Shown in pieces: positions 1 to 64,000 of a stretch of DNA of 64,000 nucleotides. The first letter of the stretch is position 1; each line of letters begins with the position of its first letter. The stretch lies in the NCBI RefSeq assembly GCF_017877055.1, contig NZ_JAGIPG010000001.1, positions 310,001 to 374,000 on the forward strand, read 5' to 3'. Position numbers and translations under genes: made by a program. The notes under the pieces were generated by a model, which saw only the letters and a program-made list of their open reading frames with translations, ran no database searches and was not told the origin of the DNA. This stretch comes from Neorhizobium galegae (GTDB lineage: Bacteria > Pseudomonadota > Alphaproteobacteria > Rhizobiales > Rhizobiaceae).

Positions 1-293
1 TCGGTTTCGGAAAGGCCCCAGCCGTTCAGAACGACCTTGTCGCCGGCCTTCCATTCCGGGGAACGGGATTCGACCACGGTGCCGGAAAGGTCGATGCCGC
101 CGATCATCGGCAGGCGCCGGGCGATGCGGCCCTTGCCGGTGATCGCCAAGCCGTCCTTGTAGTTCAGCGTCGAAAAGGCGATCTCGACCAGCACGTCATT
201 GTCGGGAAGGTCGGCGATCGAGATTTCTCTGAAGGCACCTTTCGGCTTGCCGTCGATGGCGTCGATGACCATGGCGGTGAAGGTCTCGGTCAT
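1..293 (-). CDS. AcuI-like acrylyl-CoA reductase / quinone oxidoreductase, N-terminal part
   Basis: Only the first 97 or so codons are in the window; the gene runs off the left edge. The product is a zinc-free medium-chain dehydrogenase/reductase. The stretch with NYKDGLAITGKG, then MIGGIDLSGTV, then DKVVLNGWG is typical of the AcuI/YhdH branch, which reduces acrylyl-CoA to propionyl-CoA with NADPH. The ATG at 293 has GGGAG about 6 bases upstream. It lies 49 bases downstream of the GntR gene on the same strand, so the regulator may control it. The family call is good from the N-terminal signature; the exact substrate is inferred. The NADPH-binding domain lies outside the window. Confidence 0.8.
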   Translation of the reverse strand, partial: MTETFTAMVIDAIDGKPKGAFREISIADLPDNDVLVEIAFSTLNYKDGLAITGKGRIARRLPMIGGIDLSGTVVESRSPEWKAGDKVVLNGWGLSET

Positions 294-301
294 GTTTCTC
301 T

Positions 302-335
302 CCCGATGTTCTGGTGTGCCCGATATTCTGGCGTG
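302..335. repeat. Two tandem 17-bp repeats in the 5' leader of the AcuI-like gene
   Basis: On the minus strand the leader reads CACGCCAGAATATCGGG followed directly by CACACCAGAACATCGGG, differing at 2 of 17 positions. The second copy ends against the GGGAG ribosome-binding site of the AcuI-like gene. It may be a small tandem duplication or a paired protein-binding site. No function is shown by the sequence itself. Confidence 0.6.
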
Positions 336-342
336 ATTGAAT

Positions 343-1101
343 TTAGGCGGAGGCCTGCGAAGGCGCATCGCGCCTGGCGCGCGCGTCGAGCACGGCGGAA
401 TAGCTTTCGCGCACATAGGCGAGCAGCCGGGCCAGCGCATCGGCAGCTCTGGCATCTGCACGGTCGCGCACCGCATCGACGATTTCCTGGTGCAGCGAGG
501 CGACGTGGTGGCGTTCGCGGACCCGGAAGACGATCATGTTGGTGATCGGAATGAAGGCTTCGATGACGGTGTACATCATCAGTTTCAGGGGGCCGTTGCC
601 GGTCGATTCCACCAGCGCCCGGTGAAAGCGCACGTCGGATGCGCAGAAATCCTCGTCGCTGACCGCCTCGTCCAGTTGCAGGGCGATTTCCGCCTGCATC
701 GCTGCGAGGTCGGCTTCGCTGCGGTTTGCAGCGGCCAGCCGGCAGCATACGGCTTCCGTTTCCAGCCTTGCGGTGATGATTTCTTCGATATCGAAGGCGC
801 CGATGCCGACGAGCAGTGTGGCAGCCCCGGTAATTGCCTTCGAAAGGCCCTCCGGATCCGGCCGCTTGACGAAATTGCCGCCGGTCGGGCCGCGCTTGGA
901 ATGAATGAGGTTCTGGGCGGCGAGACGCTTCAGCGCCTCGCGCACGGTCGGGCGGGAAATGCCGAAACTCTTGGCGAGCTCTTCCTCGGTCGGCAGGCGT
1001 TCGTCGATCTTCAGCCGGCCGTCCATGATCGCGGAACGGATGTTGTCGGACACTTGCCTGGCGATGCCCGTGCGGACAACCTCGTCGTATTTGAGGATCA
1101 T
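343..1101 (-). CDS. GntR family transcriptional regulator, FadR/FCD subfamily
   Basis: A 252-residue DNA-binding regulator. Residues about 33-80 form the GntR winged helix (LPTEEELAKSFGISRPTVRE, then a KRGPTGGNFV wing), and the remainder is an all-helical FCD ligand-binding domain with conserved Arg and His residues of the FadR group. I chose the ATG at 1101 over one at 1134 because GGAAGGA sits 5-6 bases upstream of 1101. FCD regulators usually respond to small organic acids. It is divergent from the FAD-dehydrogenase/indolepyruvate oxidoreductase operon and upstream of the AcuI-like gene, so either or both are likely targets. The effector is unknown. Confidence 0.88.
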   Translation of the reverse strand: MILKYDEVVRTGIARQVSDNIRSAIMDGRLKIDERLPTEEELAKSFGISRPTVREALKRLAAQNLIHSKRGPTGGNFVKRPDPEGLSKAITGAATLLVGIGAFDIEEIITARLETEAVCCRLAAANRSEADLAAMQAEIALQLDEAVSDEDFCASDVRFHRALVESTGNGPLKLMMYTVIEAFIPITNMIVFRVRERHHVASLHQEIVDAVRDRADARAADALARLLAYVRESYSAVLDARARRDAPSQASA

Positions 1102-1208
1102 GTCATCCTTCCCGCGTATTCCTGGCCCGCGCATTCCCGGGGCTCAGTCTCCTGTCTATAGTGATGCCATGGCGGCGGTGAAAAGGCTACTGCTTTTTAA
1201 ATATAGGT

Positions 1209-1236
1209 TTGACAAATAGGGGAATGGGAATAACTT
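1209..1236 (+). promoter_or_regulatory. Sigma-70-like promoter for the dehydrogenase/oxidoreductase operon
   Basis: TTGACA at 1209-1214, a 16-base spacer, then TAACTT at 1231-1236, 27 bases before the first start codon. The -35 hexamer is a perfect consensus match and the -10 is weaker. It sits in the divergent gap facing the GntR gene, where a repressor could act. Confidence 0.45.
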
Positions 1237-1263
1237 CGCCCCAAGAAAAGAGGGAACGAGAGA

Positions 1264-2745
1264 ATGGGCGCAACCGCATTCGGTGGAGCCGGAGCGCAGG
1301 GCAGTGAAGGCGGCATTGCGGAGGAGAGCACCTTGTCCTCCGACCGCGTGAACCGTCTTCTCTCCAGCCTCGAAAACCGGCTGGATGCCGCCGCGATCCT
1401 AGCCGGCGATGCGGTTTCCGATGGTTATGCCGCCGATGCGACTGCTCGTGGCAGTCGACCAGCCGCCGTCCTGCGTCCGCGCAACACCGAAGACGTTTCC
1501 GCCATTCTCTCTGTTGCGAATGAACTCCGCCAGCCGATCGTCGTGCAAGGCGGCCGCACCGGGCTTTCCGGTTCCTCCCGGCCGGTCGAAGGCGAGGTCT
1601 CCATCTCGCTCGAACGGATGAATGGCATCGAGTCGATCGACGCGGCGGCCCAGACGATGATCGTCAAGGCGGGCACGCCGCTGCAGGTCGTCCAGCAGGC
1701 GGCGAGCGATGCGGGCCTGTTTTTCGGCGTCGATATTGGCGCCCGCGGCACCGCGACGGTTGGCGGCAATATTGCCACCAATGCCGGTGGTATCCGGGTT
1801 CTGCGCTATGGCATGTACCGGGCGCAGGTCATGGGGCTGGAAGCGGTGCTGCCGGATGGCACGATCCTCTCCTCGCTCAAGGGTCTGGCGAAGGACAATT
1901 CCGGCTATGACCTCAATCCGCTGTTCATCGGCACCGAAGGCACGATCGGCGTCATCACCCGCGCCTGCCTGAAGCTGCATCCGAAACCGCTGGTCGAGCG
2001 CAACGCCTTCGTGGCGCTGCCGTCGCTCAAAGCAGCGCAGGAACTGCTGGCGAAGCTCCGGGTCGAGCTGTCCGGTCTGCTCTCCGCCTTCGAGGCGATC
2101 TTTCCGAATATCTATGAAGGCACGGTCGATTATATGGGCATCCGTCCGCCGGTCGAAAAAGGGGCCGGCATGTATGCCATGGTCGAGATCCAGGGGCAGG
2201 CGCCGGATCAGGACAACGAGCGTTTCGAAGCGGCCCTGGCAGCCGCCTTGGAAGACGGTCTCGCGACCGATGTTGTGCTCTCCAATTCGATGCGCGAGTT
2301 CAACGGGCTCTGGGGCATTCGCGACGGCATCAACGACTATCTGTTCGGCAACGGGGTGACGATCGGGTTCGATATTTCCGTGCCTCTGTCCCGCATGCAG
2401 GAATTTCTCGACAAGGCGGCGCACGCCGTCGAGGAGATCGATCCGGAGGCGCGGACCTATATTTTCGGCCATCTGGGCGATGGCAATCTGCATTACTGCA
2501 TGTTCAGCAGCCAGGAGAAAAAGGTCGCCGAAGCGATCTTCTCGGGCATAAAGGCGGTAGGCGGCGGTGTTTCCGCCGAACACGGTATCGGCACGGACAA
2601 GGTGAAATACCTCAAATACGCCCGAAGCGAAGCCGAGATCGCCATGATGCGCCGGCTGAAAGCCGCGTTCGATCCGAACTACATTCTCAATCGCGGCCGG
2701 GTCTTCGAGGCGCCGGCCCCGGTGCTGCAGGCGGAGCGAGCCTAG
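1264..2745 (+). CDS. FAD-linked 2-hydroxyacid dehydrogenase (GlcD / D-lactate dehydrogenase family)
   Basis: A 493-residue flavoprotein. A PCMH-type FAD-binding domain fills the N-terminal half (GGRTGLSGSS near residue 97, TATVGGNIATNAGG near 162), and an FAD-oxidase C-terminal domain follows, with the metal/substrate motif GHLGDGNLHY near 401 and AEHGIGTDK near 437. The family oxidises D-2-hydroxy acids such as D-lactate, glycolate or 2-hydroxyglutarate to 2-oxo acids. The stop codon at 2743-2745 abuts the start of the indolepyruvate oxidoreductase, so the two are co-translated. The natural inference is that it supplies that enzyme with a 2-oxo acid from a hydroxy acid such as an aryl-lactate. 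The extra ~20 N-terminal residues are unusual, and a later start is possible. Confidence 0.87.
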   Translation: MGATAFGGAGAQGSEGGIAEESTLSSDRVNRLLSSLENRLDAAAILAGDAVSDGYAADATARGSRPAAVLRPRNTEDVSAILSVANELRQPIVVQGGRTGLSGSSRPVEGEVSISLERMNGIESIDAAAQTMIVKAGTPLQVVQQAASDAGLFFGVDIGARGTATVGGNIATNAGGIRVLRYGMYRAQVMGLEAVLPDGTILSSLKGLAKDNSGYDLNPLFIGTEGTIGVITRACLKLHPKPLVERNAFVALPSLKAAQELLAKLRVELSGLLSAFEAIFPNIYEGTVDYMGIRPPVEKGAGMYAMVEIQGQAPDQDNERFEAALAAALEDGLATDVVLSNSMREFNGLWGIRDGINDYLFGNGVTIGFDISVPLSRMQEFLDKAAHAVEEIDPEARTYIFGHLGDGNLHYCMFSSQEKKVAEAIFSGIKAVGGGVSAEHGIGTDKVKYLKYARSEAEIAMMRRLKAAFDPNYILNRGRVFEAPAPVLQAERA

Positions 2746-5700
2746 ATGTCTATCCATGCCGCGCAGGACACGAACCTCTTGAACAGCAAGGTCAGCCTCG
2801 ACGACCGCTACACTCTGGAAAAGGGGCGCATTCTGGTGTCGGGCACGCAGGCGCTGGTGCGGCTGCCGATGATCCAGCGGAGCCGAGATCTGGCGCGGGG
2901 GTTGAATACCGCCGGTTATGTGTCCGGTTATCGTGGTTCGCCGCTCGCCGGTTTCGACCGCGAGATGGGACGTGCGAAGAAATTTCTCGATGCGGCGCAT
3001 GTGAAATTCCATCCGGGCCTCAACGAGGACATGGCAGCCACCGCCGTCTGGGGCACGCAGCAGACCGGCATGTTCGATGGCGTGCGTTACGACGGCGTGT
3101 TCGGCATGTGGTACGGCAAGGGGCCGGGCGTCGACCGCAGCATGGACGTGATCCGCCATGCCAACGCGATCGGCACCAACCCGAACGGCGGCGTTCTGCT
3201 GCTGGTCGGCGACGATCACGGTGCCGTTTCCTCCACTCTGCCGCACCAGAGCGAGCACAACCTGATCTCGGCCATGGTGCCGCTTTTGTCACCCGCGGGC
3301 GTCGGCGAATATATCGAATACGGCCTGCTCGGTTTTGCGATGAGCCGTTATTCCGGCGCCTGGATCGGCTTCAAGTGCCAGACCGAGATCGTCGAATGTT
3401 CGGCGACGGTCGATCTCGATCCGGACAAGCCGCAGATCATTATCCCCGACGAGACTTTCGCGCCGGACGGCCTGTCGTTGCGCTGGCCGGACGGGCCGCA
3501 TGCGATGGAGCTCAGGCTCGAGCGCAAGATGCTCGCCGTGCAGGCCTTTGCCCGCGCCAACCGGATCGACCGCCCCATCTGGGGTGGTACGGGTCGCGCC
3601 CGGCTCGGGATCGTTTCGACCGGCAAATCCTGGCTCGATCTTCTCGGCGCCATGGCGCTGCTCGGCATCGACGAGGTCCGGGCCGCTGAACTCGGGATCG
3701 CGCTCTACAAGGTCGGTCTGGTCTGGCCGCTGGAGCCGCAGGGCATTGCGGATTTCGCATCGAGCGTGGACGAACTGCTCGTGGTCGAGGAAAAGCGCTC
3801 GATCCTCGAAGACCAGATCAAGGCCCAGCTCTTCAATCTCTCCGCCGACCGTCGCCCCCGCGTGTTCGGCAAGGCCGGCGAGAGTGGTGCGACGCTGCTG
3901 CAGGCGATCGGCGAGATCGGCACGCTGTCGGTCGCGAAAGCGATCCTCTCCCGGCTCGACAATCTCGATGAGGCGCTGCAGGCCAAGGCGCGTTTCATCG
4001 AGGAAATGTCGATCGCCATGGGCGTCGAGGCGACGGCGCTGAAGCGCGAGGCCTATTTCTGCTCCGGCTGTCCGCACAGCATATCGACCCGCCTGCCGGA
4101 GGGGAGCCGCGCCTCGACCGGTATCGGCTGCCATATGATGATCATCGGCAACGAGGACCGCAACACCTCGACCTTCACCCAGATGGGCGGCGAGGGTGGT
4201 GCCTGGATCGGCCTGTCGCCCTTCACCGACGAGAAGCATATCTTCGTCAACATGGGCGACGGCACGTATTTCCATTCGGGCCTGCTCGCCATCCGCGCCG
4301 GGATCGCGGCCAAGGTCAACGCCACCTACAAGATCCTCTATAACGATGCCGTCGCCATGACCGGCGGGCAGAAGCATGATGGCGATGTCACCGTACCGGG
4401 GATCGTCGGGCAGATGCTGGCCGAAGGTGCGGCGCGCGTCGTGGTGGTCGCCGAGCGGCCGGAGGTCTGGCAGGGCAATCTGCCGCGCGAAGTGTCCATC
4501 CATCATCGCGACGAGCTCGACGCGGTGCAGCGTGAGTTGCGCGATATTCCCGGCGTGACGGTGCTGGTCTACGATCAGGTCTGCGCCGCGGAAAAGCGCC
4601 GCCGGCGGAAGCGCGGCGCCTATCCGGTCTCGGACAAACGTGCCTTCATCAACGAACTGGTCTGCGAAGGCTGCGGCGACTGTTCCGCCGTCTCCAACTG
4701 CATTTCGATCGAGCCGCAGGAAACCGAATTTGGCCGCAAGCGGCGCATCAACCAGTCGAGCTGCAATACCGATCTGTCCTGCATCAAGGGCTTCTGTCCG
4801 AGCTTCGTCACCGTCGAGGGCGGCAGCATCCGCAAGCCGGCGGCAAAGTCGAAGTCGGTGAAGACGGGCGACCTGCCGCTGCCGGTGTTCACCGCGACCT
4901 TCGAGATGCCCTACAGCATGCTGCTCGCCGGCATCGGCGGCACGGGCGTCATCACCGTCAGCGCTATACTCGCGCAGGCGGCGCTTCTCGATGGGCTGGC
5001 TCTGGTCACGCTCGACCAGACCGGACTTGCCCAGAAGAACGGTTCGGTCGTCTCACATATCCGGCTGGCGAAGGATCCGATGCAGATCAATGCGGTGCGC
5101 GTCGGTCCCGGCGAGAGCGATCTCGTGCTTGGCTTCGATATCGTCGTGGCCGCCCAGAAGAACTCGCTCGCCTCGTTTGCGAAGAACAAGACGCGGGCCA
5201 TCATCGACGACCATTTCGCGCCGACCGCCTCCTTCGTGAAGGACACGACCATCGATTTCCGGCAGGAGGCGACGCTGAAATCGCTGCGCCGTGCCGCCGG
5301 CGACGATGCGGTCGAAACCGTTGCGGCAACCGATATGGCGACGGCGCTGCTTGGCGATGCGATCGCCTCCAACATGTTCCTGCTCGGCCATGCCTGGCAG
5401 CGTGGGCTGGTGCCGATCAGCCTCGCCGCGATCGACAAGGCGATCGAACTCAACGGCACGGGCATTACCATGAACCGCGCCGCCTTTGGGTGGGGCCGCC
5501 GTGCCGCCGTCGATCCGGAAGCCGTCGCCCATGCGGCTGGTCTGGCCAAGATCGAGCCGAAGGCCGAGACGCTGGAAGAGATCGTCGCCCGTCGAACGGC
5601 CTTCCTCACGGACTACCAGAATGCCGCCTATGCGGCGCGTTATGCCGGTCTCGTGGATGTCGCGAAATCGGCCGAGGCGCAGCTGCGCGGCATGAGCGGT

Positions 5701-6222
5701 TTTGCCGAGGCGGTGGCGAAGAACGCCTTCAAGCTGATGGCCTACAAGGACGAATACGAAGTCGCCCGGCTGCATCGCGACCGGAGTTTTGAAAAGAAGC
5801 TTGCCGAGCAGTTCGAAGGCGATTTCAAGATCAAGCATCACCTCGCGCCGCCGCTGATCGCCAAGGTCGATCAGCGCACCGGTCATCCGGCAAAGATGGC
5901 TTTCGGAGGCTGGATCAGACCTGTATTCGGTGTGCTCGAAAAGCTGAAATTCCTGCGCGGCACATCCTTCGATCCGTTCGGCCGTACCGCCGAGCGGCGG
6001 ATGGAGCGGCAGTTGGTCGAGGACTATTTCGCTCTGGTGACCGAGCTTTCCGCGGGGCTCGATGCCCACGGCCACTCGGTCGCCGTCGAGCTTGCCGGAC
6101 TGCCGGACATGGTTCGCGGTTTCGGCCACGTCAAACTGGCCGCCGTCCAGCGCTATGAAAAGCGCAAAACCGATCTCCTTGCGAAATGGCGGGCGAGGGA
6201 GCCGCTCACCCATGTCGCTTAA
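2746..6222 (+). CDS. Indolepyruvate ferredoxin oxidoreductase, fused alpha-beta type
   Basis: A 1158-residue thiamine-diphosphate/iron-sulfur enzyme that decarboxylates aryl-pyruvates to aryl-acetyl-CoA, passing electrons to an acceptor. The N-terminal ~600 residues match IorA, with CSGCPHS near residue 438 and GIGCHMM near 459. A cysteine-rich iron-sulfur region follows (CEGCGDC near 640, CNTDLSC near 672, CPSF after it). The gamma/IorB domain begins with GIGGTGVITV near 728. Fused proteins of about this length are usual in aerobic proteobacteria. It begins on the base after the stop of the FAD dehydrogenase. It probably acts on 2-oxo acids from aromatic or branched amino acids; exact substrate and electron acceptor are not visible. 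Confidence 0.92.
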   Translation: MSIHAAQDTNLLNSKVSLDDRYTLEKGRILVSGTQALVRLPMIQRSRDLARGLNTAGYVSGYRGSPLAGFDREMGRAKKFLDAAHVKFHPGLNEDMAATAVWGTQQTGMFDGVRYDGVFGMWYGKGPGVDRSMDVIRHANAIGTNPNGGVLLLVGDDHGAVSSTLPHQSEHNLISAMVPLLSPAGVGEYIEYGLLGFAMSRYSGAWIGFKCQTEIVECSATVDLDPDKPQIIIPDETFAPDGLSLRWPDGPHAMELRLERKMLAVQAFARANRIDRPIWGGTGRARLGIVSTGKSWLDLLGAMALLGIDEVRAAELGIALYKVGLVWPLEPQGIADFASSVDELLVVEEKRSILEDQIKAQLFNLSADRRPRVFGKAGESGATLLQAIGEIGTLSVAKAILSRLDNLDEALQAKARFIEEMSIAMGVEATALKREAYFCSGCPHSISTRLPEGSRASTGIGCHMMIIGNEDRNTSTFTQMGGEGGAWIGLSPFTDEKHIFVNMGDGTYFHSGLLAIRAGIAAKVNATYKILYNDAVAMTGGQKHDGDVTVPGIVGQMLAEGAARVVVVAERPEVWQGNLPREVSIHHRDELDAVQRELRDIPGVTVLVYDQVCAAEKRRRRKRGAYPVSDKRAFINELVCEGCGDCSAVSNCISIEPQETEFGRKRRINQSSCNTDLSCIKGFCPSFVTVEGGSIRKPAAKSKSVKTGDLPLPVFTATFEMPYSMLLAGIGGTGVITVSAILAQAALLDGLALVTLDQTGLAQKNGSVVSHIRLAKDPMQINAVRVGPGESDLVLGFDIVVAAQKNSLASFAKNKTRAIIDDHFAPTASFVKDTTIDFRQEATLKSLRRAAGDDAVETVAATDMATALLGDAIASNMFLLGHAWQRGLVPISLAAIDKAIELNGTGITMNRAAFGWGRRAAVDPEAVAHAAGLAKIEPKAETLEEIVARRTAFLTDYQNAAYAARYAGLVDVAKSAEAQLRGMSGFAEAVAKNAFKLMAYKDEYEVARLHRDRSFEKKLAEQFEGDFKIKHHLAPPLIAKVDQRTGHPAKMAFGGWIRPVFGVLEKLKFLRGTSFDPFGRTAERRMERQLVEDYFALVTELSAGLDAHGHSVAVELAGLPDMVRGFGHVKLAAVQRYEKRKTDLLAKWRAREPLTHVA

Positions 6223-6249
6223 CCGTTTTCGTTCCTGAGAGTTTTCCGC

Positions 6250-7227
6250 ATGGCAGAAAAGATCATCATCGACACCGATCCCGGCCAGGACGACGCGCTG
6301 GCCATCCTGTTGGCGCTCGCAAGCCCGGAAATCGAGGTGCTGGGAATCGTCGCGGCGGCGGGCAACGTGCCGTTGTCGCTGACGACCAGGAACATCCGTA
6401 AAATCTGCGAGCTCGCGGGTCGTCCCGACATCAGGGTGTTTGCTGGTTGCGACCGGCCGATGAGCGGGCCGCTGGTCACGGCCGAACACGTGCATGGCGC
6501 GACCGGGCTCGACGGTGCAGACCTGCCCGAACCGACCATGCCGCTTCAGGACAAACATGGCATCGATTTCATCATCGAGACCATTGAGAGCGAGCCGGCC
6601 GGCAGCGTGACCGTCTGCACGCTCGGACCGCTGACCAATCTCGGCAAGGCGCTCACCAGGGTGCCGGAAATTGCCGGCCGCATCCGGCGCGTGGTGCTGA
6701 TGGGCGGCGGGCTTTTCGAGGGCGGCAACATCACGCCGGCCGCCGAGTTCAACATCTATGTCGACCCGCCGGCCGCTGCCGTCGTCTTCGGCTCGGGCGT
6801 GCCCATCGTGATGATGCCGCTTGACGTCACCCACAAGACCCTGACGACCCGCGCCCGCGTTGCCGCGATCCAGGCGATCGGCACGCCGCTATCCGACGCC
6901 GTGGTCGGCTGGCTCGATTATTTCGAGCGCTTCGACGTGGCGAAATACGGCAGCGACGGCGGGCCGCTGCACGATCCGAACGTGATCGCCTATCTGCTGA
7001 AGCCGGAGCTTTATTCCGGCCGGCTCTGCAATGTGGAGATCGAGACGGAGTCCGAACTCACCAAGGGCATGACGGTCGCCGACTGGTGGGGCGTGTCCGG
7101 CCGGCCGAAGAACGCGATGTTCATGCGCGATGTCGATGCCGACGGTTTTTATGCGCTGCTGACCGAGCGGCTGTCATGGTTCGGCCGGGCGGAGGCGGCG
7201 GCTAGTCCGAAGTTGCGGCTGGTCTGA
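6250..7227 (+). CDS. Inosine/uridine-preferring nucleoside hydrolase
   Basis: A 325-residue hydrolase that cleaves the N-glycosidic bond of ribonucleosides. The calcium-binding signature DTDPGQDDA is at residues 8-16, VLMGGG lies in the middle, AEFNIYVDP contacts ribose, and the conserved HDP is in GPLHDPNVIAYLL. Length matches the family. It follows the oxidoreductase gene by 27 bases with a weak ribosome-binding site and is probably the last gene of that operon. Its link with the convergent pseudouridine operon suggests a wider nucleoside-salvage role for this locus, but base preference cannot be read from sequence. Confidence 0.9.
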   Translation: MAEKIIIDTDPGQDDALAILLALASPEIEVLGIVAAAGNVPLSLTTRNIRKICELAGRPDIRVFAGCDRPMSGPLVTAEHVHGATGLDGADLPEPTMPLQDKHGIDFIIETIESEPAGSVTVCTLGPLTNLGKALTRVPEIAGRIRRVVLMGGGLFEGGNITPAAEFNIYVDPPAAAVVFGSGVPIVMMPLDVTHKTLTTRARVAAIQAIGTPLSDAVVGWLDYFERFDVAKYGSDGGPLHDPNVIAYLLKPELYSGRLCNVEIETESELTKGMTVADWWGVSGRPKNAMFMRDVDADGFYALLTERLSWFGRAEAAASPKLRLV

Positions 7228-7233
7228 CTCTCA

Positions 7234-7352
7234 ACCCTCATCCCTGTGCTTGTCACAGGGATGAGGCAGCGCCGCGTCTGCGGCGCGGAAGAGTCCTTTC
7301 AGCCCAAGGACTTGGGCTGGCTGGTTTCCTGTGACAAGCACAGGAATGAGGG
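7234..7352. repeat. Nested palindromic intergenic element (RIME-like)
   Basis: The gap between convergent genes is one large imperfect inverted repeat: arms 7234-7262 and 7324-7352 pair with only a few mismatches. Within it are perfect hairpins: CATCCCTGTG with CACAGGGATG (7239-7263), AGCCCAAG with CTTGGGCT (7301-7318) and CCTGTG with CACAGG (7328-7344). This mosaic of palindromes resembles the repeats dispersed in Rhizobiaceae genomes. It could also act as a bidirectional transcription stop for the genes on each side. Confidence 0.75.
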
Positions 7353-7392
7353 TGTGTGGAGCGTCGTGCCAGTAACGAGCGCCAGCTCACCG

Positions 7393-9498
7393 TCATGGCA
7401 TCTTCCGCGGAATGATTAGCGCATCGAGAATGCGCACGCCCTCGCCATCGGGCAAGACCGCCACCGGGTTCAGATCGATCGCCTCTATATCGCCGCCGTA
7501 TCGGGCGGCAAAATCCGATACCTGGACCAAGAGTTCGGCGAGCGCCTTTCGATCCGCCTTCGGCGCACCGCGATAACCTTCCAGCAACGATGCCAGTCTT
7601 GTCTCGCCGATCATCGCTTCGGCGCGGGCGAGGTCGATGGGCAGGAGGTCGAAGGTGCTGTCCTTTACCAGTTCCACCAGCACGCCGCCGATGCCGACGA
7701 CGATGCCGAAACCGAAGGGTTCGTGGCGGACAAGGCCGACCAGTGCCTCGATGCCGCCCGTGACCATTTCCTGCACCGAGAGGCCGCGCAGCGCGGCGTC
7801 GGGAGCATAGGCGCGGGCGTTTGCCATGATCGCATCGAATGCGGCGCGGGCTTGCGCTTCCGACGCGATGCCGAGCTTTACGCCGCCCGCTTCGGTCTTG
7901 TGCAGGATATCGGGCGACTCGATCTTCATCACCACAGGAAAGCCGAGCTGCTTTGCAGCTTCGGCAGCCGCGTCGGCGCTGGTGACGAGCTGTTCCCTGG
8001 GAACCGGCAGTCCGTCCGCAGCGAGCAGTTGTTTGGCTTCGCGCTCGGTCAGAGCCCCTGCGGGGAGGTTCTTCTTTGTCGCCGCCACTTTGCCGGGCCA
8101 GGAGACGGCGTGGCTCCGGGTGATCAGGGTGCGAACGGCCGTCAGCGCGCTTTTCGTGCCGCGCAGTACCGGCACGTTCGAAAGCTTTGCCTCGAGATCC
8201 GGGTGATGGCCGGAGGAGAGGTTGCTCATGAACACGACCGGCACCTTGCCCGTTGCGGCATATTCGGAAACCGCTTCGGCGATACCGAGATATTCGGAGG
8301 CGCAGAAATCGTCTAGGCCAGCGGGTGCGTCCTGCGTTGCAACGATGAGGCCGATCGACGGATCGTCCGCGAGCGCGTGCAGGACGTCGCGATAGATCCC
8401 GCCGTCGGCGAAGACCACGCCGGTCGTATCGAGCGGGTTCTGGGGAGTGGCGAAGGGCGGCAGCAGCGCCTTTACCCGGGCAACCGTTTCAGGCTGCAGG
8501 TCGGGCAGCGAAAGGCCGACGTCGTCGGCGATATCGGAAACATGCGCCACCCCTCCGCCGGAGACGCCGACGATTGCGACGCCCGGTTTTACAGGCCGTT
8601 GCTTCAGGTTCAGGCAGAGCGTCGCCGTTTCCATGAAGCCGTCCATGTCGGGCACTTCGATAATGCCGACCCGGCGGAAGAAGGCACGGTAGGCGTCGTT
8701 GCTGCCGGCGAGTGAACCGGTATGGGCGGCGGTCGCCTGGGCGCCACGCTCGGAGCGGCCGGCGCGGAGGGCGATCACCGGCTTGTTGGCCGAATGCATT
8801 TTCTCCATCGCGGCGGCCAGTTTTTCCGGTTCGCGGATGGCCTCGATGACGATGCCGACGGCGCTGGTATCGTCATCCGTGGCGAGGAAATCGAGGTAGT
8901 TCGGAATGTCGGTCGCGGCGCTGTTGCCGGCGGAGACGATATGGCTGAGCCCGAATCTTCCGGTATTGCCGAGCGCGATGGCGCTGGCGCCGGAATGGGA
9001 GAGAATCGCGAAGCGGCCTTTTTCGAGATTGGTCGAGAGGCTGGAGGAATAGAGTGCGGCACCCGAGCCGAGATTGAAGAGGCCGAGGCAGTTCGGGCCG
9101 CAGATCGCCATGCCGTAGCGCTCGGCGATTTCCACCAGTTGCCGCTGCCGCCCGCGGCCGGCTTCGTCCAGTTCGGCGAAACCGGAGGCCAGCACGACCG
9201 CCGCCTTGACGCCGGTGCTTCCGGCCTCTTCAAGGGCCGCGATCACCTTGTCGGCGGCAATGCCGATCACCGCGACATCGGGTACATCGGTCAGTGCCGA
9301 GAGGGAGGGCGAGGCGGGAAGTCCGAAGATCGTCCCGGCCTTCGGATGCACCGGAATGATCTGCCCCTGATAGCCGAAGCGCATCAGGTTCTTCATCACG
9401 TAGCTGGAGGAGGCGTCGGCGCGCTCGGTGGCGCCGACGACTGCAATGGAGCGCGGCGCCATGAGGGCCTGCATCGCCTCAGGCGTGTTGGCCGTCAT
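7393..9498 (-). CDS. ADP-forming acyl-CoA synthetase (fused alpha-beta, ATP-grasp)
   Basis: A 701-residue enzyme of the NDP-forming acyl-CoA synthetase family, interconverting acyl-CoA + ADP + phosphate with acid + ATP + CoA. The N-terminal half has the CoA-binding Rossmann fold (SIAVVGATERAD) and ligase-CoA domains with the phospho-histidine loop AAHTGSLAGS (His near residue 259). The C-terminal third is an ATP-grasp domain (GFPVVMKIESPDILHKTEAG). I prefer the ATG at 9498 over a GTG at 9537 because the latter would overlap the upstream hydratase. It is the last gene of a four-gene minus-strand operon with a crotonase and pseudouridine genes. The acyl substrate is unknown; acetyl, 3-hydroxypropionyl and aryl-acetyl groups are all possible. 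Confidence 0.85.
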   Translation of the reverse strand: MTANTPEAMQALMAPRSIAVVGATERADASSSYVMKNLMRFGYQGQIIPVHPKAGTIFGLPASPSLSALTDVPDVAVIGIAADKVIAALEEAGSTGVKAAVVLASGFAELDEAGRGRQRQLVEIAERYGMAICGPNCLGLFNLGSGAALYSSSLSTNLEKGRFAILSHSGASAIALGNTGRFGLSHIVSAGNSAATDIPNYLDFLATDDDTSAVGIVIEAIREPEKLAAAMEKMHSANKPVIALRAGRSERGAQATAAHTGSLAGSNDAYRAFFRRVGIIEVPDMDGFMETATLCLNLKQRPVKPGVAIVGVSGGGVAHVSDIADDVGLSLPDLQPETVARVKALLPPFATPQNPLDTTGVVFADGGIYRDVLHALADDPSIGLIVATQDAPAGLDDFCASEYLGIAEAVSEYAATGKVPVVFMSNLSSGHHPDLEAKLSNVPVLRGTKSALTAVRTLITRSHAVSWPGKVAATKKNLPAGALTEREAKQLLAADGLPVPREQLVTSADAAAEAAKQLGFPVVMKIESPDILHKTEAGGVKLGIASEAQARAAFDAIMANARAYAPDAALRGLSVQEMVTGGIEALVGLVRHEPFGFGIVVGIGGVLVELVKDSTFDLLPIDLARAEAMIGETRLASLLEGYRGAPKADRKALAELLVQVSDFAARYGGDIEAIDLNPVAVLPDGEGVRILDALIIPRKMP

Positions 9499-9508
9499 GG
9501 CCGGGGCC

Positions 9509-10318
9509 TCAGTCGAGGCCCTTGAAGGGATCGTCACGGAAGGCGAGATATTCCTTCAGCGACATTTTTGCGAGGTTCGCCATCCATTCGCGGCCCTGCC
9601 TGGTCACGTGGAGGGCGGCGATCGCCTCGATATTGTACTGGAAAGACGGCATGAGACCCGCAACCATTTGCTGGTTGTTGATCGAGGCCTTGGTGTATTT
9701 CAGCGCCGGAACCGGCATGCGGGCAAGCTTGCGGGCGAGGTTCTCGGTCTTTTCCTTGAGCTGGTCGGCAGGCACGATCTTGTTGATCAGGTGCATGCGG
9801 AGCGCCTCCTCGGCATCCACCATGTCGCCGGTGAACATCAGCCAGCGCACGTCGCGGGTGGCGAGCAGCCAGGGCATCATCAGCGCCGGGGGGCCGGAAT
9901 TGTGGCGTACTTCCGGTTCGCCGAACTTGGCGTTGTCGGCGGCGATCGCCAGATCGCAGCACATCATCAGTTCGAGCGCGCCGGCAAGAGCGTAACCGTT
10001 GACCGAGGCGATGACCGGGATCGGGGCGCGCCAGATATTGAGCAGTGCCTCGGCATTTTCCGTCATGTCCACGCGCCAGAAGTCGATATCGACGTCGAAA
10101 TCGTCGCCTTGCAGGTCGTAGCCGGAGGAGAAGGCGCGGCCCGCGCCGGTGATGACGAGGGCGTTGACGTCCGGGTCTGCGACGGCAGCTGCGACAGCTG
10201 CGTCAATCTCGCGGATCACCGTCTTGTTCATCGCATTCATCTTGTCGGGGCGATTGATGGTGATCGTCGCGAACTTGTCAGTCAAATCCTTCTCGTAAAG
10301 GATCGTCTCGTAGCTCAT
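9509..10318 (-). CDS. Enoyl-CoA hydratase/isomerase (crotonase) family protein
   Basis: A 269-residue crotonase. The CoA-binding/oxyanion region is seen in GAGRAFSSGYDL and VIASVNGYALAGALELMMCC, and one catalytic acid lies in GEPEVRHNSGP. Start ATG 10318 is preceded by AAGGGG at a good distance. It lies between psuG (22 bases upstream) and the acyl-CoA synthetase (10 bases downstream), so a CoA ligation step and a hydration/dehydration or lyase step are expressed together. Crotonases have varied chemistry, so the substrate cannot be assigned; a 3-hydroxyacyl-CoA dehydratase role fits the context. Confidence 0.85.
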   Translation of the reverse strand: MSYETILYEKDLTDKFATITINRPDKMNAMNKTVIREIDAAVAAAVADPDVNALVITGAGRAFSSGYDLQGDDFDVDIDFWRVDMTENAEALLNIWRAPIPVIASVNGYALAGALELMMCCDLAIAADNAKFGEPEVRHNSGPPALMMPWLLATRDVRWLMFTGDMVDAEEALRMHLINKIVPADQLKEKTENLARKLARMPVPALKYTKASINNQQMVAGLMPSFQYNIEAIAALHVTRQGREWMANLAKMSLKEYLAFRDDPFKGLD

Positions 10319-10340
10319 GGCAGTTCCCCTTGTTCTTGAA

Positions 10341-11270
10341 CTATTTGCCGGCCTTCTTCAGCGCCGCGTAGGCGACGGCCATCTTCGCGGCCAGCCGCGC
10401 ATTGTTTTTCACCAGTTCGATATTGGCCTTGAGGCTCTCGCCCTTCGACAGTTCGTTGATGCGGGCGAGCAGGAAAGGCGTCAGTTCCTTGCGGCCGATG
10501 CCGCGCTCGTCCGCCTCGCGCACCGCGTCATTGATCGTGCCGTCGATGAATTCCGGCGTCAGCGCGGCGGCTTCCGGGATCGGGTTGGCGATCATAAGGC
10601 CGGTGCCGGTGCCGAGCTGGTGGTGCAGGTACATGGCCCTGGCGATCTCCTCCGGCGTGTCGAGCCGGTGGTCGGCCTTGAAGCCGCTTTTACGGGTAAA
10701 AAAGGCCGGGAAATCGTCGGTGCCATAAGCGATCACCGGCACGCGCTGGGTTTCGAGATATTCCAGCGTCTTGGCGATATCGAGGATGGATTTCACGCCG
10801 GCACAGACGACGGCGGTTTTCGTGCGGCCGAGTTCGGTCAGATCGGCGGAGATGTCGAATGTCTGTTCGGCGCCGCGATGCACGCCGCCGACGCCGCCGG
10901 TCGCAAAGATATCGATTCCGGCGAGATCGGCCATCAGCATGGTGGCGGAAACCGTGGTACCGGCCGACTGGCCGCGCACCATGGCGACGGCGAGGTCGCG
11001 GCCGGAGGCTTTTACGACGCCCTTCGCCTGGGCCAGTTCCTCCAGTTCGCTGTGTTCGAGGCCGACGCGCAGCTCGCCGTTGACGACAGCGATGGTGGCC
11101 GGGATCGCGCCGTTCTCGCGGATCACCGCCTCGACGCCCAGTGCGGTTTCGAGATTGGCCGGGTACGGCATGCCATGGGTGATGATGGTCGATTCCAGCG
11201 CCACGACCGGGCCGCCGGCGGCAATGGTTTCGGCCACTTCGCGGCTCAGCTTCGGTTTGATGAGGGCCAT
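10341..11270 (-). CDS. psuG: Pseudouridine-5'-phosphate glycosidase
   Basis: A 309-residue enzyme that cleaves the C-glycosidic bond of pseudouridine 5'-phosphate to uracil and ribose 5-phosphate, a manganese-dependent reaction. Family signatures are VVALESTIITHGMPYP near the N-terminus, the AVVCAGVKSILDI segment, and TGLMIANPIPEAAAL toward the C-terminus; length is normal. ATG 11270 has AAGGA 9 bases upstream. It is directly downstream of a PfkB-type kinase gene, which fits the kinase-then-glycosidase order of pseudouridine breakdown known from E. coli psuK/psuG. Confidence 0.93.
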   Translation of the reverse strand: MALIKPKLSREVAETIAAGGPVVALESTIITHGMPYPANLETALGVEAVIRENGAIPATIAVVNGELRVGLEHSELEELAQAKGVVKASGRDLAVAMVRGQSAGTTVSATMLMADLAGIDIFATGGVGGVHRGAEQTFDISADLTELGRTKTAVVCAGVKSILDIAKTLEYLETQRVPVIAYGTDDFPAFFTRKSGFKADHRLDTPEEIARAMYLHHQLGTGTGLMIANPIPEAAALTPEFIDGTINDAVREADERGIGRKELTPFLLARINELSKGESLKANIELVKNNARLAAKMAVAYAALKKAGK

Positions 11271-11306
11271 TTCGGTATTCCTTAGATCGTTTCGAGCGGC
11301 CGGAAA

Positions 11307-12416
11307 TTAGCCAGCCAGTCGGTGCATATTGGCTTCCAGGAAGCGTTCGGACAATTCCGTATGGACGCTCGCGGTGCTTTCCGTCGTCAGCGTGCCGAGC
11401 AGCGCGCCGGTGCGGGCCGCGTGATAGGTATCTTCGCCGTGCAGGATGCGGTGCAGCGTGCCGGCGATCATCGCGTCACCGGCACCGGTGATATCGACCG
11501 GCCGGGCATGTACGGCCGGGAAGGTTCTGGCGCCTTCGGTGCCGGCCACCGCAATGCCGCGTGGACCCATGGTGACGACCGCCTCGCGCGCACCGGCGGC
11601 CTGCAGGGCAAGTGCCGCCTCTTTAGCGTCGTCGATCGTTTCATGCGCCTTGCGTCCGAGGACCGCGTTCGCCTCGTCGATGTTCATGAACAGGAGGTCG
11701 ATGCCGGTGAGATCCCTTGGCAGGCGCGCGGCCTTGGGCGTCGAGACCGCGTCAATCGCCAGCCGGAAGCGGGCGCCCTGGCGTTTGGCGATCAGAGCGG
11801 AAAGCGTTTCGGCCGGCAGGTTGCAGTCGGAAAATACCCAGCTTGCGGCGGCGAGATGCGGCCAGATGCGCTCGATATGGCTCGGCAGCAGCAGGTCGAA
11901 AATGCTCATGTCGGCAATGCCCAGCACAAGGTCGCCCTTGGTATCGAGTATGGCGGCATATTCCGCCGTCGGGCGTTCGGTAGTGGTGATGATCTGGCTG
12001 ACATCGATGCCGCGGTCGCGCATGTGCTTCAGTACCGCCCGCCCGCCTTCGTCGTCGCCGACGATCGATACGAAACTGGTCGTGGTGCCGAGAAGAGCGA
12101 GATTTTCCGCCACGTTGCGGGCAACGCCGCCGAGGCTGCGGACGCCATCGACCGGGTTCGAGGTTTCGAAGACCAGATCCTGCTTGGCGCGGTACTTGCG
12201 GTCCAGCACGGCGCCGCCGATGCAGACGGCGCGGGTTTCGGCCGGCATCACATAACCGCGGCCGAGGATATAGCCCTTCTGCATCAACTGCACGATGTGG
12301 GCGGCGACCGTCGAGCGCGCCAGCCCGAGCATGCTGGCAATCTCCTGCTGGCCCGCGAACGGGTTGTCCTTGATGATTGCCAGGACGGCCGCTTCCTGTG
12401 GCGCAAGGTCATCCAT
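11307..12416 (-). CDS. PfkB family kinase with N-terminal winged helix (pseudouridine kinase-like)
   Basis: A 369-residue two-domain protein. Residues 1-60 form an AsnC/MarR-like helix-turn-helix (GQQEIASMLGLARSTVAAHI). The rest is a PfkB ribokinase-fold sugar/nucleoside kinase, with GGVARNVAENLALLG substrate-binding residues and the catalytic anion-hole motif DITGAGDAMIAG near residue 310. E. coli YeiI has the same architecture. The psuG gene next door suggests that it phosphorylates pseudouridine. The ATG at 12416 is chosen with AAGGACG upstream; a TTG 66 bases earlier is less likely. The HTH suggests that it may also bind DNA, perhaps the inverted repeat 64 bases upstream. Confidence 0.87.
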   Translation of the reverse strand: MDDLAPQEAAVLAIIKDNPFAGQQEIASMLGLARSTVAAHIVQLMQKGYILGRGYVMPAETRAVCIGGAVLDRKYRAKQDLVFETSNPVDGVRSLGGVARNVAENLALLGTTTSFVSIVGDDEGGRAVLKHMRDRGIDVSQIITTTERPTAEYAAILDTKGDLVLGIADMSIFDLLLPSHIERIWPHLAAASWVFSDCNLPAETLSALIAKRQGARFRLAIDAVSTPKAARLPRDLTGIDLLFMNIDEANAVLGRKAHETIDDAKEAALALQAAGAREAVVTMGPRGIAVAGTEGARTFPAVHARPVDITGAGDAMIAGTLHRILHGEDTYHAARTGALLGTLTTESTASVHTELSERFLEANMHRLAG

Positions 12417-12480
12417 GTTCAGTCGATCGTCCTTGGGTCGGGAACCGCGTTGCAACTTCGTTAATTTTGATATGGACAAC

Positions 12481-12506
12481 AACAGATGTTTTTGTCAACA
12501 TCTGTT
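12481..12506. promoter_or_regulatory. Perfect 10-bp inverted repeat, candidate operator between divergent operons
   Basis: AACAGATGTT at 12481-12490 and AACATCTGTT at 12497-12506 are exact reverse complements separated by TTTGTC. A further half-site, CAGATGT, follows at 12510-12516. The repeat sits in the 116-base gap between the HTH-kinase fusion and the oxygenase gene, and lies just 5' of the oxygenase ribosome-binding site. A dimeric repressor bound here would cover both promoters. Confidence 0.65.
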
Positions 12507-12532
12507 TGTCAGATGTGAATTGGAGGAAGGCC

Positions 12533-13507
12533 GTGCCCGTTTCTAGTGCCAATCCCGCGTCATCCCATGGTGCCGTACCCGGCATTCCGGTGATCGATGT
12601 CGGCCCCTTCATCCGCAACGAGGCAGGTGCTGCCGCGGTTGTGAAGACGATTGAAACGGCCTGTCGCGATACTGGCTTCTTCCTCGTTACCGGTCACGGC
12701 GTTTCGCCCCAGGCGACATCGAGGCTCTACAATCTCGCCCGCGCCTTCTTCGATTACCCGCAGGACTGGAAGAAGACGCAAGGGCGCGGTACTGGCATTC
12801 TCGGTGGCGTTTCCTTTTCGCCGATTGCCGAGGAGGCGCTTGCCGCGACGCTTGGGCTCAAGACGCCCGGCGACTACAAGGAAAGCCTGAACTTCGGCCA
12901 GAACCTTCCCGGCGACACCTGGCCGGACTGGCCGGACGGTCTGGAACAGGCATTCCGAGATTATTTCAAGGAAATGGAAATTCTCGCCAAGCATATGCGC
13001 CGCATCTTCTGCCAGGCGATTGGGCTGGATCAGGATTATTTCGAGCCCTCCTTCGAAAACCATCTCTCGGCGCTGCGGGTCATCAACTATCCCGAACAGG
13101 ACGAATCGCCGCTGCCGGGCCAGATGCGCGCCGGCGTGCATACCGATTACGGCTTCATGACCATCCTGCGCTCGGAGGCTTCGGCCGGCGGGTTGCAGGT
13201 GCGGAACCGCAACGGCGACTGGCTGGACGCCCCGTCGATCGAGGGCGCCTACGTAATCAACATCGCCGACGCGTTCATGCGCTGGACGAATGACGAATGG
13301 GTCTCGACGCCGCACCGCGTCGCCAATCCGCCGACCGGTTTCAAGGGTACGGCACGCCGCCAGTCGATCCCGTTCTTCCTCAATCCGTCCAAGGATACGG
13401 TAATTGAGTGCTTGCCCCCCTTCGTAAAGGGTGGCGCCAAATATGAGCCGATCAGCTATGGCGAATATATCGACCTGAAGACGAAACAGGCTTTTTCGAA
13501 AGGCTGA
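12533..13507 (+). CDS. Isopenicillin-N-synthase-family Fe(II)/2-oxoglutarate-type oxygenase
   Basis: A 324-residue non-haem iron oxygenase. An N-terminal DIOX_N region (IPVIDVGPFI, then DTGFFLVTGHGV) precedes the double-stranded beta-helix core. The iron triad is visible as His203 and Asp205 in HTDYGF and His261 in STPHRVANP. Arg276 with Ser278 in RRQSIPFF is the usual 2-oxoglutarate-binding pair. The start is GTG 12533, with a strong GGAGG 6 bases upstream. It is divergent from the pseudouridine operon and 92 bases ahead of an importer operon, so it probably acts on what that importer brings in. It is not evidence for beta-lactam synthesis: this family is broad. Confidence 0.87.
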   Translation: MPVSSANPASSHGAVPGIPVIDVGPFIRNEAGAAAVVKTIETACRDTGFFLVTGHGVSPQATSRLYNLARAFFDYPQDWKKTQGRGTGILGGVSFSPIAEEALAATLGLKTPGDYKESLNFGQNLPGDTWPDWPDGLEQAFRDYFKEMEILAKHMRRIFCQAIGLDQDYFEPSFENHLSALRVINYPEQDESPLPGQMRAGVHTDYGFMTILRSEASAGGLQVRNRNGDWLDAPSIEGAYVINIADAFMRWTNDEWVSTPHRVANPPTGFKGTARRQSIPFFLNPSKDTVIECLPPFVKGGAKYEPISYGEYIDLKTKQAFSKG

Positions 13508-13599
13508 CCAATAACCGAACTCGTGCGCAGAAGCGGAACACCGCCTGCACCTATAGATCAAAGATCGCAGCATCAAGATCGCAACAAGGGGAACTGGAC

Positions 13600-14637
13600 A
13601 TGATGGATTTGACAAGGCGACAGACGCTTGCCGGGATGAGTGCACTCGCTGCGGCGGGCCTTTTCGGCCTTCCGGCGCGGGCTCAAGCAAAGACGCTGGT
13701 CGTGCCGACGCTCGGCGGCGTGTGGGAACAGTACTGGCGCTCGACCGTCGCTCCCGCCTTCACCAAGCAGACGGGTGCGGCGGTGACGCTCGACGTCGGC
13801 AACGGCCGCGTCTGGGGCGCCAACCTGCGGGCGGCGGGCACCGCCAAGCCACCCTATTCGATCGTGATGACCAACGAGGTCTTCGCCTCTGGCCTGCGCA
13901 AGGAAGGCTTTTTCGAAAAGCTCGACCTCACCAAGCTGCCGAACTACGCCGACCTTTATCCGCTTGCCAAGAAGACCGACGGTTGGGGCGCGATCGGCGC
14001 CGTTTCGCCGATCGGCATCGGTTACCGCACCGACCTGGTGAAGACCAAGCCGAAGTCCTGGAAGGACCTTTGGAACAATCCGGAGTTCAAGGGCAAGATC
14101 GGCCTCTACAACTTCGCCAACAGTGCCGGCAAGATGGAGCTGCTGCTGTTCTCGAAGATCTTCGGCAAGGACCAGTATGACGTCGATGCCGGTTTTGCAG
14201 CACTTCAGAAGCTTGGCTCGGTGATCCAGGTGGACTTCAACATGTCGACCGGCCTGGCTTCCGGCGAAATCGTCGTCGCACCTTTCGACTTCGGCGAAAT
14301 CGCTCGCCTGCGCCGCCAGGGCCTGCCGGTCGACTGTATCATCCCGGAGGAAGGGATGTTCATGTTCGACCAGACGATCAACATCCTCGCCAATGCCCCG
14401 GAGAAGGAACTGGCCTATCAATACGCCAACTTCCTGCTCTCGCCGGAAGTGCAGGGAATGATGATGAAGGAATTCTTCATCTCGCCGACCAATTCCAAGG
14501 TGGTCGTGCCGGCCGAGCTCAAGGTCGACGTGCCGGTTTCCGGTGCCGACATGGACAAGATCCTCACCTGGGACTGGGGCTTCGTCAACGAGAAGCAGGG
14601 CGAGCTCGCCGAACGCTGGGCGAAGACCGTCAAGTGA
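13600..14637 (+). CDS. ABC importer periplasmic binding protein, PotD/spermidine-putrescine type
   Basis: A 345-residue solute-binding protein. The first ~30 residues are a twin-arginine signal (TRRQTLAG, a hydrophobic alanine-rich stretch, then ARAQA), so it is probably exported folded. The mature part matches cluster-D extracellular binding proteins: IGIGYRTDLVKTKPKSW is the typical hinge segment. Potential ligands are polyamines or other small charged molecules. It leads the importer operon with the ATPase and two permeases downstream, separated from the ATPase by a strong stem-loop that may raise its expression relative to theirs. Confidence 0.9.
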   Translation: MMDLTRRQTLAGMSALAAAGLFGLPARAQAKTLVVPTLGGVWEQYWRSTVAPAFTKQTGAAVTLDVGNGRVWGANLRAAGTAKPPYSIVMTNEVFASGLRKEGFFEKLDLTKLPNYADLYPLAKKTDGWGAIGAVSPIGIGYRTDLVKTKPKSWKDLWNNPEFKGKIGLYNFANSAGKMELLLFSKIFGKDQYDVDAGFAALQKLGSVIQVDFNMSTGLASGEIVVAPFDFGEIARLRRQGLPVDCIIPEEGMFMFDQTINILANAPEKELAYQYANFLLSPEVQGMMMKEFFISPTNSKVVVPAELKVDVPVSGADMDKILTWDWGFVNEKQGELAERWAKTVK

Positions 14638-14650
14638 TTTCCCCAACTGC

Positions 14651-14690
14651 GATCATGGCCTGCCATGAGGGCAGGCCATGATCGGCTTTT
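14651..14690 (+). terminator. Stem-loop between binding-protein and ATPase genes (partial terminator)
   Basis: A perfect 14-bp stem: 14651-14664 pairs with 14670-14683 around an ATGAG loop, followed by GGCTTTTT. It is 14 bases after the binding-protein stop and 37 bases before the ATPase start. Such elements often stop part of the transcription or stabilise the upstream mRNA, so the binding protein is made in excess. Confidence 0.75.
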
Positions 14691-14726
14691 TCGGGGTCCG
14701 GCTCTTCAAATGGAAAGTGGAATTTC

Positions 14727-15770
14727 ATGACAGAGGTTAGCATCGAAAAGCTGACCAAGGACTATGGGCAGGGGCCTGCGGTCAACAGCATTTCGATCAA
14801 AATAGCGGAGGGCGAGTTCATCTCGCTGCTCGGGCCGTCCGGTTGCGGCAAGACGACGACGCTGAAGATGATCGCCGGTTTCGAGGATGCGACCGAAGGG
14901 GCGATCCGCTTCGACGGCCGTGATGTCGTGCATATGCCGGTCGAAAAGCGCGATATCGGCATGGTCTTCCAGAACTATGCGCTCTTCCCGCATATGACGG
15001 TCGAAAAGAACCTCGCCTTCGGGCTGGAAATGCGCAAGACGCCCAAGGACGAGATCCGCACCCGCATCGCCAAGGTGCTGGATATGGTGCAGCTCACCGG
15101 TTATTCGGAGCGTTATCCGCGCCAGCTTTCGGGCGGCCAGCAGCAGCGCGTGGCGCTTGCCAGGGCGCTTGTCATCGAGCCGAAGATCCTGCTGCTCGAC
15201 GAGCCGCTCGCCAATCTCGACGCCAAGCTGCGCGAGGAGATGCGCGTCTTCATCCGCGACCTGCAGCGCCGGGTCGGCATTACCACAGTCTACGTCACCC
15301 ACGACCAGGCCGAGGCAATGACCATGTCCGACCGGGTCGTGGTGATGTTCGGCGGCCGTATCGCCCAGATCGGCACGCCCTCGGACATCTACGAACGGCC
15401 CGCCAATCTGGAAGTGGCCGAATTCGTCGGACAGGTGAACATCATCCGCGGCAAGGTCGGCAACCGGGTCGTTTCCACGGCCTTCGGGGACGTGCCGGTC
15501 AGCGGAGATTTTGCCGACGGTGCCGAGCTGATGCTGGCCTTGCGTCCGGAAGCGGTCGAGCTTCTGCCGGTTAACTCAGGCGCCACAGGCGCGTCGGCCA
15601 AGGTTCTGTCCAGTTATTATTCGGGCAGTCTCGTCGATTACCGGCTGGAACTGGCAGGCGGGACCGTCGTCAACGTCCAGACCTTTCCGCGCACGCGGTT
15701 TGCCGATGGCGACGAGGTGCTCGTGCATGCGCCGGCCGATCGGTTCTGGCCGCTTGGAAGTGCGGCATGA
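14727..15770 (+). CDS. ABC importer ATP-binding protein, PotA type
   Basis: A 347-residue ATPase. Walker A is GPSGCGKTT at residues 36-44, the Q-loop is in MVFQNYALFPHMTV, the ABC signature is LSGGQQQRVALARAL near 134, Walker B with the D-loop is LLLDEPLANLDA, and the switch His is in VYVTHDQAEAMTM. The last ~100 residues are a TOBE regulatory domain. It powers import at the cytoplasmic face. The stop overlaps the next permease start by four bases (ATGA), so the two are translationally coupled. Confidence 0.93.
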   Translation: MTEVSIEKLTKDYGQGPAVNSISIKIAEGEFISLLGPSGCGKTTTLKMIAGFEDATEGAIRFDGRDVVHMPVEKRDIGMVFQNYALFPHMTVEKNLAFGLEMRKTPKDEIRTRIAKVLDMVQLTGYSERYPRQLSGGQQQRVALARALVIEPKILLLDEPLANLDAKLREEMRVFIRDLQRRVGITTVYVTHDQAEAMTMSDRVVVMFGGRIAQIGTPSDIYERPANLEVAEFVGQVNIIRGKVGNRVVSTAFGDVPVSGDFADGAELMLALRPEAVELLPVNSGATGASAKVLSSYYSGSLVDYRLELAGGTVVNVQTFPRTRFADGDEVLVHAPADRFWPLGSAA

Positions 15771-16624
15771 ATGCGTCCGCCAAGAAACGCATTGGACCGC
15801 TGCTCCTGATCGCGCCTGCCGCGATCCTGCTCGGCGTCTTCCTGGTGCTGCCCTATCTCAATATCGTCGTCATGAGCTTCCGCATGCCGGGGCAGGGCAC
15901 GCCCTATGGGCCGGGCTTCACCTTCGGCAATTACGGAAAATTCTTCTCGGACTTCTTTTATGTCCAACAGGTGATCAACACGCTGTGGATCGGTTTCCTG
16001 ACGACCTTCATCTGCCTGGTCCTCGGTTACCCGGTCGCCTGGCAGCTGGCGCGCGGGGCCTCGGCCTTTCGCGCCTTCGGTTATGCGTTGGTGTTGTCGC
16101 CGCTGCTCGTCGGCATCGTCATCCGCAGCTATGGCTGGACGATCCTGCTCGGCAATAACGGCATCATCAACCGCACGCTGACCGGGTGGGGCCTGATCGA
16201 TGGGCCGCTGCCGCTGATGTATAACGCGCTCGGCATCATCATCGCACTGGTGCATGTCTTCCTGCCCTTCATGATCCTGCCGATCATGAGCGCCATCCAG
16301 GGCATAGACCCGTCCCTCGAGTCCGCCGCCCGGTCGCTCGGGGCGTCGAAGGTGACGTCCTTCCGGCGCATCACCCTGCCGCTGTCGCTGCCGGGCATCC
16401 AGGCCGGCTGCATCCTCGTGTTCGTGCTGTCGCTCAGCGCCTATGTAACGCCGTCACTGATCGGCGGCCTGCGCGTGAAAACCATGGCGGTGACGGTGGT
16501 GGATGCGCTGATCGATACGTTCCAGTGGCCGTTCGGTTCGGCGCTGGCGCTGATGCTGTCGGTGACCGGGGCGATCGTCGTCGTTATCTTCGGACGGCTG
16601 ACCGTCATGAAATGGAAAGCCTGA
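15767..16624 (+). CDS. ABC importer permease, PotB type
   Basis: A 285-residue inner-membrane protein with about six membrane helices, the first at residues 10-35. The cytoplasmic EAA loop that docks on the ATPase is seen around LESAARSLGASKVTSFRRI, with the conserved Gly. ATG 15767 overlaps the ATPase stop. It pairs with the downstream permease to form the channel. Substrate specificity is set mainly by the binding protein. Confidence 0.92.
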   Translation: MNASAKKRIGPLLLIAPAAILLGVFLVLPYLNIVVMSFRMPGQGTPYGPGFTFGNYGKFFSDFFYVQQVINTLWIGFLTTFICLVLGYPVAWQLARGASAFRAFGYALVLSPLLVGIVIRSYGWTILLGNNGIINRTLTGWGLIDGPLPLMYNALGIIIALVHVFLPFMILPIMSAIQGIDPSLESAARSLGASKVTSFRRITLPLSLPGIQAGCILVFVLSLSAYVTPSLIGGLRVKTMAVTVVDALIDTFQWPFGSALALMLSVTGAIVVVIFGRLTVMKWKA

Positions 16625-16628
16625 GCCG

Positions 16629-17411
16629 ATGTCTAAACCATTCTTCACCGTCTATTGCCTGATCATCTACGCCTTCCTGCTGGCGCCGATCGCGGTCGTC
16701 GTGATCGCTTCGTTCAATGCAGGCGCCTTCCTCACTTTCCCGCCGCAGGGGCTGTCCTTCCGCTGGTATGTCGTGTTCTTCAACAACGAGGTGTTCATGC
16801 GGGCGATCCGCACCTCGCTGTGGATCGCGGCGCTGACCATGGTGATCTCCGGGATCATCGGTACGATGGCGGCGATGTTCTATGTGACCCATGCCGGCAA
16901 GCTCAAGGAAACCGTGCGGGTCGCCATGCTGGCGCCGCTGCTCTTGCCGGAAGTGCTGACCGCGATCTCGCTGCTGTTCTTCGTCTATTCGGTCGGCCTC
17001 GGCACCCAGAATCTCGTCGGCATGATCGTCGGCCACGTTCTGATCACGCTGCCCTTCGTGTTCATCAACGTCTCGGCATCGATGGAGAGCTACGATCCGG
17101 CCTGGAGCCTGGCGGCGCAGAGCCTCGGGGCAGGGCGGTTCACCCGGTTCCGGCGGATCATGCTGCCGCTGATAAAGCCGGGGGTGATCGGCGGCTGCCT
17201 GTTCGCCTTCATCATCTCCTTCGACATCTTCACGATCTCCTTCATGCTGAAGGGGGTCGGCATGTCGACGCTGCCGATCCAGCTGTTCGACTACCTGCGC
17301 ACCAATTTCACGCCTGAAGCGGCTGCCGTCTCGACCTGCTCGATCGTGCTGACGATGGCGGTGGTGGTCATCTCGGAAAAGGTGCTGGGCCTGCGCATCC
17401 ACCGTTTCTAG
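16629..17411 (+). CDS. ABC importer permease, PotC type
   Basis: A 260-residue membrane protein, the second channel subunit. It has about six helices and an EAA motif around WSLAAQSLGAGRFTRFRRI. It begins 4 bases after the first permease stop and closes the operon. Its TAG stop shares two bases with the stop of the convergent aldolase-like gene, so transcription from the two strands meets here. Confidence 0.92.
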   Translation: MSKPFFTVYCLIIYAFLLAPIAVVVIASFNAGAFLTFPPQGLSFRWYVVFFNNEVFMRAIRTSLWIAALTMVISGIIGTMAAMFYVTHAGKLKETVRVAMLAPLLLPEVLTAISLLFFVYSVGLGTQNLVGMIVGHVLITLPFVFINVSASMESYDPAWSLAAQSLGAGRFTRFRRIMLPLIKPGVIGGCLFAFIISFDIFTISFMLKGVGMSTLPIQLFDYLRTNFTPEAAAVSTCSIVLTMAVVVISEKVLGLRIHRF

Positions 17412-18559
17412 TACAGCTTGCCGCGGGCGGTGACCGGCCAGAGCGCCTCGACACGGCCGTTGCGGACGCAGACATACCAGTCGTAGAGATTGCAGGTCGG
17501 GTCGCAATGGCCCGGCACGAGGCGCAGCCGGTCGTTGAGTTTCAGCGTGTCCCGCGGGTCCTCGATCTTGCCGTGTTCATCCGAGGCGCTGACGAATTTG
17601 AGATCGGGGCGTTCGAAAACGGTCGGCAGGCCGCTGTCGATCGAATGCGCCTTGAGGCCCGCGTCGCAGATGGCGCGACCGGAGGCCGGCTTGCTCATGA
17701 TCGAGGTCAGCACGAGGAGCGCATGCTCGAAACCGCCGACCGTGCCATTGCCTTCCGTCGCGCGGACGCGGGCGTAATCGGCATCCATGAAAATGTAGGA
17801 GCCCGGCTGGATTTCGTTGTAGAGGCCCGAGGCGCCTTCGAGATTGTGGGTGCCGGTTCCGGCCCCTGTGATGATCTTCGGTTCAAGCCCGGCATCGCGC
17901 AACAGGTCCGTTGTTTCGCGGGCCATGCCGACCGCCTTGTCGATGGCGGCCCGGCGCTCGGCCGGATCGTAGATATGCTGGGCACCGCCGTGATAGGCCT
18001 GGATGCCGGCGAAGGCGAGGTTCGGGGCCGTGGCGACCGTCTTTGCCAGTTCGACCGCCGGCACGCCGGGCAGTACGCCGCAGCGGCGGGCGCCGCAATC
18101 GATCTCCACCAGCACGTCGAGCGTCACGCCATGCCGGCCGGCCGCTTCGGAAAGCGTCGAGACGATAGTCGGATCATCGACGCAGACGGTGACATGGGCG
18201 CTCTTTGCGAGCCTTGCCAGCCGGTCGATCTTTCTTGGATCTGCGACCTCGTTGGCGATCAGCACGTCGGTGACGCCGCCGCGCACCAGCGCTTCCGCCT
18301 CGGAGACTTTCTGGCAGCAGATGCCGACCGCGCCACCGTTCGCCATCTGGTACAGCGCGACATCGGCCGACTTGTGGGTCTTGGCATGCGGGCGCAGCCG
18401 CACGCCCATCGCCTCGGCATAAGCTTTCATCCGTTCGACATTCCGCTCGAAGGCGTCGAGATCGATGATCAGCGCCGGCGTCTGGATATCTTCGAAGGTG
18501 TCGCCGATGGCCGCCGGAACGTCAAAGCCGATATCGGGGTCGTCGGGAGAAGAGGTCAT
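17408..18559 (-). CDS. D-threonine aldolase / 3-hydroxy-D-aspartate aldolase family PLP enzyme
   Basis: A 383-residue fold-type III (alanine-racemase-like) enzyme. The pyridoxal-phosphate lysine is in LRPHAKTHKS near the start, after TPALIIDLDAF. The C-terminal domain carries the metal-site motif GHCDPTCNLYDWYV typical of the DSD1/D-threonine-aldolase group. Members split D-threonine or 3-hydroxy-D-aspartate to glycine plus an aldehyde or glyoxylate, or dehydrate D-serine. The start is uncertain: ATG 18559 gives the standard N-terminus, but ATG 18604 also has a purine-rich leader. It is convergent with the importer operon and may be unrelated to it or process an imported D-hydroxy amino acid. 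Confidence 0.83.
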   Translation of the reverse strand: MTSSPDDPDIGFDVPAAIGDTFEDIQTPALIIDLDAFERNVERMKAYAEAMGVRLRPHAKTHKSADVALYQMANGGAVGICCQKVSEAEALVRGGVTDVLIANEVADPRKIDRLARLAKSAHVTVCVDDPTIVSTLSEAAGRHGVTLDVLVEIDCGARRCGVLPGVPAVELAKTVATAPNLAFAGIQAYHGGAQHIYDPAERRAAIDKAVGMARETTDLLRDAGLEPKIITGAGTGTHNLEGASGLYNEIQPGSYIFMDADYARVRATEGNGTVGGFEHALLVLTSIMSKPASGRAICDAGLKAHSIDSGLPTVFERPDLKFVSASDEHGKIEDPRDTLKLNDRLRLVPGHCDPTCNLYDWYVCVRNGRVEALWPVTARGKLY

Positions 18560-18696
18560 GAAAGCCGGGTCCGGTATGAGATGGGGTAACGATAGGTTCC
18601 TCATCTCTCCCAGGCAATCGCCGGCCTGCAATTTCGTTCAAGATCAACGATCCGGTCTTCGGTAGCTGTGGGCAAACATCTCGAAAGGATCGACCC

Positions 18697-19308
18697 ATGA
18701 GCCTGGAATTTCTCATCACCTCCTTCATCGTCGTCGCCTCGCCGGGTACCGGCGTGCTGATCACGCTCGCCGCCGGCCTGTCGGGCGGAGCGCGGGCGAG
18801 CCTCGTTGCCGCTTTCGGCTGCACGCTCGGTACCCTGCCGCATATGATCGCGGCGGTCTCCGGCCTCGCGGCGCTGCTGCATGCCAGCGCATTTGCGTTC
18901 GAGTTCATCAGATATCTCGGTGTCGCCTATCTCCTGTTCATGGCGTGGCAGGTGCTGAAGGAAAAGGGGGCGCTTGCGGTGGAAGCGGACCGGACGCCGA
19001 AATCCGCCTGGCAGGTGATCGTGTCGGCCATCCTCGCCAATCTGCTCAACCCGAAACTGTCGATTTTCTTTTTCGCCTTCCTGCCGCAGTTCGTTGGCCC
19101 GGACGAGACCGCGCCCCTTCTGCGTATGACCGAGCTCAGCCTCGCGTTCATGCTGATGACTTTTGGCATTTTCGTCGTCTACGGGCTGTTCGCCGCCTCC
19201 GTGAGAAATCACGTGATCTCGCGGCCGAGTATCCTTGCCTGGATGCGGCGCGTCTTCGCCGGCGCCTTTGTGGTGCTCGGTGCAAGGCTTGCGTTTTCGG
19301 CGCGATAG
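18697..19308 (+). CDS. LysE/RhtB family amino-acid exporter
   Basis: A 203-residue inner-membrane protein with about six predicted helices. The N-terminal helix with ASPGTGVLITLAAGLSGG is the LysE/RhtB signature, and NPKLSIFFFAFLPQF is the second conserved block. Members export amino acids or homoserine lactone-like compounds. ATG 18697 has AAAGGA 8 bases upstream. It is divergent from the D-threonine-aldolase-like gene, so a linked role in handling hydroxy amino acids is possible but not shown. Confidence 0.9.
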   Translation: MSLEFLITSFIVVASPGTGVLITLAAGLSGGARASLVAAFGCTLGTLPHMIAAVSGLAALLHASAFAFEFIRYLGVAYLLFMAWQVLKEKGALAVEADRTPKSAWQVIVSAILANLLNPKLSIFFFAFLPQFVGPDETAPLLRMTELSLAFMLMTFGIFVVYGLFAASVRNHVISRPSILAWMRRVFAGAFVVLGARLAFSAR

Positions 19309-19398
19309 TTATTACCTGCCGCGTAATTGAGACGATGCATGCCCTCCCGCATGATCCCCCTGCCTGCAACGAGCCGGGCGATCTCAAGGAGAAAAGAC

Positions 19399-19764
19399 AT
19401 GACCGATGCGAACAGCAATGCCGAACGTTATCTCGCAATCTGGAACGAGACCGACGCCATCCGCCGCAAGGCGATGATCGCGGAGACGTGGGCGGAGGAT
19501 GGGCTTTACGTCGATCCGTTGATGCGCGGCGAAGGCCATGAGCGGATTGGATCGCTGGTCGAGGGCGTCCAGGCGCGGTTTCCGGGGTTCCGCTTCACGC
19601 TGATCGGCGCGGCCGACGGTTATGACGACAATCTGCGCTTTTCCTGGGGGCTTGGCCCGGAAGGTGGCGAGGCGCTGATCAAGGGCACGGATTTCGCCAT
19701 CCTGGAAAACGGCCGGCTGAAGTCGGTCTACGGGTTCCTCGATCAGGTCCCGGCTGCCGCATGA
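19399..19764 (+). CDS. SnoaL-like / NTF2-fold small protein
   Basis: A 121-residue single-domain protein of the NTF2-like superfamily (SnoaL-like polyketide-cyclase fold). Conserved features are RYLAIWNETDAIRRKAMI, then WAEDGLYVDPLMRGEGHE, and FRFTLIGAADGYDDNLRFSW. The ATG at 19399 follows AAGGAG at proper spacing. Its stop overlaps the start of the next regulator gene by four bases, so the two are coupled. Function is not known: such proteins can be enzymes or ligand-binding proteins. Confidence 0.82.
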   Translation: MTDANSNAERYLAIWNETDAIRRKAMIAETWAEDGLYVDPLMRGEGHERIGSLVEGVQARFPGFRFTLIGAADGYDDNLRFSWGLGPEGGEALIKGTDFAILENGRLKSVYGFLDQVPAAA

Positions 19765-20588
19765 CGGCCCTTGCACCCGCCCGTCCTCTCGGTGACTTCC
19801 TGCGCGAATGGCGCCGCCGCCGGCGCATGAGCCAGCTCGACCTGGCGCTGGAGGCCGATATCTCGCAGCGGCATTTGAGCTTCATCGAAAGCGGGCGGGC
19901 GGCCCCGAGCCGGGACATGCTCCTGCATCTGGCGGAGCGGCTTGAAGTGCCGCTCCGCGAGCGCAATCCGATGCTGCTCGCCGCCGGTTTTGCGCCGGTC
20001 TTTGCCGAACGCAAGCTCGACGATCCGGCACTTCAGCCGGCGCGGCGGGCAATCGATATGGTGCTGAAGGGCCACGAGCCGTTTCCGGCACTCGCGATCG
20101 ACCGGCACTGGACGCTGGTCGCCGCCAATGCCGCGGTGGCGCCGCTGCTTGCAGGCGTTGCGGACCGGTCGCTGATCGAGGGGCCGGTGAACGTCCTGCG
20201 TCTCAGCCTGCATCCGCGGGGCCTTGCGTCTCACATCGCCAATCTTGTCGAATGGCGCAACCACCTGCTCGAACGGCTGCACCAGCAGATTGCTGCGACG
20301 GGCGACCGTATTCTTCAGACACTGCTGGAAGAGCTGTCCGGCTATCCGAAGCCGGAAGGGGCGTCGAAATCAGTGCCGAGACACGACTATGCGGGTATTG
20401 CAGTGCCGATGGAATTGCGGACGGAGGCCGGGCTTTTGTCCTTCATCTCGACCACGACGGTCTTCGGAACCCCGGTGGATGTGACGCTGTCGGAACTGGC
20501 GGTCGAATCCTTCTTTCCCGCCAATGACGAAACGGCCCGGCTCCTGCGCCAGATGGCAGAGGCCGGGCCGTCGAAGAGCGACATTTAA
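19761..20588 (+). CDS. XRE-family regulator with MmyB-like C-terminal domain
   Basis: A 275-residue regulator. Residues about 8-65 form an XRE helix-turn-helix (MSQLDLALEADISQRHLSFI, then ESGRAAPSRDMLLHLAERL). The C-terminal ~170 residues are the MmyB-type PAS-like ligand domain (DRHWTLVAANAAVAPLLAGV). ATG 19761 overlaps the SnoaL-like stop, so it probably controls its own small operon. Related regulators act on nearby short-chain dehydrogenase or SnoaL genes; the ligand is unknown. Confidence 0.88.
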   Translation: MTALAPARPLGDFLREWRRRRRMSQLDLALEADISQRHLSFIESGRAAPSRDMLLHLAERLEVPLRERNPMLLAAGFAPVFAERKLDDPALQPARRAIDMVLKGHEPFPALAIDRHWTLVAANAAVAPLLAGVADRSLIEGPVNVLRLSLHPRGLASHIANLVEWRNHLLERLHQQIAATGDRILQTLLEELSGYPKPEGASKSVPRHDYAGIAVPMELRTEAGLLSFISTTTVFGTPVDVTLSELAVESFFPANDETARLLRQMAEAGPSKSDI

Positions 20589-20620
20589 GCGCCTCAAAGA
20601 GAGACGTTTTGGTCAGCGAA

Positions 20621-22579
20621 TCAGAATTCCGTCCACTGAGATTCGGCGGTTGCGGCAGCCGCGCCGCCGCCGAAGGACTTGCTGACGCGCTGTGCAAGGC
20701 GGCGAGCCGGGGATTCCTGCGGAGCCGCATTTCGGCCGACCGGGGCCGGAGCGGAGCCGTAGGCCGGGCGCTGCCGCATTCCGGAACGCTGGCCGCCTTC
20801 CGAAAGCTTGAAGCGGGTGAGGAGATCACGCAGCTTGGTGCTTTCCGAGGCGAGGTTGGCGCCGGCAGCGTTGGTTTCCTCGACCATCGCGGCGTTCTGC
20901 TGGGTCACCTGGTCCATCTGGTTGACGGCCGTATTGACTTCGGCGAGGCCGACCGACTGTTCGCGGGCGGCGATGGCGATGGCATTGATATGCTCGTTGA
21001 TGGTGACGACGTGGGATTCGATCGTCTTCAGCGCGTCGCCGGTCTCGCGCACCAGCTTGACGCCGTTCTGGACCTCGGCACCCGACTTGCGGATGAGATC
21101 CTTGATCTCCTTGGCGGCATTGGCCGAACGCTGGGCGAGTTCGCGGACTTCCTGGGCGACGACCGCGAAACCCTTGCCGGCGTCACCGGCACGGGCTGCT
21201 TCGACGCCGGCATTCAGCGCCAGGAGGTTGGTCTGGAAGGCGATCTCGTCGATCACGCCGATGATGTTGGAGATCTGGTTGGACGATTGTTCGATGCGCT
21301 GCATCGCATCGACAGCGTTGGCGACGACCGCGCCCGACTGGGTGGCGCTGGAATTTGCCTGCAGGGCGATCATCTTTGCTTCGTCCGCACGCTTGGAAGA
21401 GTTCGAGACGTTAGCGGTGATTTCGTCGAGGGCGGCGGCGGTCTCTTCGAGCGAGGCTGCCTGCTGTTCGGTCCGCTTGGAAAGGTCGTCGGCGCTCTGG
21501 CTGACTTCACGCGAACCGCTGTCGATCGACTGGGCGGAGCCGGCGACTTCCGAGAGTGCTGCGCCGAGGCCGGACACGGCGGAGTTCAGGTCTTCGCGCA
21601 GGGCTTCGAAATCCGGAGCGAAGGGCTCGTTGAGCTGGAAGGCGAGATCGCCGGAGGCAAGGCGGCGCAGGCCGGCTGCGAGGCCGGAGGTCGCTTGCTG
21701 GAGGCGGTCCCGAGCGGAGGCTTCCGCCTCTTCCTGCAGGCGGATGCGGTCGGCTTCGGCTTGGGCGCGGGCTTCCTCCGCCTGATCCTGAAGCTGCCTG
21801 TTGGAGATCGCGGCCTGGCGGAAGACTTCCACGGCACCGGCCATCGCGCCGACTTCGTCCCGGCGTCCTGCAAAGGGGATTTCGGTAGCGGTGTCGCCGG
21901 CGGCAAGGCCGCTCATCGACGCCGTGATGCGCTGGATGGGGCGGGCGATACCGGACATCACGTAGACGGCGGCACCAACGATCAGCAGGAAGACAATGCC
22001 GAGGATGATTTCCATCGTGGTGAGCGCGGTGGAATAGGTCGTTTCCGCCTTGGCGGTTTCGAGGGCCGCCTCGTCCGTGTTCAACTTGACCAGCCTGGTT
22101 ACGGCTTCCATGACCGGCAGGATGGTGACGCGCATCTTTTCCATCTCAACGCGGGCGCGCGCGTCGGAGGCCTTGCGGGAGAAGTCCAGCATCTTCTGCC
22201 CGTTGAGGACGTATTTGTCGATGCCCGTCTGGATCTGGTCGATGATCTGCTTTTCCTGATCGCTGGAGATCAGCGGCATGTAGGTCTGGAGAGCAGCCTT
22301 GAGAGCACCGGACTGCTGGGCGATCAGCTTTTCCGCAGTCTCCATCCCGAAGTCCGAGGTCGTCGTCAGATGGCCCATATAAGCGACCGTCATTCCGAGA
22401 AGGGCCGTCTCGATATTCTTCGAGGCCTGGACGCTCGGCATCGAGTTTTGCGAAATCGTCGTGAGATTTCCGGCGACATTGGAGAGCGAGGAAATGGCCG
22501 CCCAGGCGAGAACGGCGACGAGCGCCGCAATCGCGCCGAAGACGGCGATGAGCGAGCTGCGAATGGAGAGTCGGGACAT
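20621..22579 (-). CDS. Methyl-accepting chemotaxis protein, transmembrane
   Basis: A 652-residue chemoreceptor. A membrane helix at about residues 7-30 and a second near 185-210 flank a periplasmic four-helix-bundle sensor of about 160 residues. A HAMP linker follows ([19 protein letters not shown]), with a second HAMP-like segment around [14 protein letters not shown]. The signalling hairpin tip is conserved ([20 protein letters not shown]). The protein ends in ESQWTEF, similar to the C-terminal pentapeptide that binds CheR/CheB. It sits alone, with no che genes nearby. The ligand is not predictable. Confidence 0.93.
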
Positions 22580-22976
22580 GAGGTTCGGCTCCGGAAATGG
22601 TGAGGCCTCGAATGAGGCGACGCGTTTTCACGCGCGGATCTGATATCTGGCAGTGTGGGAAGAGAACCGGTCTCATACCGGCTCTTGCGCTACACCGGAT
22701 GGCGGTCGCGCGGTACCCGGAGATTAAGGTCAAACTCTTTAACGACAGATTGAATTTTGATAGTATAGAATGACTTTTGATGATTTTTTGAGGCAGAAAA
22801 TCCGAAATTACCCTTCTGCTATCCATTTATTTTATAATGATAATATTGGAATCGGGCGGGCGTAGTAACAGGATACCTGTCAATCCTGGATTGCTTGATT
22901 TTCCGTTCAAACGAGATGCGAAATCTAGCCTAGGTGACAGGCGGTTCCGATGCGGATCCGATGCCTGTAGCACGTG
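22580..22976. other. 397-base gap, AT-richer than its surroundings, no gene seen
   Basis: No reading frame here looks like a real protein. The part next to the chemoreceptor (22700-22860) is AT-rich and probably contains its promoter, though I cannot assign hexamers firmly. Near the end of the TetR gene is an interrupted hairpin: ACAGGC at 22937 pairs with GCCTGT at 22963, and GGTTCC at 22943 with GGATCC at 22954. It lacks a T-run, so it is only a weak terminator candidate. Confidence 0.5.
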
Positions 22977-23570
22977 TTATCTGCGGGTCCGCAGGCCGTC
23001 CATCAGCAGACCGATCAGGCGGTGCGACCGCTCACGCCATTCGGGCGATTCCGGCATGGAATAGATGCTCGACAACGCGTGCAGGAGATCGGTCGTTTCG
23101 ATGTCGCGGCGGATACATCCTTCATCGGCTGCAGTCTTCAAAAGACTTTCCAGCGCGCCGCGGATGAGGCCCGAGCCCTCGGAAAAAAGAGAGGAGTTGG
23201 AGGTCATGAGGATGCGCAGGCTGTTGGCCATGCCGCGCTTGGTGGCGATGTAGCCCACGAAGCGCCGCATCCATTCCTCGAGCGCCATGTCCGGCGAATG
23301 TTGCCTTGCAAGTTCCGTGGCGGCGCTCGCCAGGCCTTCGAGCTCGCGGCGATAGACCACCTCGACAAGATGCTCGCGGCTTGGAAAATGGCGGTAAAGC
23401 GTGCCGATGCCGACGCCGGCCTGCCGTGCTATATCTTCCAGCGAAGTCTCGACGCCCTTTTCCGCAAAGGCTGCGGCCGCCACCTCGACCAGCTTTTCGT
23501 GGTTGCGGCGTGCATCGGCGCGAAGCCTGGTCGATGCGGGTGATGTCGTCTTCGGCTCGGCCGAGGCCAA
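22977..23570 (-). CDS. TetR family transcriptional regulator
   Basis: A 197-residue repressor. The N-terminal helix-turn-helix is clear (GVETSLEDIARQAGVGIGTL, then YRHFPSREHLVEVVY). The C-terminal domain matches the TetR group common in Rhizobiales (EWMRRFVGYIATKRGMA). The start appears to be TTG 23570, with GGAG 7 bases upstream; no ATG fits. It is divergent from the molybdenum aldehyde oxidase operon, and a 22-bp near-perfect palindrome lies between them, so it very likely represses that operon and itself. Confidence 0.88.
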   Translation of the reverse strand: MASAEPKTTSPASTRLRADARRNHEKLVEVAAAAFAEKGVETSLEDIARQAGVGIGTLYRHFPSREHLVEVVYRRELEGLASAATELARQHSPDMALEEWMRRFVGYIATKRGMANSLRILMTSNSSLFSEGSGLIRGALESLLKTAADEGCIRRDIETTDLLHALSSIYSMPESPEWRERSHRLIGLLMDGLRTRR

Positions 23571-23622
23571 AATATTGCTCCAGGCAAATGAGGGCTTGAC
23601 GAAAATCCGTGAGCCACTAGTT

Positions 23623-23644
23623 TAAACGGAGGCGCCTCCGGTTA
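23623..23644. promoter_or_regulatory. Palindromic TetR operator candidate
   Basis: CGGAGGCGCCTCCG at 23627-23640 is a perfect 14-bp palindrome. Outside it, TAA (23623-23625) pairs with TTA (23642-23644) across one mismatch, giving a 22-bp site. It lies 53 bases upstream of the TetR gene, in the divergent gap. Size and symmetry suit a TetR dimer. Confidence 0.7.
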
Positions 23645-23807
23645 TCCGGATTGCCTTCCACTTCTTAGTCCAGAGGAGGACGGATGTCATGCCGAAATGT
23701 GCCGGTGTTTGTCTCGCCGGACATCATCTAGGGCATCACAGCCAATTGGCCAGTCCGTTCCAGACTTTAAAGTTCTCATTCTCGTGACAATGGCAGGAGC
23801 TCGATCC

Positions 23808-24281
23808 ATGACACGAACCATCCATCTTTCGCTCGATATCAACGGGAGGCGGCACGAACTCGATGTCGAGCCACGCGTCACCCTGCTCGATGCGCTGCGC
23901 GAACATCTGGCGCTGACCGGCACCAAGAAGGGCTGCGACCAGGGCCAGTGCGGTGCCTGCACCTGTCATGTGGACGGCAGCCGTGTGCTTTCCTGTCTGA
24001 CGCTTGCGGCCCAGGTCGAAGGCCGGCAGATCACCACGATCGAGGGGATCGCCGCCGAGAACGGCGAGCTGCACCCCGTCCAGGCTGCTTTCGTGGAGCA
24101 TGACGCATTCCAATGCGGCTATTGCACGCCCGGCCAGATCATGTCCGCAGTTGCCTGCATCCGCGAGGGTCATGCGGGATCCGACGAGGAAATCCGCGAA
24201 TACATGTCCGGCAATCTCTGTCGGTGCGGGGCCTATAACAACATCGTCGCGGCGGTGCGCGAAGCAGCGGAGATGGCGTGA
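23808..24281 (+). CDS. Aldehyde oxidoreductase [2Fe-2S] subunit, PaoA/XdhA-like small subunit
   Basis: A 157-residue iron-sulfur subunit. The plant-type ferredoxin cluster is bound by Cys43, Cys48, Cys51 and Cys63 (KGCDQGQCGACTCHVDG), and the second [2Fe-2S] by cysteines in FQCGYCTPGQ and GNLCRCGAY. ATG 23808 has GGAG 9 bases upstream. Unlike E. coli PaoA it has no twin-arginine signal, which points to a cytoplasmic complex. It passes electrons from the molybdenum centre to FAD. The stop overlaps the start of the FAD subunit by one base. Confidence 0.92.
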   Translation: MTRTIHLSLDINGRRHELDVEPRVTLLDALREHLALTGTKKGCDQGQCGACTCHVDGSRVLSCLTLAAQVEGRQITTIEGIAAENGELHPVQAAFVEHDAFQCGYCTPGQIMSAVACIREGHAGSDEEIREYMSGNLCRCGAYNNIVAAVREAAEMA

Positions 24282-25264
24282 TGAGAGATTTTTCCTATTA
24301 CCGAGCCTCGTCTGCCGATGAGGCTCGCCACGCGGCGCTGCAGTCCGGCGCCATGCTGCTCGCCGGCGGTACGACGCTTCTCGATCTTGCAAAATGCGGC
24401 GTGATGGAGCCGGAAACCGTTGTTGACATCACCCATCTCCCCGGGCTCGGACGGATCACCGTCGATGCCGGCGGCGCAACGATCGGCGCGCTTGCCAAGA
24501 TGGGCGAGGTCGCCGATCACGCCGGCATCCGTGCAGCTTTCCCGGCAGTTTCGGAATCCCTGTCACTGGCGGCCTCCGCCCAGCTGCGCAACATGGCGAC
24601 GATCGGCGGTAACCTGTTGCAGCGGACGCGCTGTTCGTATTTCCGCGAGCCGGATGTGTTTCCGGCCTGCCACAAGCGCAATCCCGGCTCCGGCTGTTCG
24701 GCGCTTGGCGGGGTCACCCGCAACCATGCCGTCCTCGGCACGAGCGATACCTGCATTGCGAGCTATCCCGGTGACCTCGCCGTTGCCCTCGTGGCTTTCG
24801 ACGCCGTTGTCGAACTCGGAGGTCGGACGATCTCGGTCGACGATTTTTTCCTGACGCCGGGCAATACGCCGGAGCGCGAAACCGTGCTGGAACGAGGCGA
24901 GATGATCACCGCGATCACCGTGCCGGCCTCGGCCGCAGCGAAAAACTCGACCTATCTGAAAGTCCGCGACCGGCAGTCCTATGAATTTGCCGCAGCGAGT
25001 GCCGCCGTCGGGCTGGAATTCGAGGCGGACGGCAGGACGGTACGCGATATCCGCGTCGCTCTCGGCGGCGTCGCCACAAAGCCGTGGCGGGCTCGTAACG
25101 TCGAACAGGCGCTGACCGGCAAAGTGCTCAGCCCTGAAACCGTCGAGGTAGCGAGCCGGCTCGCCATGGAAGGTGCCGTTTCGCATGGCGCCAATCACTA
25201 CAAGATCGAACTTGCGCCGCGCGTCGTCGCCCGCGCCATCCTGAAAGTTGGAGGTCTCGTATGA
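24281..25264 (+). CDS. Aldehyde oxidoreductase FAD subunit, PaoB-like
   Basis: A 327-residue FAD-binding subunit of the xanthine-dehydrogenase family. FAD motifs are AGGTTLLDL near the start and ATIGGNLLQRTRC. A cysteine-bearing insertion (TRCSYFREPD, CHKRNPGSGCSALGG, then SDTCIASYPGDLA) matches the loop that carries an extra [4Fe-4S] cluster in PaoB and 4-hydroxybenzoyl-CoA reductase. A GTG directly before the ATG is an alternative start. The order small-FAD-molybdenum subunit is that of paoABC. FAD is the site of electron exit, to oxygen or another acceptor. Confidence 0.9.
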   Translation: MRDFSYYRASSADEARHAALQSGAMLLAGGTTLLDLAKCGVMEPETVVDITHLPGLGRITVDAGGATIGALAKMGEVADHAGIRAAFPAVSESLSLAASAQLRNMATIGGNLLQRTRCSYFREPDVFPACHKRNPGSGCSALGGVTRNHAVLGTSDTCIASYPGDLAVALVAFDAVVELGGRTISVDDFFLTPGNTPERETVLERGEMITAITVPASAAAKNSTYLKVRDRQSYEFAAASAAVGLEFEADGRTVRDIRVALGGVATKPWRARNVEQALTGKVLSPETVEVASRLAMEGAVSHGANHYKIELAPRVVARAILKVGGLV

Positions 25265-27549
25265 CCATCATGGAACCCCGCAAACACGGCGATGCTTCCG
25301 ACGGGACTGTCGGCGGTCGTCAAACGCGCTTCGAAGGCAATCTGAAGGTCACCGGTGGCGCGACCTATGCGCTGGAATATCCGGTCGAAGGCCTCGCCTA
25401 TGCCATCCTCGTGCAGAGCACCATTCCGGCTGGGCGCGTCGTTTCGGTCGATGCGGAAAAGGCGCTTGCGGCCCCGGGCGTGCTGATGGTGCTGACGCCG
25501 GATGACGACATGGGTCTCCTGGTTGCCTCCGACTGGGGTGGCAATCGCCCGGAAAACCAGCCGTATTATCCGCTGCCGCGGCAGGTGCAATACAATGGCC
25601 AGTCGATCGCCGCCGTCGTCGCGGAAAGCCGCGAACAGGCGGTCGAGGCGGCAAGGCTGATCTGCATCACCTATGAGCAGACGCCGCATGTCGCAAGCTT
25701 CAATGATACGGCTGCCGGCGAAGGCAAGGTGATGGACAATCTCACCTCCGGATGGGGGGATGCCGAGGCCGCACTTGCGGACGCACCCGTTCAGATCGAG
25801 GGTGAATATTCGACGCCGCGTGAATACCACGTCGCCATGGAGCCGCATGGGCTGACCGTAAAGTGGGATGGCGACCAGATCACGGTCTGGGAGCCGAGCC
25901 AGTGGTCGCATGGCATGGCGCGCAGCTATTCCGAATGGTTTGGCATTCCTTATGAAAATGTCCGGCTGATCTCTCCGTTCATCGGCGGCGGGTTCGGCTC
26001 GAAGGGGGCGGCGCTCGCCCATGGCGCGGTGGCGGCCTTCGCGTCCAGGAAGCTCGGCCGGCCGGTAAAGCTTGCGCTGACGCGACCACAGAATTTCACC
26101 AACTATGGCGGTCGCGCCGCGACGCGCCAGCGGATCAAGATCGGTGCGACGGAAGACGGCATCCTGCAGGCGATCGTTCATCGCGGCGCCAGCGAGACCT
26201 CTACCTATGCGGATTGGCCAGAGCAGACAGGTGCTGCGACGCCGATCCTCTACAAGGTCGAGAATTTTTCGTCGCAGCATCGGGTCGTGCCGGTCAACGC
26301 CGTCACGCCCGGCGCGCTGCGGGGTCCAGGCAAGAACCCCAGTGCCTTCGGCATCGAAAGCGCGATGGAGGAACTGGCCTACAAGCTCGGCATGGACCCG
26401 CTTGAACTGCGGCTCAAGAACTATGCCGATCACGACTATCAGTCGGGGAAACCGTGGTCGACCCGCCGGCTGCGCGAAGCGCTGACCGAAGGTGCGGAAG
26501 CCTTCGGCTGGTCGAAACGCAGCCATGAACCACGCTCCATGCGCGACGGCAACCAGCTCATCGGCTGGGGCATCGGCTGCGGCACGTTCCCGGTCATCCA
26601 GGCGCCGAGCGAGGCGATGATCCGCATCCTCGGCAATGGCCGCGTCGAGGTCGTCAGTGGTGCGATCGACATGGGGCAGGGGACCTACACGATCCTTGCC
26701 CAGACGGCAGCCGAAGTGTTCGGCATTCCCGTCGACCAGGTCGAGGTTCATCTTGGGGATTCCCGGCTGCCGGGTGCGGCGATTGCCGGCGGCTCGATGC
26801 TGGCGGGCTCCATCCTCGGTGCCGTGCACAAGGCGGCGACGGCGGCCCGTGACGAACTGATCGGGCTGGCGCTCAACGACGAGAAATCGCCGCTCCGCGA
26901 TACCGGCGCCAATACGCTGACCTTCAGCGGTGGCCGAATTGCCGCTCCCCGCGATCAAGGTCCGTCGCTCACGCTTTCGGAACTGATGGCGGCGCTCGGT
27001 CGCGACGAGATCGAGATCCTGAGGAATACGCTGCCGGAAGGTGCTACCGCCCAGGAGCAACATCAGGCCTGGACGAGCATGGCAAAGGTTCAGGGGCCGA
27101 CCATGGGCGAATATTCCATGCACAGTTGGTGCGCCCATTTCGCCGAAGTGCGGGTGGACGAGGATTTTGGAACGGTACGGGTGTCCCGGATTGTCTCGGC
27201 CTTCGATTGCGGCCGGCTCTACAATCCGCGGCTGGTGGAAAGCCAGTGGCGGGGCGGCATCATCATGGGCATCGGCCAGGCGCTGCTCGAGGAAGGTCTC
27301 GTCGATCAGCGCAACGGCCGCACCGTCAACGGCAATATGGGCGACTATCTGGTGCCCACCAACGCGGACGTGCCGCATATCGAGGTAATCTCGGTCGGTG
27401 TTCCCGACTACGGCGCCTCGGCGCTTGGCGGCAAGGGTGTGGGCGAGGTCGGCATCGTCGGCGTCGCGCCGGCGATCGCAAACGCGGTCTTCCACGCGAC
27501 CGGCAAACGCGTCCGCGACCTGCCGATCACGCTCGAAAAGCTGATCTGA
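25261..27549 (+). CDS. Aldehyde oxidoreductase molybdenum subunit, PaoC-like
   Basis: A 762-residue molybdopterin-binding large subunit. It has the N-terminal Ald_Xan_dh hammerhead domain, then the molybdenum-binding domains (SPFIGGGFGSKG, MGQGTYTILAQ, and the catalytic Glu in GGKGVGEVGIVG near residue 728). It overlaps the FAD subunit stop by four bases. PaoC-type enzymes oxidise a broad range of aldehydes to acids and carry the cytosine-dinucleotide cofactor. No PaoD/XdhC-type maturation gene follows, so that must be elsewhere. The substrate is inferred, not proven. Confidence 0.92.
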   Translation: MTIMEPRKHGDASDGTVGGRQTRFEGNLKVTGGATYALEYPVEGLAYAILVQSTIPAGRVVSVDAEKALAAPGVLMVLTPDDDMGLLVASDWGGNRPENQPYYPLPRQVQYNGQSIAAVVAESREQAVEAARLICITYEQTPHVASFNDTAAGEGKVMDNLTSGWGDAEAALADAPVQIEGEYSTPREYHVAMEPHGLTVKWDGDQITVWEPSQWSHGMARSYSEWFGIPYENVRLISPFIGGGFGSKGAALAHGAVAAFASRKLGRPVKLALTRPQNFTNYGGRAATRQRIKIGATEDGILQAIVHRGASETSTYADWPEQTGAATPILYKVENFSSQHRVVPVNAVTPGALRGPGKNPSAFGIESAMEELAYKLGMDPLELRLKNYADHDYQSGKPWSTRRLREALTEGAEAFGWSKRSHEPRSMRDGNQLIGWGIGCGTFPVIQAPSEAMIRILGNGRVEVVSGAIDMGQGTYTILAQTAAEVFGIPVDQVEVHLGDSRLPGAAIAGGSMLAGSILGAVHKAATAARDELIGLALNDEKSPLRDTGANTLTFSGGRIAAPRDQGPSLTLSELMAALGRDEIEILRNTLPEGATAQEQHQAWTSMAKVQGPTMGEYSMHSWCAHFAEVRVDEDFGTVRVSRIVSAFDCGRLYNPRLVESQWRGGIIMGIGQALLEEGLVDQRNGRTVNGNMGDYLVPTNADVPHIEVISVGVPDYGASALGGKGVGEVGIVGVAPAIANAVFHATGKRVRDLPITLEKLI

Positions 27550-27583
27550 TCGATCTGGCGCGTCCGGTTTCGGCCGGGTGCGC

Positions 27584-28537
27584 CTATTTTCGCTTCGGCA
27601 TGTTGGATGCCCCGAGGCTGCCGGCAAAACGTTCGGCCAGACGCTCCTTCCGGAAATGTTCGACCACGAAGTCGATAAAGACGCGTGTCTTTGCCGGCAG
27701 CAGCGTCTTGCTGGCGTAGTAGATCGAGATCGGCCCGATATCCGCATACCAGTCGGGCAGCAGGCGGACGAGCGTACCGCTCTCCATATACGATAAGGCA
27801 TCGGGCATCGCGATCATTGCGGCACCGAGGCCGAGGCCTGCGGCGTGAGCAATGGCGGCCGGGTCGTTGAGCACCATCTTTTCCCTCAGGGCCACCGGCA
27901 TTTCGTCACCGCTGGCATTTCGCATCACCCATTGGCGAATAAGACCGGTATTGGAGGAACGCATATGGATGCCGTCGAGGCTTGCAAGGTCTGCCGGATT
28001 GGCCGGCATGGGCCTGTCCCTCATGTAGGCGGGCGAAGCGACCAGGACGATATGGGCCGGGGCCAGGACCCGGGCGACCGCGCCGGGCGTCAGTTCGAAG
28101 CCGCCGCCGATCGCGGCGTCATATCCTTCAGCGATCATATCGACCTGCCGGTTCTCAAACGTCCAGTCCGGCCGGATCAGCGGGTAACGGGCCATGAACT
28201 CGGGCAGCAGAGGGAGGATATAACCCGTCCCGAAATGCGGGCTCATGCTGACCTTCAGCACGCCCGCCGGTTCGACGCCTTCCGAAGAGACCGCAGCGAT
28301 GGCGGCCTGGAGCGCCTCGACGTGATCGCGGATCTCCGACAAGAAGCGCTCGCCCGCCTCCGTCAGCGTCAGTCTTCGCGTGCTGCGCTGGAAGAGGCGG
28401 GTGCCGAGGTTCTTCTCCAGCATCGCGACATTGCGGCTGACGGCCGCGGGCGTCAGCGCCAGCCGCCTCGCCGCAGCGGAGAAGCTGCCGAGTTCAGCGC
28501 TGCGCACGAAGGACTGCAGATTGGCGAGGCTTTCCAT
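27584..28537 (-). CDS. LysR family transcriptional regulator
   Basis: A 317-residue regulator. The N-terminal winged helix (FVRSAELGSFSAAARRLALT, then PAAVSRNVAMLEKNLGTRLF) and the long substrate-binding domain are typical; length is standard. It diverges from a small NAD(P)-binding reductase gene, the classic LysR arrangement, and a dyad with a TTCAAT/ATTGAA pair lies just upstream. It is convergent with the aldehyde oxidase operon 34 bases away. The effector is unknown. Confidence 0.92.
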   Translation of the reverse strand: MESLANLQSFVRSAELGSFSAAARRLALTPAAVSRNVAMLEKNLGTRLFQRSTRRLTLTEAGERFLSEIRDHVEALQAAIAAVSSEGVEPAGVLKVSMSPHFGTGYILPLLPEFMARYPLIRPDWTFENRQVDMIAEGYDAAIGGGFELTPGAVARVLAPAHIVLVASPAYMRDRPMPANPADLASLDGIHMRSSNTGLIRQWVMRNASGDEMPVALREKMVLNDPAAIAHAAGLGLGAAMIAMPDALSYMESGTLVRLLPDWYADIGPISIYYASKTLLPAKTRVFIDFVVEHFRKERLAERFAGSLGASNMPKRK

Positions 28538-28550
28538 GGTGAGCCGATTT

Positions 28551-28567
28551 TCAATGATCGATTGAAG
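28551..28567. promoter_or_regulatory. Candidate LysR binding dyad
   Basis: TTCAATGATCGATTGAA has 6-bp inverted arms around a 5-base centre and lies 13 bases upstream of the LysR start, in the gap shared with the divergent reductase gene. The geometry is compatible with a LysR recognition box, but the site is short. Confidence 0.45.
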
Positions 28568-28648
28568 GTGATTGGCATTATTGCCGGCTTATCGAAGGCT
28601 AATCCAGAGGCGATATTCCCGTCATCGAAACACGCGGAGTATCACATA

Positions 28649-29248
28649 ATGACTATCGGTATCATCGGCGCCGGCAATATCGGCGCAGCTTTCGCCCGCG
28701 CTCTTGCCCGTAGCGGCGTGCGCGCCACCATCGCCAACAGCCGCGGCCCGGCCTCGCTCGCAGAACTGGCGGCCGAGCTTTCGCCGTGGATTTCGGCCGG
28801 CACGATCGAAGAGGCCGCAAGCGCCGATATCGTGCTGATCGCGGTTCCGTGGTCGAAGCTGCCGACCGCGCTCGCCGGCCTGCCGGCCTGGAACGGCCGG
28901 ATCGTCATCGATGCGAACAATCCGATCGAAGCGCCGCTCTACAAGCCGGCCGAACTCAATGGCCGTCTTTCCAGCGAGATCGTCTCGGATCTTGTCCCTG
29001 GCGCACGCGTTGTAAAGGCCTTCAACCATCTGTTCGCGAAGCTGGTCGAGGCCGATCCGTCTTCCGAGGGCGGAAAACGGGTGCTGTTCTATTCGGGCGA
29101 CGACGCGGCGGCAAAGACGGAAGTCGCCTCCTTGGCGGAGAAGCTCGGTTTCTTCGGCATCGATCTCGGGCCTCTTGCGGTCGGGGCCAAGCTGGCGCAG
29201 TTCCCCGGCGGCCCGCTGCCTGGACTGAATCTCGTCAATTTCGGCTGA
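28649..29248 (+). CDS. NADPH-dependent F420-reductase-like NAD(P)-binding protein
   Basis: A 199-residue Rossmann-fold protein. It opens with TIGIIGAGNIGAAFARALAR, the dinucleotide-binding loop directly at the N-terminus, and contains VLIAVPWSKLPTAL and VKAFNHLFAKL, which are typical of the NPF/F420-oxidoreductase-like family. In organisms without F420 these are NAD(P)-dependent reductases of unknown substrate. The ATG at 28649 is selected because longer forms would read through the divergent regulator. It is the presumed target of the LysR protein. Confidence 0.87.
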   Translation: MTIGIIGAGNIGAAFARALARSGVRATIANSRGPASLAELAAELSPWISAGTIEEAASADIVLIAVPWSKLPTALAGLPAWNGRIVIDANNPIEAPLYKPAELNGRLSSEIVSDLVPGARVVKAFNHLFAKLVEADPSSEGGKRVLFYSGDDAAAKTEVASLAEKLGFFGIDLGPLAVGAKLAQFPGGPLPGLNLVNFG

Positions 29249-29251
29249 CCC

Positions 29252-29914
29252 TCAGTCGTCCGAATAACGCTCCTCGGACCAGGGGTCGCCGCGCATATGG
29301 TAGCCGTTCTTCTCCCAGAAGCCGGCCTGATCCCGGTCCAGGAACTCGATCCGGTTGAGCCATTTGGCGCTCTTCCAGAAATAGAGGTGCGGCACTACCA
29401 GCCGCACCGGCCCGCCATGCTCCTCACTCAGCGGCTTGCCCTCCCACTCCGTGACGATGATTGCGTCCGGCGAGGCGAAATCCGAGAGCAGCAGGTTGGT
29501 GGTGTAGCCGTCATAGCTGGTCAGCATGACGGCAACGGCCTCTTCCTGCGGATCGACGAGATCGAGGAAATCGCGGGTCGAGACACCTTTCCAATTGTTG
29601 TCGTAGCGGGACCAGGTGGTCACGCAATGGATATCGGAGCGCATCTCGGTCTGCGGCAGGGCCTGGAAAGCCGCCCAGTCCAAAGTTCTGCGGTTGTTGA
29701 CGAGGCCGCGCACGTCGAGTTTCCAGCGCTCGGTCGAAACCTGCGGCTGCTGGCCAAGGTCCAGCACCGGCCAGTTCTTGACCAGATGCTGGCCCGGCGG
29801 CAGCCGGTCGGTTTCCGGTCTTGTTATGCGGCCGGTCAGGAACTTGCCTTGCTCCGCCCATTTCCGTTTGGTGATGGTGAGCTTCGAATCCTCGGGCTCA
29901 ATCTCGTCGGCCAT
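29252..29914 (-). CDS. Sulfite oxidase-like molybdenum oxidoreductase
   Basis: A 220-residue protein of the molybdopterin-dependent sulfite oxidase fold (YedY/MsrP relatives). The cofactor-binding cysteine is in SDIHCVTTWSRYDNNWKGVS near residue 95, and GGPVRLVVPHLYFWKSAKWL is the conserved C-terminal block. It has no twin-arginine or Sec signal, unlike MsrP, so it is likely cytoplasmic. ATG 29914 has AAGGAG 8 bases upstream. It stops 3 bases from the convergent reductase. The substrate is unknown; this short subfamily has not been tied to one. Confidence 0.88.
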   Translation of the reverse strand: MADEIEPEDSKLTITKRKWAEQGKFLTGRITRPETDRLPPGQHLVKNWPVLDLGQQPQVSTERWKLDVRGLVNNRRTLDWAAFQALPQTEMRSDIHCVTTWSRYDNNWKGVSTRDFLDLVDPQEEAVAVMLTSYDGYTTNLLLSDFASPDAIIVTEWEGKPLSEEHGGPVRLVVPHLYFWKSAKWLNRIEFLDRDQAGFWEKNGYHMRGDPWSEERYSDD

Positions 29915-29964
29915 ATCCGGTTCTCCTTGCGTCGCCCGATAATCTGATAAACAAGAAAGGCAAT

Positions 29965-29996
29965 CAATTGTCCGTTTTGGCAATTGTCTGTTTTGG
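29965..29996. repeat. Two tandem 16-bp repeats in a divergent promoter gap
   Basis: CAATTGTCCGTTTTGG at 29965-29980 is followed at once by CAATTGTCTGTTTTGG at 29981-29996, differing at one base. A partial third copy (GGCAATCAATTG) precedes them. They lie between the sulfite-oxidase-like gene and the divergent aminotransferase. Paired direct repeats at one helical face and a half turn apart could bind a regulator. Confidence 0.65.
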
Positions 29997-30017
29997 AAAT
30001 TCTGCGCTCGGAAAATC

Positions 30018-31190
30018 ATGCCTGCCTTCAATCCCCTTATCGAAAAGCTCAGCCCTCCGCCCGTCCCGTCCGTCGCCGCCTGGGGGCGTGCCTATGACGG
30101 GTCGAAGGGACCGGTGATCGACCTTTCGCAGGCCGTGCCCGGATATCCTGCCCATCCGGAGATGCTGAGGCTGCTTGGCGAGATGGCATCCTCGACGGCG
30201 TTCACCGGTTATGGCCCGATCGAGGGCGAGGCAGGGCTTCGGACCGCCTATGCCGCACATGTCTCCGAAGTTTACGGCGCAGGCATCGGCCTCAAGAACA
30301 TTCACATCACATCCGGCTGCAACCAGGCCTTCGTTTGCGCAGCGATGACGGTGGCTGGTCCCGGCAATACGGTGCTGATGACCGAGCCCTTCTATTTCAA
30401 CCATGAAACGACGCTGGCGATGATGGACGTCAAGACCGCTTTCGTGGCGTGCGAAGCCGCCAATGGTTTCCTGCCGGATCTCGTCCGGCTTGAAGCCGCG
30501 ATCACCGGCGACGTGCGGGCGCTGGCGCTCGTCTCGCCAAACAACCCGACCGGGGCGATCTATCCGCCGTCGCTGCTCGAAGTGATCTTCAGGCTCTGCC
30601 GGGAAAAGGGTATCTGGCTGATCCTCGACGAAACCTATCGCGATTTTCTGCTCGTGGCAGGTCAGGCGCCGCACACGCTATTCAGTCTCGACGGCTGGGA
30701 AGACATGCTGATCAGCCTCTACAGTTTTTCGAAATCCTTCTGCATCCCCGGCCACCGGCTGGGCGCGATCACGGCCGGCCCGGTGGCGGTGGAGCAGATC
30801 GCCAAGATCATGGACAACCTGCAGATCTGCGCGCCGCGCGCCGCCCAGGCTGCCGTTGCCCAGGCGCTGCCGCTTCTCGCCGGCTGGCGCGAGGAAAACC
30901 GCCAGGAGATCGGCCGCCGCGCCGATGCGCTGAAGGCGGTGATGCGCTCCGTCAACGACTGGAAGCTCGATGCGATCGGCGCCTATTTCGCCTTCGTGCG
31001 GCATCCTTTCCCGGGCAGGACCGCGGCGGAAGTGGCGGAAAAGCTTGCGAAACAGGCCGGCGTCGTCTGCATTCCGGGCGCCTATTTCGGGGAGAGCCAG
31101 CAGGATTACCTGCGCTTCGCCTTTGCCAATGCGGACGTGCCGACGATCGGGCTGCTGCGGGAACGTTTGCAGAACTTTTCCCTATCGTGA
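30018..31190 (+). CDS. Class I/II pyridoxal-phosphate aminotransferase
   Basis: A 390-residue fold-type I aminotransferase. The substrate-pocket stretch TGYGPIEGEAGLRTAYAAHV is near the N-terminus, VSPNNPTGAIYPPS is the conserved NNPTG block, and the cofactor lysine is in SLYSFSKSFCIPGHRLG near residue 237. Length is normal. The start ATG 30018 has only a weak ribosome-binding site. It is followed 27 bases later by the DUF763 gene, probably in one transcript. The substrate is not assigned. Confidence 0.9.
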   Translation: MPAFNPLIEKLSPPPVPSVAAWGRAYDGSKGPVIDLSQAVPGYPAHPEMLRLLGEMASSTAFTGYGPIEGEAGLRTAYAAHVSEVYGAGIGLKNIHITSGCNQAFVCAAMTVAGPGNTVLMTEPFYFNHETTLAMMDVKTAFVACEAANGFLPDLVRLEAAITGDVRALALVSPNNPTGAIYPPSLLEVIFRLCREKGIWLILDETYRDFLLVAGQAPHTLFSLDGWEDMLISLYSFSKSFCIPGHRLGAITAGPVAVEQIAKIMDNLQICAPRAAQAAVAQALPLLAGWREENRQEIGRRADALKAVMRSVNDWKLDAIGAYFAFVRHPFPGRTAAEVAEKLAKQAGVVCIPGAYFGESQQDYLRFAFANADVPTIGLLRERLQNFSLS

Positions 31191-31217
31191 GTATCGGCGT
31201 CCGTATATAAGCGGAGC

Positions 31218-32498
31218 ATGGTTCAAAGAGCAGGCAGCGCCGATCTTCCTCTTCACGGCGGCCGGGTTCCCCGGTGGCTCGGCGAGCGCATGACCAAGCT
31301 CGGCGCCGTCATCACCCAGGCGATCGTCATCGAATACGGCCGCGACGAACTTTTACGGCGACTGGCGCATCCCTTCTGGTTCCAGTCCTTCGGCTGCGTC
31401 ATGGGCATGGACTGGCACTCGTCCGGCATCACCACCAGCGTTCTCGGCGCCCTCAAACGCGGGCTGGCGCCGATGGCCGGCGAACTCGGCATCCATGTCT
31501 GCGGCGGCCGCGGCAAAAATTCGAGGCAGACGCCGGACGAGCTGATCGCGATCGGCAACCGCGTCGGCATAGACGGCAGCGGCCTTGCGACCACCAGCCG
31601 GCTGGTCGCCAAGGTGGACAGCGCCGCGGTGCAGGACGGTTTCGATCTCTATCTGCACGGCTTCATCGTCACCGATGACGGCAAATGGGTGGTGGTGCAG
31701 CAGGGAATGAACGGCGACAAGCGCCAGGCCCGGCGTTACCACTGGATTTCCGAGGGGCTGAAAAGCTTCGTCGATTCCCCGCATGCGGCGATCGAGGGCC
31801 GGCAGCAGGGCGAGATTGTCAACCTCGCCGACCACCGCGCCGAGGCCTCCCGCAAAGGCCAGCTCGACCTGCTCGCGACGCTCGGGCCGGACCGGATCGT
31901 CCGTGAGGTGATCGCCATCGAACCGGCTCGCAAGACGAAGGAAACGGCGCAGCCGATGCTGCCGCACCTGATCATGCCGGCGCATCACGATGTCCGCGAG
32001 GAGGACGTCAACATGAAACGGCTGCATGGGACGCTGGCGGCGGCGGCCGATCGCGGGCCTGAAGATTTCGAGAACCTGCTGCTGATGCCGGGCGTCGGGG
32101 CGCGGACGGTCAAGGCGCTCGCCATGGTCGCCGAGGTGGTGCATGGCGCGCCCTGCCGGTTTTCCGATCCAGCGCGCTTCTCGCTCGCCCATGGCGGCAA
32201 GGACCGGCATCCGTTTCCGGTGCCGCTGAAAGTCTATGACGAAACGATCAAGGTGATGAAGTCGGCGGTCGGCAAGGCAAGGCTCGGCCGAGAGGAGGAG
32301 CTTCAGGCGCTGAAGCGGCTCGACGACCAGGCCCGCCAGATGGAACGGTATGTGACCGGCCCGGACTTGAAGGAAATCGTCGCCGGCGAGTTCCGACGCT
32401 CGCACGAATGGGGCGGCCGCAGCGTCTTCGGTTGGGAGCCGCCGACGGAAGAGATCGCCAATTTTCCGGGATCAGCCGATTACTTGAAGGGATCGTAA
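31218..32498 (+). CDS. DUF763 domain protein
   Basis: A 426-residue protein that matches the DUF763 family along its length: the start RAGSADLPLHGGRVPRWL, then a region with DWHSSGITTSVLGALKRGL, and LLMPGVGARTVKALAMVAEV, a helix-hairpin-helix-like segment that suggests nucleic-acid contact. FSLAHGGKDRHPFPV is also conserved. No biochemical role is established for the family. ATG 31218 has GGAG 6 bases upstream. The gene overlaps the convergent tautomerase gene by 19 bases. The DNA-related role is an inference from the hairpin motif only. Confidence 0.82.
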   Translation: MVQRAGSADLPLHGGRVPRWLGERMTKLGAVITQAIVIEYGRDELLRRLAHPFWFQSFGCVMGMDWHSSGITTSVLGALKRGLAPMAGELGIHVCGGRGKNSRQTPDELIAIGNRVGIDGSGLATTSRLVAKVDSAAVQDGFDLYLHGFIVTDDGKWVVVQQGMNGDKRQARRYHWISEGLKSFVDSPHAAIEGRQQGEIVNLADHRAEASRKGQLDLLATLGPDRIVREVIAIEPARKTKETAQPMLPHLIMPAHHDVREEDVNMKRLHGTLAAAADRGPEDFENLLLMPGVGARTVKALAMVAEVVHGAPCRFSDPARFSLAHGGKDRHPFPVPLKVYDETIKVMKSAVGKARLGREEELQALKRLDDQARQMERYVTGPDLKEIVAGEFRRSHEWGGRSVFGWEPPTEEIANFPGSADYLKGS

Positions 32499-32713
32499 CC
32501 GGGCTTCTTGTAGACGAGTTCCGGTTGCCCCTGGATATCCGGTACGTAGACCTTGTCCGTCCAGGCGTCCCGCGGGAAGTCCTGGATTGCGACCGATACG
32601 GAACTCTCGGCAGAGCCGAGGGCGGTCATGACCGCCTTGGTCACTTCCGCCGTCAGCGCCTGCTTCTGCTCTTCGGAGCGGCCCTCGATCATTTTGACGA
32701 TAACATGGGGCAT
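32480..32713 (-). CDS. 4-oxalocrotonate tautomerase family protein, PptA-like
   Basis: A 77-residue tautomerase. After Met removal the N-terminal Pro (PHVIVKMIEGRSEEQKQAL) is the catalytic base. The length and the C-terminal KKPGY match E. coli PptA (YdcE), not the shorter 62-residue classic enzymes. Its physiological substrate is unknown; PptA tautomerises phenylpyruvate-type enols in vitro. The start chosen places Pro at position 2, as catalysis requires. It is convergent with the DUF763 gene, overlapping its 3' end. Confidence 0.88.
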   Translation of the reverse strand: MPHVIVKMIEGRSEEQKQALTAEVTKAVMTALGSAESSVSVAIQDFPRDAWTDKVYVPDIQGQPELVYKKPGYDPFK

Positions 32714-32854
32714 GTTGCGCTCCTCCAATGTGCAGTTTTCAAATCAACCCGAAGCGAGGATAGACCGCCTCGCTTTGGCAGATCAATCGGGAACTGCCGG
32801 CAAGTCCGGAGTGGGCAGATTATCCCCTGGCGGAAGGGCCAACCCGAATTCCGC

Positions 32855-34063
32855 TCACGCCATCGGCGTCATCGCGCGGTCACGGCCGGCGGATGCAACG
32901 CGGCCCGCGAGGTCTGCGATACGGTCCATGGCTGTCGCAACCACATCATCCGGCACCGTCAGCGAGATGCGCAGAAAACCTGCGGCCTGATCGCCAAAGG
33001 AAGTGCCGGGCATGACGGCCACCTTCTCCTCGCGCAGCAGTTCCCAGGCGAATTCCTCGCCGTTGAGGCCAGTGGCAGTCACGTCGAGCAGGATGAACAT
33101 GCCTCCTTCCGGCGGCATCGGCTTGACGAGGTTGCTGCCGGCAAAGGCCTGTTCGACGATCGTCGCGCGGCGGCGATAGTTTGCCCGCATCACGTCGGCG
33201 GTGTCGAAATGCTGCGACAGCGCCATGGCGGTCATGTCGGAGATGAAGGGTTGCACGCCGAAGAGCATGGTCTCGGAGACTGGCAGCAGTCTTTCACAGA
33301 ACTCTTCCGGACCGGCGGCCCAGCCGCTGCGGAAGCCGGGGGCGGCGTGAGATTTCGAGATCGACGAGACGGCGATGGTGCGTTCGGCCAGTGCCGGAAT
33401 ATCGAAGGGCGAGGCGAAGGGCGTGCCTTCGAAGATCAACTGCTCGTAAACCTCGTCCGAGACGATCCAGAGGTCATGCTTGCGGCAGACCTCGCCGATG
33501 GCGGCGATCTCGGCGGCGGTCAGCACCGCGCCGGTCGGGTTGTGCGGCGTGTTGAGGAGGAGGACGCGGGCCTCCGGCGTGATCGCCCGTTCGAGGTCCT
33601 CGGCCTGGAGATGGAATTTCTTCTCGGGGCGCAGCGGCACGGGGATCATATGCGCGCCGGTCGAGGCGATGACGCCTTCATAGGTCGCATAGAGGGGATC
33701 GCCGACAAGCACGCCGTCACCGGCTTCGACGAGACCGGTCATGACGCCGTAGAGCGCGGTCTGGGTGCCGGGGAAACAGAGGAAATTGCGCTCGGTGACA
33801 CCTGCGCGGCGCTTCGAATATTTTTCGACCAGCGCCTTCAGTACCGATGGTTCGCCGCGACCGTTGGAATAACGGGTACGGCCGGCATACATGGCGCGCG
33901 TCGCCTCGTCGAGCAGAGCCTTGTCCGGCTTGGCGTCCGGTTCGCCGATGGTGAGTTCGATGATGTCCTCGCCTGATGCCTGCATGCGGCGGGCGGTCAG
34001 GTGGAGCGCCCAGCGGCCGGAGCCGAGATGGGCGAGGCGGTCGGTGATCGAGGCATAGCGCAT
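32855..34063 (-). CDS. Class I aminotransferase (AspC/AraT-like)
   Basis: A 402-residue aminotransferase. Seen in order: IIELTIGEPDAKPD, YSNGRGEPSVLKAL, LNTPHNPTGAVLTA, and the cofactor lysine in SSISKSHAAPGFRSGW. These are typical of the AspC/aromatic group. ATG 34063 has AAGGA 8 bases upstream. It lies 15 bases downstream of a TetR-type gene, so the two form an operon with the regulator first. The amino donor and acceptor are unknown. Confidence 0.92.
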   Translation of the reverse strand: MRYASITDRLAHLGSGRWALHLTARRMQASGEDIIELTIGEPDAKPDKALLDEATRAMYAGRTRYSNGRGEPSVLKALVEKYSKRRAGVTERNFLCFPGTQTALYGVMTGLVEAGDGVLVGDPLYATYEGVIASTGAHMIPVPLRPEKKFHLQAEDLERAITPEARVLLLNTPHNPTGAVLTAAEIAAIGEVCRKHDLWIVSDEVYEQLIFEGTPFASPFDIPALAERTIAVSSISKSHAAPGFRSGWAAGPEEFCERLLPVSETMLFGVQPFISDMTAMALSQHFDTADVMRANYRRRATIVEQAFAGSNLVKPMPPEGGMFILLDVTATGLNGEEFAWELLREEKVAVMPGTSFGDQAAGFLRISLTVPDDVVATAMDRIADLAGRVASAGRDRAMTPMA

Positions 34064-34078
34064 CGGTGTTTCCTTTTC

Positions 34079-34720
34079 TTATCGTTGCTCGGCCGTAAGC
34101 TCGCCGGGTTGCAGGCGCAGCAGCGCCTCCACCGAGATCAGGGCATTTTCTGCGAGTTCGTGTTCCGCAAACGTATCGGCCGCAAGCGTACCCTCCAGCC
34201 AGAGGCCATCGACCAGCGCGTTGACCCCGATCGCATAGGTGCGGCACTGGGCAGGGCTCAGCGCTCGCCTTTCTTCGACGAAGAAGGCGGACAACAGGGT
34301 TTCCAGCGCCTCCAGGAAGGACAGATAGTTCTCGCGGTGGATGGCGGCGAAGCTCTGGTCGGTCTGGATATGGCTGATGAAGGCGGCCCACAGCGACAGC
34401 GTGCGCGGGTCGGTCACCGGCGGCGTCACATTGGCGACGATGAAGCGGCGCAGGCGCGAGCGGGCCGTCTCGCCCTCGATCGCGGCAGCAACCGCCGTCT
34501 CGGTCATGCCGGCCATCACCTTGCGGTAGGCGGCCTGCAGCATCTGGTCCTTGCCGCTGAAATAGTGCCGGATGAGCCCGCCGGTGACACCGGCACGCAT
34601 GGCAATCTGGCGGACCGTGGCACCCTGGATGCCGGATTCGGCGATGCAATCGAGCGTCGCGGCAATCAGATCCTCGCGCCGCTCGGCTTCGCTTGCCCTG
34701 TGGTAGGTGCGGCGGTTCAC
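34079..34720 (-). CDS. TetR family regulator, BetI-like
   Basis: A 213-residue repressor. The helix-turn-helix is clear (GIQGATVRQIAMRAGVTGGL, IRHYFSGKDQML). The C-terminal half resembles the BetI-type domain (TLSLWAAFISHIQTDQSF). The start is GTG 34720 with GGGAG 8 bases upstream. A near-perfect 18-bp palindrome lies 50 bases upstream and is the likely operator. It heads an operon with the aminotransferase, suggesting that it senses an amine or amino-acid-derived compound. Confidence 0.88.
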   Translation of the reverse strand: MNRRTYHRASEAERREDLIAATLDCIAESGIQGATVRQIAMRAGVTGGLIRHYFSGKDQMLQAAYRKVMAGMTETAVAAAIEGETARSRLRRFIVANVTPPVTDPRTLSLWAAFISHIQTDQSFAAIHRENYLSFLEALETLLSAFFVEERRALSPAQCRTYAIGVNALVDGLWLEGTLAADTFAEHELAENALISVEALLRLQPGELTAEQR

Positions 34721-34770
34721 GGTTCATCTCCCGAACGGCACAGCCGTTCTTCTCACGGCTGCCGACGCTT

Positions 34771-34788
34771 ATTATACGCTCGAATAAT
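34771..34788. promoter_or_regulatory. Candidate operator of the BetI-like regulator
   Basis: ATTATACGCTCGAATAAT is an 18-bp palindrome with one mismatched pair, located upstream of the TetR/aminotransferase operon. It stands out as AT-rich within GC-rich DNA and is of the size bound by TetR dimers. Confidence 0.6.
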
Positions 34789-34964
34789 TCGCGCAAGCAA
34801 ATTTCCCGTCCATCCCTTCGCATGGCCGCTGAAAATTATCGCAAATTGTAACTTCCTATCAGTTTTGAGGGGGTCTTATTAAGGGATCCTATACCTTAAC
34901 CTTCACAATATGGAACCGATACGCCCCAAGTCGGGTGGCGACCGCGGCGGATTGGGGGATCAGA

Positions 34965-36488
34965 ATGTCGTCGGCTGAAGAAAAACGCGAACTGCAAAAG
35001 CGCCTGGATTTCATCGGTTTGGACCAGGAAGCGCGCGCAACGCTTCGACGTCTCGCGCCGGTCATCAATGCCGGCCTTTCGGCCGCTCTCGGCGCTCTCG
35101 ACGGGAAGATCCAGTCTACACCTGACACGGCCAGGATGTTCTCCAGCCAGGCTCAGATGGAGAGCGCCAAGAAGCGTCAGATGAGCCATTGGGGCGCCGT
35201 CGGCGAGGCGAAATACGACGAGCGTTATGTGGAAGGCGTGCAGGCTGACGCCGCGGCGCATGCCCATGCCGGTCTCGATCCCAGCTGGCTTATCGGCGGC
35301 TACGCGCTCGTCACGGAAAGCCTCATCCACAAGGTGATGGCCGAGAACTGGCCATCCCGTTTCGGCCGCGGCAAATCCGAAGAACTTGCCAAACAGGTCA
35401 GCACGCTGGTCAAGGCGGCGATGCTCGACCTGGACTATTCGATCTCCGTCTATCTGGATATCCAGGCTGGGGAGCGGCGCCGCGCCGAGGAGGCGAAGCT
35501 CGTCGCCGAAGAGGAGCAGGAAGTTGCGCTCCAGGCTCTGGACGACGTATTGAAGGGCCTTTCCGCGGGCGATCTCGAAAGCCGGCTTTCCACCGCTCTT
35601 CCCGCGAGCTTCGTCAGGATGGCGGAAGATTACAACGAAAGCGCCGAGAAGCTGCGCGGCACGCTGGCGACCGTGCGGCATGCCGGCGAGGAAATCCTCA
35701 CCAGCACCAACGGTATCTCCCAGGCTTCCAAGAATCTCGCCCGGCGGACGGAGGAGCAGGCCCAGGGCCTGGAAGAAAGTTCAGCGACGCTGCACCAGCT
35801 CACCCACAGCGTCTCCGGCACGGCCGAAGGCGCCAGCAAGGCGGCCGGCGCGGTGGACGTGGCGCTTTCGGAGGCGCGGGCCTCCGGGCCGGTTGTCAAG
35901 CAGGCGGTGGCGGCCATGGGCGAGATCGAGCGCTCGTCCGACGAGATTTCCAAGATCATCGGCGTCATCGACGAGATCGCCTTCCAGACCAATCTCCTGG
36001 CACTGAACGCGGGCGTCGAGGCGGCGCGTGCCGGTGAGGCTGGCCGCGGTTTTGCCGTCGTCGCCCAGGAAGTGCGGGCGCTGGCGCAGCGTTGCGCCGA
36101 CGCTGCCAAGGAGATCAAGGACCTCATCTCCGACAGCTCGCGCCAGGTACAGGCGGGCGTCGACCTCGTCAACAATGCGGGTGCTGCGCTCAGCCAGATC
36201 ACCACGCGCATCGACGACATCAACACGATCGTCAAGACGATCGCGACCGAAGCGGCGCACCAGTCGGCCGGCCTGCATGAAGTCAACGGCGCGCTGAGCC
36301 GGATGGATTCGCTCACCCAGGAGAATTCGGTCATGGTGCTGGAGACGTCCAAGCAGACGTCGGACCTGCGCGACGCGGTGGAACGGCTGGTCACGGCGCT
36401 GCGCGGCTTCAAGACCCGCAGCGCTGAACGGCTCGCCCGCGACCGCCAGAAGCGGGAAGAGACGCCTAACCGTCGCCTCGTCGCCTGA
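34965..36488 (+). CDS. Globin-coupled chemoreceptor (HemAT-like aerotaxis transducer)
   Basis: A 507-residue soluble chemoreceptor. Residues 1 to about 155 form a protoglobin haem domain: the likely proximal His is His99 (or His101) in AAAHAHAGLDPSWLIGGYAL, and QMSHWGAVG precedes it. There is no membrane helix. A short linker and a full MCP signalling domain follow, with the tip [20 protein letters not shown]. It lacks a CheR-binding pentapeptide. Such proteins sense oxygen through haem and steer chemotaxis. ATG 34965 is preceded by a G-rich site. Its stop abuts the stop of the convergent transporter gene. Confidence 0.92.
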   Translation: MSSAEEKRELQKRLDFIGLDQEARATLRRLAPVINAGLSAALGALDGKIQSTPDTARMFSSQAQMESAKKRQMSHWGAVGEAKYDERYVEGVQADAAAHAHAGLDPSWLIGGYALVTESLIHKVMAENWPSRFGRGKSEELAKQVSTLVKAAMLDLDYSISVYLDIQAGERRRAEEAKLVAEEEQEVALQALDDVLKGLSAGDLESRLSTALPASFVRMAEDYNESAEKLRGTLATVRHAGEEILTSTNGISQASKNLARRTEEQAQGLEESSATLHQLTHSVSGTAEGASKAAGAVDVALSEARASGPVVKQAVAAMGEIERSSDEISKIIGVIDEIAFQTNLLALNAGVEAARAGEAGRGFAVVAQEVRALAQRCADAAKEIKDLISDSSRQVQAGVDLVNNAGAALSQITTRIDDINTIVKTIATEAAHQSAGLHEVNGALSRMDSLTQENSVMVLETSKQTSDLRDAVERLVTALRGFKTRSAERLARDRQKREETPNRRLVA

Positions 36489-37724
36489 TCAGCGCTTTCC
36501 GCCGGCAAGCCGGATGGCATCCGGCCTGCCGCGCAGGATCAACATGGAGGTGGCGCCGAAGATCGGCCCGACCGCCAGAACCGAGAACGTCCAGCGCCAG
36601 CCACCGAGCAGCTCGGCCAGATGCGGCATCAGCCAGATCATGAAAATGGTCAGCGCAAAACCCATGCCCATCTGCAGTGACAAGGCCGTGCCGATGTAAT
36701 TGCGGTCGGCAAGTTCGGTCACCGCGGCGGAGAATTGCGCAGAATCCCCGATGATCGAAATCCCCCAGACGATCACCACCAGCGCCAGCAGCCAGAACGG
36801 CCCGTCGAAGACGAAGCCGATCGTCAGCGCGCAGGCGCCGGAGACGATCATCAGGCCGGCGGTGGTGGCGGTGCGGCCAGCACGATCCGAGAGCACGCCG
36901 CCGGCGAAACAGCCGAACACGCCCGATGCGACCGCAATGAAGGTGAGCAGCGACGCCTCGCTGCCGATGCCGGTGCCACCCTTGTCGAGGGCTGCCGTCA
37001 GGTAGGCAAGCAGCCAGGCCCACATGGCGTAGAGTTCCCACATATGGCCGAGATAACCGCCGTTGACGAGCAGCAGGTTGCGATCCTTCAGCACCCGGCC
37101 GATCTGGCGCGGATCGAACAGCGCCTTTCCGAACGGGTAGGGGCCTTCACGGGTGAAGAGGAGGAGGATGACCGCGCCGACCAGCGTCGCGCCGCTCGAC
37201 AGCAGCACGACATTGTGCCAGTCGACCCCCGACGCCATGCCACGGAAGAGATGCGGCAGCGATGAACCGGCCGTGATCGCGCCGATAACGCCGGCAAGCG
37301 CGAGGCCGCGGTCGGTGATGAACCAGGTGGAGACAAGTTTCAACGCCGGCGGGTAGACGCCGGCGAGCGCAAAGCCGGTGACCATGCGGCAAAGGACGGC
37401 GCCGGCCGGGCCGGGTTCCAGAGCCAGGGCGGCATTGGAGAACGCGGCGAGCAGGGCGGAGGCCGCCATCAGCCGGTTCATGCGGATGAGGTCCGGCAGG
37501 TTGAAGAGGCTGGCCGCCAAAGCGCCGACGACGAAGCCGATCTGTACCCCGTTGGTCAGCCACGCAGCGGCATTTTCGGACAGCGCCCAGGCACGTTTCA
37601 GCTCAGGTGCTATGGCGTTTGCGGAGAACCAGCAGGAGAAGGAGAGCACGACGGCGAGACACAAGAGCGCGAGCATCGACCAGCGGCCTTGCGCGGGGGG
37701 GTCTTCAAGGGTCGCTGCGGTCAT
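36489..37724 (-). CDS. Major facilitator superfamily transporter
   Basis: A 411-residue inner-membrane protein with about 12 helices. The A-like motif GGVLSDRAGRTATTAGL is in the central loop. The N-terminal cytoplasmic stretch is short and the first helix begins near residue 15. It belongs to the sugar/anion or drug-exporter-like groups, but direction and substrate cannot be read. The gene ends back to back with the haem chemoreceptor (TGATCA contains both stops). Confidence 0.88.
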   Translation of the reverse strand: MTAATLEDPPAQGRWSMLALLCLAVVLSFSCWFSANAIAPELKRAWALSENAAAWLTNGVQIGFVVGALAASLFNLPDLIRMNRLMAASALLAAFSNAALALEPGPAGAVLCRMVTGFALAGVYPPALKLVSTWFITDRGLALAGVIGAITAGSSLPHLFRGMASGVDWHNVVLLSSGATLVGAVILLLFTREGPYPFGKALFDPRQIGRVLKDRNLLLVNGGYLGHMWELYAMWAWLLAYLTAALDKGGTGIGSEASLLTFIAVASGVFGCFAGGVLSDRAGRTATTAGLMIVSGACALTIGFVFDGPFWLLALVVIVWGISIIGDSAQFSAAVTELADRNYIGTALSLQMGMGFALTIFMIWLMPHLAELLGGWRWTFSVLAVGPIFGATSMLILRGRPDAIRLAGGKR

Positions 37725-37777
37725 TGTTGTTGCATCCTGCTAACTCGGCGAGCTTCTTCTACAACGTCTTCTCTGCC

Positions 37778-37812
37778 CTGCCGGGTATCTCCCCCTTGAG
37801 GGGGGAAATCGG
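37778..37812. repeat. Degenerate copy of palindromic repeat
   Basis: This stretch begins CTGCCGGGTATCTCCCCC, has a TTGA centre and a decayed right arm. It matches the perfect palindrome at 37925-37964 at most positions, so the two are copies of one dispersed element in the same intergenic gap. Confidence 0.65.
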
Positions 37813-37924
37813 ATGGAGCCGATGCTCTGCCCAATCACGACAAGACCTTAAGCGGGCAATGTGCACTTCACCTCATATCCTGTCACGCATCACCGAAGAG
37901 AGGACGTGGATCGAAAGCCGGCCT

Positions 37925-37964
37925 CTGCCGGGCATCTCCCCCTCGAGGGGGAGATGCCCGGCAG
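37925..37964. repeat. Perfect 40-bp palindrome
   Basis: The left arm CTGCCGGGCATCTCCCCC and its exact reverse complement flank a TCGA centre. It lies 41 bases past the stop of the NtaA-type gene and about 200 bases upstream of the transporter gene, both on the minus strand. This type of repeat is dispersed in Rhizobiaceae genomes; it could fold into a strong hairpin in RNA. Confidence 0.75.
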
Positions 37965-38004
37965 GGCAGAGGGGGGTATCACAGGCGGGATACCTTCGTG
38001 ATCC

Positions 38005-39366
38005 TCACCTTGAGACCCGGTATCTGGCGGCGATATGCCGGTCCGGCAACCCAGGCGCTCCAAACAGCTTCTCGCGGTACGTACCCTCGCCGTAGCCGGT
38101 CTTGTAGAGGCCTCGTTCCTGCAGGATCGGGATCACCAGTTCGATGATATCGTCAAAGCACTCCGGTACGACGGTGCGAGACAGGTTGAAACCATCGACG
38201 CCGGCCTCATCCATCCAGGCCACGAGATTGTCGGCGATCTGTTCGGCGGAGCCGATCATGGGCGCCTGGCGGCTGCCGAGTACCATTTGTTCGAGCAGTT
38301 TGCGCTTCGTCCATTGCGGCCCCGCGGTGCGGGTCATCGCCTCGACATTCGAGACGATCGCCGAGCTCCTGCCGGTCTCGATCGGCTCGTCGAGATCGTA
38401 CTTTGCGAAGTCGATGCCGAGCGAGCCTGCCGCATGCACGAGCGCACCTTCGGAACTCGCATAGGCGCGATAGTCCTCGAATTTCTCGCGCGCTTCCTTC
38501 TCGGTCCGGCCGGTAACGATGGTGGCGCCGACGAAGACTTTGACGTCCTCGGCGTTGCGGCCGTATTCGACCGCACGGGCTCTGATGTCATCGACGATGC
38601 CCTTGACGCCCTCGGTCTTCTGGCCGTTGACGAAGACGCATTCGGCGTGGGTTGCGGCGAACTGCCGGCCTCGGGTCGAGGAACCGGCCTGATAGAGGAC
38701 CGGCGTGCGCTGCGGCGAGGGTTCGCAAAGGTGGATCGCCTCGATGCCGTATTGCTTGCCGCGATGACGGACCTTGTGGACCTTGGTGGGGTCCGCATAG
38801 ATATGGTTTGCCCGGTCGAAGACCATGGCGTCATCCTCCCAGCTTCCTTCCCACAGCCGGTACATGATTTCCATGTATTCGTCGGCGAGGTCGTAGCGGT
38901 CGTCATGGGCGGCCATGCCATCGAGGCCGATGGCTTTGGCGGCGCTGTCGAGGTAACCGGTAACGATGTTCCAGCCGATGCGGCCGCCCGTCAGGTGATC
39001 GAGCGTCGACATGCGGCGGGCGAAGACGAACGGTGGCTCGTAGGTGAGGTTTGCGGTAACGCCGAAGGAGAGGTGTTCGGTGACCGCCGCCATGGCCGGC
39101 ACCAGCAGCAGCGGATCGTTGACCGGCACCTGCACCGCCCCTCTCAGCGCCGCGGCGTTGCTGCCGCCGAAGACATCGTTGACGCCGAGCACATCTGCCA
39201 GGAAGATGCCGTCGAACAAGCCGGTCTCAAGCTTCTTCGCGTAGTCCGTCCAGTAACGAAGCTGGGCATAGCGGTGCGACTGGTCGCGCGGATGCGTCCA
39301 GAGCCCTTGCTGGATATGGCCGACGCAGTTCATGTCGAATGCGTTGAAACGGATTTCGCGCGTCAC
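38005..39366 (-). CDS. NtaA/DmoA-type FMN-dependent monooxygenase (bacterial luciferase-like)
   Basis: A 453-residue flavin monooxygenase. The N-terminal FNAFDMNCVGHIQQGLW and WNIVTGYLDSAAKAIG match the nitrilotriacetate/dibenzothiophene-sulfone (NtaA/SnaA/DszA) group. Such enzymes use reduced FMN from a partner reductase and often cleave C-S or C-N bonds. The start is GTG 39366 with GGGGAAG 4-5 bases upstream; longer forms lack support. The divergent cupin regulator 93 bases away probably controls it. No flavin reductase gene is adjacent. The substrate is unknown. Confidence 0.9.
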   Translation of the reverse strand: MTREIRFNAFDMNCVGHIQQGLWTHPRDQSHRYAQLRYWTDYAKKLETGLFDGIFLADVLGVNDVFGGSNAAALRGAVQVPVNDPLLLVPAMAAVTEHLSFGVTANLTYEPPFVFARRMSTLDHLTGGRIGWNIVTGYLDSAAKAIGLDGMAAHDDRYDLADEYMEIMYRLWEGSWEDDAMVFDRANHIYADPTKVHKVRHRGKQYGIEAIHLCEPSPQRTPVLYQAGSSTRGRQFAATHAECVFVNGQKTEGVKGIVDDIRARAVEYGRNAEDVKVFVGATIVTGRTEKEAREKFEDYRAYASSEGALVHAAGSLGIDFAKYDLDEPIETGRSSAIVSNVEAMTRTAGPQWTKRKLLEQMVLGSRQAPMIGSAEQIADNLVAWMDEAGVDGFNLSRTVVPECFDDIIELVIPILQERGLYKTGYGEGTYREKLFGAPGLPDRHIAARYRVSR

Positions 39367-39459
39367 GATCTTCCCCTGAATTCCTCGTTGCGAACGAGCG
39401 ATGTCTCTTATAGGATCATCTTGTCCACTATAGAAGACGATCACCGAAAGGCAAGCCGC

Positions 39460-40023
39460 TTGCAACAGACGGAAAACGACCCGGTCCCGGCGATCGCCAT
39501 GCGGCTGAAGATCGAGCGGGAGGCGCGCGGCTGGTCGCTGGCCGAGCTTGCGGAGCGCTCCGGCGTCTCCAAGGCGATGATCAGCAAGATCGAGCGCTGC
39601 GAGGCGAGCCCGACGGCGACCGTCCTCGGCCGGCTCTCGGGCGCCTTCGGCCTGCCGCTCTCGGTGCTGCTGGCGCTTGCCGAGCGGGCGCAGGAGCGCG
39701 TCGCGCTGCAGGCGGAACAGCCGGTCTGGACCGATCCGGAGACAGGTTATACGCGCCGTGCGGTCTCTCCGCCGAATTCACTATTGGAGCTTCTGGACGT
39801 CTCGCTGCCTGCGGGCGTGCGCGTGCCCTATCCGGCATCCGCCTTTGCCTTCCAGCACCAGCAGATATGGTTGCTTTCGGGCCGGCTCGATTTCCAGGAG
39901 GGGCCGGTGACGCACCATCTCGCCGAAGGCGACTGCCTTCTGCTCGGCCCGCCGGCCGATTGCGTCTTCTTCAATCCGGGCAAGGAACCGGCGCGTTACG
40001 TCGTAGCGCTGACCCGGCGTTAG
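39460..40023 (+). CDS. XRE-family regulator with C-terminal cupin
   Basis: A 187-residue regulator. The helix-turn-helix at about residues 14-68 contains WSLAELAERSGVSKAMISKI and ERCEASPTATVLGRLSGAFG. A cupin ligand domain follows (VPYPASAFAFQHQQIWLLSG, GDCLLLGPPADCVF). I take TTG 39460 as the start, with AAAGG about 8 bases upstream; ATG 39499 is an alternative giving 174 residues. It diverges from the flavin monooxygenase and so is its likely regulator. Its stop overlaps that of the DUF2474 gene on the other strand. Confidence 0.83.
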   Translation: MQQTENDPVPAIAMRLKIEREARGWSLAELAERSGVSKAMISKIERCEASPTATVLGRLSGAFGLPLSVLLALAERAQERVALQAEQPVWTDPETGYTRRAVSPPNSLLELLDVSLPAGVRVPYPASAFAFQHQQIWLLSGRLDFQEGPVTHHLAEGDCLLLGPPADCVFFNPGKEPARYVVALTRR

Positions 40024-40133
40024 GCGCCGAGCCAGAATTTGATGATCAGGCCGACGGTGCCGACAGCGGCGACGCCCGCCACCCAGAGGCCAACGAACCA
40101 GGCGAGCCGCTTGAAGGTTTCGCCAGCCGCCAT
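40020..40133 (-). CDS. DUF2474 family small membrane protein of the cyd operon
   Basis: A 37-residue protein that starts MAAGETFKRLAWFVGLWVAG and ends in FWLGA. One membrane helix covers about residues 10-34. This matches DUF2474, found downstream of cydB in many proteobacteria and comparable in place and size to CydX. The ATG overlaps the cydB stop by one base (TGATG), so it is translationally coupled. It probably stabilises the oxidase, which is inference. It shares bases with the stop of the convergent cupin regulator. Confidence 0.85.
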   Translation of the reverse strand: MAAGETFKRLAWFVGLWVAGVAAVGTVGLIIKFWLGA

Positions 40134-41137
40134 CAGTGGTAGCCCTCATGTGGATCGACCTTGCCGCGGAACACCCAGTAGGCATAGCTCGTATAGGCAA
40201 GGATCAACGGCACCAGGATCAACGCCCCGACCAGCAGGAAACCGAGGCTTTCGTCGGGTGCCGCCGCATCCCAGATGGTCACCGATGTCGGTACGATATA
40301 AGGATAGAAGCTGATGCCGATGCCGGCGTAACCCAGCACGAAAAGCCCGAGTGCCGCGAGGAACGGTCGGCTGTCGCGGTTGTTCCTGAGACCCGTGAGC
40401 AGAAGCCAGAAGCAGCCAACGACCAACAGGGGCACGATGACGCTGAAGATCGCCGTCGGCCAGGAGAACCAGCGTTTCAGATAGAGCGGTTCGAGGAAGG
40501 GTGTCCAGAGGCTGAAGATGCCCATCGCGGCCAGAGTCGCGAGGGCGGCGATATAGGAGAGGCTGCGGGCCTTGTCGCGAAGGTCGCCCGTCGTCTTCAT
40601 CACCAGCCAGGTCGAGCCGAGCAGTGCGTAGCCGATGACGACCGCAAGGCCGGTGGCGATCGAGAACGGCGTCAGCCAGTCCCACCAGCCGCCGGAATAG
40701 GCGCGGTTTGCAACCGGAATGCCCTGCACCAGGGCGCCGAGCGCGATACCTTGCGCCAGCGCTGCCATGAACGAGCCGCCGGCAAAGGCCCAGTTCCAGA
40801 GATATTGCGCCCGGCCGGTGCGCCAGCGATATTCGAAGGCGACGCCTCGAAAGATCAGCCCGAGCAGCATGGCGATGATCGGCGCGTAGAGCGCGGGCAG
40901 GATGGTGGCATAAGCGAGCGGAAAGACAGCCATCAGGCCGCCGCCGCCGAGCACCAGCCAGGTTTCGTTGCCATCCCAGACCGGTGCGACGCTGTTCATC
41001 ATCACGTCGCGGTGGTGCTTTTCGGGGAATAGCGGGAAGAGAATGCCGACGCCGAGGTCGAAGCCGTCGAGGATCACATAGGCAAGCACCGCAAAGGCGA
41101 TGATGGCCGCCCAGACGAAGGGAAGGTCAATGACCAT
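40133..41137 (-). CDS. cydB: Cytochrome bd-type quinol oxidase subunit II
   Basis: A 334-residue membrane protein with about eight to nine helices. It opens with a helix containing AYVILDGFDLGVGILFPLF, the CydB signature, and has VWDGNETWLVLGGGGLMAVF, also invariant. It stabilises the three haems of CydA. The gene overlaps cydA by 11 bases and is followed by the DUF2474 gene. The operon has no cydC/cydD beside it. Confidence 0.94.
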   Translation of the reverse strand: MVIDLPFVWAAIIAFAVLAYVILDGFDLGVGILFPLFPEKHHRDVMMNSVAPVWDGNETWLVLGGGGLMAVFPLAYATILPALYAPIIAMLLGLIFRGVAFEYRWRTGRAQYLWNWAFAGGSFMAALAQGIALGALVQGIPVANRAYSGGWWDWLTPFSIATGLAVVIGYALLGSTWLVMKTTGDLRDKARSLSYIAALATLAAMGIFSLWTPFLEPLYLKRWFSWPTAIFSVIVPLLVVGCFWLLLTGLRNNRDSRPFLAALGLFVLGYAGIGISFYPYIVPTSVTIWDAAAPDESLGFLLVGALILVPLILAYTSYAYWVFRGKVDPHEGYH

Positions 41138-42545
41138 GACGGCCTCCTGCAGGGAGCGTTGCGATATGTGGGGCCGGCGTGATGCCGGCGGTTCGGATCG
41201 GGCCTTCGCCGAGATCGTCGCTGGGGTCGCGCGGCAGGCGGGACATCAGCCGCAGGATATAGAAGGTACCGGCGCCGAAGACGAGGAGATAGACGATGAT
41301 AAAGGCGATCAGTGACGAACCCACGGCAGCTGCTGCAATCGGCGAGACGGAGTCGGCGGTCAGCAGGTGGCCGTAGACGGTATAGGGCTGCCGGCCGACC
41401 TCGGTCGTGACCCAGCCGGCGAGCACGGCGACGAATCCCGCCGGGCCCATCACCATTGCCGCGCGGTGAAGCCATTCGGTCGTGTAGAGGCTGCCCTGCC
41501 ATCGACAGTACAGGCTCCAGAGACCCAAGCCCAGCATGGCGAAGCCGAGGCCGACCATGATGCGGAAGGACCAGAACACGACCGGAACCGGCGGCTGCAA
41601 TTCACGCGGCACGGTATCGAGGCCGTTGAGCGGCGCATCGAGGCTGTGCTTGAGGATCAGGCTCGAAAGCCGGGGAATTTCGATCGCGTAGTCGATCCGT
41701 TGCTCGGCCTGGTTCGGCAGCCCGAAGAGGATCAATGGCGCGCCGTCCGGATGGCTCTGGTAATGGCCTTCCATCGCCATGACCTTGACCGGCTGGTGTT
41801 CCAGCGTGTTGAGGCCGTGCTGGTCGCCCGCGAAGATCTGGATCGGAGCGACGAATGTCAGCATCCACATCGCCATCGAGAACATCGTGCCGGCCCGCAA
41901 GGGGGCGGTGCGGCGCAGGAGATGCAGGCCGCCGACGGCGCCGACCACGAGCGCGGTGGTCAGGTAGGCGGCAAGCACCATGTGGACAAGGCGATAGGGA
42001 AAGGACGGGTTGAAGATGACCGCCCACCAGTCGGCCGGGATGAACTGGCCCTTGTCGTTCATCGCAAACCCCTGCGGGGTCTGCATCCAGGAGTTGGCGG
42101 AGAGGATCCAGGTTGCCGAGATCAATGTGCCGACCGCGACCATCAGCGTCGCGAAGAAATGCAGGCCGGGGCCGACGCGGTTGCGGCCGAACAGCATGAT
42201 GCCGAGGAAACCTGCCTCGAGGAAAAAGGCCGAGAGCACTTCGTAACCCATGAGCGGACCGATGATCGGGCCGACCTTGTCGGAAAACACGCTCCAGTTC
42301 GTGCCGAACTGGTAGGACATGACGATACCGGAGACGACGCCCATGCCGAAGGCGAGCGCAAAAATCGTCTTCCAGAAGTCGAACAGCTCCAGATACACGG
42401 CCTTTTTCTTCCACAGCCAAAGAGCTTCCAGCACGGCGAGATAACTCGCCAGCCCGATCGAAAACGCGGGGAAAATAATGTGGAACGAAACCGTGAAGGC
42501 GAACTGCATGCGCGCCAGCAGCGTCGCGTCAAAGGCCTCGAACAT
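41127..42545 (-). CDS. cydA: Cytochrome bd-type quinol oxidase subunit I, short Q-loop (CioA-like)
   Basis: A 472-residue quinol-oxidising, oxygen-reducing subunit. A haem ligand is His22 in FTVSFHIIFPAFSIGL, and GRQPYTVYGHLLTADSVSP is the conserved C-terminal block. At 472 residues it is shorter than E. coli CydA (522), consistent with a short quinol loop as in the cyanide-insensitive CioA group. It acts in the inner membrane, reducing oxygen to water at low oxygen or under inhibitor stress. The upstream 474-base gap holds a stress-type promoter and a candidate small RNA on the same strand. Confidence 0.94.
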   Translation of the reverse strand: MFEAFDATLLARMQFAFTVSFHIIFPAFSIGLASYLAVLEALWLWKKKAVYLELFDFWKTIFALAFGMGVVSGIVMSYQFGTNWSVFSDKVGPIIGPLMGYEVLSAFFLEAGFLGIMLFGRNRVGPGLHFFATLMVAVGTLISATWILSANSWMQTPQGFAMNDKGQFIPADWWAVIFNPSFPYRLVHMVLAAYLTTALVVGAVGGLHLLRRTAPLRAGTMFSMAMWMLTFVAPIQIFAGDQHGLNTLEHQPVKVMAMEGHYQSHPDGAPLILFGLPNQAEQRIDYAIEIPRLSSLILKHSLDAPLNGLDTVPRELQPPVPVVFWSFRIMVGLGFAMLGLGLWSLYCRWQGSLYTTEWLHRAAMVMGPAGFVAVLAGWVTTEVGRQPYTVYGHLLTADSVSPIAAAAVGSSLIAFIIVYLLVFGAGTFYILRLMSRLPRDPSDDLGEGPIRTAGITPAPHIATLPAGGRHGH

Positions 42546-42682
42546 GGCATTATTCCTTTTCCGGCAGCGGCCAAAAGCCCATCGATCTCATCGGAAGACA
42601 ATCGGTTCGGGGCGTCAAGAGATCAATACGCGTGAATGCCGCGCGCCCCGATGCCGCAGACCTGCGTCGATCCGCAGCGGCA

Positions 42683-42716
42683 AAAGAAAAAGCGCTTCCC
42701 GGTGAGGGGAAGCGCT
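42683..42716 (-). terminator. Intrinsic terminator of the candidate small RNA
   Basis: AGCGCTTCCC at 42691-42700 and its exact complement at 42707-42716 form a 10-bp stem with a 6-base loop. On the minus strand the stem is followed by TTTTCTTTTG. This is a strong Rho-independent terminator for leftward transcription and would separate the small RNA from cydA. Confidence 0.8.
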
Positions 42717-42771
42717 AGTGGGGGAGGGTACTTATGACAATGTCGGCCGCGTGGAGGTCATGCGTCCGACC
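42683..42771 (-). ncRNA. Candidate EcfG-dependent small RNA with C-rich segment
   Basis: Minus-strand transcript of about 90 nt inferred from three things seen together: an EcfG-like promoter at 42779-42803, no convincing reading frame after it, and an intrinsic terminator at 42683-42716. Between them is an unpaired-looking C-rich stretch (ACCCTCCCCCAC), like the C-rich loops through which alphaproteobacterial sRNAs, including the stress sRNA GsrN of Caulobacter, bind G-rich leaders. The start site is estimated from the promoter and may be off by several bases. It lies 138 bases upstream of cydA on the same strand, so a leader with attenuation is the alternative. Together with the two promoters it accounts for the 474-base gap 42546-43019. 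Confidence 0.55.
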
Positions 42772-42778
42772 CGCCTTG

Positions 42779-42803
42779 AACCCATGACCGCGAGTTTTGT
42801 TCC
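42779..42803 (-). promoter_or_regulatory. EcfG-type promoter for the candidate small RNA
   Basis: On the minus strand, GGAAC (42803-42799), 16 bases, then GGTT (42782-42779). The Rhizobiales general-stress sigma factor recognises GGAAC-N16/17-CGTT, and here the -10 differs at its first base. The terminator about 65 bases further gives it a clear short transcription unit. Confidence 0.6.
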
Positions 42804-42900
42804 TCCTCTCGTGCGCTTTGGCGCGAAACCTCCGGTGGCTCCCGGTTCGACAGGCAGATACGGAAAGGAGAACCGCACCACGAGCAAGGCGGCAGGACAC

Positions 42901-42925
42901 GGAACCAAACCCCATCCTCACGGTT
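42901..42925 (+). promoter_or_regulatory. EcfG-type promoter for the phosphoribosyltransferase-like gene
   Basis: GGAAC at 42901-42905, 16 bases, GGTT at 42922-42925. It lies 94 bases before the start codon at 43020, giving a leader of about 85 bases. It points away from the small-RNA promoter about 100 bases to its left. Confidence 0.6.
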
Positions 42926-43019
42926 GTCGGACGTCCGGCTGGTGATATCATGCCATCGGGCTGGCAAAAGAGAACCAAGTGCGGTGGCAGACGCCATCGC
43001 ACCATCCTGGGAGGATGCT

Positions 43020-43703
43020 ATGTTCGGTCTGAGCCCGACCTTTATCGATCGCGAGGATGCCGGAAGGCAATTGGCGGAAGCCATGCAGGCGGCCATGCCG
43101 CCCAATCCGATCCTGATGGCGTTGCCGCGTGGCGGTGTGCCGGTGGCCTTCGAAGTCGCCCAACGGCTCGGCCTGCCGCTCGACCTCCTCATCGTCCGCA
43201 AGATCGGCGCGCCCGGTCATCCCGAATACGGCATCGGCGCTGTCGTCGATGGGCGAGAGCCGCACGTGATCGTCGATGAGGATGCCGCCCGCCGCTTCCA
43301 CGTGCCCCCCGGCTATCTTGCCGCCGAGCGCGACCACCAGCTTGCCGAAATCGAACGCCGCCATCGAATGTATTTCGGCGAGGACGAGCCGAGCGAGCAT
43401 GATCACACGGGCCGCGACGTCATTCTGATCGATGACGGTATTGCAAACGGCGTCTCGATCCGCGCGGGCATCCATGCGCTGAAAGACATGGGGGTTGCGT
43501 CGATCCGGATTGCGGTGCCGGTCGCGCCGCGTCACTTGCTGGAATCCCTGAAGGAAGAGGTGGACGATATCGTCTGCCTGTCGGCTCCGGAACGCCTGGA
43601 AGCGGTCAGCCTGCACTATGGCGACTTCAGGGAGACGACCGACCAGGACGTGGTGCGCCTTTTGAAGGAGGCTCATCGGCTCAGCCGGACGCTGAGCCAT
43701 TGA
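43020..43703 (+). CDS. Phosphoribosyltransferase-fold protein
   Basis: A 227-residue type I phosphoribosyltransferase-like protein. LMALPRGGVPVAFEVAQRLG and IVRKIGAPGHPEYGIGAVVDG match the family common beside stress genes. The PRPP signature is VILIDDGIANGVSI, where canonical members have DDGIATGAT: the Thr that helps bind the ribose 5-phosphate is Asn here, so the activity may be altered. ATG 43020 has GGGAGG 7-8 bases upstream. An EcfG-like promoter precedes it. The substrate is unknown. Confidence 0.83.
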   Translation: MFGLSPTFIDREDAGRQLAEAMQAAMPPNPILMALPRGGVPVAFEVAQRLGLPLDLLIVRKIGAPGHPEYGIGAVVDGREPHVIVDEDAARRFHVPPGYLAAERDHQLAEIERRHRMYFGEDEPSEHDHTGRDVILIDDGIANGVSIRAGIHALKDMGVASIRIAVPVAPRHLLESLKEEVDDIVCLSAPERLEAVSLHYGDFRETTDQDVVRLLKEAHRLSRTLSH

Positions 43704-43706
43704 GCC

Positions 43707-44486
43707 TCAGAGCTCGACCGTTACCAGAAGCGGCAAATGGTCGGAGGCCTGGCGGGAAAGCGGGGTCGATACGACCTGCGTCGCGATCGGAGTGACTTCT
43801 CTGGAGACGAACACGTGGTCGATCCTCAGAAGCGGCAGACGGGACGGGAAGGTGGCCTTGGGTTTCATCCCGCTCAGGAGCGACGCATCTGCCATCTGGT
43901 GCGCGACGGCCTTGTAGGTTGCGGTCAGCGGAATGGCGTTGAAATCGCCGATCAGGATTTTCGGCTTGCCCTGACAATCCGGTGCGCCCATCCATCTCTC
44001 TCCGAGAATCTCGCCGATCTGGCGCATCCGGTCGCCGCCCAGCAGGCCAAGATGGGTATTGAATACCTGCAGCTTGTGCTCGCCGACCTCGATTTCCACC
44101 CACAGGGCGCCGCGCTGTTCGCCATGCGAGGGCAGGCTCGCACCCTTGACCATTTTTGCCGGCAGGGCCGTCAGGATTGCATCGCCGTACTGCTCTTCGG
44201 CGACGTTGAGCGCTGCGTGGAAATGGAACTCCATCTGCAGAAGAGACGCGATCGCATGCGCCTGGTCGATCCCGCCGGTGCGGCTGCGGCCGACATCCAA
44301 TTCCTGCAATCCGATGATATCCGGTTCAACGGCGGCGATGACCTCGGCCACCCGGGCGGGGTCGAGCCGGCGATCGGTACCGATGCAGGTATGCACATTG
44401 TAGCTCAGGATTTTCAGGCGGTGCCTTGCGGGAGAGGGCCGTGCCGTGGATGGGCCGGCCCTGGATGGCGATGTCCGATCAGTCAT
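43707..44486 (-). CDS. Endonuclease/exonuclease/phosphatase family protein, YbhP-like
   Basis: A 259-residue metal-dependent phosphoesterase fold. Catalytic blocks in order: LKILSYNVHTC, IIGLQELDVGR (metal-binding Glu), FNTHLGLLG, KILIGDFNAIPL and SDHLPLLVTVEL (catalytic Asp-His). With the next two genes it matches the E. coli ybhP-ybhO(clsB)-ybhN set, so a role with membrane lipids is likely. The ATG at 44486 has no ribosome-binding site and sits just after a minus-strand EcfG-like motif, so the mRNA may be leaderless. The ~20 residue N-terminal extension is low-complexity. Confidence 0.87.
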   Translation of the reverse strand: MTDRTSPSRAGPSTARPSPARHRLKILSYNVHTCIGTDRRLDPARVAEVIAAVEPDIIGLQELDVGRSRTGGIDQAHAIASLLQMEFHFHAALNVAEEQYGDAILTALPAKMVKGASLPSHGEQRGALWVEIEVGEHKLQVFNTHLGLLGGDRMRQIGEILGERWMGAPDCQGKPKILIGDFNAIPLTATYKAVAHQMADASLLSGMKPKATFPSRLPLLRIDHVFVSREVTPIATQVVSTPLSRQASDHLPLLVTVEL

Positions 44487-44493
44487 GGAGCGG

Positions 44494-44518
44494 GGAACAC
44501 CTTGGTCCCGGTTTCGTT
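44494..44518 (+). promoter_or_regulatory. EcfG-type promoter, with an overlapping minus-strand copy
   Basis: GGAAC at 44494-44498, 16 bases, CGTT at 44515-44518: a full match to the EcfG consensus, 33 bases before the YbhN-like start. Because CGTT is followed by CC, the opposite strand reads GGAAC (44520-44516), 16 bases, TGTT (44499-44496), facing the YbhP-like gene. One near-palindromic element may therefore serve both divergent genes. Confidence 0.7.
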
Positions 44519-44551
44519 CCCATTGTTATACAGTCGTTTACGAGAGGAACC

Positions 44552-45493
44552 ATGATCGCCAGACGCCATCTGCTCAAGTTTCTGATCGGCGTTGCGATCT
44601 GCCTGGCGGTCTTCCTCGTCTATCGCAGCCTCGGTCGCTACACGCTTGACGAGATCGAGGAATCGGTCCGCTCGATCGCCGCTTTCCGGCTGGCGACCGC
44701 GTTTTCCTTCGTCATCCTTTCCTATCTCTGCCTCGGCGGCTTCGATGCGCTTGCCGTGCGATATGCGGGCAAGCCGCTTCCCCTGCGGCAGACCTCGCTC
44801 GCGTCCTTCGCGGCACTGTCGATCGGTCATAATGTCGGGCTCTCCGCGCTCAGCAGCGGTGCCGTGCGATACCGGTTCTACACGCGCTGGGGTCTGACCG
44901 GCGAGGATATCGCCAAGGTCATCGTCTTCTGCGGAGCGACTGTCGGCCTGGGTCTTGGAACGCTGGCCGGGCTGGCGCTGCTGCTCCAGCCGGGCGACGC
45001 GGCGGACCTGCTCGGCCTCGACCGCACGGCACGGCTCGTCGTCGGTCTTCTCTGCCTTGCCGGTCCTGCGGTCTATCTGCTGATCTGCGCCTTCGTGCGC
45101 CGTCCTCTTGTCGTGCACAACTGGCGTTTCGAGCCGCCGGCGATACAGCTTGCGCTCGGCCAGATCGTCATCGGCACGCTGAATTTCGCCTGTGTCACGG
45201 CGTCCATCCAGCAGCTTCTGGCGAGCTTTACCGATGCCGGATACCTGAATGTGGCCAGCGCCTACGTCACTGCCAACATAGCCGCTCTGATCAGCCATGT
45301 GCCGGGCGGGCTCGGCGTACTGGAGGCGACCATGCTCGGGATCCTGCCGACATCCGCTTCGATCGGAGCACTGATTGCCTTCCGCGTGCTTTATTTTTTC
45401 GTGCCGCTCACCGTCGGCGTGCCGACATTTCTCGTCACCGAGGCCTATTATCGTCATCGGGGCGGCAAGTTCCTAGAGCAGACGGTGATGTGA
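44552..45493 (+). CDS. YbhN / UPF0104-like membrane protein (lysylphosphatidylglycerol synthase TM family)
   Basis: A 313-residue inner-membrane protein with about seven or eight helices. The family signature is in FAALSIGHNVGLSALSSGAV, then RYRFYTRWGLTG, and ALISHVPGGLGVLEATMLG. The family is the flippase-like transmembrane part of MprF without the synthase domain. ATG 44552 has GAGAGGAA upstream. It is divergent from the YbhP-like gene and convergent, by a 21-base overlap, with the phospholipase-D-type gene, so all three YbhPON members are together. Confidence 0.9.
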   Translation: MIARRHLLKFLIGVAICLAVFLVYRSLGRYTLDEIEESVRSIAAFRLATAFSFVILSYLCLGGFDALAVRYAGKPLPLRQTSLASFAALSIGHNVGLSALSSGAVRYRFYTRWGLTGEDIAKVIVFCGATVGLGLGTLAGLALLLQPGDAADLLGLDRTARLVVGLLCLAGPAVYLLICAFVRRPLVVHNWRFEPPAIQLALGQIVIGTLNFACVTASIQQLLASFTDAGYLNVASAYVTANIAALISHVPGGLGVLEATMLGILPTSASIGALIAFRVLYFFVPLTVGVPTFLVTEAYYRHRGGKFLEQTVM

Positions 45494-46978
45494 CAGGCGG
45501 GCGAGAAGCCGCCTGAGACCAGTCTTGATTTCCGGGATCGGCCAGAAGGGCTGTTTCGGGTCGATGATGCCGGTGCCGACAAGAGACGCCGTTTCGCCTT
45601 TTTCCGTATCGACGTCGTAGCTCCGCAGGCCGCGAGGCTTGACGTTCAGCCGATCGACGGCCGCCAGCATGGACCCGGTCTCCGCGATAACCCGCGCAAC
45701 TTCCGCCGGTTGAGCGTCGAGATGTTCTGCGATCAGCTCGTCCCGGAGCGCGGCGATCGCCAACCGGCCGGTCGGGTCAGAGGTTTCGATCGCAAGGTCC
45801 GCCTCCGTGTCCAGCCCTTCGGAGCGGTTGTTGAGATTGGAAGAGCCGACCCGCACGAACTGGTCGTCGACGATGATCAGTTTGGAATGAACGATGATTT
45901 CCCGTTCGACGCCCTTGCCATCCGCGGCAACGGCAAAGAAAACCCGCAGCCGCCCATAACGATCCGCGCGCTTCAGGCGACGGATCAGCCGGTTGCGGTT
46001 GTGGCCCATCATCAGCTTTTCCAGGAAACCATGGGATTCACGCGTGACGATCACGAGGATTTCCGGGCCATCGGCTTTCCTCAACCGTTTGGCGAGCGTG
46101 CGCGCCACGCCGAAGGAGGCGAGATACTGGGTCTCGATATAGAGATGGCGTTTGGCGGCCTTCAGCGCGTCGTGCGTCAGCCGTATCGCCTCGCGGTGGC
46201 CCCGATGGCCTCTCCATTTCCACGCCTCGGTGAGCGCCAGGCCGGTGTTGCAGTCGGTCAGCGCCGGTTCCAGACCTGCCGGCCACGGATTTTCGCCCGG
46301 CATATCGAGCGGCGAAAGGACCTGGCGGGTTGCTTTCTCCCATCGACGGCGCGCGACATCGCCGATCAGCTTTGCCGTATCGCCGGTGACGATCGTCTGT
46401 ATATCGTGGACGGGGCCGTAGGTGGTTCCGTCCGGCGCCCGGCGCAGCGGGTTGTCGATCGCATGGCTGCGGTCGTCCCAGCGGCGTGCGGTCAGGTCGA
46501 TGCCGCCGAGGAAGGCGGTCCGGTCGTCGATCGCGACGATTTTCTGATGATGGCTGGCGCGCAGCGGATGTTCGAAATCGAAATGCAGGAAGATGCGCGG
46601 ATGGTCTTTCCAATCCATCTTGCCGAACATCTTGAGGCTCTTGCCGGAGTAGACAGGGCCCATGCCCCAGACCAGGATGCGGATTTCAAGCGAGGGCTTT
46701 TCCTCGACCATCTTGCGCAGCAGAGCACCGATCGTTTCACCGTCGGGGTCGCGGGGACGAAGGACGATGTCAGGATTGAAATCCCAGCCGATGATGAAGA
46801 TCGAACGTACCGCTTGCCTCAATACCTGATCGATCCGGCGAAAATAGTCCTCGCCATCGATCAGAAAGGCGAGCTTTTCCGCCTTCGCTCTACGCCAGGC
46901 ATTGCGGCCAGGCCGGATGATGGGTTCGAATGAGAATCCCGTATCCCGGGTCGGGATCGATTGCGTCCTTACGTCCAC
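45473..46978 (-). CDS. Phospholipase D family protein, cardiolipin-synthase-like (ClsB/YbhO type)
   Basis: A 501-residue member of the HKD superfamily. Two catalytic HxKxxxxD motifs are visible: HHQKIVAIDDRTAFLGGIDL and HSKLIIVDDQFVRVGSSNLN. Members condense phosphatidylglycerol with another lipid to make cardiolipin, or hydrolyse phosphodiesters. GTG 46978 is the start with GAGG 7 bases upstream. A perfect EcfG-consensus promoter ends 30 bases before it. It lacks N-terminal membrane helices, as ClsB does. Its exact lipid substrate is not known. Confidence 0.88.
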   Translation of the reverse strand: MDVRTQSIPTRDTGFSFEPIIRPGRNAWRRAKAEKLAFLIDGEDYFRRIDQVLRQAVRSIFIIGWDFNPDIVLRPRDPDGETIGALLRKMVEEKPSLEIRILVWGMGPVYSGKSLKMFGKMDWKDHPRIFLHFDFEHPLRASHHQKIVAIDDRTAFLGGIDLTARRWDDRSHAIDNPLRRAPDGTTYGPVHDIQTIVTGDTAKLIGDVARRRWEKATRQVLSPLDMPGENPWPAGLEPALTDCNTGLALTEAWKWRGHRGHREAIRLTHDALKAAKRHLYIETQYLASFGVARTLAKRLRKADGPEILVIVTRESHGFLEKLMMGHNRNRLIRRLKRADRYGRLRVFFAVAADGKGVEREIIVHSKLIIVDDQFVRVGSSNLNNRSEGLDTEADLAIETSDPTGRLAIAALRDELIAEHLDAQPAEVARVIAETGSMLAAVDRLNVKPRGLRSYDVDTEKGETASLVGTGIIDPKQPFWPIPEIKTGLRRLLARLSHHRLL

Positions 46979-47007
46979 CTGGCCACCTCGTCATGAAATC
47001 GCAGATG

Positions 47008-47033
47008 AACGCGCGGGTTTTGTCCTTTGTTCC
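47008..47033 (-). promoter_or_regulatory. EcfG-type promoter for the phospholipase-D-type gene
   Basis: On the minus strand, GGAAC (47033-47029), 17 bases, CGTT (47011-47008), an exact consensus match. The predicted transcript would start about 20 bases before the GTG start. Confidence 0.7.
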
Positions 47034-47072
47034 AAGGCCGTATTCTCGCCGAGCCGGATGAAGTGGTGGGCG

Positions 47073-47276
47073 CTATTCGATAACCGTTTGCTGAGCCGGG
47101 TTGGGTGCAATGAAATTGTTGTTGCCATCTCTGAAGGCTTCCATCGCGACAATGAGCCCGAGGAGGATGAGAGCTGCGGCGCCCAGCAGCTTCCAAAGCC
47201 CGTTCGTCGTGGATTTCGGGCTGCTCTTGTCCTGCACTTCCCGGTGGTCTGCACGTGTATGGCCATGGATGTTCAT
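47073..47276 (-). CDS. Small single-helix membrane protein, hypothetical
   Basis: A 67-residue protein: polar N-terminus (MNIHGHTRADHREVQDKSS), one hydrophobic helix around LLGAAALILLGLIVAM, then a short Asn-rich tail. I do not recognise a family. ATG 47276 is preceded by GGTAG at close spacing, and a GTG 39 bases earlier is an alternative start. It lies 35 bases after the small proline-rich gene and probably shares its EcfG promoter. Confidence 0.6.
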   Translation of the reverse strand: MNIHGHTRADHREVQDKSSPKSTTNGLWKLLGAAALILLGLIVAMEAFRDGNNNFIAPNPAQQTVIE

Positions 47277-47311
47277 GATCGATCTACCGTCGCTTTCGCG
47301 CCGCTCCTTCT

Positions 47312-47494
47312 TCACCTGAATGCCAGGTTGCCAGGCGGCATATAGACTGGCGGATTGGGGTTCTCGTCGGGATTGGGCAACGGCGTCTCGTCCGGCAGCC
47401 GATCCGGTTCCGGTTCGTTAATCGGCGGTTCCGGCTTCCAGATGGGCGCCGGCATAGGCGGGCGTTCACTTGGTTCGCGAGGATCGGGTATCAT
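47312..47494 (-). CDS. Small proline-rich protein, hypothetical
   Basis: A 60-residue protein with many Pro, Glu, Asp and Asn residues (RPPMPAPIWKPEPPINEPEP) and no membrane helix or signal. It is likely disordered. The start ATG 47494 is well supported by AGGGAG 7 bases upstream; an EcfG-like promoter lies 27 bases before it. No family recognised. The good ribosome-binding site and promoter are the evidence that it is real. Confidence 0.65.
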   Translation of the reverse strand: MIPDPREPSERPPMPAPIWKPEPPINEPEPDRLPDETPLPNPDENPNPPVYMPPGNLAFR

Positions 47495-47520
47495 GGAAAA
47501 CTCCCTGTTACTCATCCCAC

Positions 47521-47545
47521 AACCGCCCGGCATGGCGATTGTTCC
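47521..47545 (-). promoter_or_regulatory. EcfG-type promoter for the small-protein operon
   Basis: On the minus strand, GGAAC (47545-47541), 16 bases, GGTT (47524-47521), placed between the small membrane protein gene at 47559 and the proline-rich protein start at 47494. Confidence 0.6.
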
Positions 47546-47558
47546 GCGCGAATTAAGC

Positions 47559-47753
47559 CTAACGTTTCGTGGAGCCGGTGCTGGTCGGGTCTGTTTCCGG
47601 AGCCGGCGTCTGCGCCCTGTCGCTTGTCGTCGGAGGTGCCGGTGCCTGTGCCGTATTGTCCGACCTGCCGGTGAAATAGTAGCCGGCAGCCATCAAGAGG
47701 AGCACTACGATAATCCCTCCGATGATGGAATTTGCCCTCATCTCTCGTGACAT
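47559..47753 (-). CDS. Small membrane-anchored Pro/Thr-rich protein, hypothetical
   Basis: A 64-residue protein: short charged N-terminus, one helix (SIIGGIIVVLLLMAAGYYFT), then a disordered tail rich in Ala, Pro, Thr and Ser ending STKR. The layout suggests a membrane anchor with a periplasmic tail. Similar small proteins are frequent beside stress genes in rhizobia. ATG 47753 has GAGGCGAAG upstream. No EcfG motif was found directly in front of it. Confidence 0.65.
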   Translation of the reverse strand: MSREMRANSIIGGIIVVLLLMAAGYYFTGRSDNTAQAPAPPTTSDRAQTPAPETDPTSTGSTKR

Positions 47754-47831
47754 GATCTTCGCCTCTATGGCTCGTGAATTTACTACTGGACAATTCGCAA
47801 ACGGCGGCAATGTTCCCAGCATCGAGGTGAA

Positions 47832-47856
47832 GGAACTTCGCATGCTTTCAAGGGTT
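47832..47856 (+). promoter_or_regulatory. EcfG-type promoter for the DUF892 gene
   Basis: GGAAC at 47832-47836, 16 bases, GGTT at 47853-47856, 64 bases before the start of the ferritin-like gene. The -10 differs from CGTT at the first base, as in several neighbours. Confidence 0.6.
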
Positions 47857-47920
47857 GAATCCGGCTGTCTTGCGTTCCAGAAATAACTGATTTGGGCAAC
47901 CAATTTGCGAGGAGAAGCGA

Positions 47921-48433
47921 ATGACCCATGCCCGAGACAATTTCCTCGCGTGGCTACGTGCCGCCCATGCCATGGAAGAACAGGCGATCACTACACTTTC
48001 CGCCCAATCCCGGCGGATCGAGAGTTATCCCGATCTCAAGACCCGTATCGTACAGCACCTGCGCGAGACGGAGGAGCACGCCCAGGCGCTGACGACGCTC
48101 CTCGACCATTTTTCGGCAACTGGCGGCGTGTCGGCAATCAAGGACATGGCTGCCAAGCTGACGGCCAAGGCCCAGGGCGTCGGCGGCATGTTGACCAGCG
48201 ACGAGGTGGTCAAGGGAGTGATGGCAAGCTATGCCTTCGAGCACATGGAAATCGCCAGCTACCGGGTCCTGATCGCAGCGGCCGACGAACTGGATGAAAT
48301 GGAGGCGAAGGCCGTCTTTGAACGCATTCTTGGCGAAGAGATCGCTATGGCCAACTGGCTGGAAGCCAATCTCGACGCCATCACCCGCGTATTCCTGATG
48401 CGCGACGAACGAGACCTGATGGCCAAGAGATAA
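47921..48433 (+). CDS. DUF892 ferritin-like stress protein (YciE/YciF type)
   Basis: A 170-residue four-helix-bundle protein. Helix motifs with carboxylate and His residues (AAHAMEEQAITTL, LRETEEHAQALTTLLDHF, SYAFEHMEIASYRVLIAA, ILGEEIAMANWLEANL) give the di-iron-like ExxH pattern of DUF892. Members are induced by osmotic or general stress in enterics; activity is unknown. ATG 47921 has AGGAG 7-8 bases upstream. An EcfG-like promoter precedes it, which fits that expression pattern. Confidence 0.9.
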   Translation: MTHARDNFLAWLRAAHAMEEQAITTLSAQSRRIESYPDLKTRIVQHLRETEEHAQALTTLLDHFSATGGVSAIKDMAAKLTAKAQGVGGMLTSDEVVKGVMASYAFEHMEIASYRVLIAAADELDEMEAKAVFERILGEEIAMANWLEANLDAITRVFLMRDERDLMAKR

Positions 48434-48485
48434 GTGGCGAAGTACTGAAGGGGCCTAGCCGCTGCGATTGCTGCTGGCACGGATG

Positions 48486-48701
48486 TCAGGCTTCCAGGCG
48501 TGCGTCCGGGTCGAGATGGATGTACAGCTCTCGTGGATCGCGTACGCCCTGTTGATAAAGCTGAAAGATTTGTGCTGCGAGATTGTTTGCGGCGAGGCTG
48601 CCGCCAGCAAGTCCACGCTCTGCGCAGATCTCGTCGAACAGGCGTTGAAGAAATGCAAGTTCCGTCGGTTCGAAGGTGGTGGTCAGGACTGCCGCATTCA
48701 T
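48486..48701 (-). CDS. Conserved small hypothetical protein
   Basis: A 71-residue soluble protein, predicted helical: FEPTELAFLQRLFDEICAER, then NNLAAQIFQLYQQGVRDP. No known family recognised. ATG 48701 has GGGAGG 8 bases upstream, and an EcfG-like motif lies 73 bases before it. The regular amphipathic helices and the good start site support a real gene. Confidence 0.72.
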   Translation of the reverse strand: MNAAVLTTTFEPTELAFLQRLFDEICAERGLAGGSLAANNLAAQIFQLYQQGVRDPRELYIHLDPDARLEA

Positions 48702-48773
48702 CTTTTCAGCCTCCCAAATGGTGGCGAAAGCGCTCCCTGTCTTTCAGTCGCCGGCGCGCTCCTGTCTTCAGCC

Positions 48774-48799
48774 AACGATAGACAAAGACTACTACTTCC
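48774..48799 (-). promoter_or_regulatory. EcfG-like promoter, variant -35
   Basis: On the minus strand, GGAAG (48799-48795), 17 bases, CGTT (48777-48774), upstream of the gene at 48701. The -35 differs from GGAAC at the last base, so it is the weakest of the set. Confidence 0.4.
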
Positions 48800-48889
48800 C
48801 TTCCACTTTGCAAGGGAGGAAAGCCGGGTGGTGCAGCACGTGGAATGCTCAAGATCGCTTCTCAAGCAGTCGTGAATGTAATTGCTTTT

Positions 48890-49105
48890 TCAATCGTTAA
48901 GATGGTTCGCCTCGTGATCGTGCAACTGTTCCGTCTGTACCATTTTGCTATCCAGTCCGCGTTCCCTCGAATGCTGTGCCTTGTCGCGGTTTGACAGCAC
49001 TTTGTTCTCGGGAAGGATCGCATTGTCGATCTCTGTCATGGCCCCGTTTCCGCTGTTTTTTCCCTGTGCTCCGGCGCCCATCCGTTTTGAACTGGCTTTG
49101 GCCAT
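48890..49105 (-). CDS. Small hydrophilic hypothetical protein
   Basis: A 71-residue, highly polar protein: MAKASSKRMGAGAQGKNSGN, later AQHSRERGLDSKMVQTEQLH, ending in DHEANHLND. No membrane helix or known domain; low hydrophobicity suggests disorder, as in hydrophilic stress proteins. ATG 49105 has AAGG 8 bases upstream. No EcfG motif seen upstream. Confidence 0.65.
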   Translation of the reverse strand: MAKASSKRMGAGAQGKNSGNGAMTEIDNAILPENKVLSNRDKAQHSRERGLDSKMVQTEQLHDHEANHLND

Positions 49106-49246
49106 GATGTCTGCCTTCTGGTTATTGGTTTTCACTGAAAAGCTAGAACCGCGCAGGAGAGTTTTTGATCCGCCAAAAATCGGATAGGAGAAATCTGAAT
49201 GATCTCACTGCGCAGATTTTAAGGTTTCAGCTCTAGGGTCCGGGTC

Positions 49247-50365
49247 ATGAGGCACGAATTCAGCTCAGCTTTTCCAAAAGCTGCCGATACCCTAATTCCT
49301 TCGGGAAAGCGGATTCTCCAGCTCGTAACCCATGACAAGATGGGTGGCGTGCGTACTCTTGTGCAGATGGTGGAAACCGGCTTGCAGGCGCGCGGTTTCG
49401 AGGTGCAGACGCTGCCGCTCGACACCGGTCATGGAACGGTCGCCACTCTTCGCAATCTTGCGCGCCTCGGCTGGACCATCCTGTCGGGAAAATACGACGC
49501 GATCTTCACCTACCAGGCTGCAGCCTCCGTCTTCGGCGGTTTTTTCGGCCTTCTGGGACGCGTACCCGTGCGCGCCGCCCATCACACCGCAGCGCCGGAG
49601 GGTATTCGCCGGCATTGGAAGGCACTTGACTGGCTGTTCGGTTCGACCGGGATATTCACCCATTTCGTATCGAATTCCGTTTCCACCAGCGCGTCGTTCG
49701 GCAAATGGCCTGCTGCCTACCGGCGGCGGTTCATTCTGATCCCGCACGGCGTCGATCCCATTCCGCCGGCTCGCGCAGCGGTCGACTGGCGGCAGCGCCT
49801 ATCCATTCCGAGGGATGCTTTCGTGCTGGTCGCGACCGGCCGGCTGGTGGATCAGAAGGATCACGGAGTACTGGTGGATGCGCTCGGGATGTTGCCGGAC
49901 ATGCACCTTATCATCGCCGGCGACGGCCCGAACCGGCAGGCGCTGGAGGAAAAAGCGCGCGCTCTGGGTGTGGCGGAGCGCTTCCATCTGGTCGGCTCGA
50001 TCGAGCGGGATGCGCTCGGCGACATCCTGACGGCCGGAAATATCTATGTGTTCCCCTCGATATGGGAGACTTTCGGCCTTGCGGGGGTGGAGGCTTCGAT
50101 GGCCGGGCTGCCGGTCGTCGCCTCCGATCTCCCGGTTCTGCGGGAAGTGCTTTGCATCGGCAACGAGCGTGAGAACGCGGCCATGACGCGGTTCCATCCG
50201 CTCTGCGATGCGATCAGCCTTGCCGATGCGGTCAAGAACCTCGCTGCCAATTATCCGGACGCGCGGCTTCGCAATGATTTCGCGCGACTGCATCGTGAGC
50301 ATCACAGCCGGGAGCTCATGCTGGAGCGCTATACGAATTTCCTGCATTCCGAGAGCGGCGTCTAA
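49247..50365 (+). CDS. GT4 family glycosyltransferase
   Basis: A 372-residue GT-B transferase. The N-terminal acceptor domain begins ILQLVTHDKMGGVRTLVQ after ~25 polar residues; the C-terminal domain has VLVATGRLVDQKDHGVLVDA and the nucleotide-sugar motif SIWETFGLAGVEASMAGLPV (E-x7-E type). It adds a sugar to a lipid-linked intermediate in the cytoplasm. Its stop overlaps that of the convergent flippase by four bases. It is the first gene of the polysaccharide cluster; the sugar is unknown. Confidence 0.9.
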   Translation: MRHEFSSAFPKAADTLIPSGKRILQLVTHDKMGGVRTLVQMVETGLQARGFEVQTLPLDTGHGTVATLRNLARLGWTILSGKYDAIFTYQAAASVFGGFFGLLGRVPVRAAHHTAAPEGIRRHWKALDWLFGSTGIFTHFVSNSVSTSASFGKWPAAYRRRFILIPHGVDPIPPARAAVDWRQRLSIPRDAFVLVATGRLVDQKDHGVLVDALGMLPDMHLIIAGDGPNRQALEEKARALGVAERFHLVGSIERDALGDILTAGNIYVFPSIWETFGLAGVEASMAGLPVVASDLPVLREVLCIGNERENAAMTRFHPLCDAISLADAVKNLAANYPDARLRNDFARLHREHHSRELMLERYTNFLHSESGV

Positions 50366-51786
50366 CCGCGTCGCGGATAAAAACGCAGAAGCAGCGAGCG
50401 GGCATCGAACAGGTTCCAGCGCAGCGCGATAAAGGCGCTGGCGCTGGCGATCAGGACGAAGCTGATGGCGCTTGCAGTCGGCTCTTCCGCCAGGAACTGG
50501 ACACCTTTGCCGACGGCGACAACAGCTATGCCGAGAACCAGCAGCAGGCCACCCCGCGGCAGGTCGAGAGGCATGCGCAGGTTCCCAGACGCGTAGACCA
50601 GGCAGATCAACAGCGCCGCCGCCTGCCCGAGCGTGAAGGCGATGGCGGCGCCCATTGCGGCGTATGAAGGGATCAGCAGGTAGCTCAGCGTTCCGGTGAC
50701 CGCCAGCATCGCAACAGAAGCGACCAGCTCCAGGTTTGTTGTCCCGCTGAAATAAATGATCTGGCCAAAATAGTGGGCGCGCATGACGAGAATGGCATTC
50801 GCGACGAGCAGGATCGGCATGATCTGCGTGACGACTGGCAGATAGCTCGGAGCGAGCAGGATCCCAAAGATGACGTCGCCGAGCAGGATGAAGGACGCCG
50901 TGCCGAAAATGACGATATAGCAATGTGTGATGAAGGCGCGCTTGAGGGTATGCCGCGCTTCGGTCCCATTCCCTTCGGCATGGAGGTTCTTGGCGCTCGA
51001 AATATATCCTGCGCTGATCGCCTCGGCCAGGACCAGGAAAGTCTGCTTCATGAGGTCGAGTACGGTCCCGTAGGGGGCGACGGTGCTGGTATTGTAGAGG
51101 CCCGCCAGGAGCAGCCGATCGACGTTCATGGCGGCAGCGGAGGCGCCGAAGGCGATGGCAAGCGGCCAACCGTAGCGCCACATCCGCCGCACGTCGCTGG
51201 CCCTAGGCCAGACGAAGCCGGACGCCCATATGGTGCGGCTGAAATGCCGGAAAACCGGCACGGAGCCCAGCGCATAACCGAGCCCCACCCCTGCCAGCAA
51301 TGCGCCGGGCGTGTCGAATTCGAGGACGGCGATGTAACCGAACAACAGCGAGAAGACGGCGCGGGCGATGGTCGCGATTGCAACAAGCCGGACCAGAAGA
51401 TGGGCGCGGCTGATTTCGACGGCGACGAAATACAGGGTGAAGCACACCACCAGCAGGCTGCTGCTGACCGCGACATCGGCGTGCAATGTTCCAAACAGGT
51501 AGAACAGATATATGAAGCCGATCGCCGGCAGCATCACCACCCCTGAAACCAGCAGCAGCGCCCCTGCGAGCCGATCGGCTTCCTTGGGGTCGTATCGTCC
51601 GAAATGGGCAAAAACGATCCACTGGACGCCCAGGCTGTAGACCATCATGCATATCGAAAACCCGACGATGTACTGGCCGTACACTTCGGCGCTGGTCATG
51701 CGCGTGAAGATGGAAACCGACACGAGATTGATGATGGCCGAGGTCGCGCGCGAGGCTAAATACACCGAGGCATGTCTATCGCTCAA
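50362..51786 (-). CDS. Polysaccharide flippase (Wzx/MVF type)
   Basis: A 474-residue inner-membrane protein with about 12-14 helices and no clear catalytic motif. The N-terminal SRATSAIINLVSVSIFTRMT and the pattern of paired helices fit oligosaccharide flippases, which move lipid-linked repeat units to the periplasm. The start seems to be TTG 51786; ribosome-binding site is weak, and a later start is possible. It lies between two glycosyltransferases, divergent from the second. Confidence 0.85.
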   Translation of the reverse strand: MSDRHASVYLASRATSAIINLVSVSIFTRMTSAEVYGQYIVGFSICMMVYSLGVQWIVFAHFGRYDPKEADRLAGALLLVSGVVMLPAIGFIYLFYLFGTLHADVAVSSSLLVVCFTLYFVAVEISRAHLLVRLVAIATIARAVFSLLFGYIAVLEFDTPGALLAGVGLGYALGSVPVFRHFSRTIWASGFVWPRASDVRRMWRYGWPLAIAFGASAAAMNVDRLLLAGLYNTSTVAPYGTVLDLMKQTFLVLAEAISAGYISSAKNLHAEGNGTEARHTLKRAFITHCYIVIFGTASFILLGDVIFGILLAPSYLPVVTQIMPILLVANAILVMRAHYFGQIIYFSGTTNLELVASVAMLAVTGTLSYLLIPSYAAMGAAIAFTLGQAAALLICLVYASGNLRMPLDLPRGGLLLVLGIAVVAVGKGVQFLAEEPTASAISFVLIASASAFIALRWNLFDARSLLLRFYPRRG

Positions 51787-51911
51787 TTTCGTCGTCCAAT
51801 GATATGCATTTGGTCAGAATTAACCGCTAACCCTCTAGGGTAGGCCGGATCGTTGCCGGGAGTGACGTAGATCCTTCCTTAGCAGGAACAAACGCAATAA
51901 TCATAGGGCAT

Positions 51912-53108
51912 GTGATGATTATGAATAGCTCTCGGATTGTTGATCCGATCGCAGCCCGAATCTGCTTTCTCGTGCGTGGTTTCGATGGTGGCGGTGCTCA
52001 ACGCGACGCCATCCTGCTGGCGAACGAATTGCAGGGCCAGGGATTTCCGAGTGCAATCGTTACGCTTCAGAGTTCAGGCCCCTTGCGGGACCTGATCCGC
52101 GCCGACGTGCCGGTCATCGATCTCGGCAGCGGCCGCAAACTGCGCCTCGCCTTTGCGCCCGCCGCATTGAGAAGGCTGCTGGTCACGGGGCGTCCGAGGG
52201 CGCTGGTGTCTTCCGAGGCGGCGGCGAATGTTCTGGTGGTCCTGGCCTCCCGAGGGCTTGCGAAGGAAACGCGTCCGTCCATCGTCTTGCGGGAGGTGGC
52301 AAGCCCCCTGCAGGCGCGAACCGGCGATCCCTACTGGCAGAACCGGCTGGCCTACAGATTGATCCGGTTTGCCTATCCGCGCGCCGATCTCGTCCTGACA
52401 CTGACGGCCGGTGCGCGCAACGATCTCATCGGCCGCTTCGGCGTGCCGGCAGCGAAAGTCGCCAATCTCGGCACCAATGCCGTGCTGACACCGCAGATGC
52501 GGCAGAGGGTCGAGCAACTGGGCCGCGCTCCGGAACCGGGCCTCATTGTTTCGGTCGGCAGGCTCTCTCCGGAAAAAGGATATGCGACACTGATCGAGGC
52601 CTTCGCGCAGCTCAGGCGGACGCGCGCGGCCCGGCTGACGATCGTCGGGGAAGGCGATGAGCGCGGTAATCTGGAGGCTTTGATCGAAGCCCTGGATCTG
52701 TCGCAGGACGTCAGCCTGCCGGGACACAATCCGGACCCGTTGTCGATCGTATCGCAGGCCTCGCTTTTCGTCTCCTCCTCCTCGCACGAGGGGCTGGGGA
52801 ACGCGCTGATCGAGGCCATGGCCTGCGGCGTACCCGTCGTCGCGACGGATGCGCCTTACGGGCCGCGCGAGATCCTGCAAGGCGGCAGGCTTGGACGGCT
52901 GGTTCCCGTGGGCGACGCGACCGCGCTTGCGCAGGCCATGGCGATGACGCTTGAACAGCCACCCGAAAGCGCCGTTCTCCAGACCCGCGCCGCGGAGTTT
53001 AGCGTCGAGAAATCGGCCGAAAGGTTCATTCATCTTCTTCAGGCGGCAGGAATTGCGGGAAGTGCCGTTTCTGCGGCGCCGGAGATTGAGACAACCGTAA
53101 GTATTTGA
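51912..53108 (+). CDS. GT4 family glycosyltransferase
   Basis: A 398-residue GT-B transferase. The N-terminal domain has ICFLVRGFDGGGAQRDAI with the glycine-rich loop; the C-terminal domain has SVGRLSPEKGYATLIEAFAQ and SSSHEGLGNALIEAMACGVP, the donor-binding E-x7-E. ATG 51912 is one of several closely placed starts (51912, 51915, 51921). It leads the pair with the deacetylase 49 bases downstream. The transferred sugar is not known. Confidence 0.9.
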   Translation: MMIMNSSRIVDPIAARICFLVRGFDGGGAQRDAILLANELQGQGFPSAIVTLQSSGPLRDLIRADVPVIDLGSGRKLRLAFAPAALRRLLVTGRPRALVSSEAAANVLVVLASRGLAKETRPSIVLREVASPLQARTGDPYWQNRLAYRLIRFAYPRADLVLTLTAGARNDLIGRFGVPAAKVANLGTNAVLTPQMRQRVEQLGRAPEPGLIVSVGRLSPEKGYATLIEAFAQLRRTRAARLTIVGEGDERGNLEALIEALDLSQDVSLPGHNPDPLSIVSQASLFVSSSSHEGLGNALIEAMACGVPVVATDAPYGPREILQGGRLGRLVPVGDATALAQAMAMTLEQPPESAVLQTRAAEFSVEKSAERFIHLLQAAGIAGSAVSAAPEIETTVSI

Positions 53109-53157
53109 CATTATGTTCTCAAGCTCTGGGAAGTCCGACTGCAATGGATGGGGGTAG

Positions 53158-53931
53158 ATGAAAAAGCCGAAACTCTGGGAGATGTCCGGTTCCGAGATAC
53201 TGGCGGGAGTATCCCGCAAGATCGGGCGGCACGTATATTTTCGCCCGCACCTGTTGAAGCTGGATGCGCCTGTCGTTGCTTTTACGTTCGACGACTTTCC
53301 TGTCTCGGTCTTCGAAAATGCGGCGCCCGCTCTTGAGGACGCCGGCATGCTCGGCACGTTCTATCTGGCGAGCGGCCTGATGCAGCGTGTCGAAAACGGC
53401 CAGCTGATCGTCGATGAGGAGATGGTCGCGGCACTTTCGGAAAAGGGACATGAGATCGGCGGCCACACGCATGGCCATATCAATGTCCAGAAAACGCCCC
53501 GTCGCGATCTCATGGCCGATGTCAGGCGCAATGACGAGGAAATCGCCCGGATCGTCGGCTCCGCAAAGCCGGTTTCCTTCGCTTATCCGTTCGGGATGAT
53601 CTCGGTTCCATCCAAGCTTGCGTTGATGCATCACTATCCGGGCCTGCGCGGCATCAAGGTCGGCACCAATTCCGGCCTCATCGACCTTGCCCATCTCAAG
53701 GCGCAGGAACTCTATGACTGCAGCAACGATTCCGCGTCGATCGACAGGATGCTGGACGATGTCGAGCGGCGCTGTGGCTGGTTGATTTTCTATACCCACG
53801 ATGTGCGTGAGGACCCGACGAATATCGGCTGTTCGCCGGCCTTCTTCTCGCACGTGGTCGACAAGGTGCGCCGGCGCGGCATCCGGGTCGAGACGGTGAT
53901 CGATACGCTGAAGCGGATCGGCGTCGCCTAG
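53158..53931 (+). CDS. Polysaccharide deacetylase, NodB-homology domain
   Basis: A 257-residue carbohydrate esterase family 4 protein. Catalytic/metal motifs are VAFTFDDFPVS (TFDD) near residue 41 and HEIGGHTHGHINV (His-x3-His) near 100; the third region is SFAYPFGMIS. No signal peptide is visible, so it may act in the cytoplasm on lipid-linked sugars. It removes N-acetyl or O-acetyl groups. ATG 53158 follows a GGGGGTAG site. It is convergent with the WecG-like gene. Confidence 0.9.
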   Translation: MKKPKLWEMSGSEILAGVSRKIGRHVYFRPHLLKLDAPVVAFTFDDFPVSVFENAAPALEDAGMLGTFYLASGLMQRVENGQLIVDEEMVAALSEKGHEIGGHTHGHINVQKTPRRDLMADVRRNDEEIARIVGSAKPVSFAYPFGMISVPSKLALMHHYPGLRGIKVGTNSGLIDLAHLKAQELYDCSNDSASIDRMLDDVERRCGWLIFYTHDVREDPTNIGCSPAFFSHVVDKVRRRGIRVETVIDTLKRIGVA

Positions 53932-53942
53932 AAGAGGCTTGG

Positions 53943-54743
53943 CTATCGCCGGTCGGCCTTCAGGTCCTTGTAGACGGCCCAGCAGAATGCCCAGGACGTC
54001 ACGAAATAGCGCCGTGCAAGGCGGCGCGGTTCGGTCGCCACCCGCCAGAGGAATTCCAGCCCGGCTTTCCGCAGGAATACCGGAGCACGCGATTTGACGC
54101 CGGCGTAGAAATCCAACCCGGCGCCGAAACCGAAGCCGTAGCAATCGGGAAGGTCGGCGCGGTGCTTGTCCATCCAGATCTCTGACTTCGGGGCGCCGAT
54201 GCCGAAGAAAACATGCGTGACGCGCCTTTCCCGAAGCCGCGCCACCAATTCGCGTCCAAACGTCTCGTTATGTTCGAAGGCCGGAGGGGCGGTGACGATG
54301 ACGTGCTCGGAAAAGCCGAGCGCCTTCAGCTTGTCGTCGAGGATCGCCGCTGTGGTTTCGCTCGAGCACAGGAGCAGAGGCCGGTGGATGCCCGGCTTGA
54401 GGCGTTCGATGATCTCGGGAAACAGGTCGGCGCCGGTGATGCGGCCGGGAACGGCAAGCCCGCGCAGCCGTGCATAGAGGAGGACGGGGGCTCCGTCGAC
54501 GGTGGTAAGCCAGGCCTTGTCATAGGCGGCCTTAAAGGCGGGATTCCTGTTCAGCTGCACGATATGATCGAGATTGGCGGTCACCAGCAGCCGCAGGCCT
54601 TCCCCGGGCGGCACCGGTTCGGTGACGATCGCATCGACGATCCTGCCGGCGTCCCAGGTGGAGAACTCAATGCCGAAGACGGATGTTCGCCGGGGCTGTT
54701 TTACGGGTGCTTGCTCGGACATTTCAGGCGTACGCTGGTCCAT
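53943..54743 (-). CDS. WecG/TagA/CpsF family glycosyltransferase (GT26)
   Basis: A 266-residue transferase of the GT26 family, which adds N-acetylmannosaminuronic acid, glucuronic acid or similar to a lipid-linked sugar. Signatures are TVDGAPVLLYARLRG, VFFGIGAPKSEIWM, and FGFGAGLDFYAGVKSRAPVF. Its start at 54743 overlaps the upstream polymerase/ligase stop by 20 bases; ATG 54722 is the alternative, just past that stop. It is predicted to be membrane-associated through its C-terminal Arg-rich helices. Confidence 0.88.
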   Translation of the reverse strand: MDQRTPEMSEQAPVKQPRRTSVFGIEFSTWDAGRIVDAIVTEPVPPGEGLRLLVTANLDHIVQLNRNPAFKAAYDKAWLTTVDGAPVLLYARLRGLAVPGRITGADLFPEIIERLKPGIHRPLLLCSSETTAAILDDKLKALGFSEHVIVTAPPAFEHNETFGRELVARLRERRVTHVFFGIGAPKSEIWMDKHRADLPDCYGFGFGAGLDFYAGVKSRAPVFLRKAGLEFLWRVATEPRRLARRYFVTSWAFCWAVYKDLKADRR

Positions 54744-56031
54744 AGGCGGGCTCGGCCTTCCTCGAGGCTATGATCCGGTAGCGGGCCTGGTAACCAAGGC
54801 CGAACATGGCAACCATCATCGTGAACCAGATCGGCCCCGACCGGGCAAGGAAGATGCTTTCCAGGCAGGCAAGGAAGATCGAGAAAAGCCAGATCCTCAA
54901 GAAAAGCCTCGTGAGCGGCGTGAAGTTTTTTGCGGCGTCGATTGCCGCCAGATTTTTAAGGGGAGTAGCCAAGACCCATATCACCATCAATATCAATCCC
55001 GGTATGCCGGCGTTCATGGCGGCATCGACATAGGCATTGTGGGCGTCCACCGCGCGCACGGCCCAGTTCAAGGTGCGCATGTCGCTGTTGACGAGGCTCT
55101 CCGCACCCCAGAAAGAGCCGAAGCCATAACCGGTGATCGGTTGCTGTGCAATAGCATCGAGTGCCAGCCGCCAGATGTCGGCGCGTGCCGTATAGGTGGT
55201 ATCGATCCCGGTTGCCGCGACGATCTCTCTCAGCGGCGCGATGGTCGACACGCCGACGGTTGCGAGGTTGAGCAGGCCGACCCCCCCGAAGACGACGGGA
55301 ATGCGGATCCAGCGCCAGCGCTCGAAGAAAATACTGAGGATGAAGATGCCGGGCAGCATGGCGGTCGAGGTCTTGGCGCCGGTTTTCAGCAGGAAAAGGC
55401 AGCTCGCTGCAATGACCAGCAGTCCGATGATCCGGGACCATGCCGACATCAGATAGATGCCGACGAAGCAGGAGAGCGCCATGACGACGCCGGTCTCGTT
55501 CTTCTGGACGTAGATTCCTTTCCAGAGCCCCGCATGCTGCGGCTCGAGAAAGTCGGTCAGCTGATGGACGGCAAGCCTCGGGAGAAAGAGCACGCCAAAA
55601 TAACAAAGGCCGACGATCAGCATCACGCCTCCGCCAGCAAGCCTTGCAAACTGGCTCTCGCCCTTCGGCAGCATCAGAAATGCACTGGCGCTGATGCAGA
55701 CGGTGAGGGCAATCAGCACGCGCCTGACGGCACCGAGCGGATCGACCGAAAGCGCCGCTGTCAGAAACAGCCACCCGAACACGAAGGCAAGCAGCAGGCG
55801 GGGCTGGAAGATGACGCTCCGCACCCTCGGGGTCATCGCATAGACAACCACGATCAGGAACAGAACGTAGGCGAGCAGCTGGCTCCAGAGAGCAGGCTTC
55901 GCCAGGGCAGGATTGAGGCTGGTATCGACGAAAGGCGTCAGGGTGATCCAATAGAAGCACCCGACACAGCAGAACAGCAGCCTTGCGCCGAAATTTCCAG
56001 AAGACGCAACTTCGTCCGTGTCTCTTGCCAT
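54724..56031 (-). CDS. O-antigen ligase / Wzy-type polymerase
   Basis: About 435 residues with 10-12 membrane helices and a large periplasmic loop. The Wzy_C region has PITGYGFGSFWG and AHNAYVDAAMNAGIPGLI, typical of O-antigen ligase/polymerase proteins. The start is uncertain: ATG 56031 begins shortly before the first helix, whereas an upstream ATG at 56193 would add 54 residues without a ribosome-binding site. It either polymerises repeat units or attaches a polymer to an acceptor. It overlaps the GT26 gene and so is co-expressed with it. Confidence 0.85.
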   Translation of the reverse strand: MARDTDEVASSGNFGARLLFCCVGCFYWITLTPFVDTSLNPALAKPALWSQLLAYVLFLIVVVYAMTPRVRSVIFQPRLLLAFVFGWLFLTAALSVDPLGAVRRVLIALTVCISASAFLMLPKGESQFARLAGGGVMLIVGLCYFGVLFLPRLAVHQLTDFLEPQHAGLWKGIYVQKNETGVVMALSCFVGIYLMSAWSRIIGLLVIAASCLFLLKTGAKTSTAMLPGIFILSIFFERWRWIRIPVVFGGVGLLNLATVGVSTIAPLREIVAATGIDTTYTARADIWRLALDAIAQQPITGYGFGSFWGAESLVNSDMRTLNWAVRAVDAHNAYVDAAMNAGIPGLILMVIWVLATPLKNLAAIDAAKNFTPLTRLFLRIWLFSIFLACLESIFLARSGPIWFTMMVAMFGLGYQARYRIIASRKAEPAYGPAYA

Positions 56032-56299
56032 CCACCCGCCGCCGCGTTCTCTCGCGCGCGAATCGTAACAGAAACCGCCGAATCTCGCCAGCATCCATAT
56101 CCGGCGGCCACCGGCGCGAGGTTCGTCGAGACCGGCCGAAGCCGACTTCGAGGACCGTGACTGCCATAGTGCGAGATTTGGGCCGTTCATCATAACTGCA
56201 TAAATTTAGCCGGTTTGCTTGACCTTGACGGTGTCGAACCGGAACCTGCGCTCATCCTGCAATCCTTGGCAGGCTTGCGGGCACCCGTGGAGATTTCGA

Positions 56300-57397
56300 A
56301 TGCTGGGAATATTTTGTCGGCTTGCCGGATCTCTCATGCTGATGGCACTGGGGATTGCCGGTGCGCAGGCGCAGAATTTCGTGCTGAAGCCGTTTTCGGA
56401 AACCCGCGCACCTGAGATTGCCGGGTTGACGGCGGCCGCGCAGAGCAAGGCGCTGGGGCGAGGGGTCAATTTCGGCGGAACGCTGGAGGCGCCGAGCGAG
56501 GGCGCCTGGGGCGGGCGGCTTTCCACGGAGCTGTTTACGGCAGTCAGGCAAGGCGGGTTCCAGACCATCCGCCTGCCAGTCCGTTTCAGCAGTCATGCAG
56601 CAGTCTCGGCGCCCTATGAGCTCGACGAGGCTTTCATGAAACGCGTCGATTTTGCGGTCAATAACGCGCTCTCCCGGGGCCTCAACATCATCATCGACTT
56701 CCACCATTATCATGAGATGGATGGCGATCCCCTGGAGGCGGAGGAGGTCGCGATCGGTGTGGACAAAAGCCGTGAGCGTTTCCTGGCGATCTGGGAGCAG
56801 CTCGCACGGCGATACCAGAGCCTGCCCAACGACAAGGTCCTGTTCGAGATCTACAACGAACCGCACGGCAAGACGGAGGAGGTCTGGAACGATCTGCTCG
56901 CAAAGGCGCTTGCGGTGATACGCAAGACAAATCCCTATCGCTTCCTGATCGTCGATCCTGCGGAATGGAGCACGGCCTGGGGGCTCGGGAAGCTGGTGAT
57001 CCCGGCCGACGACCGCCGCCTGATCGTCACCATACACAACTATGCGCCGTTCAAATTCACGATGCAGGGCGCCAGCTGGATCGAAGGATCCAGGCCGTGG
57101 CTTGGAACATCCTGCTGCGAAAAGGCGCAGATCGAGGAGATCAGGACGCCCCTCGACATGGCGGTCGAATGGGGGAAAAAGCACGACCGGCCGATCTTCG
57201 TCGGGGAATTCGGCTCCAATTCGCTGGCCTATTATCCCGACCGGGTGACCTATTCCCGGATCATGCGGGAAGAAGTCGAGAAACGCGGGATGAGCTGGGC
57301 CTATTGGGATTTCGCGTCCCACGAATTCGGACCCTGGGACCCGACCACCAAGTCATGGCTGCCGGAATTGCACGAGGCACTGGTTCCGAAGAAGTAG
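56300..57397 (+). CDS. Secreted GH5 endoglucanase-like glycoside hydrolase
   Basis: A 365-residue enzyme with a Sec signal peptide (MLGIFCRLAGSLM, hydrophobic, cut after AQA). The GH5 barrel has RGVNFGGTLEAP, IIIDFHHYHEMDGD, the acid/base Glu in FEIYNEPHGKT and the nucleophile Glu in IFVGEFGSNS. The start 56300 has GGAG 8 bases upstream and gives a clean signal; a longer form at 56219 has none. Enzymes of this kind in polysaccharide clusters trim or set chain length. The substrate is beta-linked glucan by family, not proven. Confidence 0.92.
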   Translation: MLGIFCRLAGSLMLMALGIAGAQAQNFVLKPFSETRAPEIAGLTAAAQSKALGRGVNFGGTLEAPSEGAWGGRLSTELFTAVRQGGFQTIRLPVRFSSHAAVSAPYELDEAFMKRVDFAVNNALSRGLNIIIDFHHYHEMDGDPLEAEEVAIGVDKSRERFLAIWEQLARRYQSLPNDKVLFEIYNEPHGKTEEVWNDLLAKALAVIRKTNPYRFLIVDPAEWSTAWGLGKLVIPADDRRLIVTIHNYAPFKFTMQGASWIEGSRPWLGTSCCEKAQIEEIRTPLDMAVEWGKKHDRPIFVGEFGSNSLAYYPDRVTYSRIMREEVEKRGMSWAYWDFASHEFGPWDPTTKSWLPELHEALVPKK

Positions 57398-57403
57398 AAA
57401 TGT

Positions 57404-59044
57404 TCACGCGAACTCGCGGCCGGCTTCGCGCATATGGCCGAACAGGCCGAGTGTGAGCGCCATCAGCACGCCGAAAATGGCGCCGGCGAAAGCTCCGCCG
57501 ATCATCAGCAGCACCGAGCTGGGCGGCCAGCTCTTGGACTGCGGCGGCACCGGCGGCGAGATCACCCGGACATTGCTGGTATCGATCTGCTGGCGCTCGC
57601 TGATCTGGTGCGTCCGCGACAGATAGGTCTCATAGACAGCTGCCTTGGAGCGGGCATCGCGCTCCAGCTCTCGCAGGCGTACCTGGGCATCGTTTTCGGT
57701 AAACACGGTCGAGCGCGAGGCATCGGACTTGCGGCGCAGCTCCTGAAGAGCGCTGTTTGCCTGATCGACATCGGTCTTCGCGGACTGAAGCAGACGGGCG
57801 GCTTCCTCGGAGATCGCGCGATCGACCGATGCCAGTTCCGACTGCAGGGCGACCAGGCGCGGATGGCGGTTGCCGTAGACCAGCGTCATCGAACTGATCT
57901 GCTGCTGCAGGGCGCTATAGCTGGCGCGCAGGGTGATCATGGTCGCGGAGTCGAACACGGCCGAGCTCGTAACCCGCCTGTCAGCATAGGCTGACTGAAG
58001 TTGCTTGTAGCGCGTATCGGCCTGGATCAGCCGCTGCTGCGCGTCGAGGACCTGGGTATCGAGCGCGCCGGAAATGCGGGTGCTGGTGAGCTCGCCGGCG
58101 GTCGATTGAAGGCCGTTCTGGCGCTTGAACTGCTCGACCTTTTCCTCGGCTTGCGTCACGGAGCGGCGCAGTTCGTCAAGCCGGCTGTTGAGCCCGATCG
58201 CAAGCTGGCCGACGCTATTCGATGAGGATTTGAACAATTCGCCCTCGAAGGCCGAGACGATCGCGTTCGACAGCTTGATCGACTTGTCGGCGTCGCCCGT
58301 CCAGACCGAAAGGACGACGACGAACGAGCCGTCGTCGCGGGTGGCGGTAATCTGTTTTTCAAGCTGGCGCAGCACACTCAACTGCTTGTTCTCGGGTGCG
58401 GTCGGCGACGAGAAGAGGCGACGCAACCCGTCGAGCCGTCCGGGACGGTTGAACTCCGGGTCTTCGGTGAGGTTGAGATCGTCGATGACCTTGGTCAGCA
58501 CGTTACGCGACGTCAGGACCCGCAACTTGCTCTCGACTTCCAGAAGCTGGGAATCCCGCTGAGGATTGGCGGAGAAGACGTCGTCGGAAACGAGATTCAG
58601 GTTGGAGGGATCGATGATGATCTCCGTACTGACGGTATAGCGCGGCGAGGCAATGGCGGCGTAGAGCAGCGCGAGCACGGCGCCGAGGATCGCTGCGGCG
58701 ATGATCCGCAGAAAGCCCTTGCGCAGCCAGCGGATGATATCGGTGAAATGGATATCCGTCAGGCTGTGTAGCTGCGCCTCGATCCGTTTTTCAAACGGAA
58801 TGTCCTCGTATCGCATCCGGTCGTCATCTTCCCGTTCGTGGGCGGGCGGCTCACGATGATAGTCCGAACGGGTCTGATAGTCAGGTACCGAAGAAGGACG
58901 AGGCCGGTCGCGCGGCGCGGGCCGCTCTTCCGGTTCTTCTTCCAGGATGGGATGGTCCAGGAGGGAGCTCTGGTATTCGCTGCGGTGACGCGATGCCCGG
59001 GCCGATGCCGACCGCCGAGTATGGGGCTCCTTCGGCTCGTACAT
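57404..59044 (-). CDS. GumC/Wzz-type polysaccharide chain-length determinant
   Basis: A 546-residue inner-membrane co-polymerase. The first ~100 residues are charged and cytoplasmic, followed by a membrane helix (RIIAAAILGAVLALLYAAIA), a long periplasmic coiled-coil region, and a C-terminal helix with the Pro-rich ISPPVPPQSKSWPPSSVL segment in front. There is no tyrosine-kinase Walker motif, so it is the PCP type without kinase. ATG 59044 has GGAGG 6 bases upstream. It controls polymer length or export with the Wzy-like protein. The long N-terminal extension is unusual. Confidence 0.9.
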   Translation of the reverse strand: MYEPKEPHTRRSASARASRHRSEYQSSLLDHPILEEEPEERPAPRDRPRPSSVPDYQTRSDYHREPPAHEREDDDRMRYEDIPFEKRIEAQLHSLTDIHFTDIIRWLRKGFLRIIAAAILGAVLALLYAAIASPRYTVSTEIIIDPSNLNLVSDDVFSANPQRDSQLLEVESKLRVLTSRNVLTKVIDDLNLTEDPEFNRPGRLDGLRRLFSSPTAPENKQLSVLRQLEKQITATRDDGSFVVVLSVWTGDADKSIKLSNAIVSAFEGELFKSSSNSVGQLAIGLNSRLDELRRSVTQAEEKVEQFKRQNGLQSTAGELTSTRISGALDTQVLDAQQRLIQADTRYKQLQSAYADRRVTSSAVFDSATMITLRASYSALQQQISSMTLVYGNRHPRLVALQSELASVDRAISEEAARLLQSAKTDVDQANSALQELRRKSDASRSTVFTENDAQVRLRELERDARSKAAVYETYLSRTHQISERQQIDTSNVRVISPPVPPQSKSWPPSSVLLMIGGAFAGAIFGVLMALTLGLFGHMREAGREFA

Positions 59045-59151
59045 GGACTACCTCCGCCCGTTCGCCACAGCGAAAGAACCTACAATTGGACACACTCCGG
59101 CGATCATGACGAATTGTCGTGAATTTTAGGTTAATTGAAGTTTTTCAAAGG

Positions 59152-61110
59152 CTAATAAGCAGCGTTGCGAATGCTCTGATTTCCATCTGCTGCGCATCGG
59201 GAAAAACCCTTCAGCCAGAGCTGGGTAGACAATATGCCGACGAAGGCCGCGTTGTCGCGGAACCCGGAGACCGGCTGTGTGCGGCATTTCTGATGGAGTT
59301 TGGCGACGGCCCTCGGATTGAAGAGGCCGGAGGCGGAGATCGCCTGTTCGCCCAGCATCTCGCCGACATAGGCCTGTTCGTTGTTGCCGGCGAAAGAGCG
59401 GCTGTCCGGCGCGCGATAGGGCTGTTTCGGCCGCTTGGCGATGACGTCGGGAAGCATATCCTTCGCGACCCGGCGCAGGATGTGCTTCTCGTCGAGTCCC
59501 TTGAGCTTCATCCCGGGAGCGAGCCGGCTGGCGAACTCCACCAGCCGGTGGTCGAGGAAGGGGAAGCGGCCTTCGATACCGTGGGCCATCGCCATCCGGT
59601 CGCCCTGGCTCGACAGGATGTAGCCGGGTAGCAGGAAACGGCTTTCGAGATATTGCGCCTGATGCAGCGGGTGCCAGCGACCGAAATTCGCGGGCAGGCG
59701 GGAGGCGAGTTCCTCGGCCGCATCATAGGTGCCGAGTGTCGTGCGCAGATCGTCGGAGTAGAAGATCTTGGCGGCCGCCGTCGAACGGAAGCGCGGGCGG
59801 TGCGAGAACAGCGGGTCGTCTGCCGTATCATTGCCGGCGCCGAAGAAGGCGGCGAGATATTCGGCGGATTGCTGCTTCAGCCCCGGCAGATAGGGATAGA
59901 GCTTGCGGAAGAGATGCGGCCGCATCTTCGATCCCGGCTGGCGGGCGCAGAACCGGCGCACGCTCGCCTCGCGAAAAATGTCGTAGCCGGCAAATACCTC
60001 GTCGGCGCCTTCGCCGGTCAGTACCACTTTCATGCCGGCGTCGCGGACAAGGGCCGAGAGACGGTAGAGGGGGGCAGGGGCGGTGCGCAGGACCGGTCGC
60101 TCGGTGAAGCGGATCACATCCGGGAAACTTGCGGCGATATCGGCCGAGCCGCTGGCGACGGCGCGGTGGCGGGTGCCGAGCGCCTCAGCGACTTGAACCT
60201 GGAAGGCGCTTTCGTCGTGTTCGGCGTTGTCGAAGGTGACCGAGAACGTGTTGAGGCCGTTCAGGGCCATCGGAGCGGCGAGCGCCACGATCAGCGAGGA
60301 GTCGAGCCCACCGGAGAGATAGGCGCCGACCGGCACGTCGGCTCGCATACGAAGCCGGGTCGCATCGGTCAGCAGCGCCCGCAATTCCTCTTCCATCGCA
60401 CCCTGGTCGGTTTCCGTCCGGTCGCGGGCATTCGGAAAATCGAGCACCCAATAGGGCCGGGTTTCGGTTCGATCGTTCCCGGCGATCATCAGATGGCCCG
60501 GTTCCAGCTCGAAAATGCCCTTGAAGGCGGTACGCGGCGGGATCGGCGCCCAGAGCGTGAAAATCTGGTCGAGGGCGATCGGATCGAGTTCGGCTTCGAT
60601 GCCCGGCACTTCGAGCAACGCCTTGATCTCCGAGGCAAAATAGAGCGAGCCGTTGTGCTCGGTATAAAAGAGCGGCCGCACACCCATCCGGTCGCGGGCG
60701 AGCATCAGCCGGCGCTCGCGGTGATCCCAGATCGCGAAGGCATAGTCGCCGTTGAGGCGCGAGAGGCAGGCCTCGCCGTGGGTCGCGTAAAGCTGCAGCA
60801 GGACTTCCGTATCGCTGCCGGTGCGAAAGGTGATGCCGCGGGCCTTCAGCTCGTCGCGCAGTTCGACATAGTTGAAGATCTCGCCGTTGAAAACGATGGT
60901 AAAGCGGCCGTCTGCGTCGGTCATCGGCTGCTGGCCGTCGGAAAGCCCGACGATCGACAGCCGGACATGCGCCAGGCCTATGCCGGGCGACGCGAACACG
61001 CCTTGCCCGTCTGGCCCGCGATGGGCGATCGCCTGTGCCATGGAAGACAGCAGGGCCTCCGGATTTCCTGAGCCGTATGCCTCACCGACGAAGCCCGCAA
61101 AACCGCACAT
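59152..61110 (-). CDS. Glutamine-hydrolysing asparagine synthase family amidotransferase (AsnB type)
   Basis: A 652-residue enzyme. Met1 is followed by the catalytic Cys2 (MCGFAGFVG) of the class II glutaminase, and the C-terminal synthase domain has the pyrophosphate loop in PVGAYLSGGLDSSLIVALA and GEGADEVFAGYDI. In polysaccharide clusters, AsnB-like proteins amidate uronic-acid residues. Context makes that role plausible, but ordinary asparagine synthesis is not excluded. It stands alone at the end of the cluster. Confidence 0.88.
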   Translation of the reverse strand: MCGFAGFVGEAYGSGNPEALLSSMAQAIAHRGPDGQGVFASPGIGLAHVRLSIVGLSDGQQPMTDADGRFTIVFNGEIFNYVELRDELKARGITFRTGSDTEVLLQLYATHGEACLSRLNGDYAFAIWDHRERRLMLARDRMGVRPLFYTEHNGSLYFASEIKALLEVPGIEAELDPIALDQIFTLWAPIPPRTAFKGIFELEPGHLMIAGNDRTETRPYWVLDFPNARDRTETDQGAMEEELRALLTDATRLRMRADVPVGAYLSGGLDSSLIVALAAPMALNGLNTFSVTFDNAEHDESAFQVQVAEALGTRHRAVASGSADIAASFPDVIRFTERPVLRTAPAPLYRLSALVRDAGMKVVLTGEGADEVFAGYDIFREASVRRFCARQPGSKMRPHLFRKLYPYLPGLKQQSAEYLAAFFGAGNDTADDPLFSHRPRFRSTAAAKIFYSDDLRTTLGTYDAAEELASRLPANFGRWHPLHQAQYLESRFLLPGYILSSQGDRMAMAHGIEGRFPFLDHRLVEFASRLAPGMKLKGLDEKHILRRVAKDMLPDVIAKRPKQPYRAPDSRSFAGNNEQAYVGEMLGEQAISASGLFNPRAVAKLHQKCRTQPVSGFRDNAAFVGILSTQLWLKGFSRCAADGNQSIRNAAY

Positions 61111-61227
61111 CTGTTTCCATCATGAACAGGGACAATGATGCCCCCGTTGATAGATGCAAATGCTTGCCGGCTGCTTCAGGCGATCGATAAAATTGTATTC
61201 GTGTCCAAAAGAGGCGCGGGCCGACGC

Positions 61228-62601
61228 TCAGACGGGCTTCATGCCGAGGACCACGGTCGGCCAGAATTCCGAGACGGTGGGATGGATCGGTACCGCCCAG
61301 CGCAGGGTATCGTAGGTGGCGCGGGCATTCATCATGTCGAGCACGCCGTGGATCGATTCATCTCCGCCGGTGCCGAGGATGGCGGCGCCCAGGATCTCGT
61401 GCGTGTCCGCGTCGGCCACGAATTTCATCAGGCCCTGCGTTTCGCCCTTTTCGACCGCACGGCCGACCCTTGCCATGGACTGACGGCCGATCAGGACCTT
61501 CCGTCCGGACTTGCGGGCCTCTGCCTCACTCATGCCGACACGGCCGAGCGGCGGATCGATATAAAGCGCGTAACCGACCAGGCGGTCGGAGACCTTGCGG
61601 CTCTCGCCGTCGAAGAGGTTTGCGGCGATGATCTCGAAGTCGTTATAGGCGGTGTGGGTGAAGGCGCCCTTGCCATTGCAGTCGCCCATCGCCCAGATGC
61701 CGGCGACATTGGTCGAGAGGTCGTCGCCGACCTTGATGTAGCCGCGTGCATCCAGCTCGACGCCCGCCTTGTCGAGCCCGAGATCGTCGGTGTTCGGCCG
61801 GCGGCCGACCGCGAGCAGTACGTCGGAACCGATCACTTCCGGTGCGCCTTCGGTGCAATCGACGCCGACGGCAACGCCGCCCTCGTGGCTGCGGAACCGG
61901 ATGCATTCGGCGCCGGTGCGGATTTGGATGCCTTCGGCTTCGAGGATTTCACGGATCGCCTGTGAGATATCTTCGTCCTCGCGGCCGACAAGGTGCGGGC
62001 CTTTTTCGACGACGGTGACTTCGGCGCCGAAGCGGCGGTAGATCTGGGCGAATTCCAGTCCGATATAGCTGCCGCCGACGATGACCAGATGCTTTGGCAC
62101 CCGGTCGAGCATGACGATATCGCTATTGGTCATGTAGGGCACGTCGCCGACGCCGGGGAAATCCGGGATCGCGGCACGGCCGCCGACGTTGAGGAAGATC
62201 TGCGGCGCAGTCAGAAGTTCGTCGCCGACGCGGATCGTGTTCTTATCCTCGAACCGCGCATGGCCGCGGATCAGCGTGCAGTTCGGCATGCCCTCGAGCC
62301 AGCTCTCGTTGCCCTGGCGCGAGTCGAGAGTCACCTTGTGCGAACGTCGCATGACGGCCGGCATGTCGATCTTCACCGGGCTGTCGAGAACCACGCCATA
62401 ATCACCGCCGCGGCGGGCGACGTGCGCGGCATAGGCGCTGGCGACGAGTGTCTTGGTCGGCTTGCAGCCGGTATTGACGCAGGTGCCGCCGACATGTTTG
62501 CGCTCGATGATCGCAACCGTCTTGCCGGCGTCGTTGAAGCGCCCTGCGAGTGAGGGGCCGGCCTGGCCGGCCCCTATGATGATTGCGTCGAAGGTTTTCA
62601 T
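61228..62601 (-). CDS. Class I pyridine nucleotide-disulfide oxidoreductase (mercuric-reductase-like)
   Basis: A 457-residue FAD enzyme. FAD loop IIIGAGQAGPSLAGRF, active-site disulfide in GGTCVNTGCKPTKTLV, NAD(P)H loop VIVGGSYIGLEFAQIYRRFG, and the C-terminal HPTVSEFWPTVV. It lacks the N-terminal metal-binding domain and the C-terminal cysteine pair of true mercuric reductases, so I call it only a disulfide-type oxidoreductase. ATG 62601 overlaps the stop of the DUF4126 gene (ATGA). The substrate is unknown. Confidence 0.9.
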   Translation of the reverse strand: MKTFDAIIIGAGQAGPSLAGRFNDAGKTVAIIERKHVGGTCVNTGCKPTKTLVASAYAAHVARRGGDYGVVLDSPVKIDMPAVMRRSHKVTLDSRQGNESWLEGMPNCTLIRGHARFEDKNTIRVGDELLTAPQIFLNVGGRAAIPDFPGVGDVPYMTNSDIVMLDRVPKHLVIVGGSYIGLEFAQIYRRFGAEVTVVEKGPHLVGREDEDISQAIREILEAEGIQIRTGAECIRFRSHEGGVAVGVDCTEGAPEVIGSDVLLAVGRRPNTDDLGLDKAGVELDARGYIKVGDDLSTNVAGIWAMGDCNGKGAFTHTAYNDFEIIAANLFDGESRKVSDRLVGYALYIDPPLGRVGMSEAEARKSGRKVLIGRQSMARVGRAVEKGETQGLMKFVADADTHEILGAAILGTGGDESIHGVLDMMNARATYDTLRWAVPIHPTVSEFWPTVVLGMKPV

Positions 62602-63074
62602 ACCGCGGCCGCGACAGGCAGGGACGCGATGATGAGATAGGCCGCCACGATGGCGACAGCGTCCTCGATGAAGGCGGCCGGCGGATCCTTGCCGAAGCTG
62701 GCGGCCAGCTTGGCGCGGCCGGCGGCGCCGCCATAGGTGCCGATTGCGGCGCCGACGATGCCCGCGATGAGGCCGACGATCCAGCCGCCATAGGGCGTGC
62801 CGATCGCGGCACCCGTGAGCGCTCCCATGAGCAGGCGGGCGCCGAACTGCTGCGGCACCTTGCGGCTCGGCGTCGAGGGGAGCTGGTCGGTGACCAGTTC
62901 GACGACGGCAAGGATGGTGAATATGCCGACGGCCCAGATCGTGCCCATGAAGGAGAGCCAGGAACCGGAGAGATTGAGCCAGCCGAGATAGGCGGCCCAG
63001 GCAATTGCTGCAGGTGCGGTCATGGCGCGCAGGCCGGCGACGACACCGATCAAAAGTGCGAGTATATAGACCAT
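62598..63074 (-). CDS. DUF4126 family membrane protein
   Basis: A 158-residue inner-membrane protein with about four helices and glycine-rich segments (GALTGAAIGTPYGGWIVGLI, AGIVGAAIGTYGGAAGRAKL). It belongs to DUF4126, function unknown. ATG 63074 has AAGGGG upstream. Its stop overlaps the start of the disulfide oxidoreductase, so the two form a two-gene operon; a link between them is unknown. Confidence 0.85.
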   Translation of the reverse strand: MVYILALLIGVVAGLRAMTAPAAIAWAAYLGWLNLSGSWLSFMGTIWAVGIFTILAVVELVTDQLPSTPSRKVPQQFGARLLMGALTGAAIGTPYGGWIVGLIAGIVGAAIGTYGGAAGRAKLAASFGKDPPAAFIEDAVAIVAAYLIIASLPVAAAV

Positions 63075-63309
63075 TGAAAACCCCTTGCGCCGCCCTTGCG
63101 GCTTTCCCCATTTGCGCCTGTGATCGAAGCACGATCAGTCGTGAAGTCAAGCGGTAGGGTGGAAATTATTGCGAGAACACGAGGAATGCTTGCACGATCC
63201 GCTCACGTCTGCCGGCCCCTCCAGACCCCCCCAGTGACCACCGTCCCGGATGCCGGCCCGATGCCGGAAGGATTTTATGGAAATCAGCAGTGCAGCGGTT
63301 AGAATACCG

Positions 63310-63335
63310 TTTTCCCGTCAGCCCGGGCGGGAAAA
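63310..63335. promoter_or_regulatory. Inverted repeat upstream of the sensor kinase
   Basis: TTTTCCCG (63310-63317) and CGGGAAAA (63328-63335) are exact reverse complements, 10 bases apart and ending 22 bases before the start codon. It may be an operator or a leader hairpin. No T-run follows, so it is not a terminator. Confidence 0.4.
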
Positions 63336-63357
63336 TGAACGGAGGAACCCGGACCTG

Positions 63358-64000
63358 TTGAGATATCGCATTCTTCTGCCTTTGGCCCTGCTTGTGGCGG
63401 TCGGTCTTGCGCTGGTCTTCAAGGGCAGCGATATCCTCGCGCGCGGCTATATCGAGGAGGCCGAAGTCCAGGCAGGCACGACTTTACGCCTGGCGGTGTC
63501 GGCGCTCGACGGCCATCTGAAGCGCTACGAGGCGCTGCCGGCTCTGATCGCCGATCAGCAGAATATCGAGGCGGTGATCCTCGATCCGAAGAACGAGACG
63601 CTGCGGGCGACGACGAATGCCTATCTCAAGGAGATCAACGGGCTCCTGAAATCCTCCGATATTTACGTGATGACCATGGACGGCGAGACCATCGCCGCCA
63701 GCAATTATGACAGCCCAGTCAGCTTCGTTGGCGAGAATTTCACCTATCGGCCCTATTTCCAGGATGCGGCGGAGGGCCGCCAGTCGCGATTCTACGCGCT
63801 CGGCACCACGTCTTTGAAGCGCGGCTACTATTTCGGTTCGCCGATCGAGATCGGCGGCGCCATTCGCGGCGTGATCGTCTTCAAGGTGGATATCGACAGC
63901 CTCGAAGCCTCCTGGGGCGGCGGCGACGACCGGATTTTCGTGTCGGATCCCGAAGGCATCATCTTCATGACCGGCAGTCCGGAATGGCTTTATGCGAGCA
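63358..64000 (+). CDS. DctB-like sensor histidine kinase, N-terminal part
   Basis: Runs off the right edge; 214 codons are seen. A membrane helix at residues 4-22 (ILLPLALLVAVGLALVFKGS) precedes a double-Cache periplasmic sensor with TYRPYFQDAAEGRQSRFYAL and GTTSLKRGYYFGSPI, characteristic of the C4-dicarboxylate sensor DctB. The kinase domain is outside the window. The start appears to be TTG 63358, 12 bases after a GGAGG; no ATG fits the frame. A DctD-type regulator and dctA would be expected further on or elsewhere. An inverted repeat lies just upstream. Confidence 0.8.
   Translation, partial: MRYRILLPLALLVAVGLALVFKGSDILARGYIEEAEVQAGTTLRLAVSALDGHLKRYEALPALIADQQNIEAVILDPKNETLRATTNAYLKEINGLLKSSDIYVMTMDGETIAASNYDSPVSFVGENFTYRPYFQDAAEGRQSRFYALGTTSLKRGYYFGSPIEIGGAIRGVIVFKVDIDSLEASWGGGDDRIFVSDPEGIIFMTGSPEWLYAS

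Follow-up and report, generated by a model that had tools for sequence, protein, structure and literature searches.

A conserved candidate small RNA with an EcfG-type promoter and an anti-Shine-Dalgarno segment in Neorhizobium and close relatives

We analysed a stretch of 64,000 nucleotides of the Neorhizobium galegae genome (referred to as the window), in which the spacer between cydA and a divergent phosphoribosyltransferase-domain gene carries the elements of a predicted small RNA (sRNA) gene. These elements and the neighbouring genes are listed in Table 1. The oxidase encoded next to the predicted sRNA was named an alternative oxidase in the original prediction for this locus; it is instead a cytochrome bd oxidase (cydAB; PF01654 and PF02322).

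Table 1. Positions in the window of the predicted sRNA, its parts and its neighbours
Feature	Position	Strand	Basis and remarks
Predicted sRNA, ~91 nt	42682..42772	-	Covariance model, covariation and fold; 5' end placed by the -10 box and 3' end by the T-run
5' hairpin, loop with ACCUCCAC (42758-42751)	42742..42770	-	Fold; 8 consensus pairs, 5 changed on both sides
Single-stranded segment GUCAUAAGUACCCUCCCCCAC, proposed pairing region (anti-Shine-Dalgarno CCUCCC and CAU)	42718..42738	-	Highly conserved stretch
Intrinsic terminator, stem-loop 42716-42691 and T-run	42682..42716	-	10 consensus pairs, 4 changed on both sides
EcfG-type promoter GGAAC-N16-GGTT	42779..42803	-	Sequence; GGAAC kept in 37/37 members
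Second EcfG-type site GGAAC-N16-GGTT	42901..42925	+	Faces the phosphoribosyltransferase gene, divergent to the sRNA
Phosphoribosyltransferase-domain gene	43020..43703	+	PF00156 on the longer ORF 42924-43703; start ATG 43020 by eye; frequent neighbour
Endonuclease/exonuclease/phosphatase-family gene	43707..44486	-	PF03372; synteny; frequent neighbour
cydA	41127..42545	-	PF01654; downstream neighbour in some genomes only

The EcfG-like promoter predicted for the minus strand was recovered as GGAAC-N16-GGTT at 42803-42779, with GGAAC at 42803-42799, a 16-nt spacer and GGTT at 42782-42779 as the -10 box. Compared with the EcfG1 motif of Rhizobium etli, given in the available part of its description as GGAAC-N16-CGTT (PMC3892343), it differs in the first base of the -10 box (GGTT versus CGTT). 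This base varied within the family: the -10 variants of the other members were TGTT, GGTT, CGTT, AGTT and, once, CATT, the first base being C in only some of them. Every one of the 37 members examined carried GGAAC, separated by 16 or 17 nt from the -10 box, which was CATT in one member and NGTT in the other 36. The mark of the EcfG regulon, a conserved upstream promoter of the GGAAC-N16/17-CGTT type, was thus present throughout these 37 members. The sRNA gene is very likely to be driven by EcfG.

Downstream of the promoter, the predicted RNA is composed, in this order, of the 5' hairpin, the unpaired GUCAUAAGUACCCUCCCCCAC and the terminator, and its calculated fold reached -32.7 kcal/mol (z = -3.6), with energies as low in 2 of 200 shuffles. 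The perfect 10-bp terminator stem followed by a T-run, as originally predicted, was identified as the stem-loop 42716-42691, which includes seven G-C pairs and a 6-nt loop and is followed by the T-run (TTTTCTTTT) with a tail to 42682. A terminator scan of the window alone detected four terminators against 2.5 expected in shuffles, which is not above chance; it is the conservation of this terminator that makes it significant. The predicted C-rich segment was also found, as ACCCTCCCCCAC at 42729-42718. The additional claim that no protein-coding frame lies in this region does not hold literally: a mechanical 96-aa minus-strand ORF (42715-43005) crosses it, for which no Pfam match above the cut-off was obtained. 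A 9-codon ATG frame inside the RNA was rejected, as its ATG was missing, by eye, in several relatives.

To describe the distribution of the RNA, DNA searches and covariance models were employed. DNA search gave a match in 9 of 60 genomes, including the genome of origin, and seven matches among 394 genomes of the family, two of which (L012 and L013) were dropped as homologues, being short partial matches in whose flanks the promoter-terminator layout was not seen. An exact pattern scan of a named genome collection returned 13 records, titled Neorhizobium, Pseudorhizobium, Rhizobium or Rhizobiales. Judging by these named matches, the genus concerned is Neorhizobium together with close relatives. 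The first covariance model, R1, was built from 11 sequences of the transcript only, excluding the promoter, and matched 35 of 57 genus genomes at E<=1e-3; among the matches, that in G034 (L095) was judged to be false, the locus containing neither the promoter nor the neighbours. At all 30 fetched loci, 19 of which were outside the training set of R1, GGAAC-N14..20-GTT begins 28-30 nt ahead of the R1 match.

The second model, R2, was built in the same manner from 29 sequences (transcript only, promoter excluded). At E<=1e-3 it matched 37 of the 57 genus genomes, including the 29 represented in its training set, and at E<=0.05 it matched 40. The eight matches outside the training set were L048, which had been kept out of R2 for an ambiguous base and in which the promoter is present, and seven newly fetched loci. 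GGAAC and a spacer of 16 nt were found at each of these seven held-out loci; the -10 box was CATT in L092 and NGTT in the remaining six. The distance from promoter to match was 11 nt in L093 and 56 nt in L094, versus the usual ~28 nt. For six weaker R2 matches (E 0.0015-0.04), the promoter was found in none, and one of them, L100, adjoins the neighbour gene. The neighbour gene was present in all 20 genus genomes without a clear R2 match, and R2 detected nothing within ~1.5 kb of it in 17 of these 20, so the RNA may be dispensable or may have moved in these genomes. Among the other three, L124 carries a diverged copy in which promoter, hairpin, CCCUCCCUC and terminator can all be recognized, while L108, at the same place as L100, retained a remnant without the promoter and L122 gave a 12-bit match only. 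The search of relatives with a covariance model, proposed together with the original prediction, revealed a covarying family in which an EcfG-type promoter is conserved outside the model. By this comparison, the promoter, the predicted 5' hairpin, the single-stranded C-rich segment and the terminator occur as a unit in the majority of the genomes of this genus of Rhizobiaceae.

The predicted structure was then assessed in the 29 members aligned to the model, with a mean pairwise identity of 0.69 and a minimum of 0.42. Standard pairs occupied 97.1% of the pair cells in this alignment, which was fitted to the structure under test, and so favours it, and which consists of related sequences. Double changes were observed in 9 of the 18 pairs, five in the 5' hairpin and four in the terminator. 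None of 500 shuffles reached the observed covariation on any of five measures, and sliding the pairing partners destroyed the pairing. The possibility that the arrangement arose by chance, or represents an inert, decaying spacer, would agree with the near-chance result of the terminator scan by itself, but we regard it as practically negligible in view of the covariation and the conservation across more than 35 genomes.

We also considered whether the plus strand encodes a short protein here, with GGGGAGGG-N5-ATG as its translation start and 17 codons in the window. Most members indeed have a good ribosome-binding site and ATG on the plus strand. The peptides, however, vary in frame and in length (7 to 159 aa) and have no common end; the start was not found in L047, L050, L056, L088 and L124, and the only one in L044 is that of the neighbour gene. 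The 17-codon peptide was therefore rejected as not conserved among members, and since covariation, T-run and promoter all indicate the minus strand, a plus-strand protein gene is highly improbable. At the sequence level, the features of a trans-acting sRNA with an intrinsic terminator were all detected, namely, its own promoter, its own terminator, the lack of a conserved ORF and covariation, and we are strongly confident that the minus-strand element is a real sRNA gene.

The genomic setting of the RNA was compared among 30 loci. At least one of the phosphoribosyltransferase, endonuclease/exonuclease/phosphatase and cydA genes was located beside the RNA, within 1.5 kb, in 29 of the 30 loci, and cydA was within this distance in 13. 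Both cydA and the endonuclease/exonuclease gene were within 2 kb in six of the seven held-out loci. The exceptions, L054 and L089, have a transporter permease gene nearby, accompanied in L089 by a DUF892 gene. The original prediction had placed the sRNA beside cydA, which is correct for the window, with a distance of ~140 bp, but synteny does not tie the RNA to cydA (13 of 30 loci). This bears on the proposal that the element is a cis-acting leader or attenuator of cydA and not an independent RNA, as might be suggested by the presence of cydA, in the same orientation, ~140 bp beyond the RNA in the window. In the 17 loci where no cydA was found within 1.5 kb, the promoter, the RNA and the terminator are nevertheless conserved, and a large downstream ORF with an HTH domain in L038 is on the opposite strand; such a leader is thus very improbable. 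With cydA near only 13 of the 30 loci, the RNA does not appear to be a cydA leader, and the EcfG-type sites at 42901-42925 and 44494-44520, together with the neighbouring genes, make the setting look like a stress-gene cluster.

Downstream of the sRNA in L038, a locus for which no cydA was detected, lies an ORF (1645-3087) with the HTH domain and a weak cupin match. A similar HTH-containing ORF was noticed by eye, without alignment, beyond cydAB in the window (~39.5-40.0 kb), as if cydAB had been inserted or lost between the sRNA and the HTH ORF.

The RNA was next compared with known families. For 14 homologous or candidate loci and the whole window, no Rfam match at the gathering threshold was obtained for the RNA; the identities offered (mmgR, ctRNA_p42d, ar14 and, on the other strand, CrfA and Chlorobi-1) were all below their gathering thresholds and were rejected. 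The RNA resembles mmgR / suhB (RF00519) in having a CCUCCC segment followed by a GC-rich terminator, and scored 21.3 bits against a gathering threshold of 41 for mmgR, of which this genome has three copies above threshold at other places (61.5, 51.7 and 48.2 bits). With ar14 / NfeR1 (RF02344; 11.0 bits against 58.8) it shares C-rich anti-Shine-Dalgarno motifs at unpaired positions. The two differ in architecture: ar14 is described, in the part of the report available, as three hairpins each with CCUCCUCCC (PMC10746234), whereas the present RNA has one hairpin, the terminator and one main CCUCCC. The same text attributes anti-Shine-Dalgarno motifs similar to those of NfeR1 to the rhizobial trans-acting sRNAs AbcR1 and AbcR2 (PMC10746234), to which our RNA may be likened by description; no AbcR-named family was among the Rfam matches of the RNA and the window. 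The sRNA family seems to be absent from Rfam 15. Within the titles and abstract openings of the literature on rhizobial, GsrN-type and EcfG-related sRNAs, we recognized no published description of the RNA. From these comparisons, the RNA very probably represents a new, so far unnamed sRNA family of a known kind.

The known RNAs closest in kind are GsrN of Caulobacter and ReC64 of R. etli. GsrN is reported to increase the expression of KatG, and its exposed C-rich 5' loop, through which it pairs, is predicted to contact a G-rich region in the katG leader; its homologs are typically near ecfG-nepR-phyR, with C. crescentus as the stated exception, and GsrN-type RNAs are predicted near the general stress response (GSR) locus in Rhizobiaceae (PMC5869019). 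A further mark of GsrN is its cleavage to a stable 5' isoform. ReC64 is reported as an 88-nt RNA, with an EcfG1-dependent promoter fusion, downstream of phyR-tcrY (PMC3892343, as far as available). Like these RNAs, the predicted sRNA is a stand-alone gene with an EcfG-type promoter and a similar size (~91 nt versus 88 nt for ReC64). In contrast to GsrN, with its C-rich part in the 5' loop according to the same partial source, the conserved C-rich part of our RNA is located 3' of the hairpin, between hairpin and terminator.

The GSR locus of the genome, consisting of nepR, an ecfG-type sigma factor gene, phyR and an HWE kinase gene, was identified at C1 461.7-464.8 kb. The distance between nepR (C1:462339) and the sRNA (C1:352687) is ~110 kb, and the sRNA thus does not lie next to ecfG-nepR-phyR, as GsrN homologs typically do. 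Beside the GSR locus, we detected a GGAAC-N16-CGTT site followed by another C-rich, GsrN/ReC64-like RNA candidate (L060 ~9063 to 8930, minus strand; G000 C1 ~465,000). It consists of a long hairpin, C-rich in its loop, and a further hairpin whose loop contains CCCCC; no Rfam match above the gathering score was found for this candidate. The likeness to GsrN proposed at the outset is therefore one of kind, in the EcfG-type promoter and the exposed C-rich segment, while by position the sRNA is not the GsrN counterpart. Given the separate C-rich candidate ~110 kb away, the sRNA is probably a second RNA of the GsrN/ReC64 kind, distinct from the candidate at the GSR locus.

Finally, we analysed the C-rich core as the putative pairing region. 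Of the 37 members examined, 35 contain CCUCCC, and 30 have a CAU located 4-8 nt upstream of the core (in L055, CAU was cut off by the slice and is present by eye). The predicted mean unpaired probability of the core in these 37 members was 0.83; it was below 0.5 in four (L030, L031, L037 and L038), and a fifth low value, in L055, came from a wrongly picked core. The hairpin-loop motif ACCUCCAC is kept in the window and close relatives and is lost in most of the diverged members. CCUCCC is an anti-Shine-Dalgarno sequence and CAU the complement of the start codon, and their combined complement, GGGAGG-N-AUG, is a typical translation start. The linker of 4-8 nt is close to the usual spacing between Shine-Dalgarno sequence and AUG.

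In the proposed model, PhyR would free EcfG from NepR, and RNA polymerase with EcfG would then synthesize the RNA of ~91 nt ending at the T-run. The exposed CCUCCC, with CAU a few bases upstream, could pair with the ribosome-binding sites of several mRNAs (GGGAGG with AUG at a fitting distance), and this pairing would lower the translation of those mRNAs during stress. In Sinorhizobium meliloti, the anti-Shine-Dalgarno seeds of NfeR1 silence ntrB at its translation start, according to the part of the report available (PMC10746234). Repression at ribosome-binding sites was judged the most likely mode of action, because the complement of the core resembles a translation start and because of this effect of NfeR1 on ntrB. 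Taken as a whole, the description of the element as a stand-alone, trans-acting, EcfG-dependent sRNA that blocks translation via its single-stranded anti-Shine-Dalgarno segment is likely to be correct; for the role as an anti-Shine-Dalgarno repressor, considered separately, we lean towards acceptance. A further reading is quite doubtful: the RNA would be a dedicated mimic of the complement of an entire translation start, would span both Shine-Dalgarno sequence and start codon in numerous mRNAs and would serve as a stress-induced brake on translation initiation. If it were true, the general stress response would possess a second riboregulatory arm alongside the GsrN-like RNA candidate at the GSR locus.

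Searches for targets were performed with the complement of the core. The pattern GGGRGGGTA-N1..8-ATG matched only the sRNA itself in its own genome and gave six matches in four genomes, four of them the sRNA; the 16-base complement with <=2 mismatches gave eight matches in six genomes, six of them the sRNA itself. A crude duplex ranking of 68 ORF starts from the window and the GSR locus, with uncertain start positions, produced no clear winner, and the adjacent phosphoribosyltransferase gene ranked 8th. The start of this gene paired more strongly than full shuffles (mean -16.3 versus -13.4, n=19); shuffles preserving the Shine-Dalgarno sequence and ATG paired as well (-16.0 versus -16.8; median fraction as low, 0.63) in a control limited to 15 of these 19 rows, each cut to 28 nt, and the gene was rejected as a target. 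That no start-region target stood out by complement patterns, duplex ranking or the adjacent gene would agree with another mode of action, in which the EcfG-dependent sRNA activates a stress mRNA through a G-rich leader, or titrates another sRNA or a protein. Activation has a precedent in GsrN, which raises KatG and for which 5' loop pairing with a G-rich region of the katG leader is predicted (PMC5869019). We consider this alternative unlikely, since the conserved core CCUCCC (35/37) is of the anti-Shine-Dalgarno type and is preceded at 4-8 nt by CAU (30/37), and prefer repression at ribosome-binding sites.

A set of 23 sRNAs with predicted EcfG-type promoters is listed for S. meliloti in the available part of PMC3616915, and among the sRNAs with promoters of this type met in the papers cited here, GsrN is the only one whose function is described. 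A second such candidate, conserved, structurally clear and set among genes with EcfG-type promoters, opens a direct way to study how protein synthesis might be lowered in the general stress response, beyond gene activation.

Outside the genus, R1 was applied to 247 family genomes and gave five matches at E<=1e-3, three within the genus and two in other genera (L057 and L058). The latter two scored 36 and 34 bits with R1 (E 6e-5 and 3e-4) and 35 and 32 bits with R2, and no GGAAC was found within 120 nt upstream of either. The true-looking member G017 also has 32 bits with R2. The model score alone separates uncleanly, and relatives and look-alikes are not told apart at 32-36 bits; membership was therefore decided by promoter and synteny. 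L057 and L058 were accordingly not counted as members; these RNA-like matches (L057 1508-1577 and L058 1501-1582) may be look-alikes, or relatives under another promoter. R2 gave two matches in 111 family genomes, both known genus members, and on 17 neighbour-gene loci from other genera a single match of 13 bits (E 0.21). As only 18 or 39 candidates per genome were scored in the family-wide searches, these counts do not prove absence outside the genus.

The window as a whole is enriched in EcfG-type sites: GGAAC-N16/17-BGTT gave 10 matches against 2.24 expected by shuffling, and none of 100 shuffles reached 10. The 10 matches correspond to eight places, two palindromic sites being scored once per strand. 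Two more EcfG-type sites near the cluster (47521-47545 and 47832-47856) form part of this excess, as does 42901-42925. One palindromic site (40360-40386) lies within the cydB coding region and is possibly due to chance. The other, at 44494-44520 (GGAAC...CGTTCC), is common to the divergent endonuclease/exonuclease/phosphatase and LPG-synthase-TM-like genes, and each of its -35 boxes overlaps the -10 box of the opposite promoter. This palindromic, shared arrangement at the endonuclease/exonuclease/phosphatase gene was observed in 12 of 18 loci (17 from other genera and G026) and in all 20 further genus loci.
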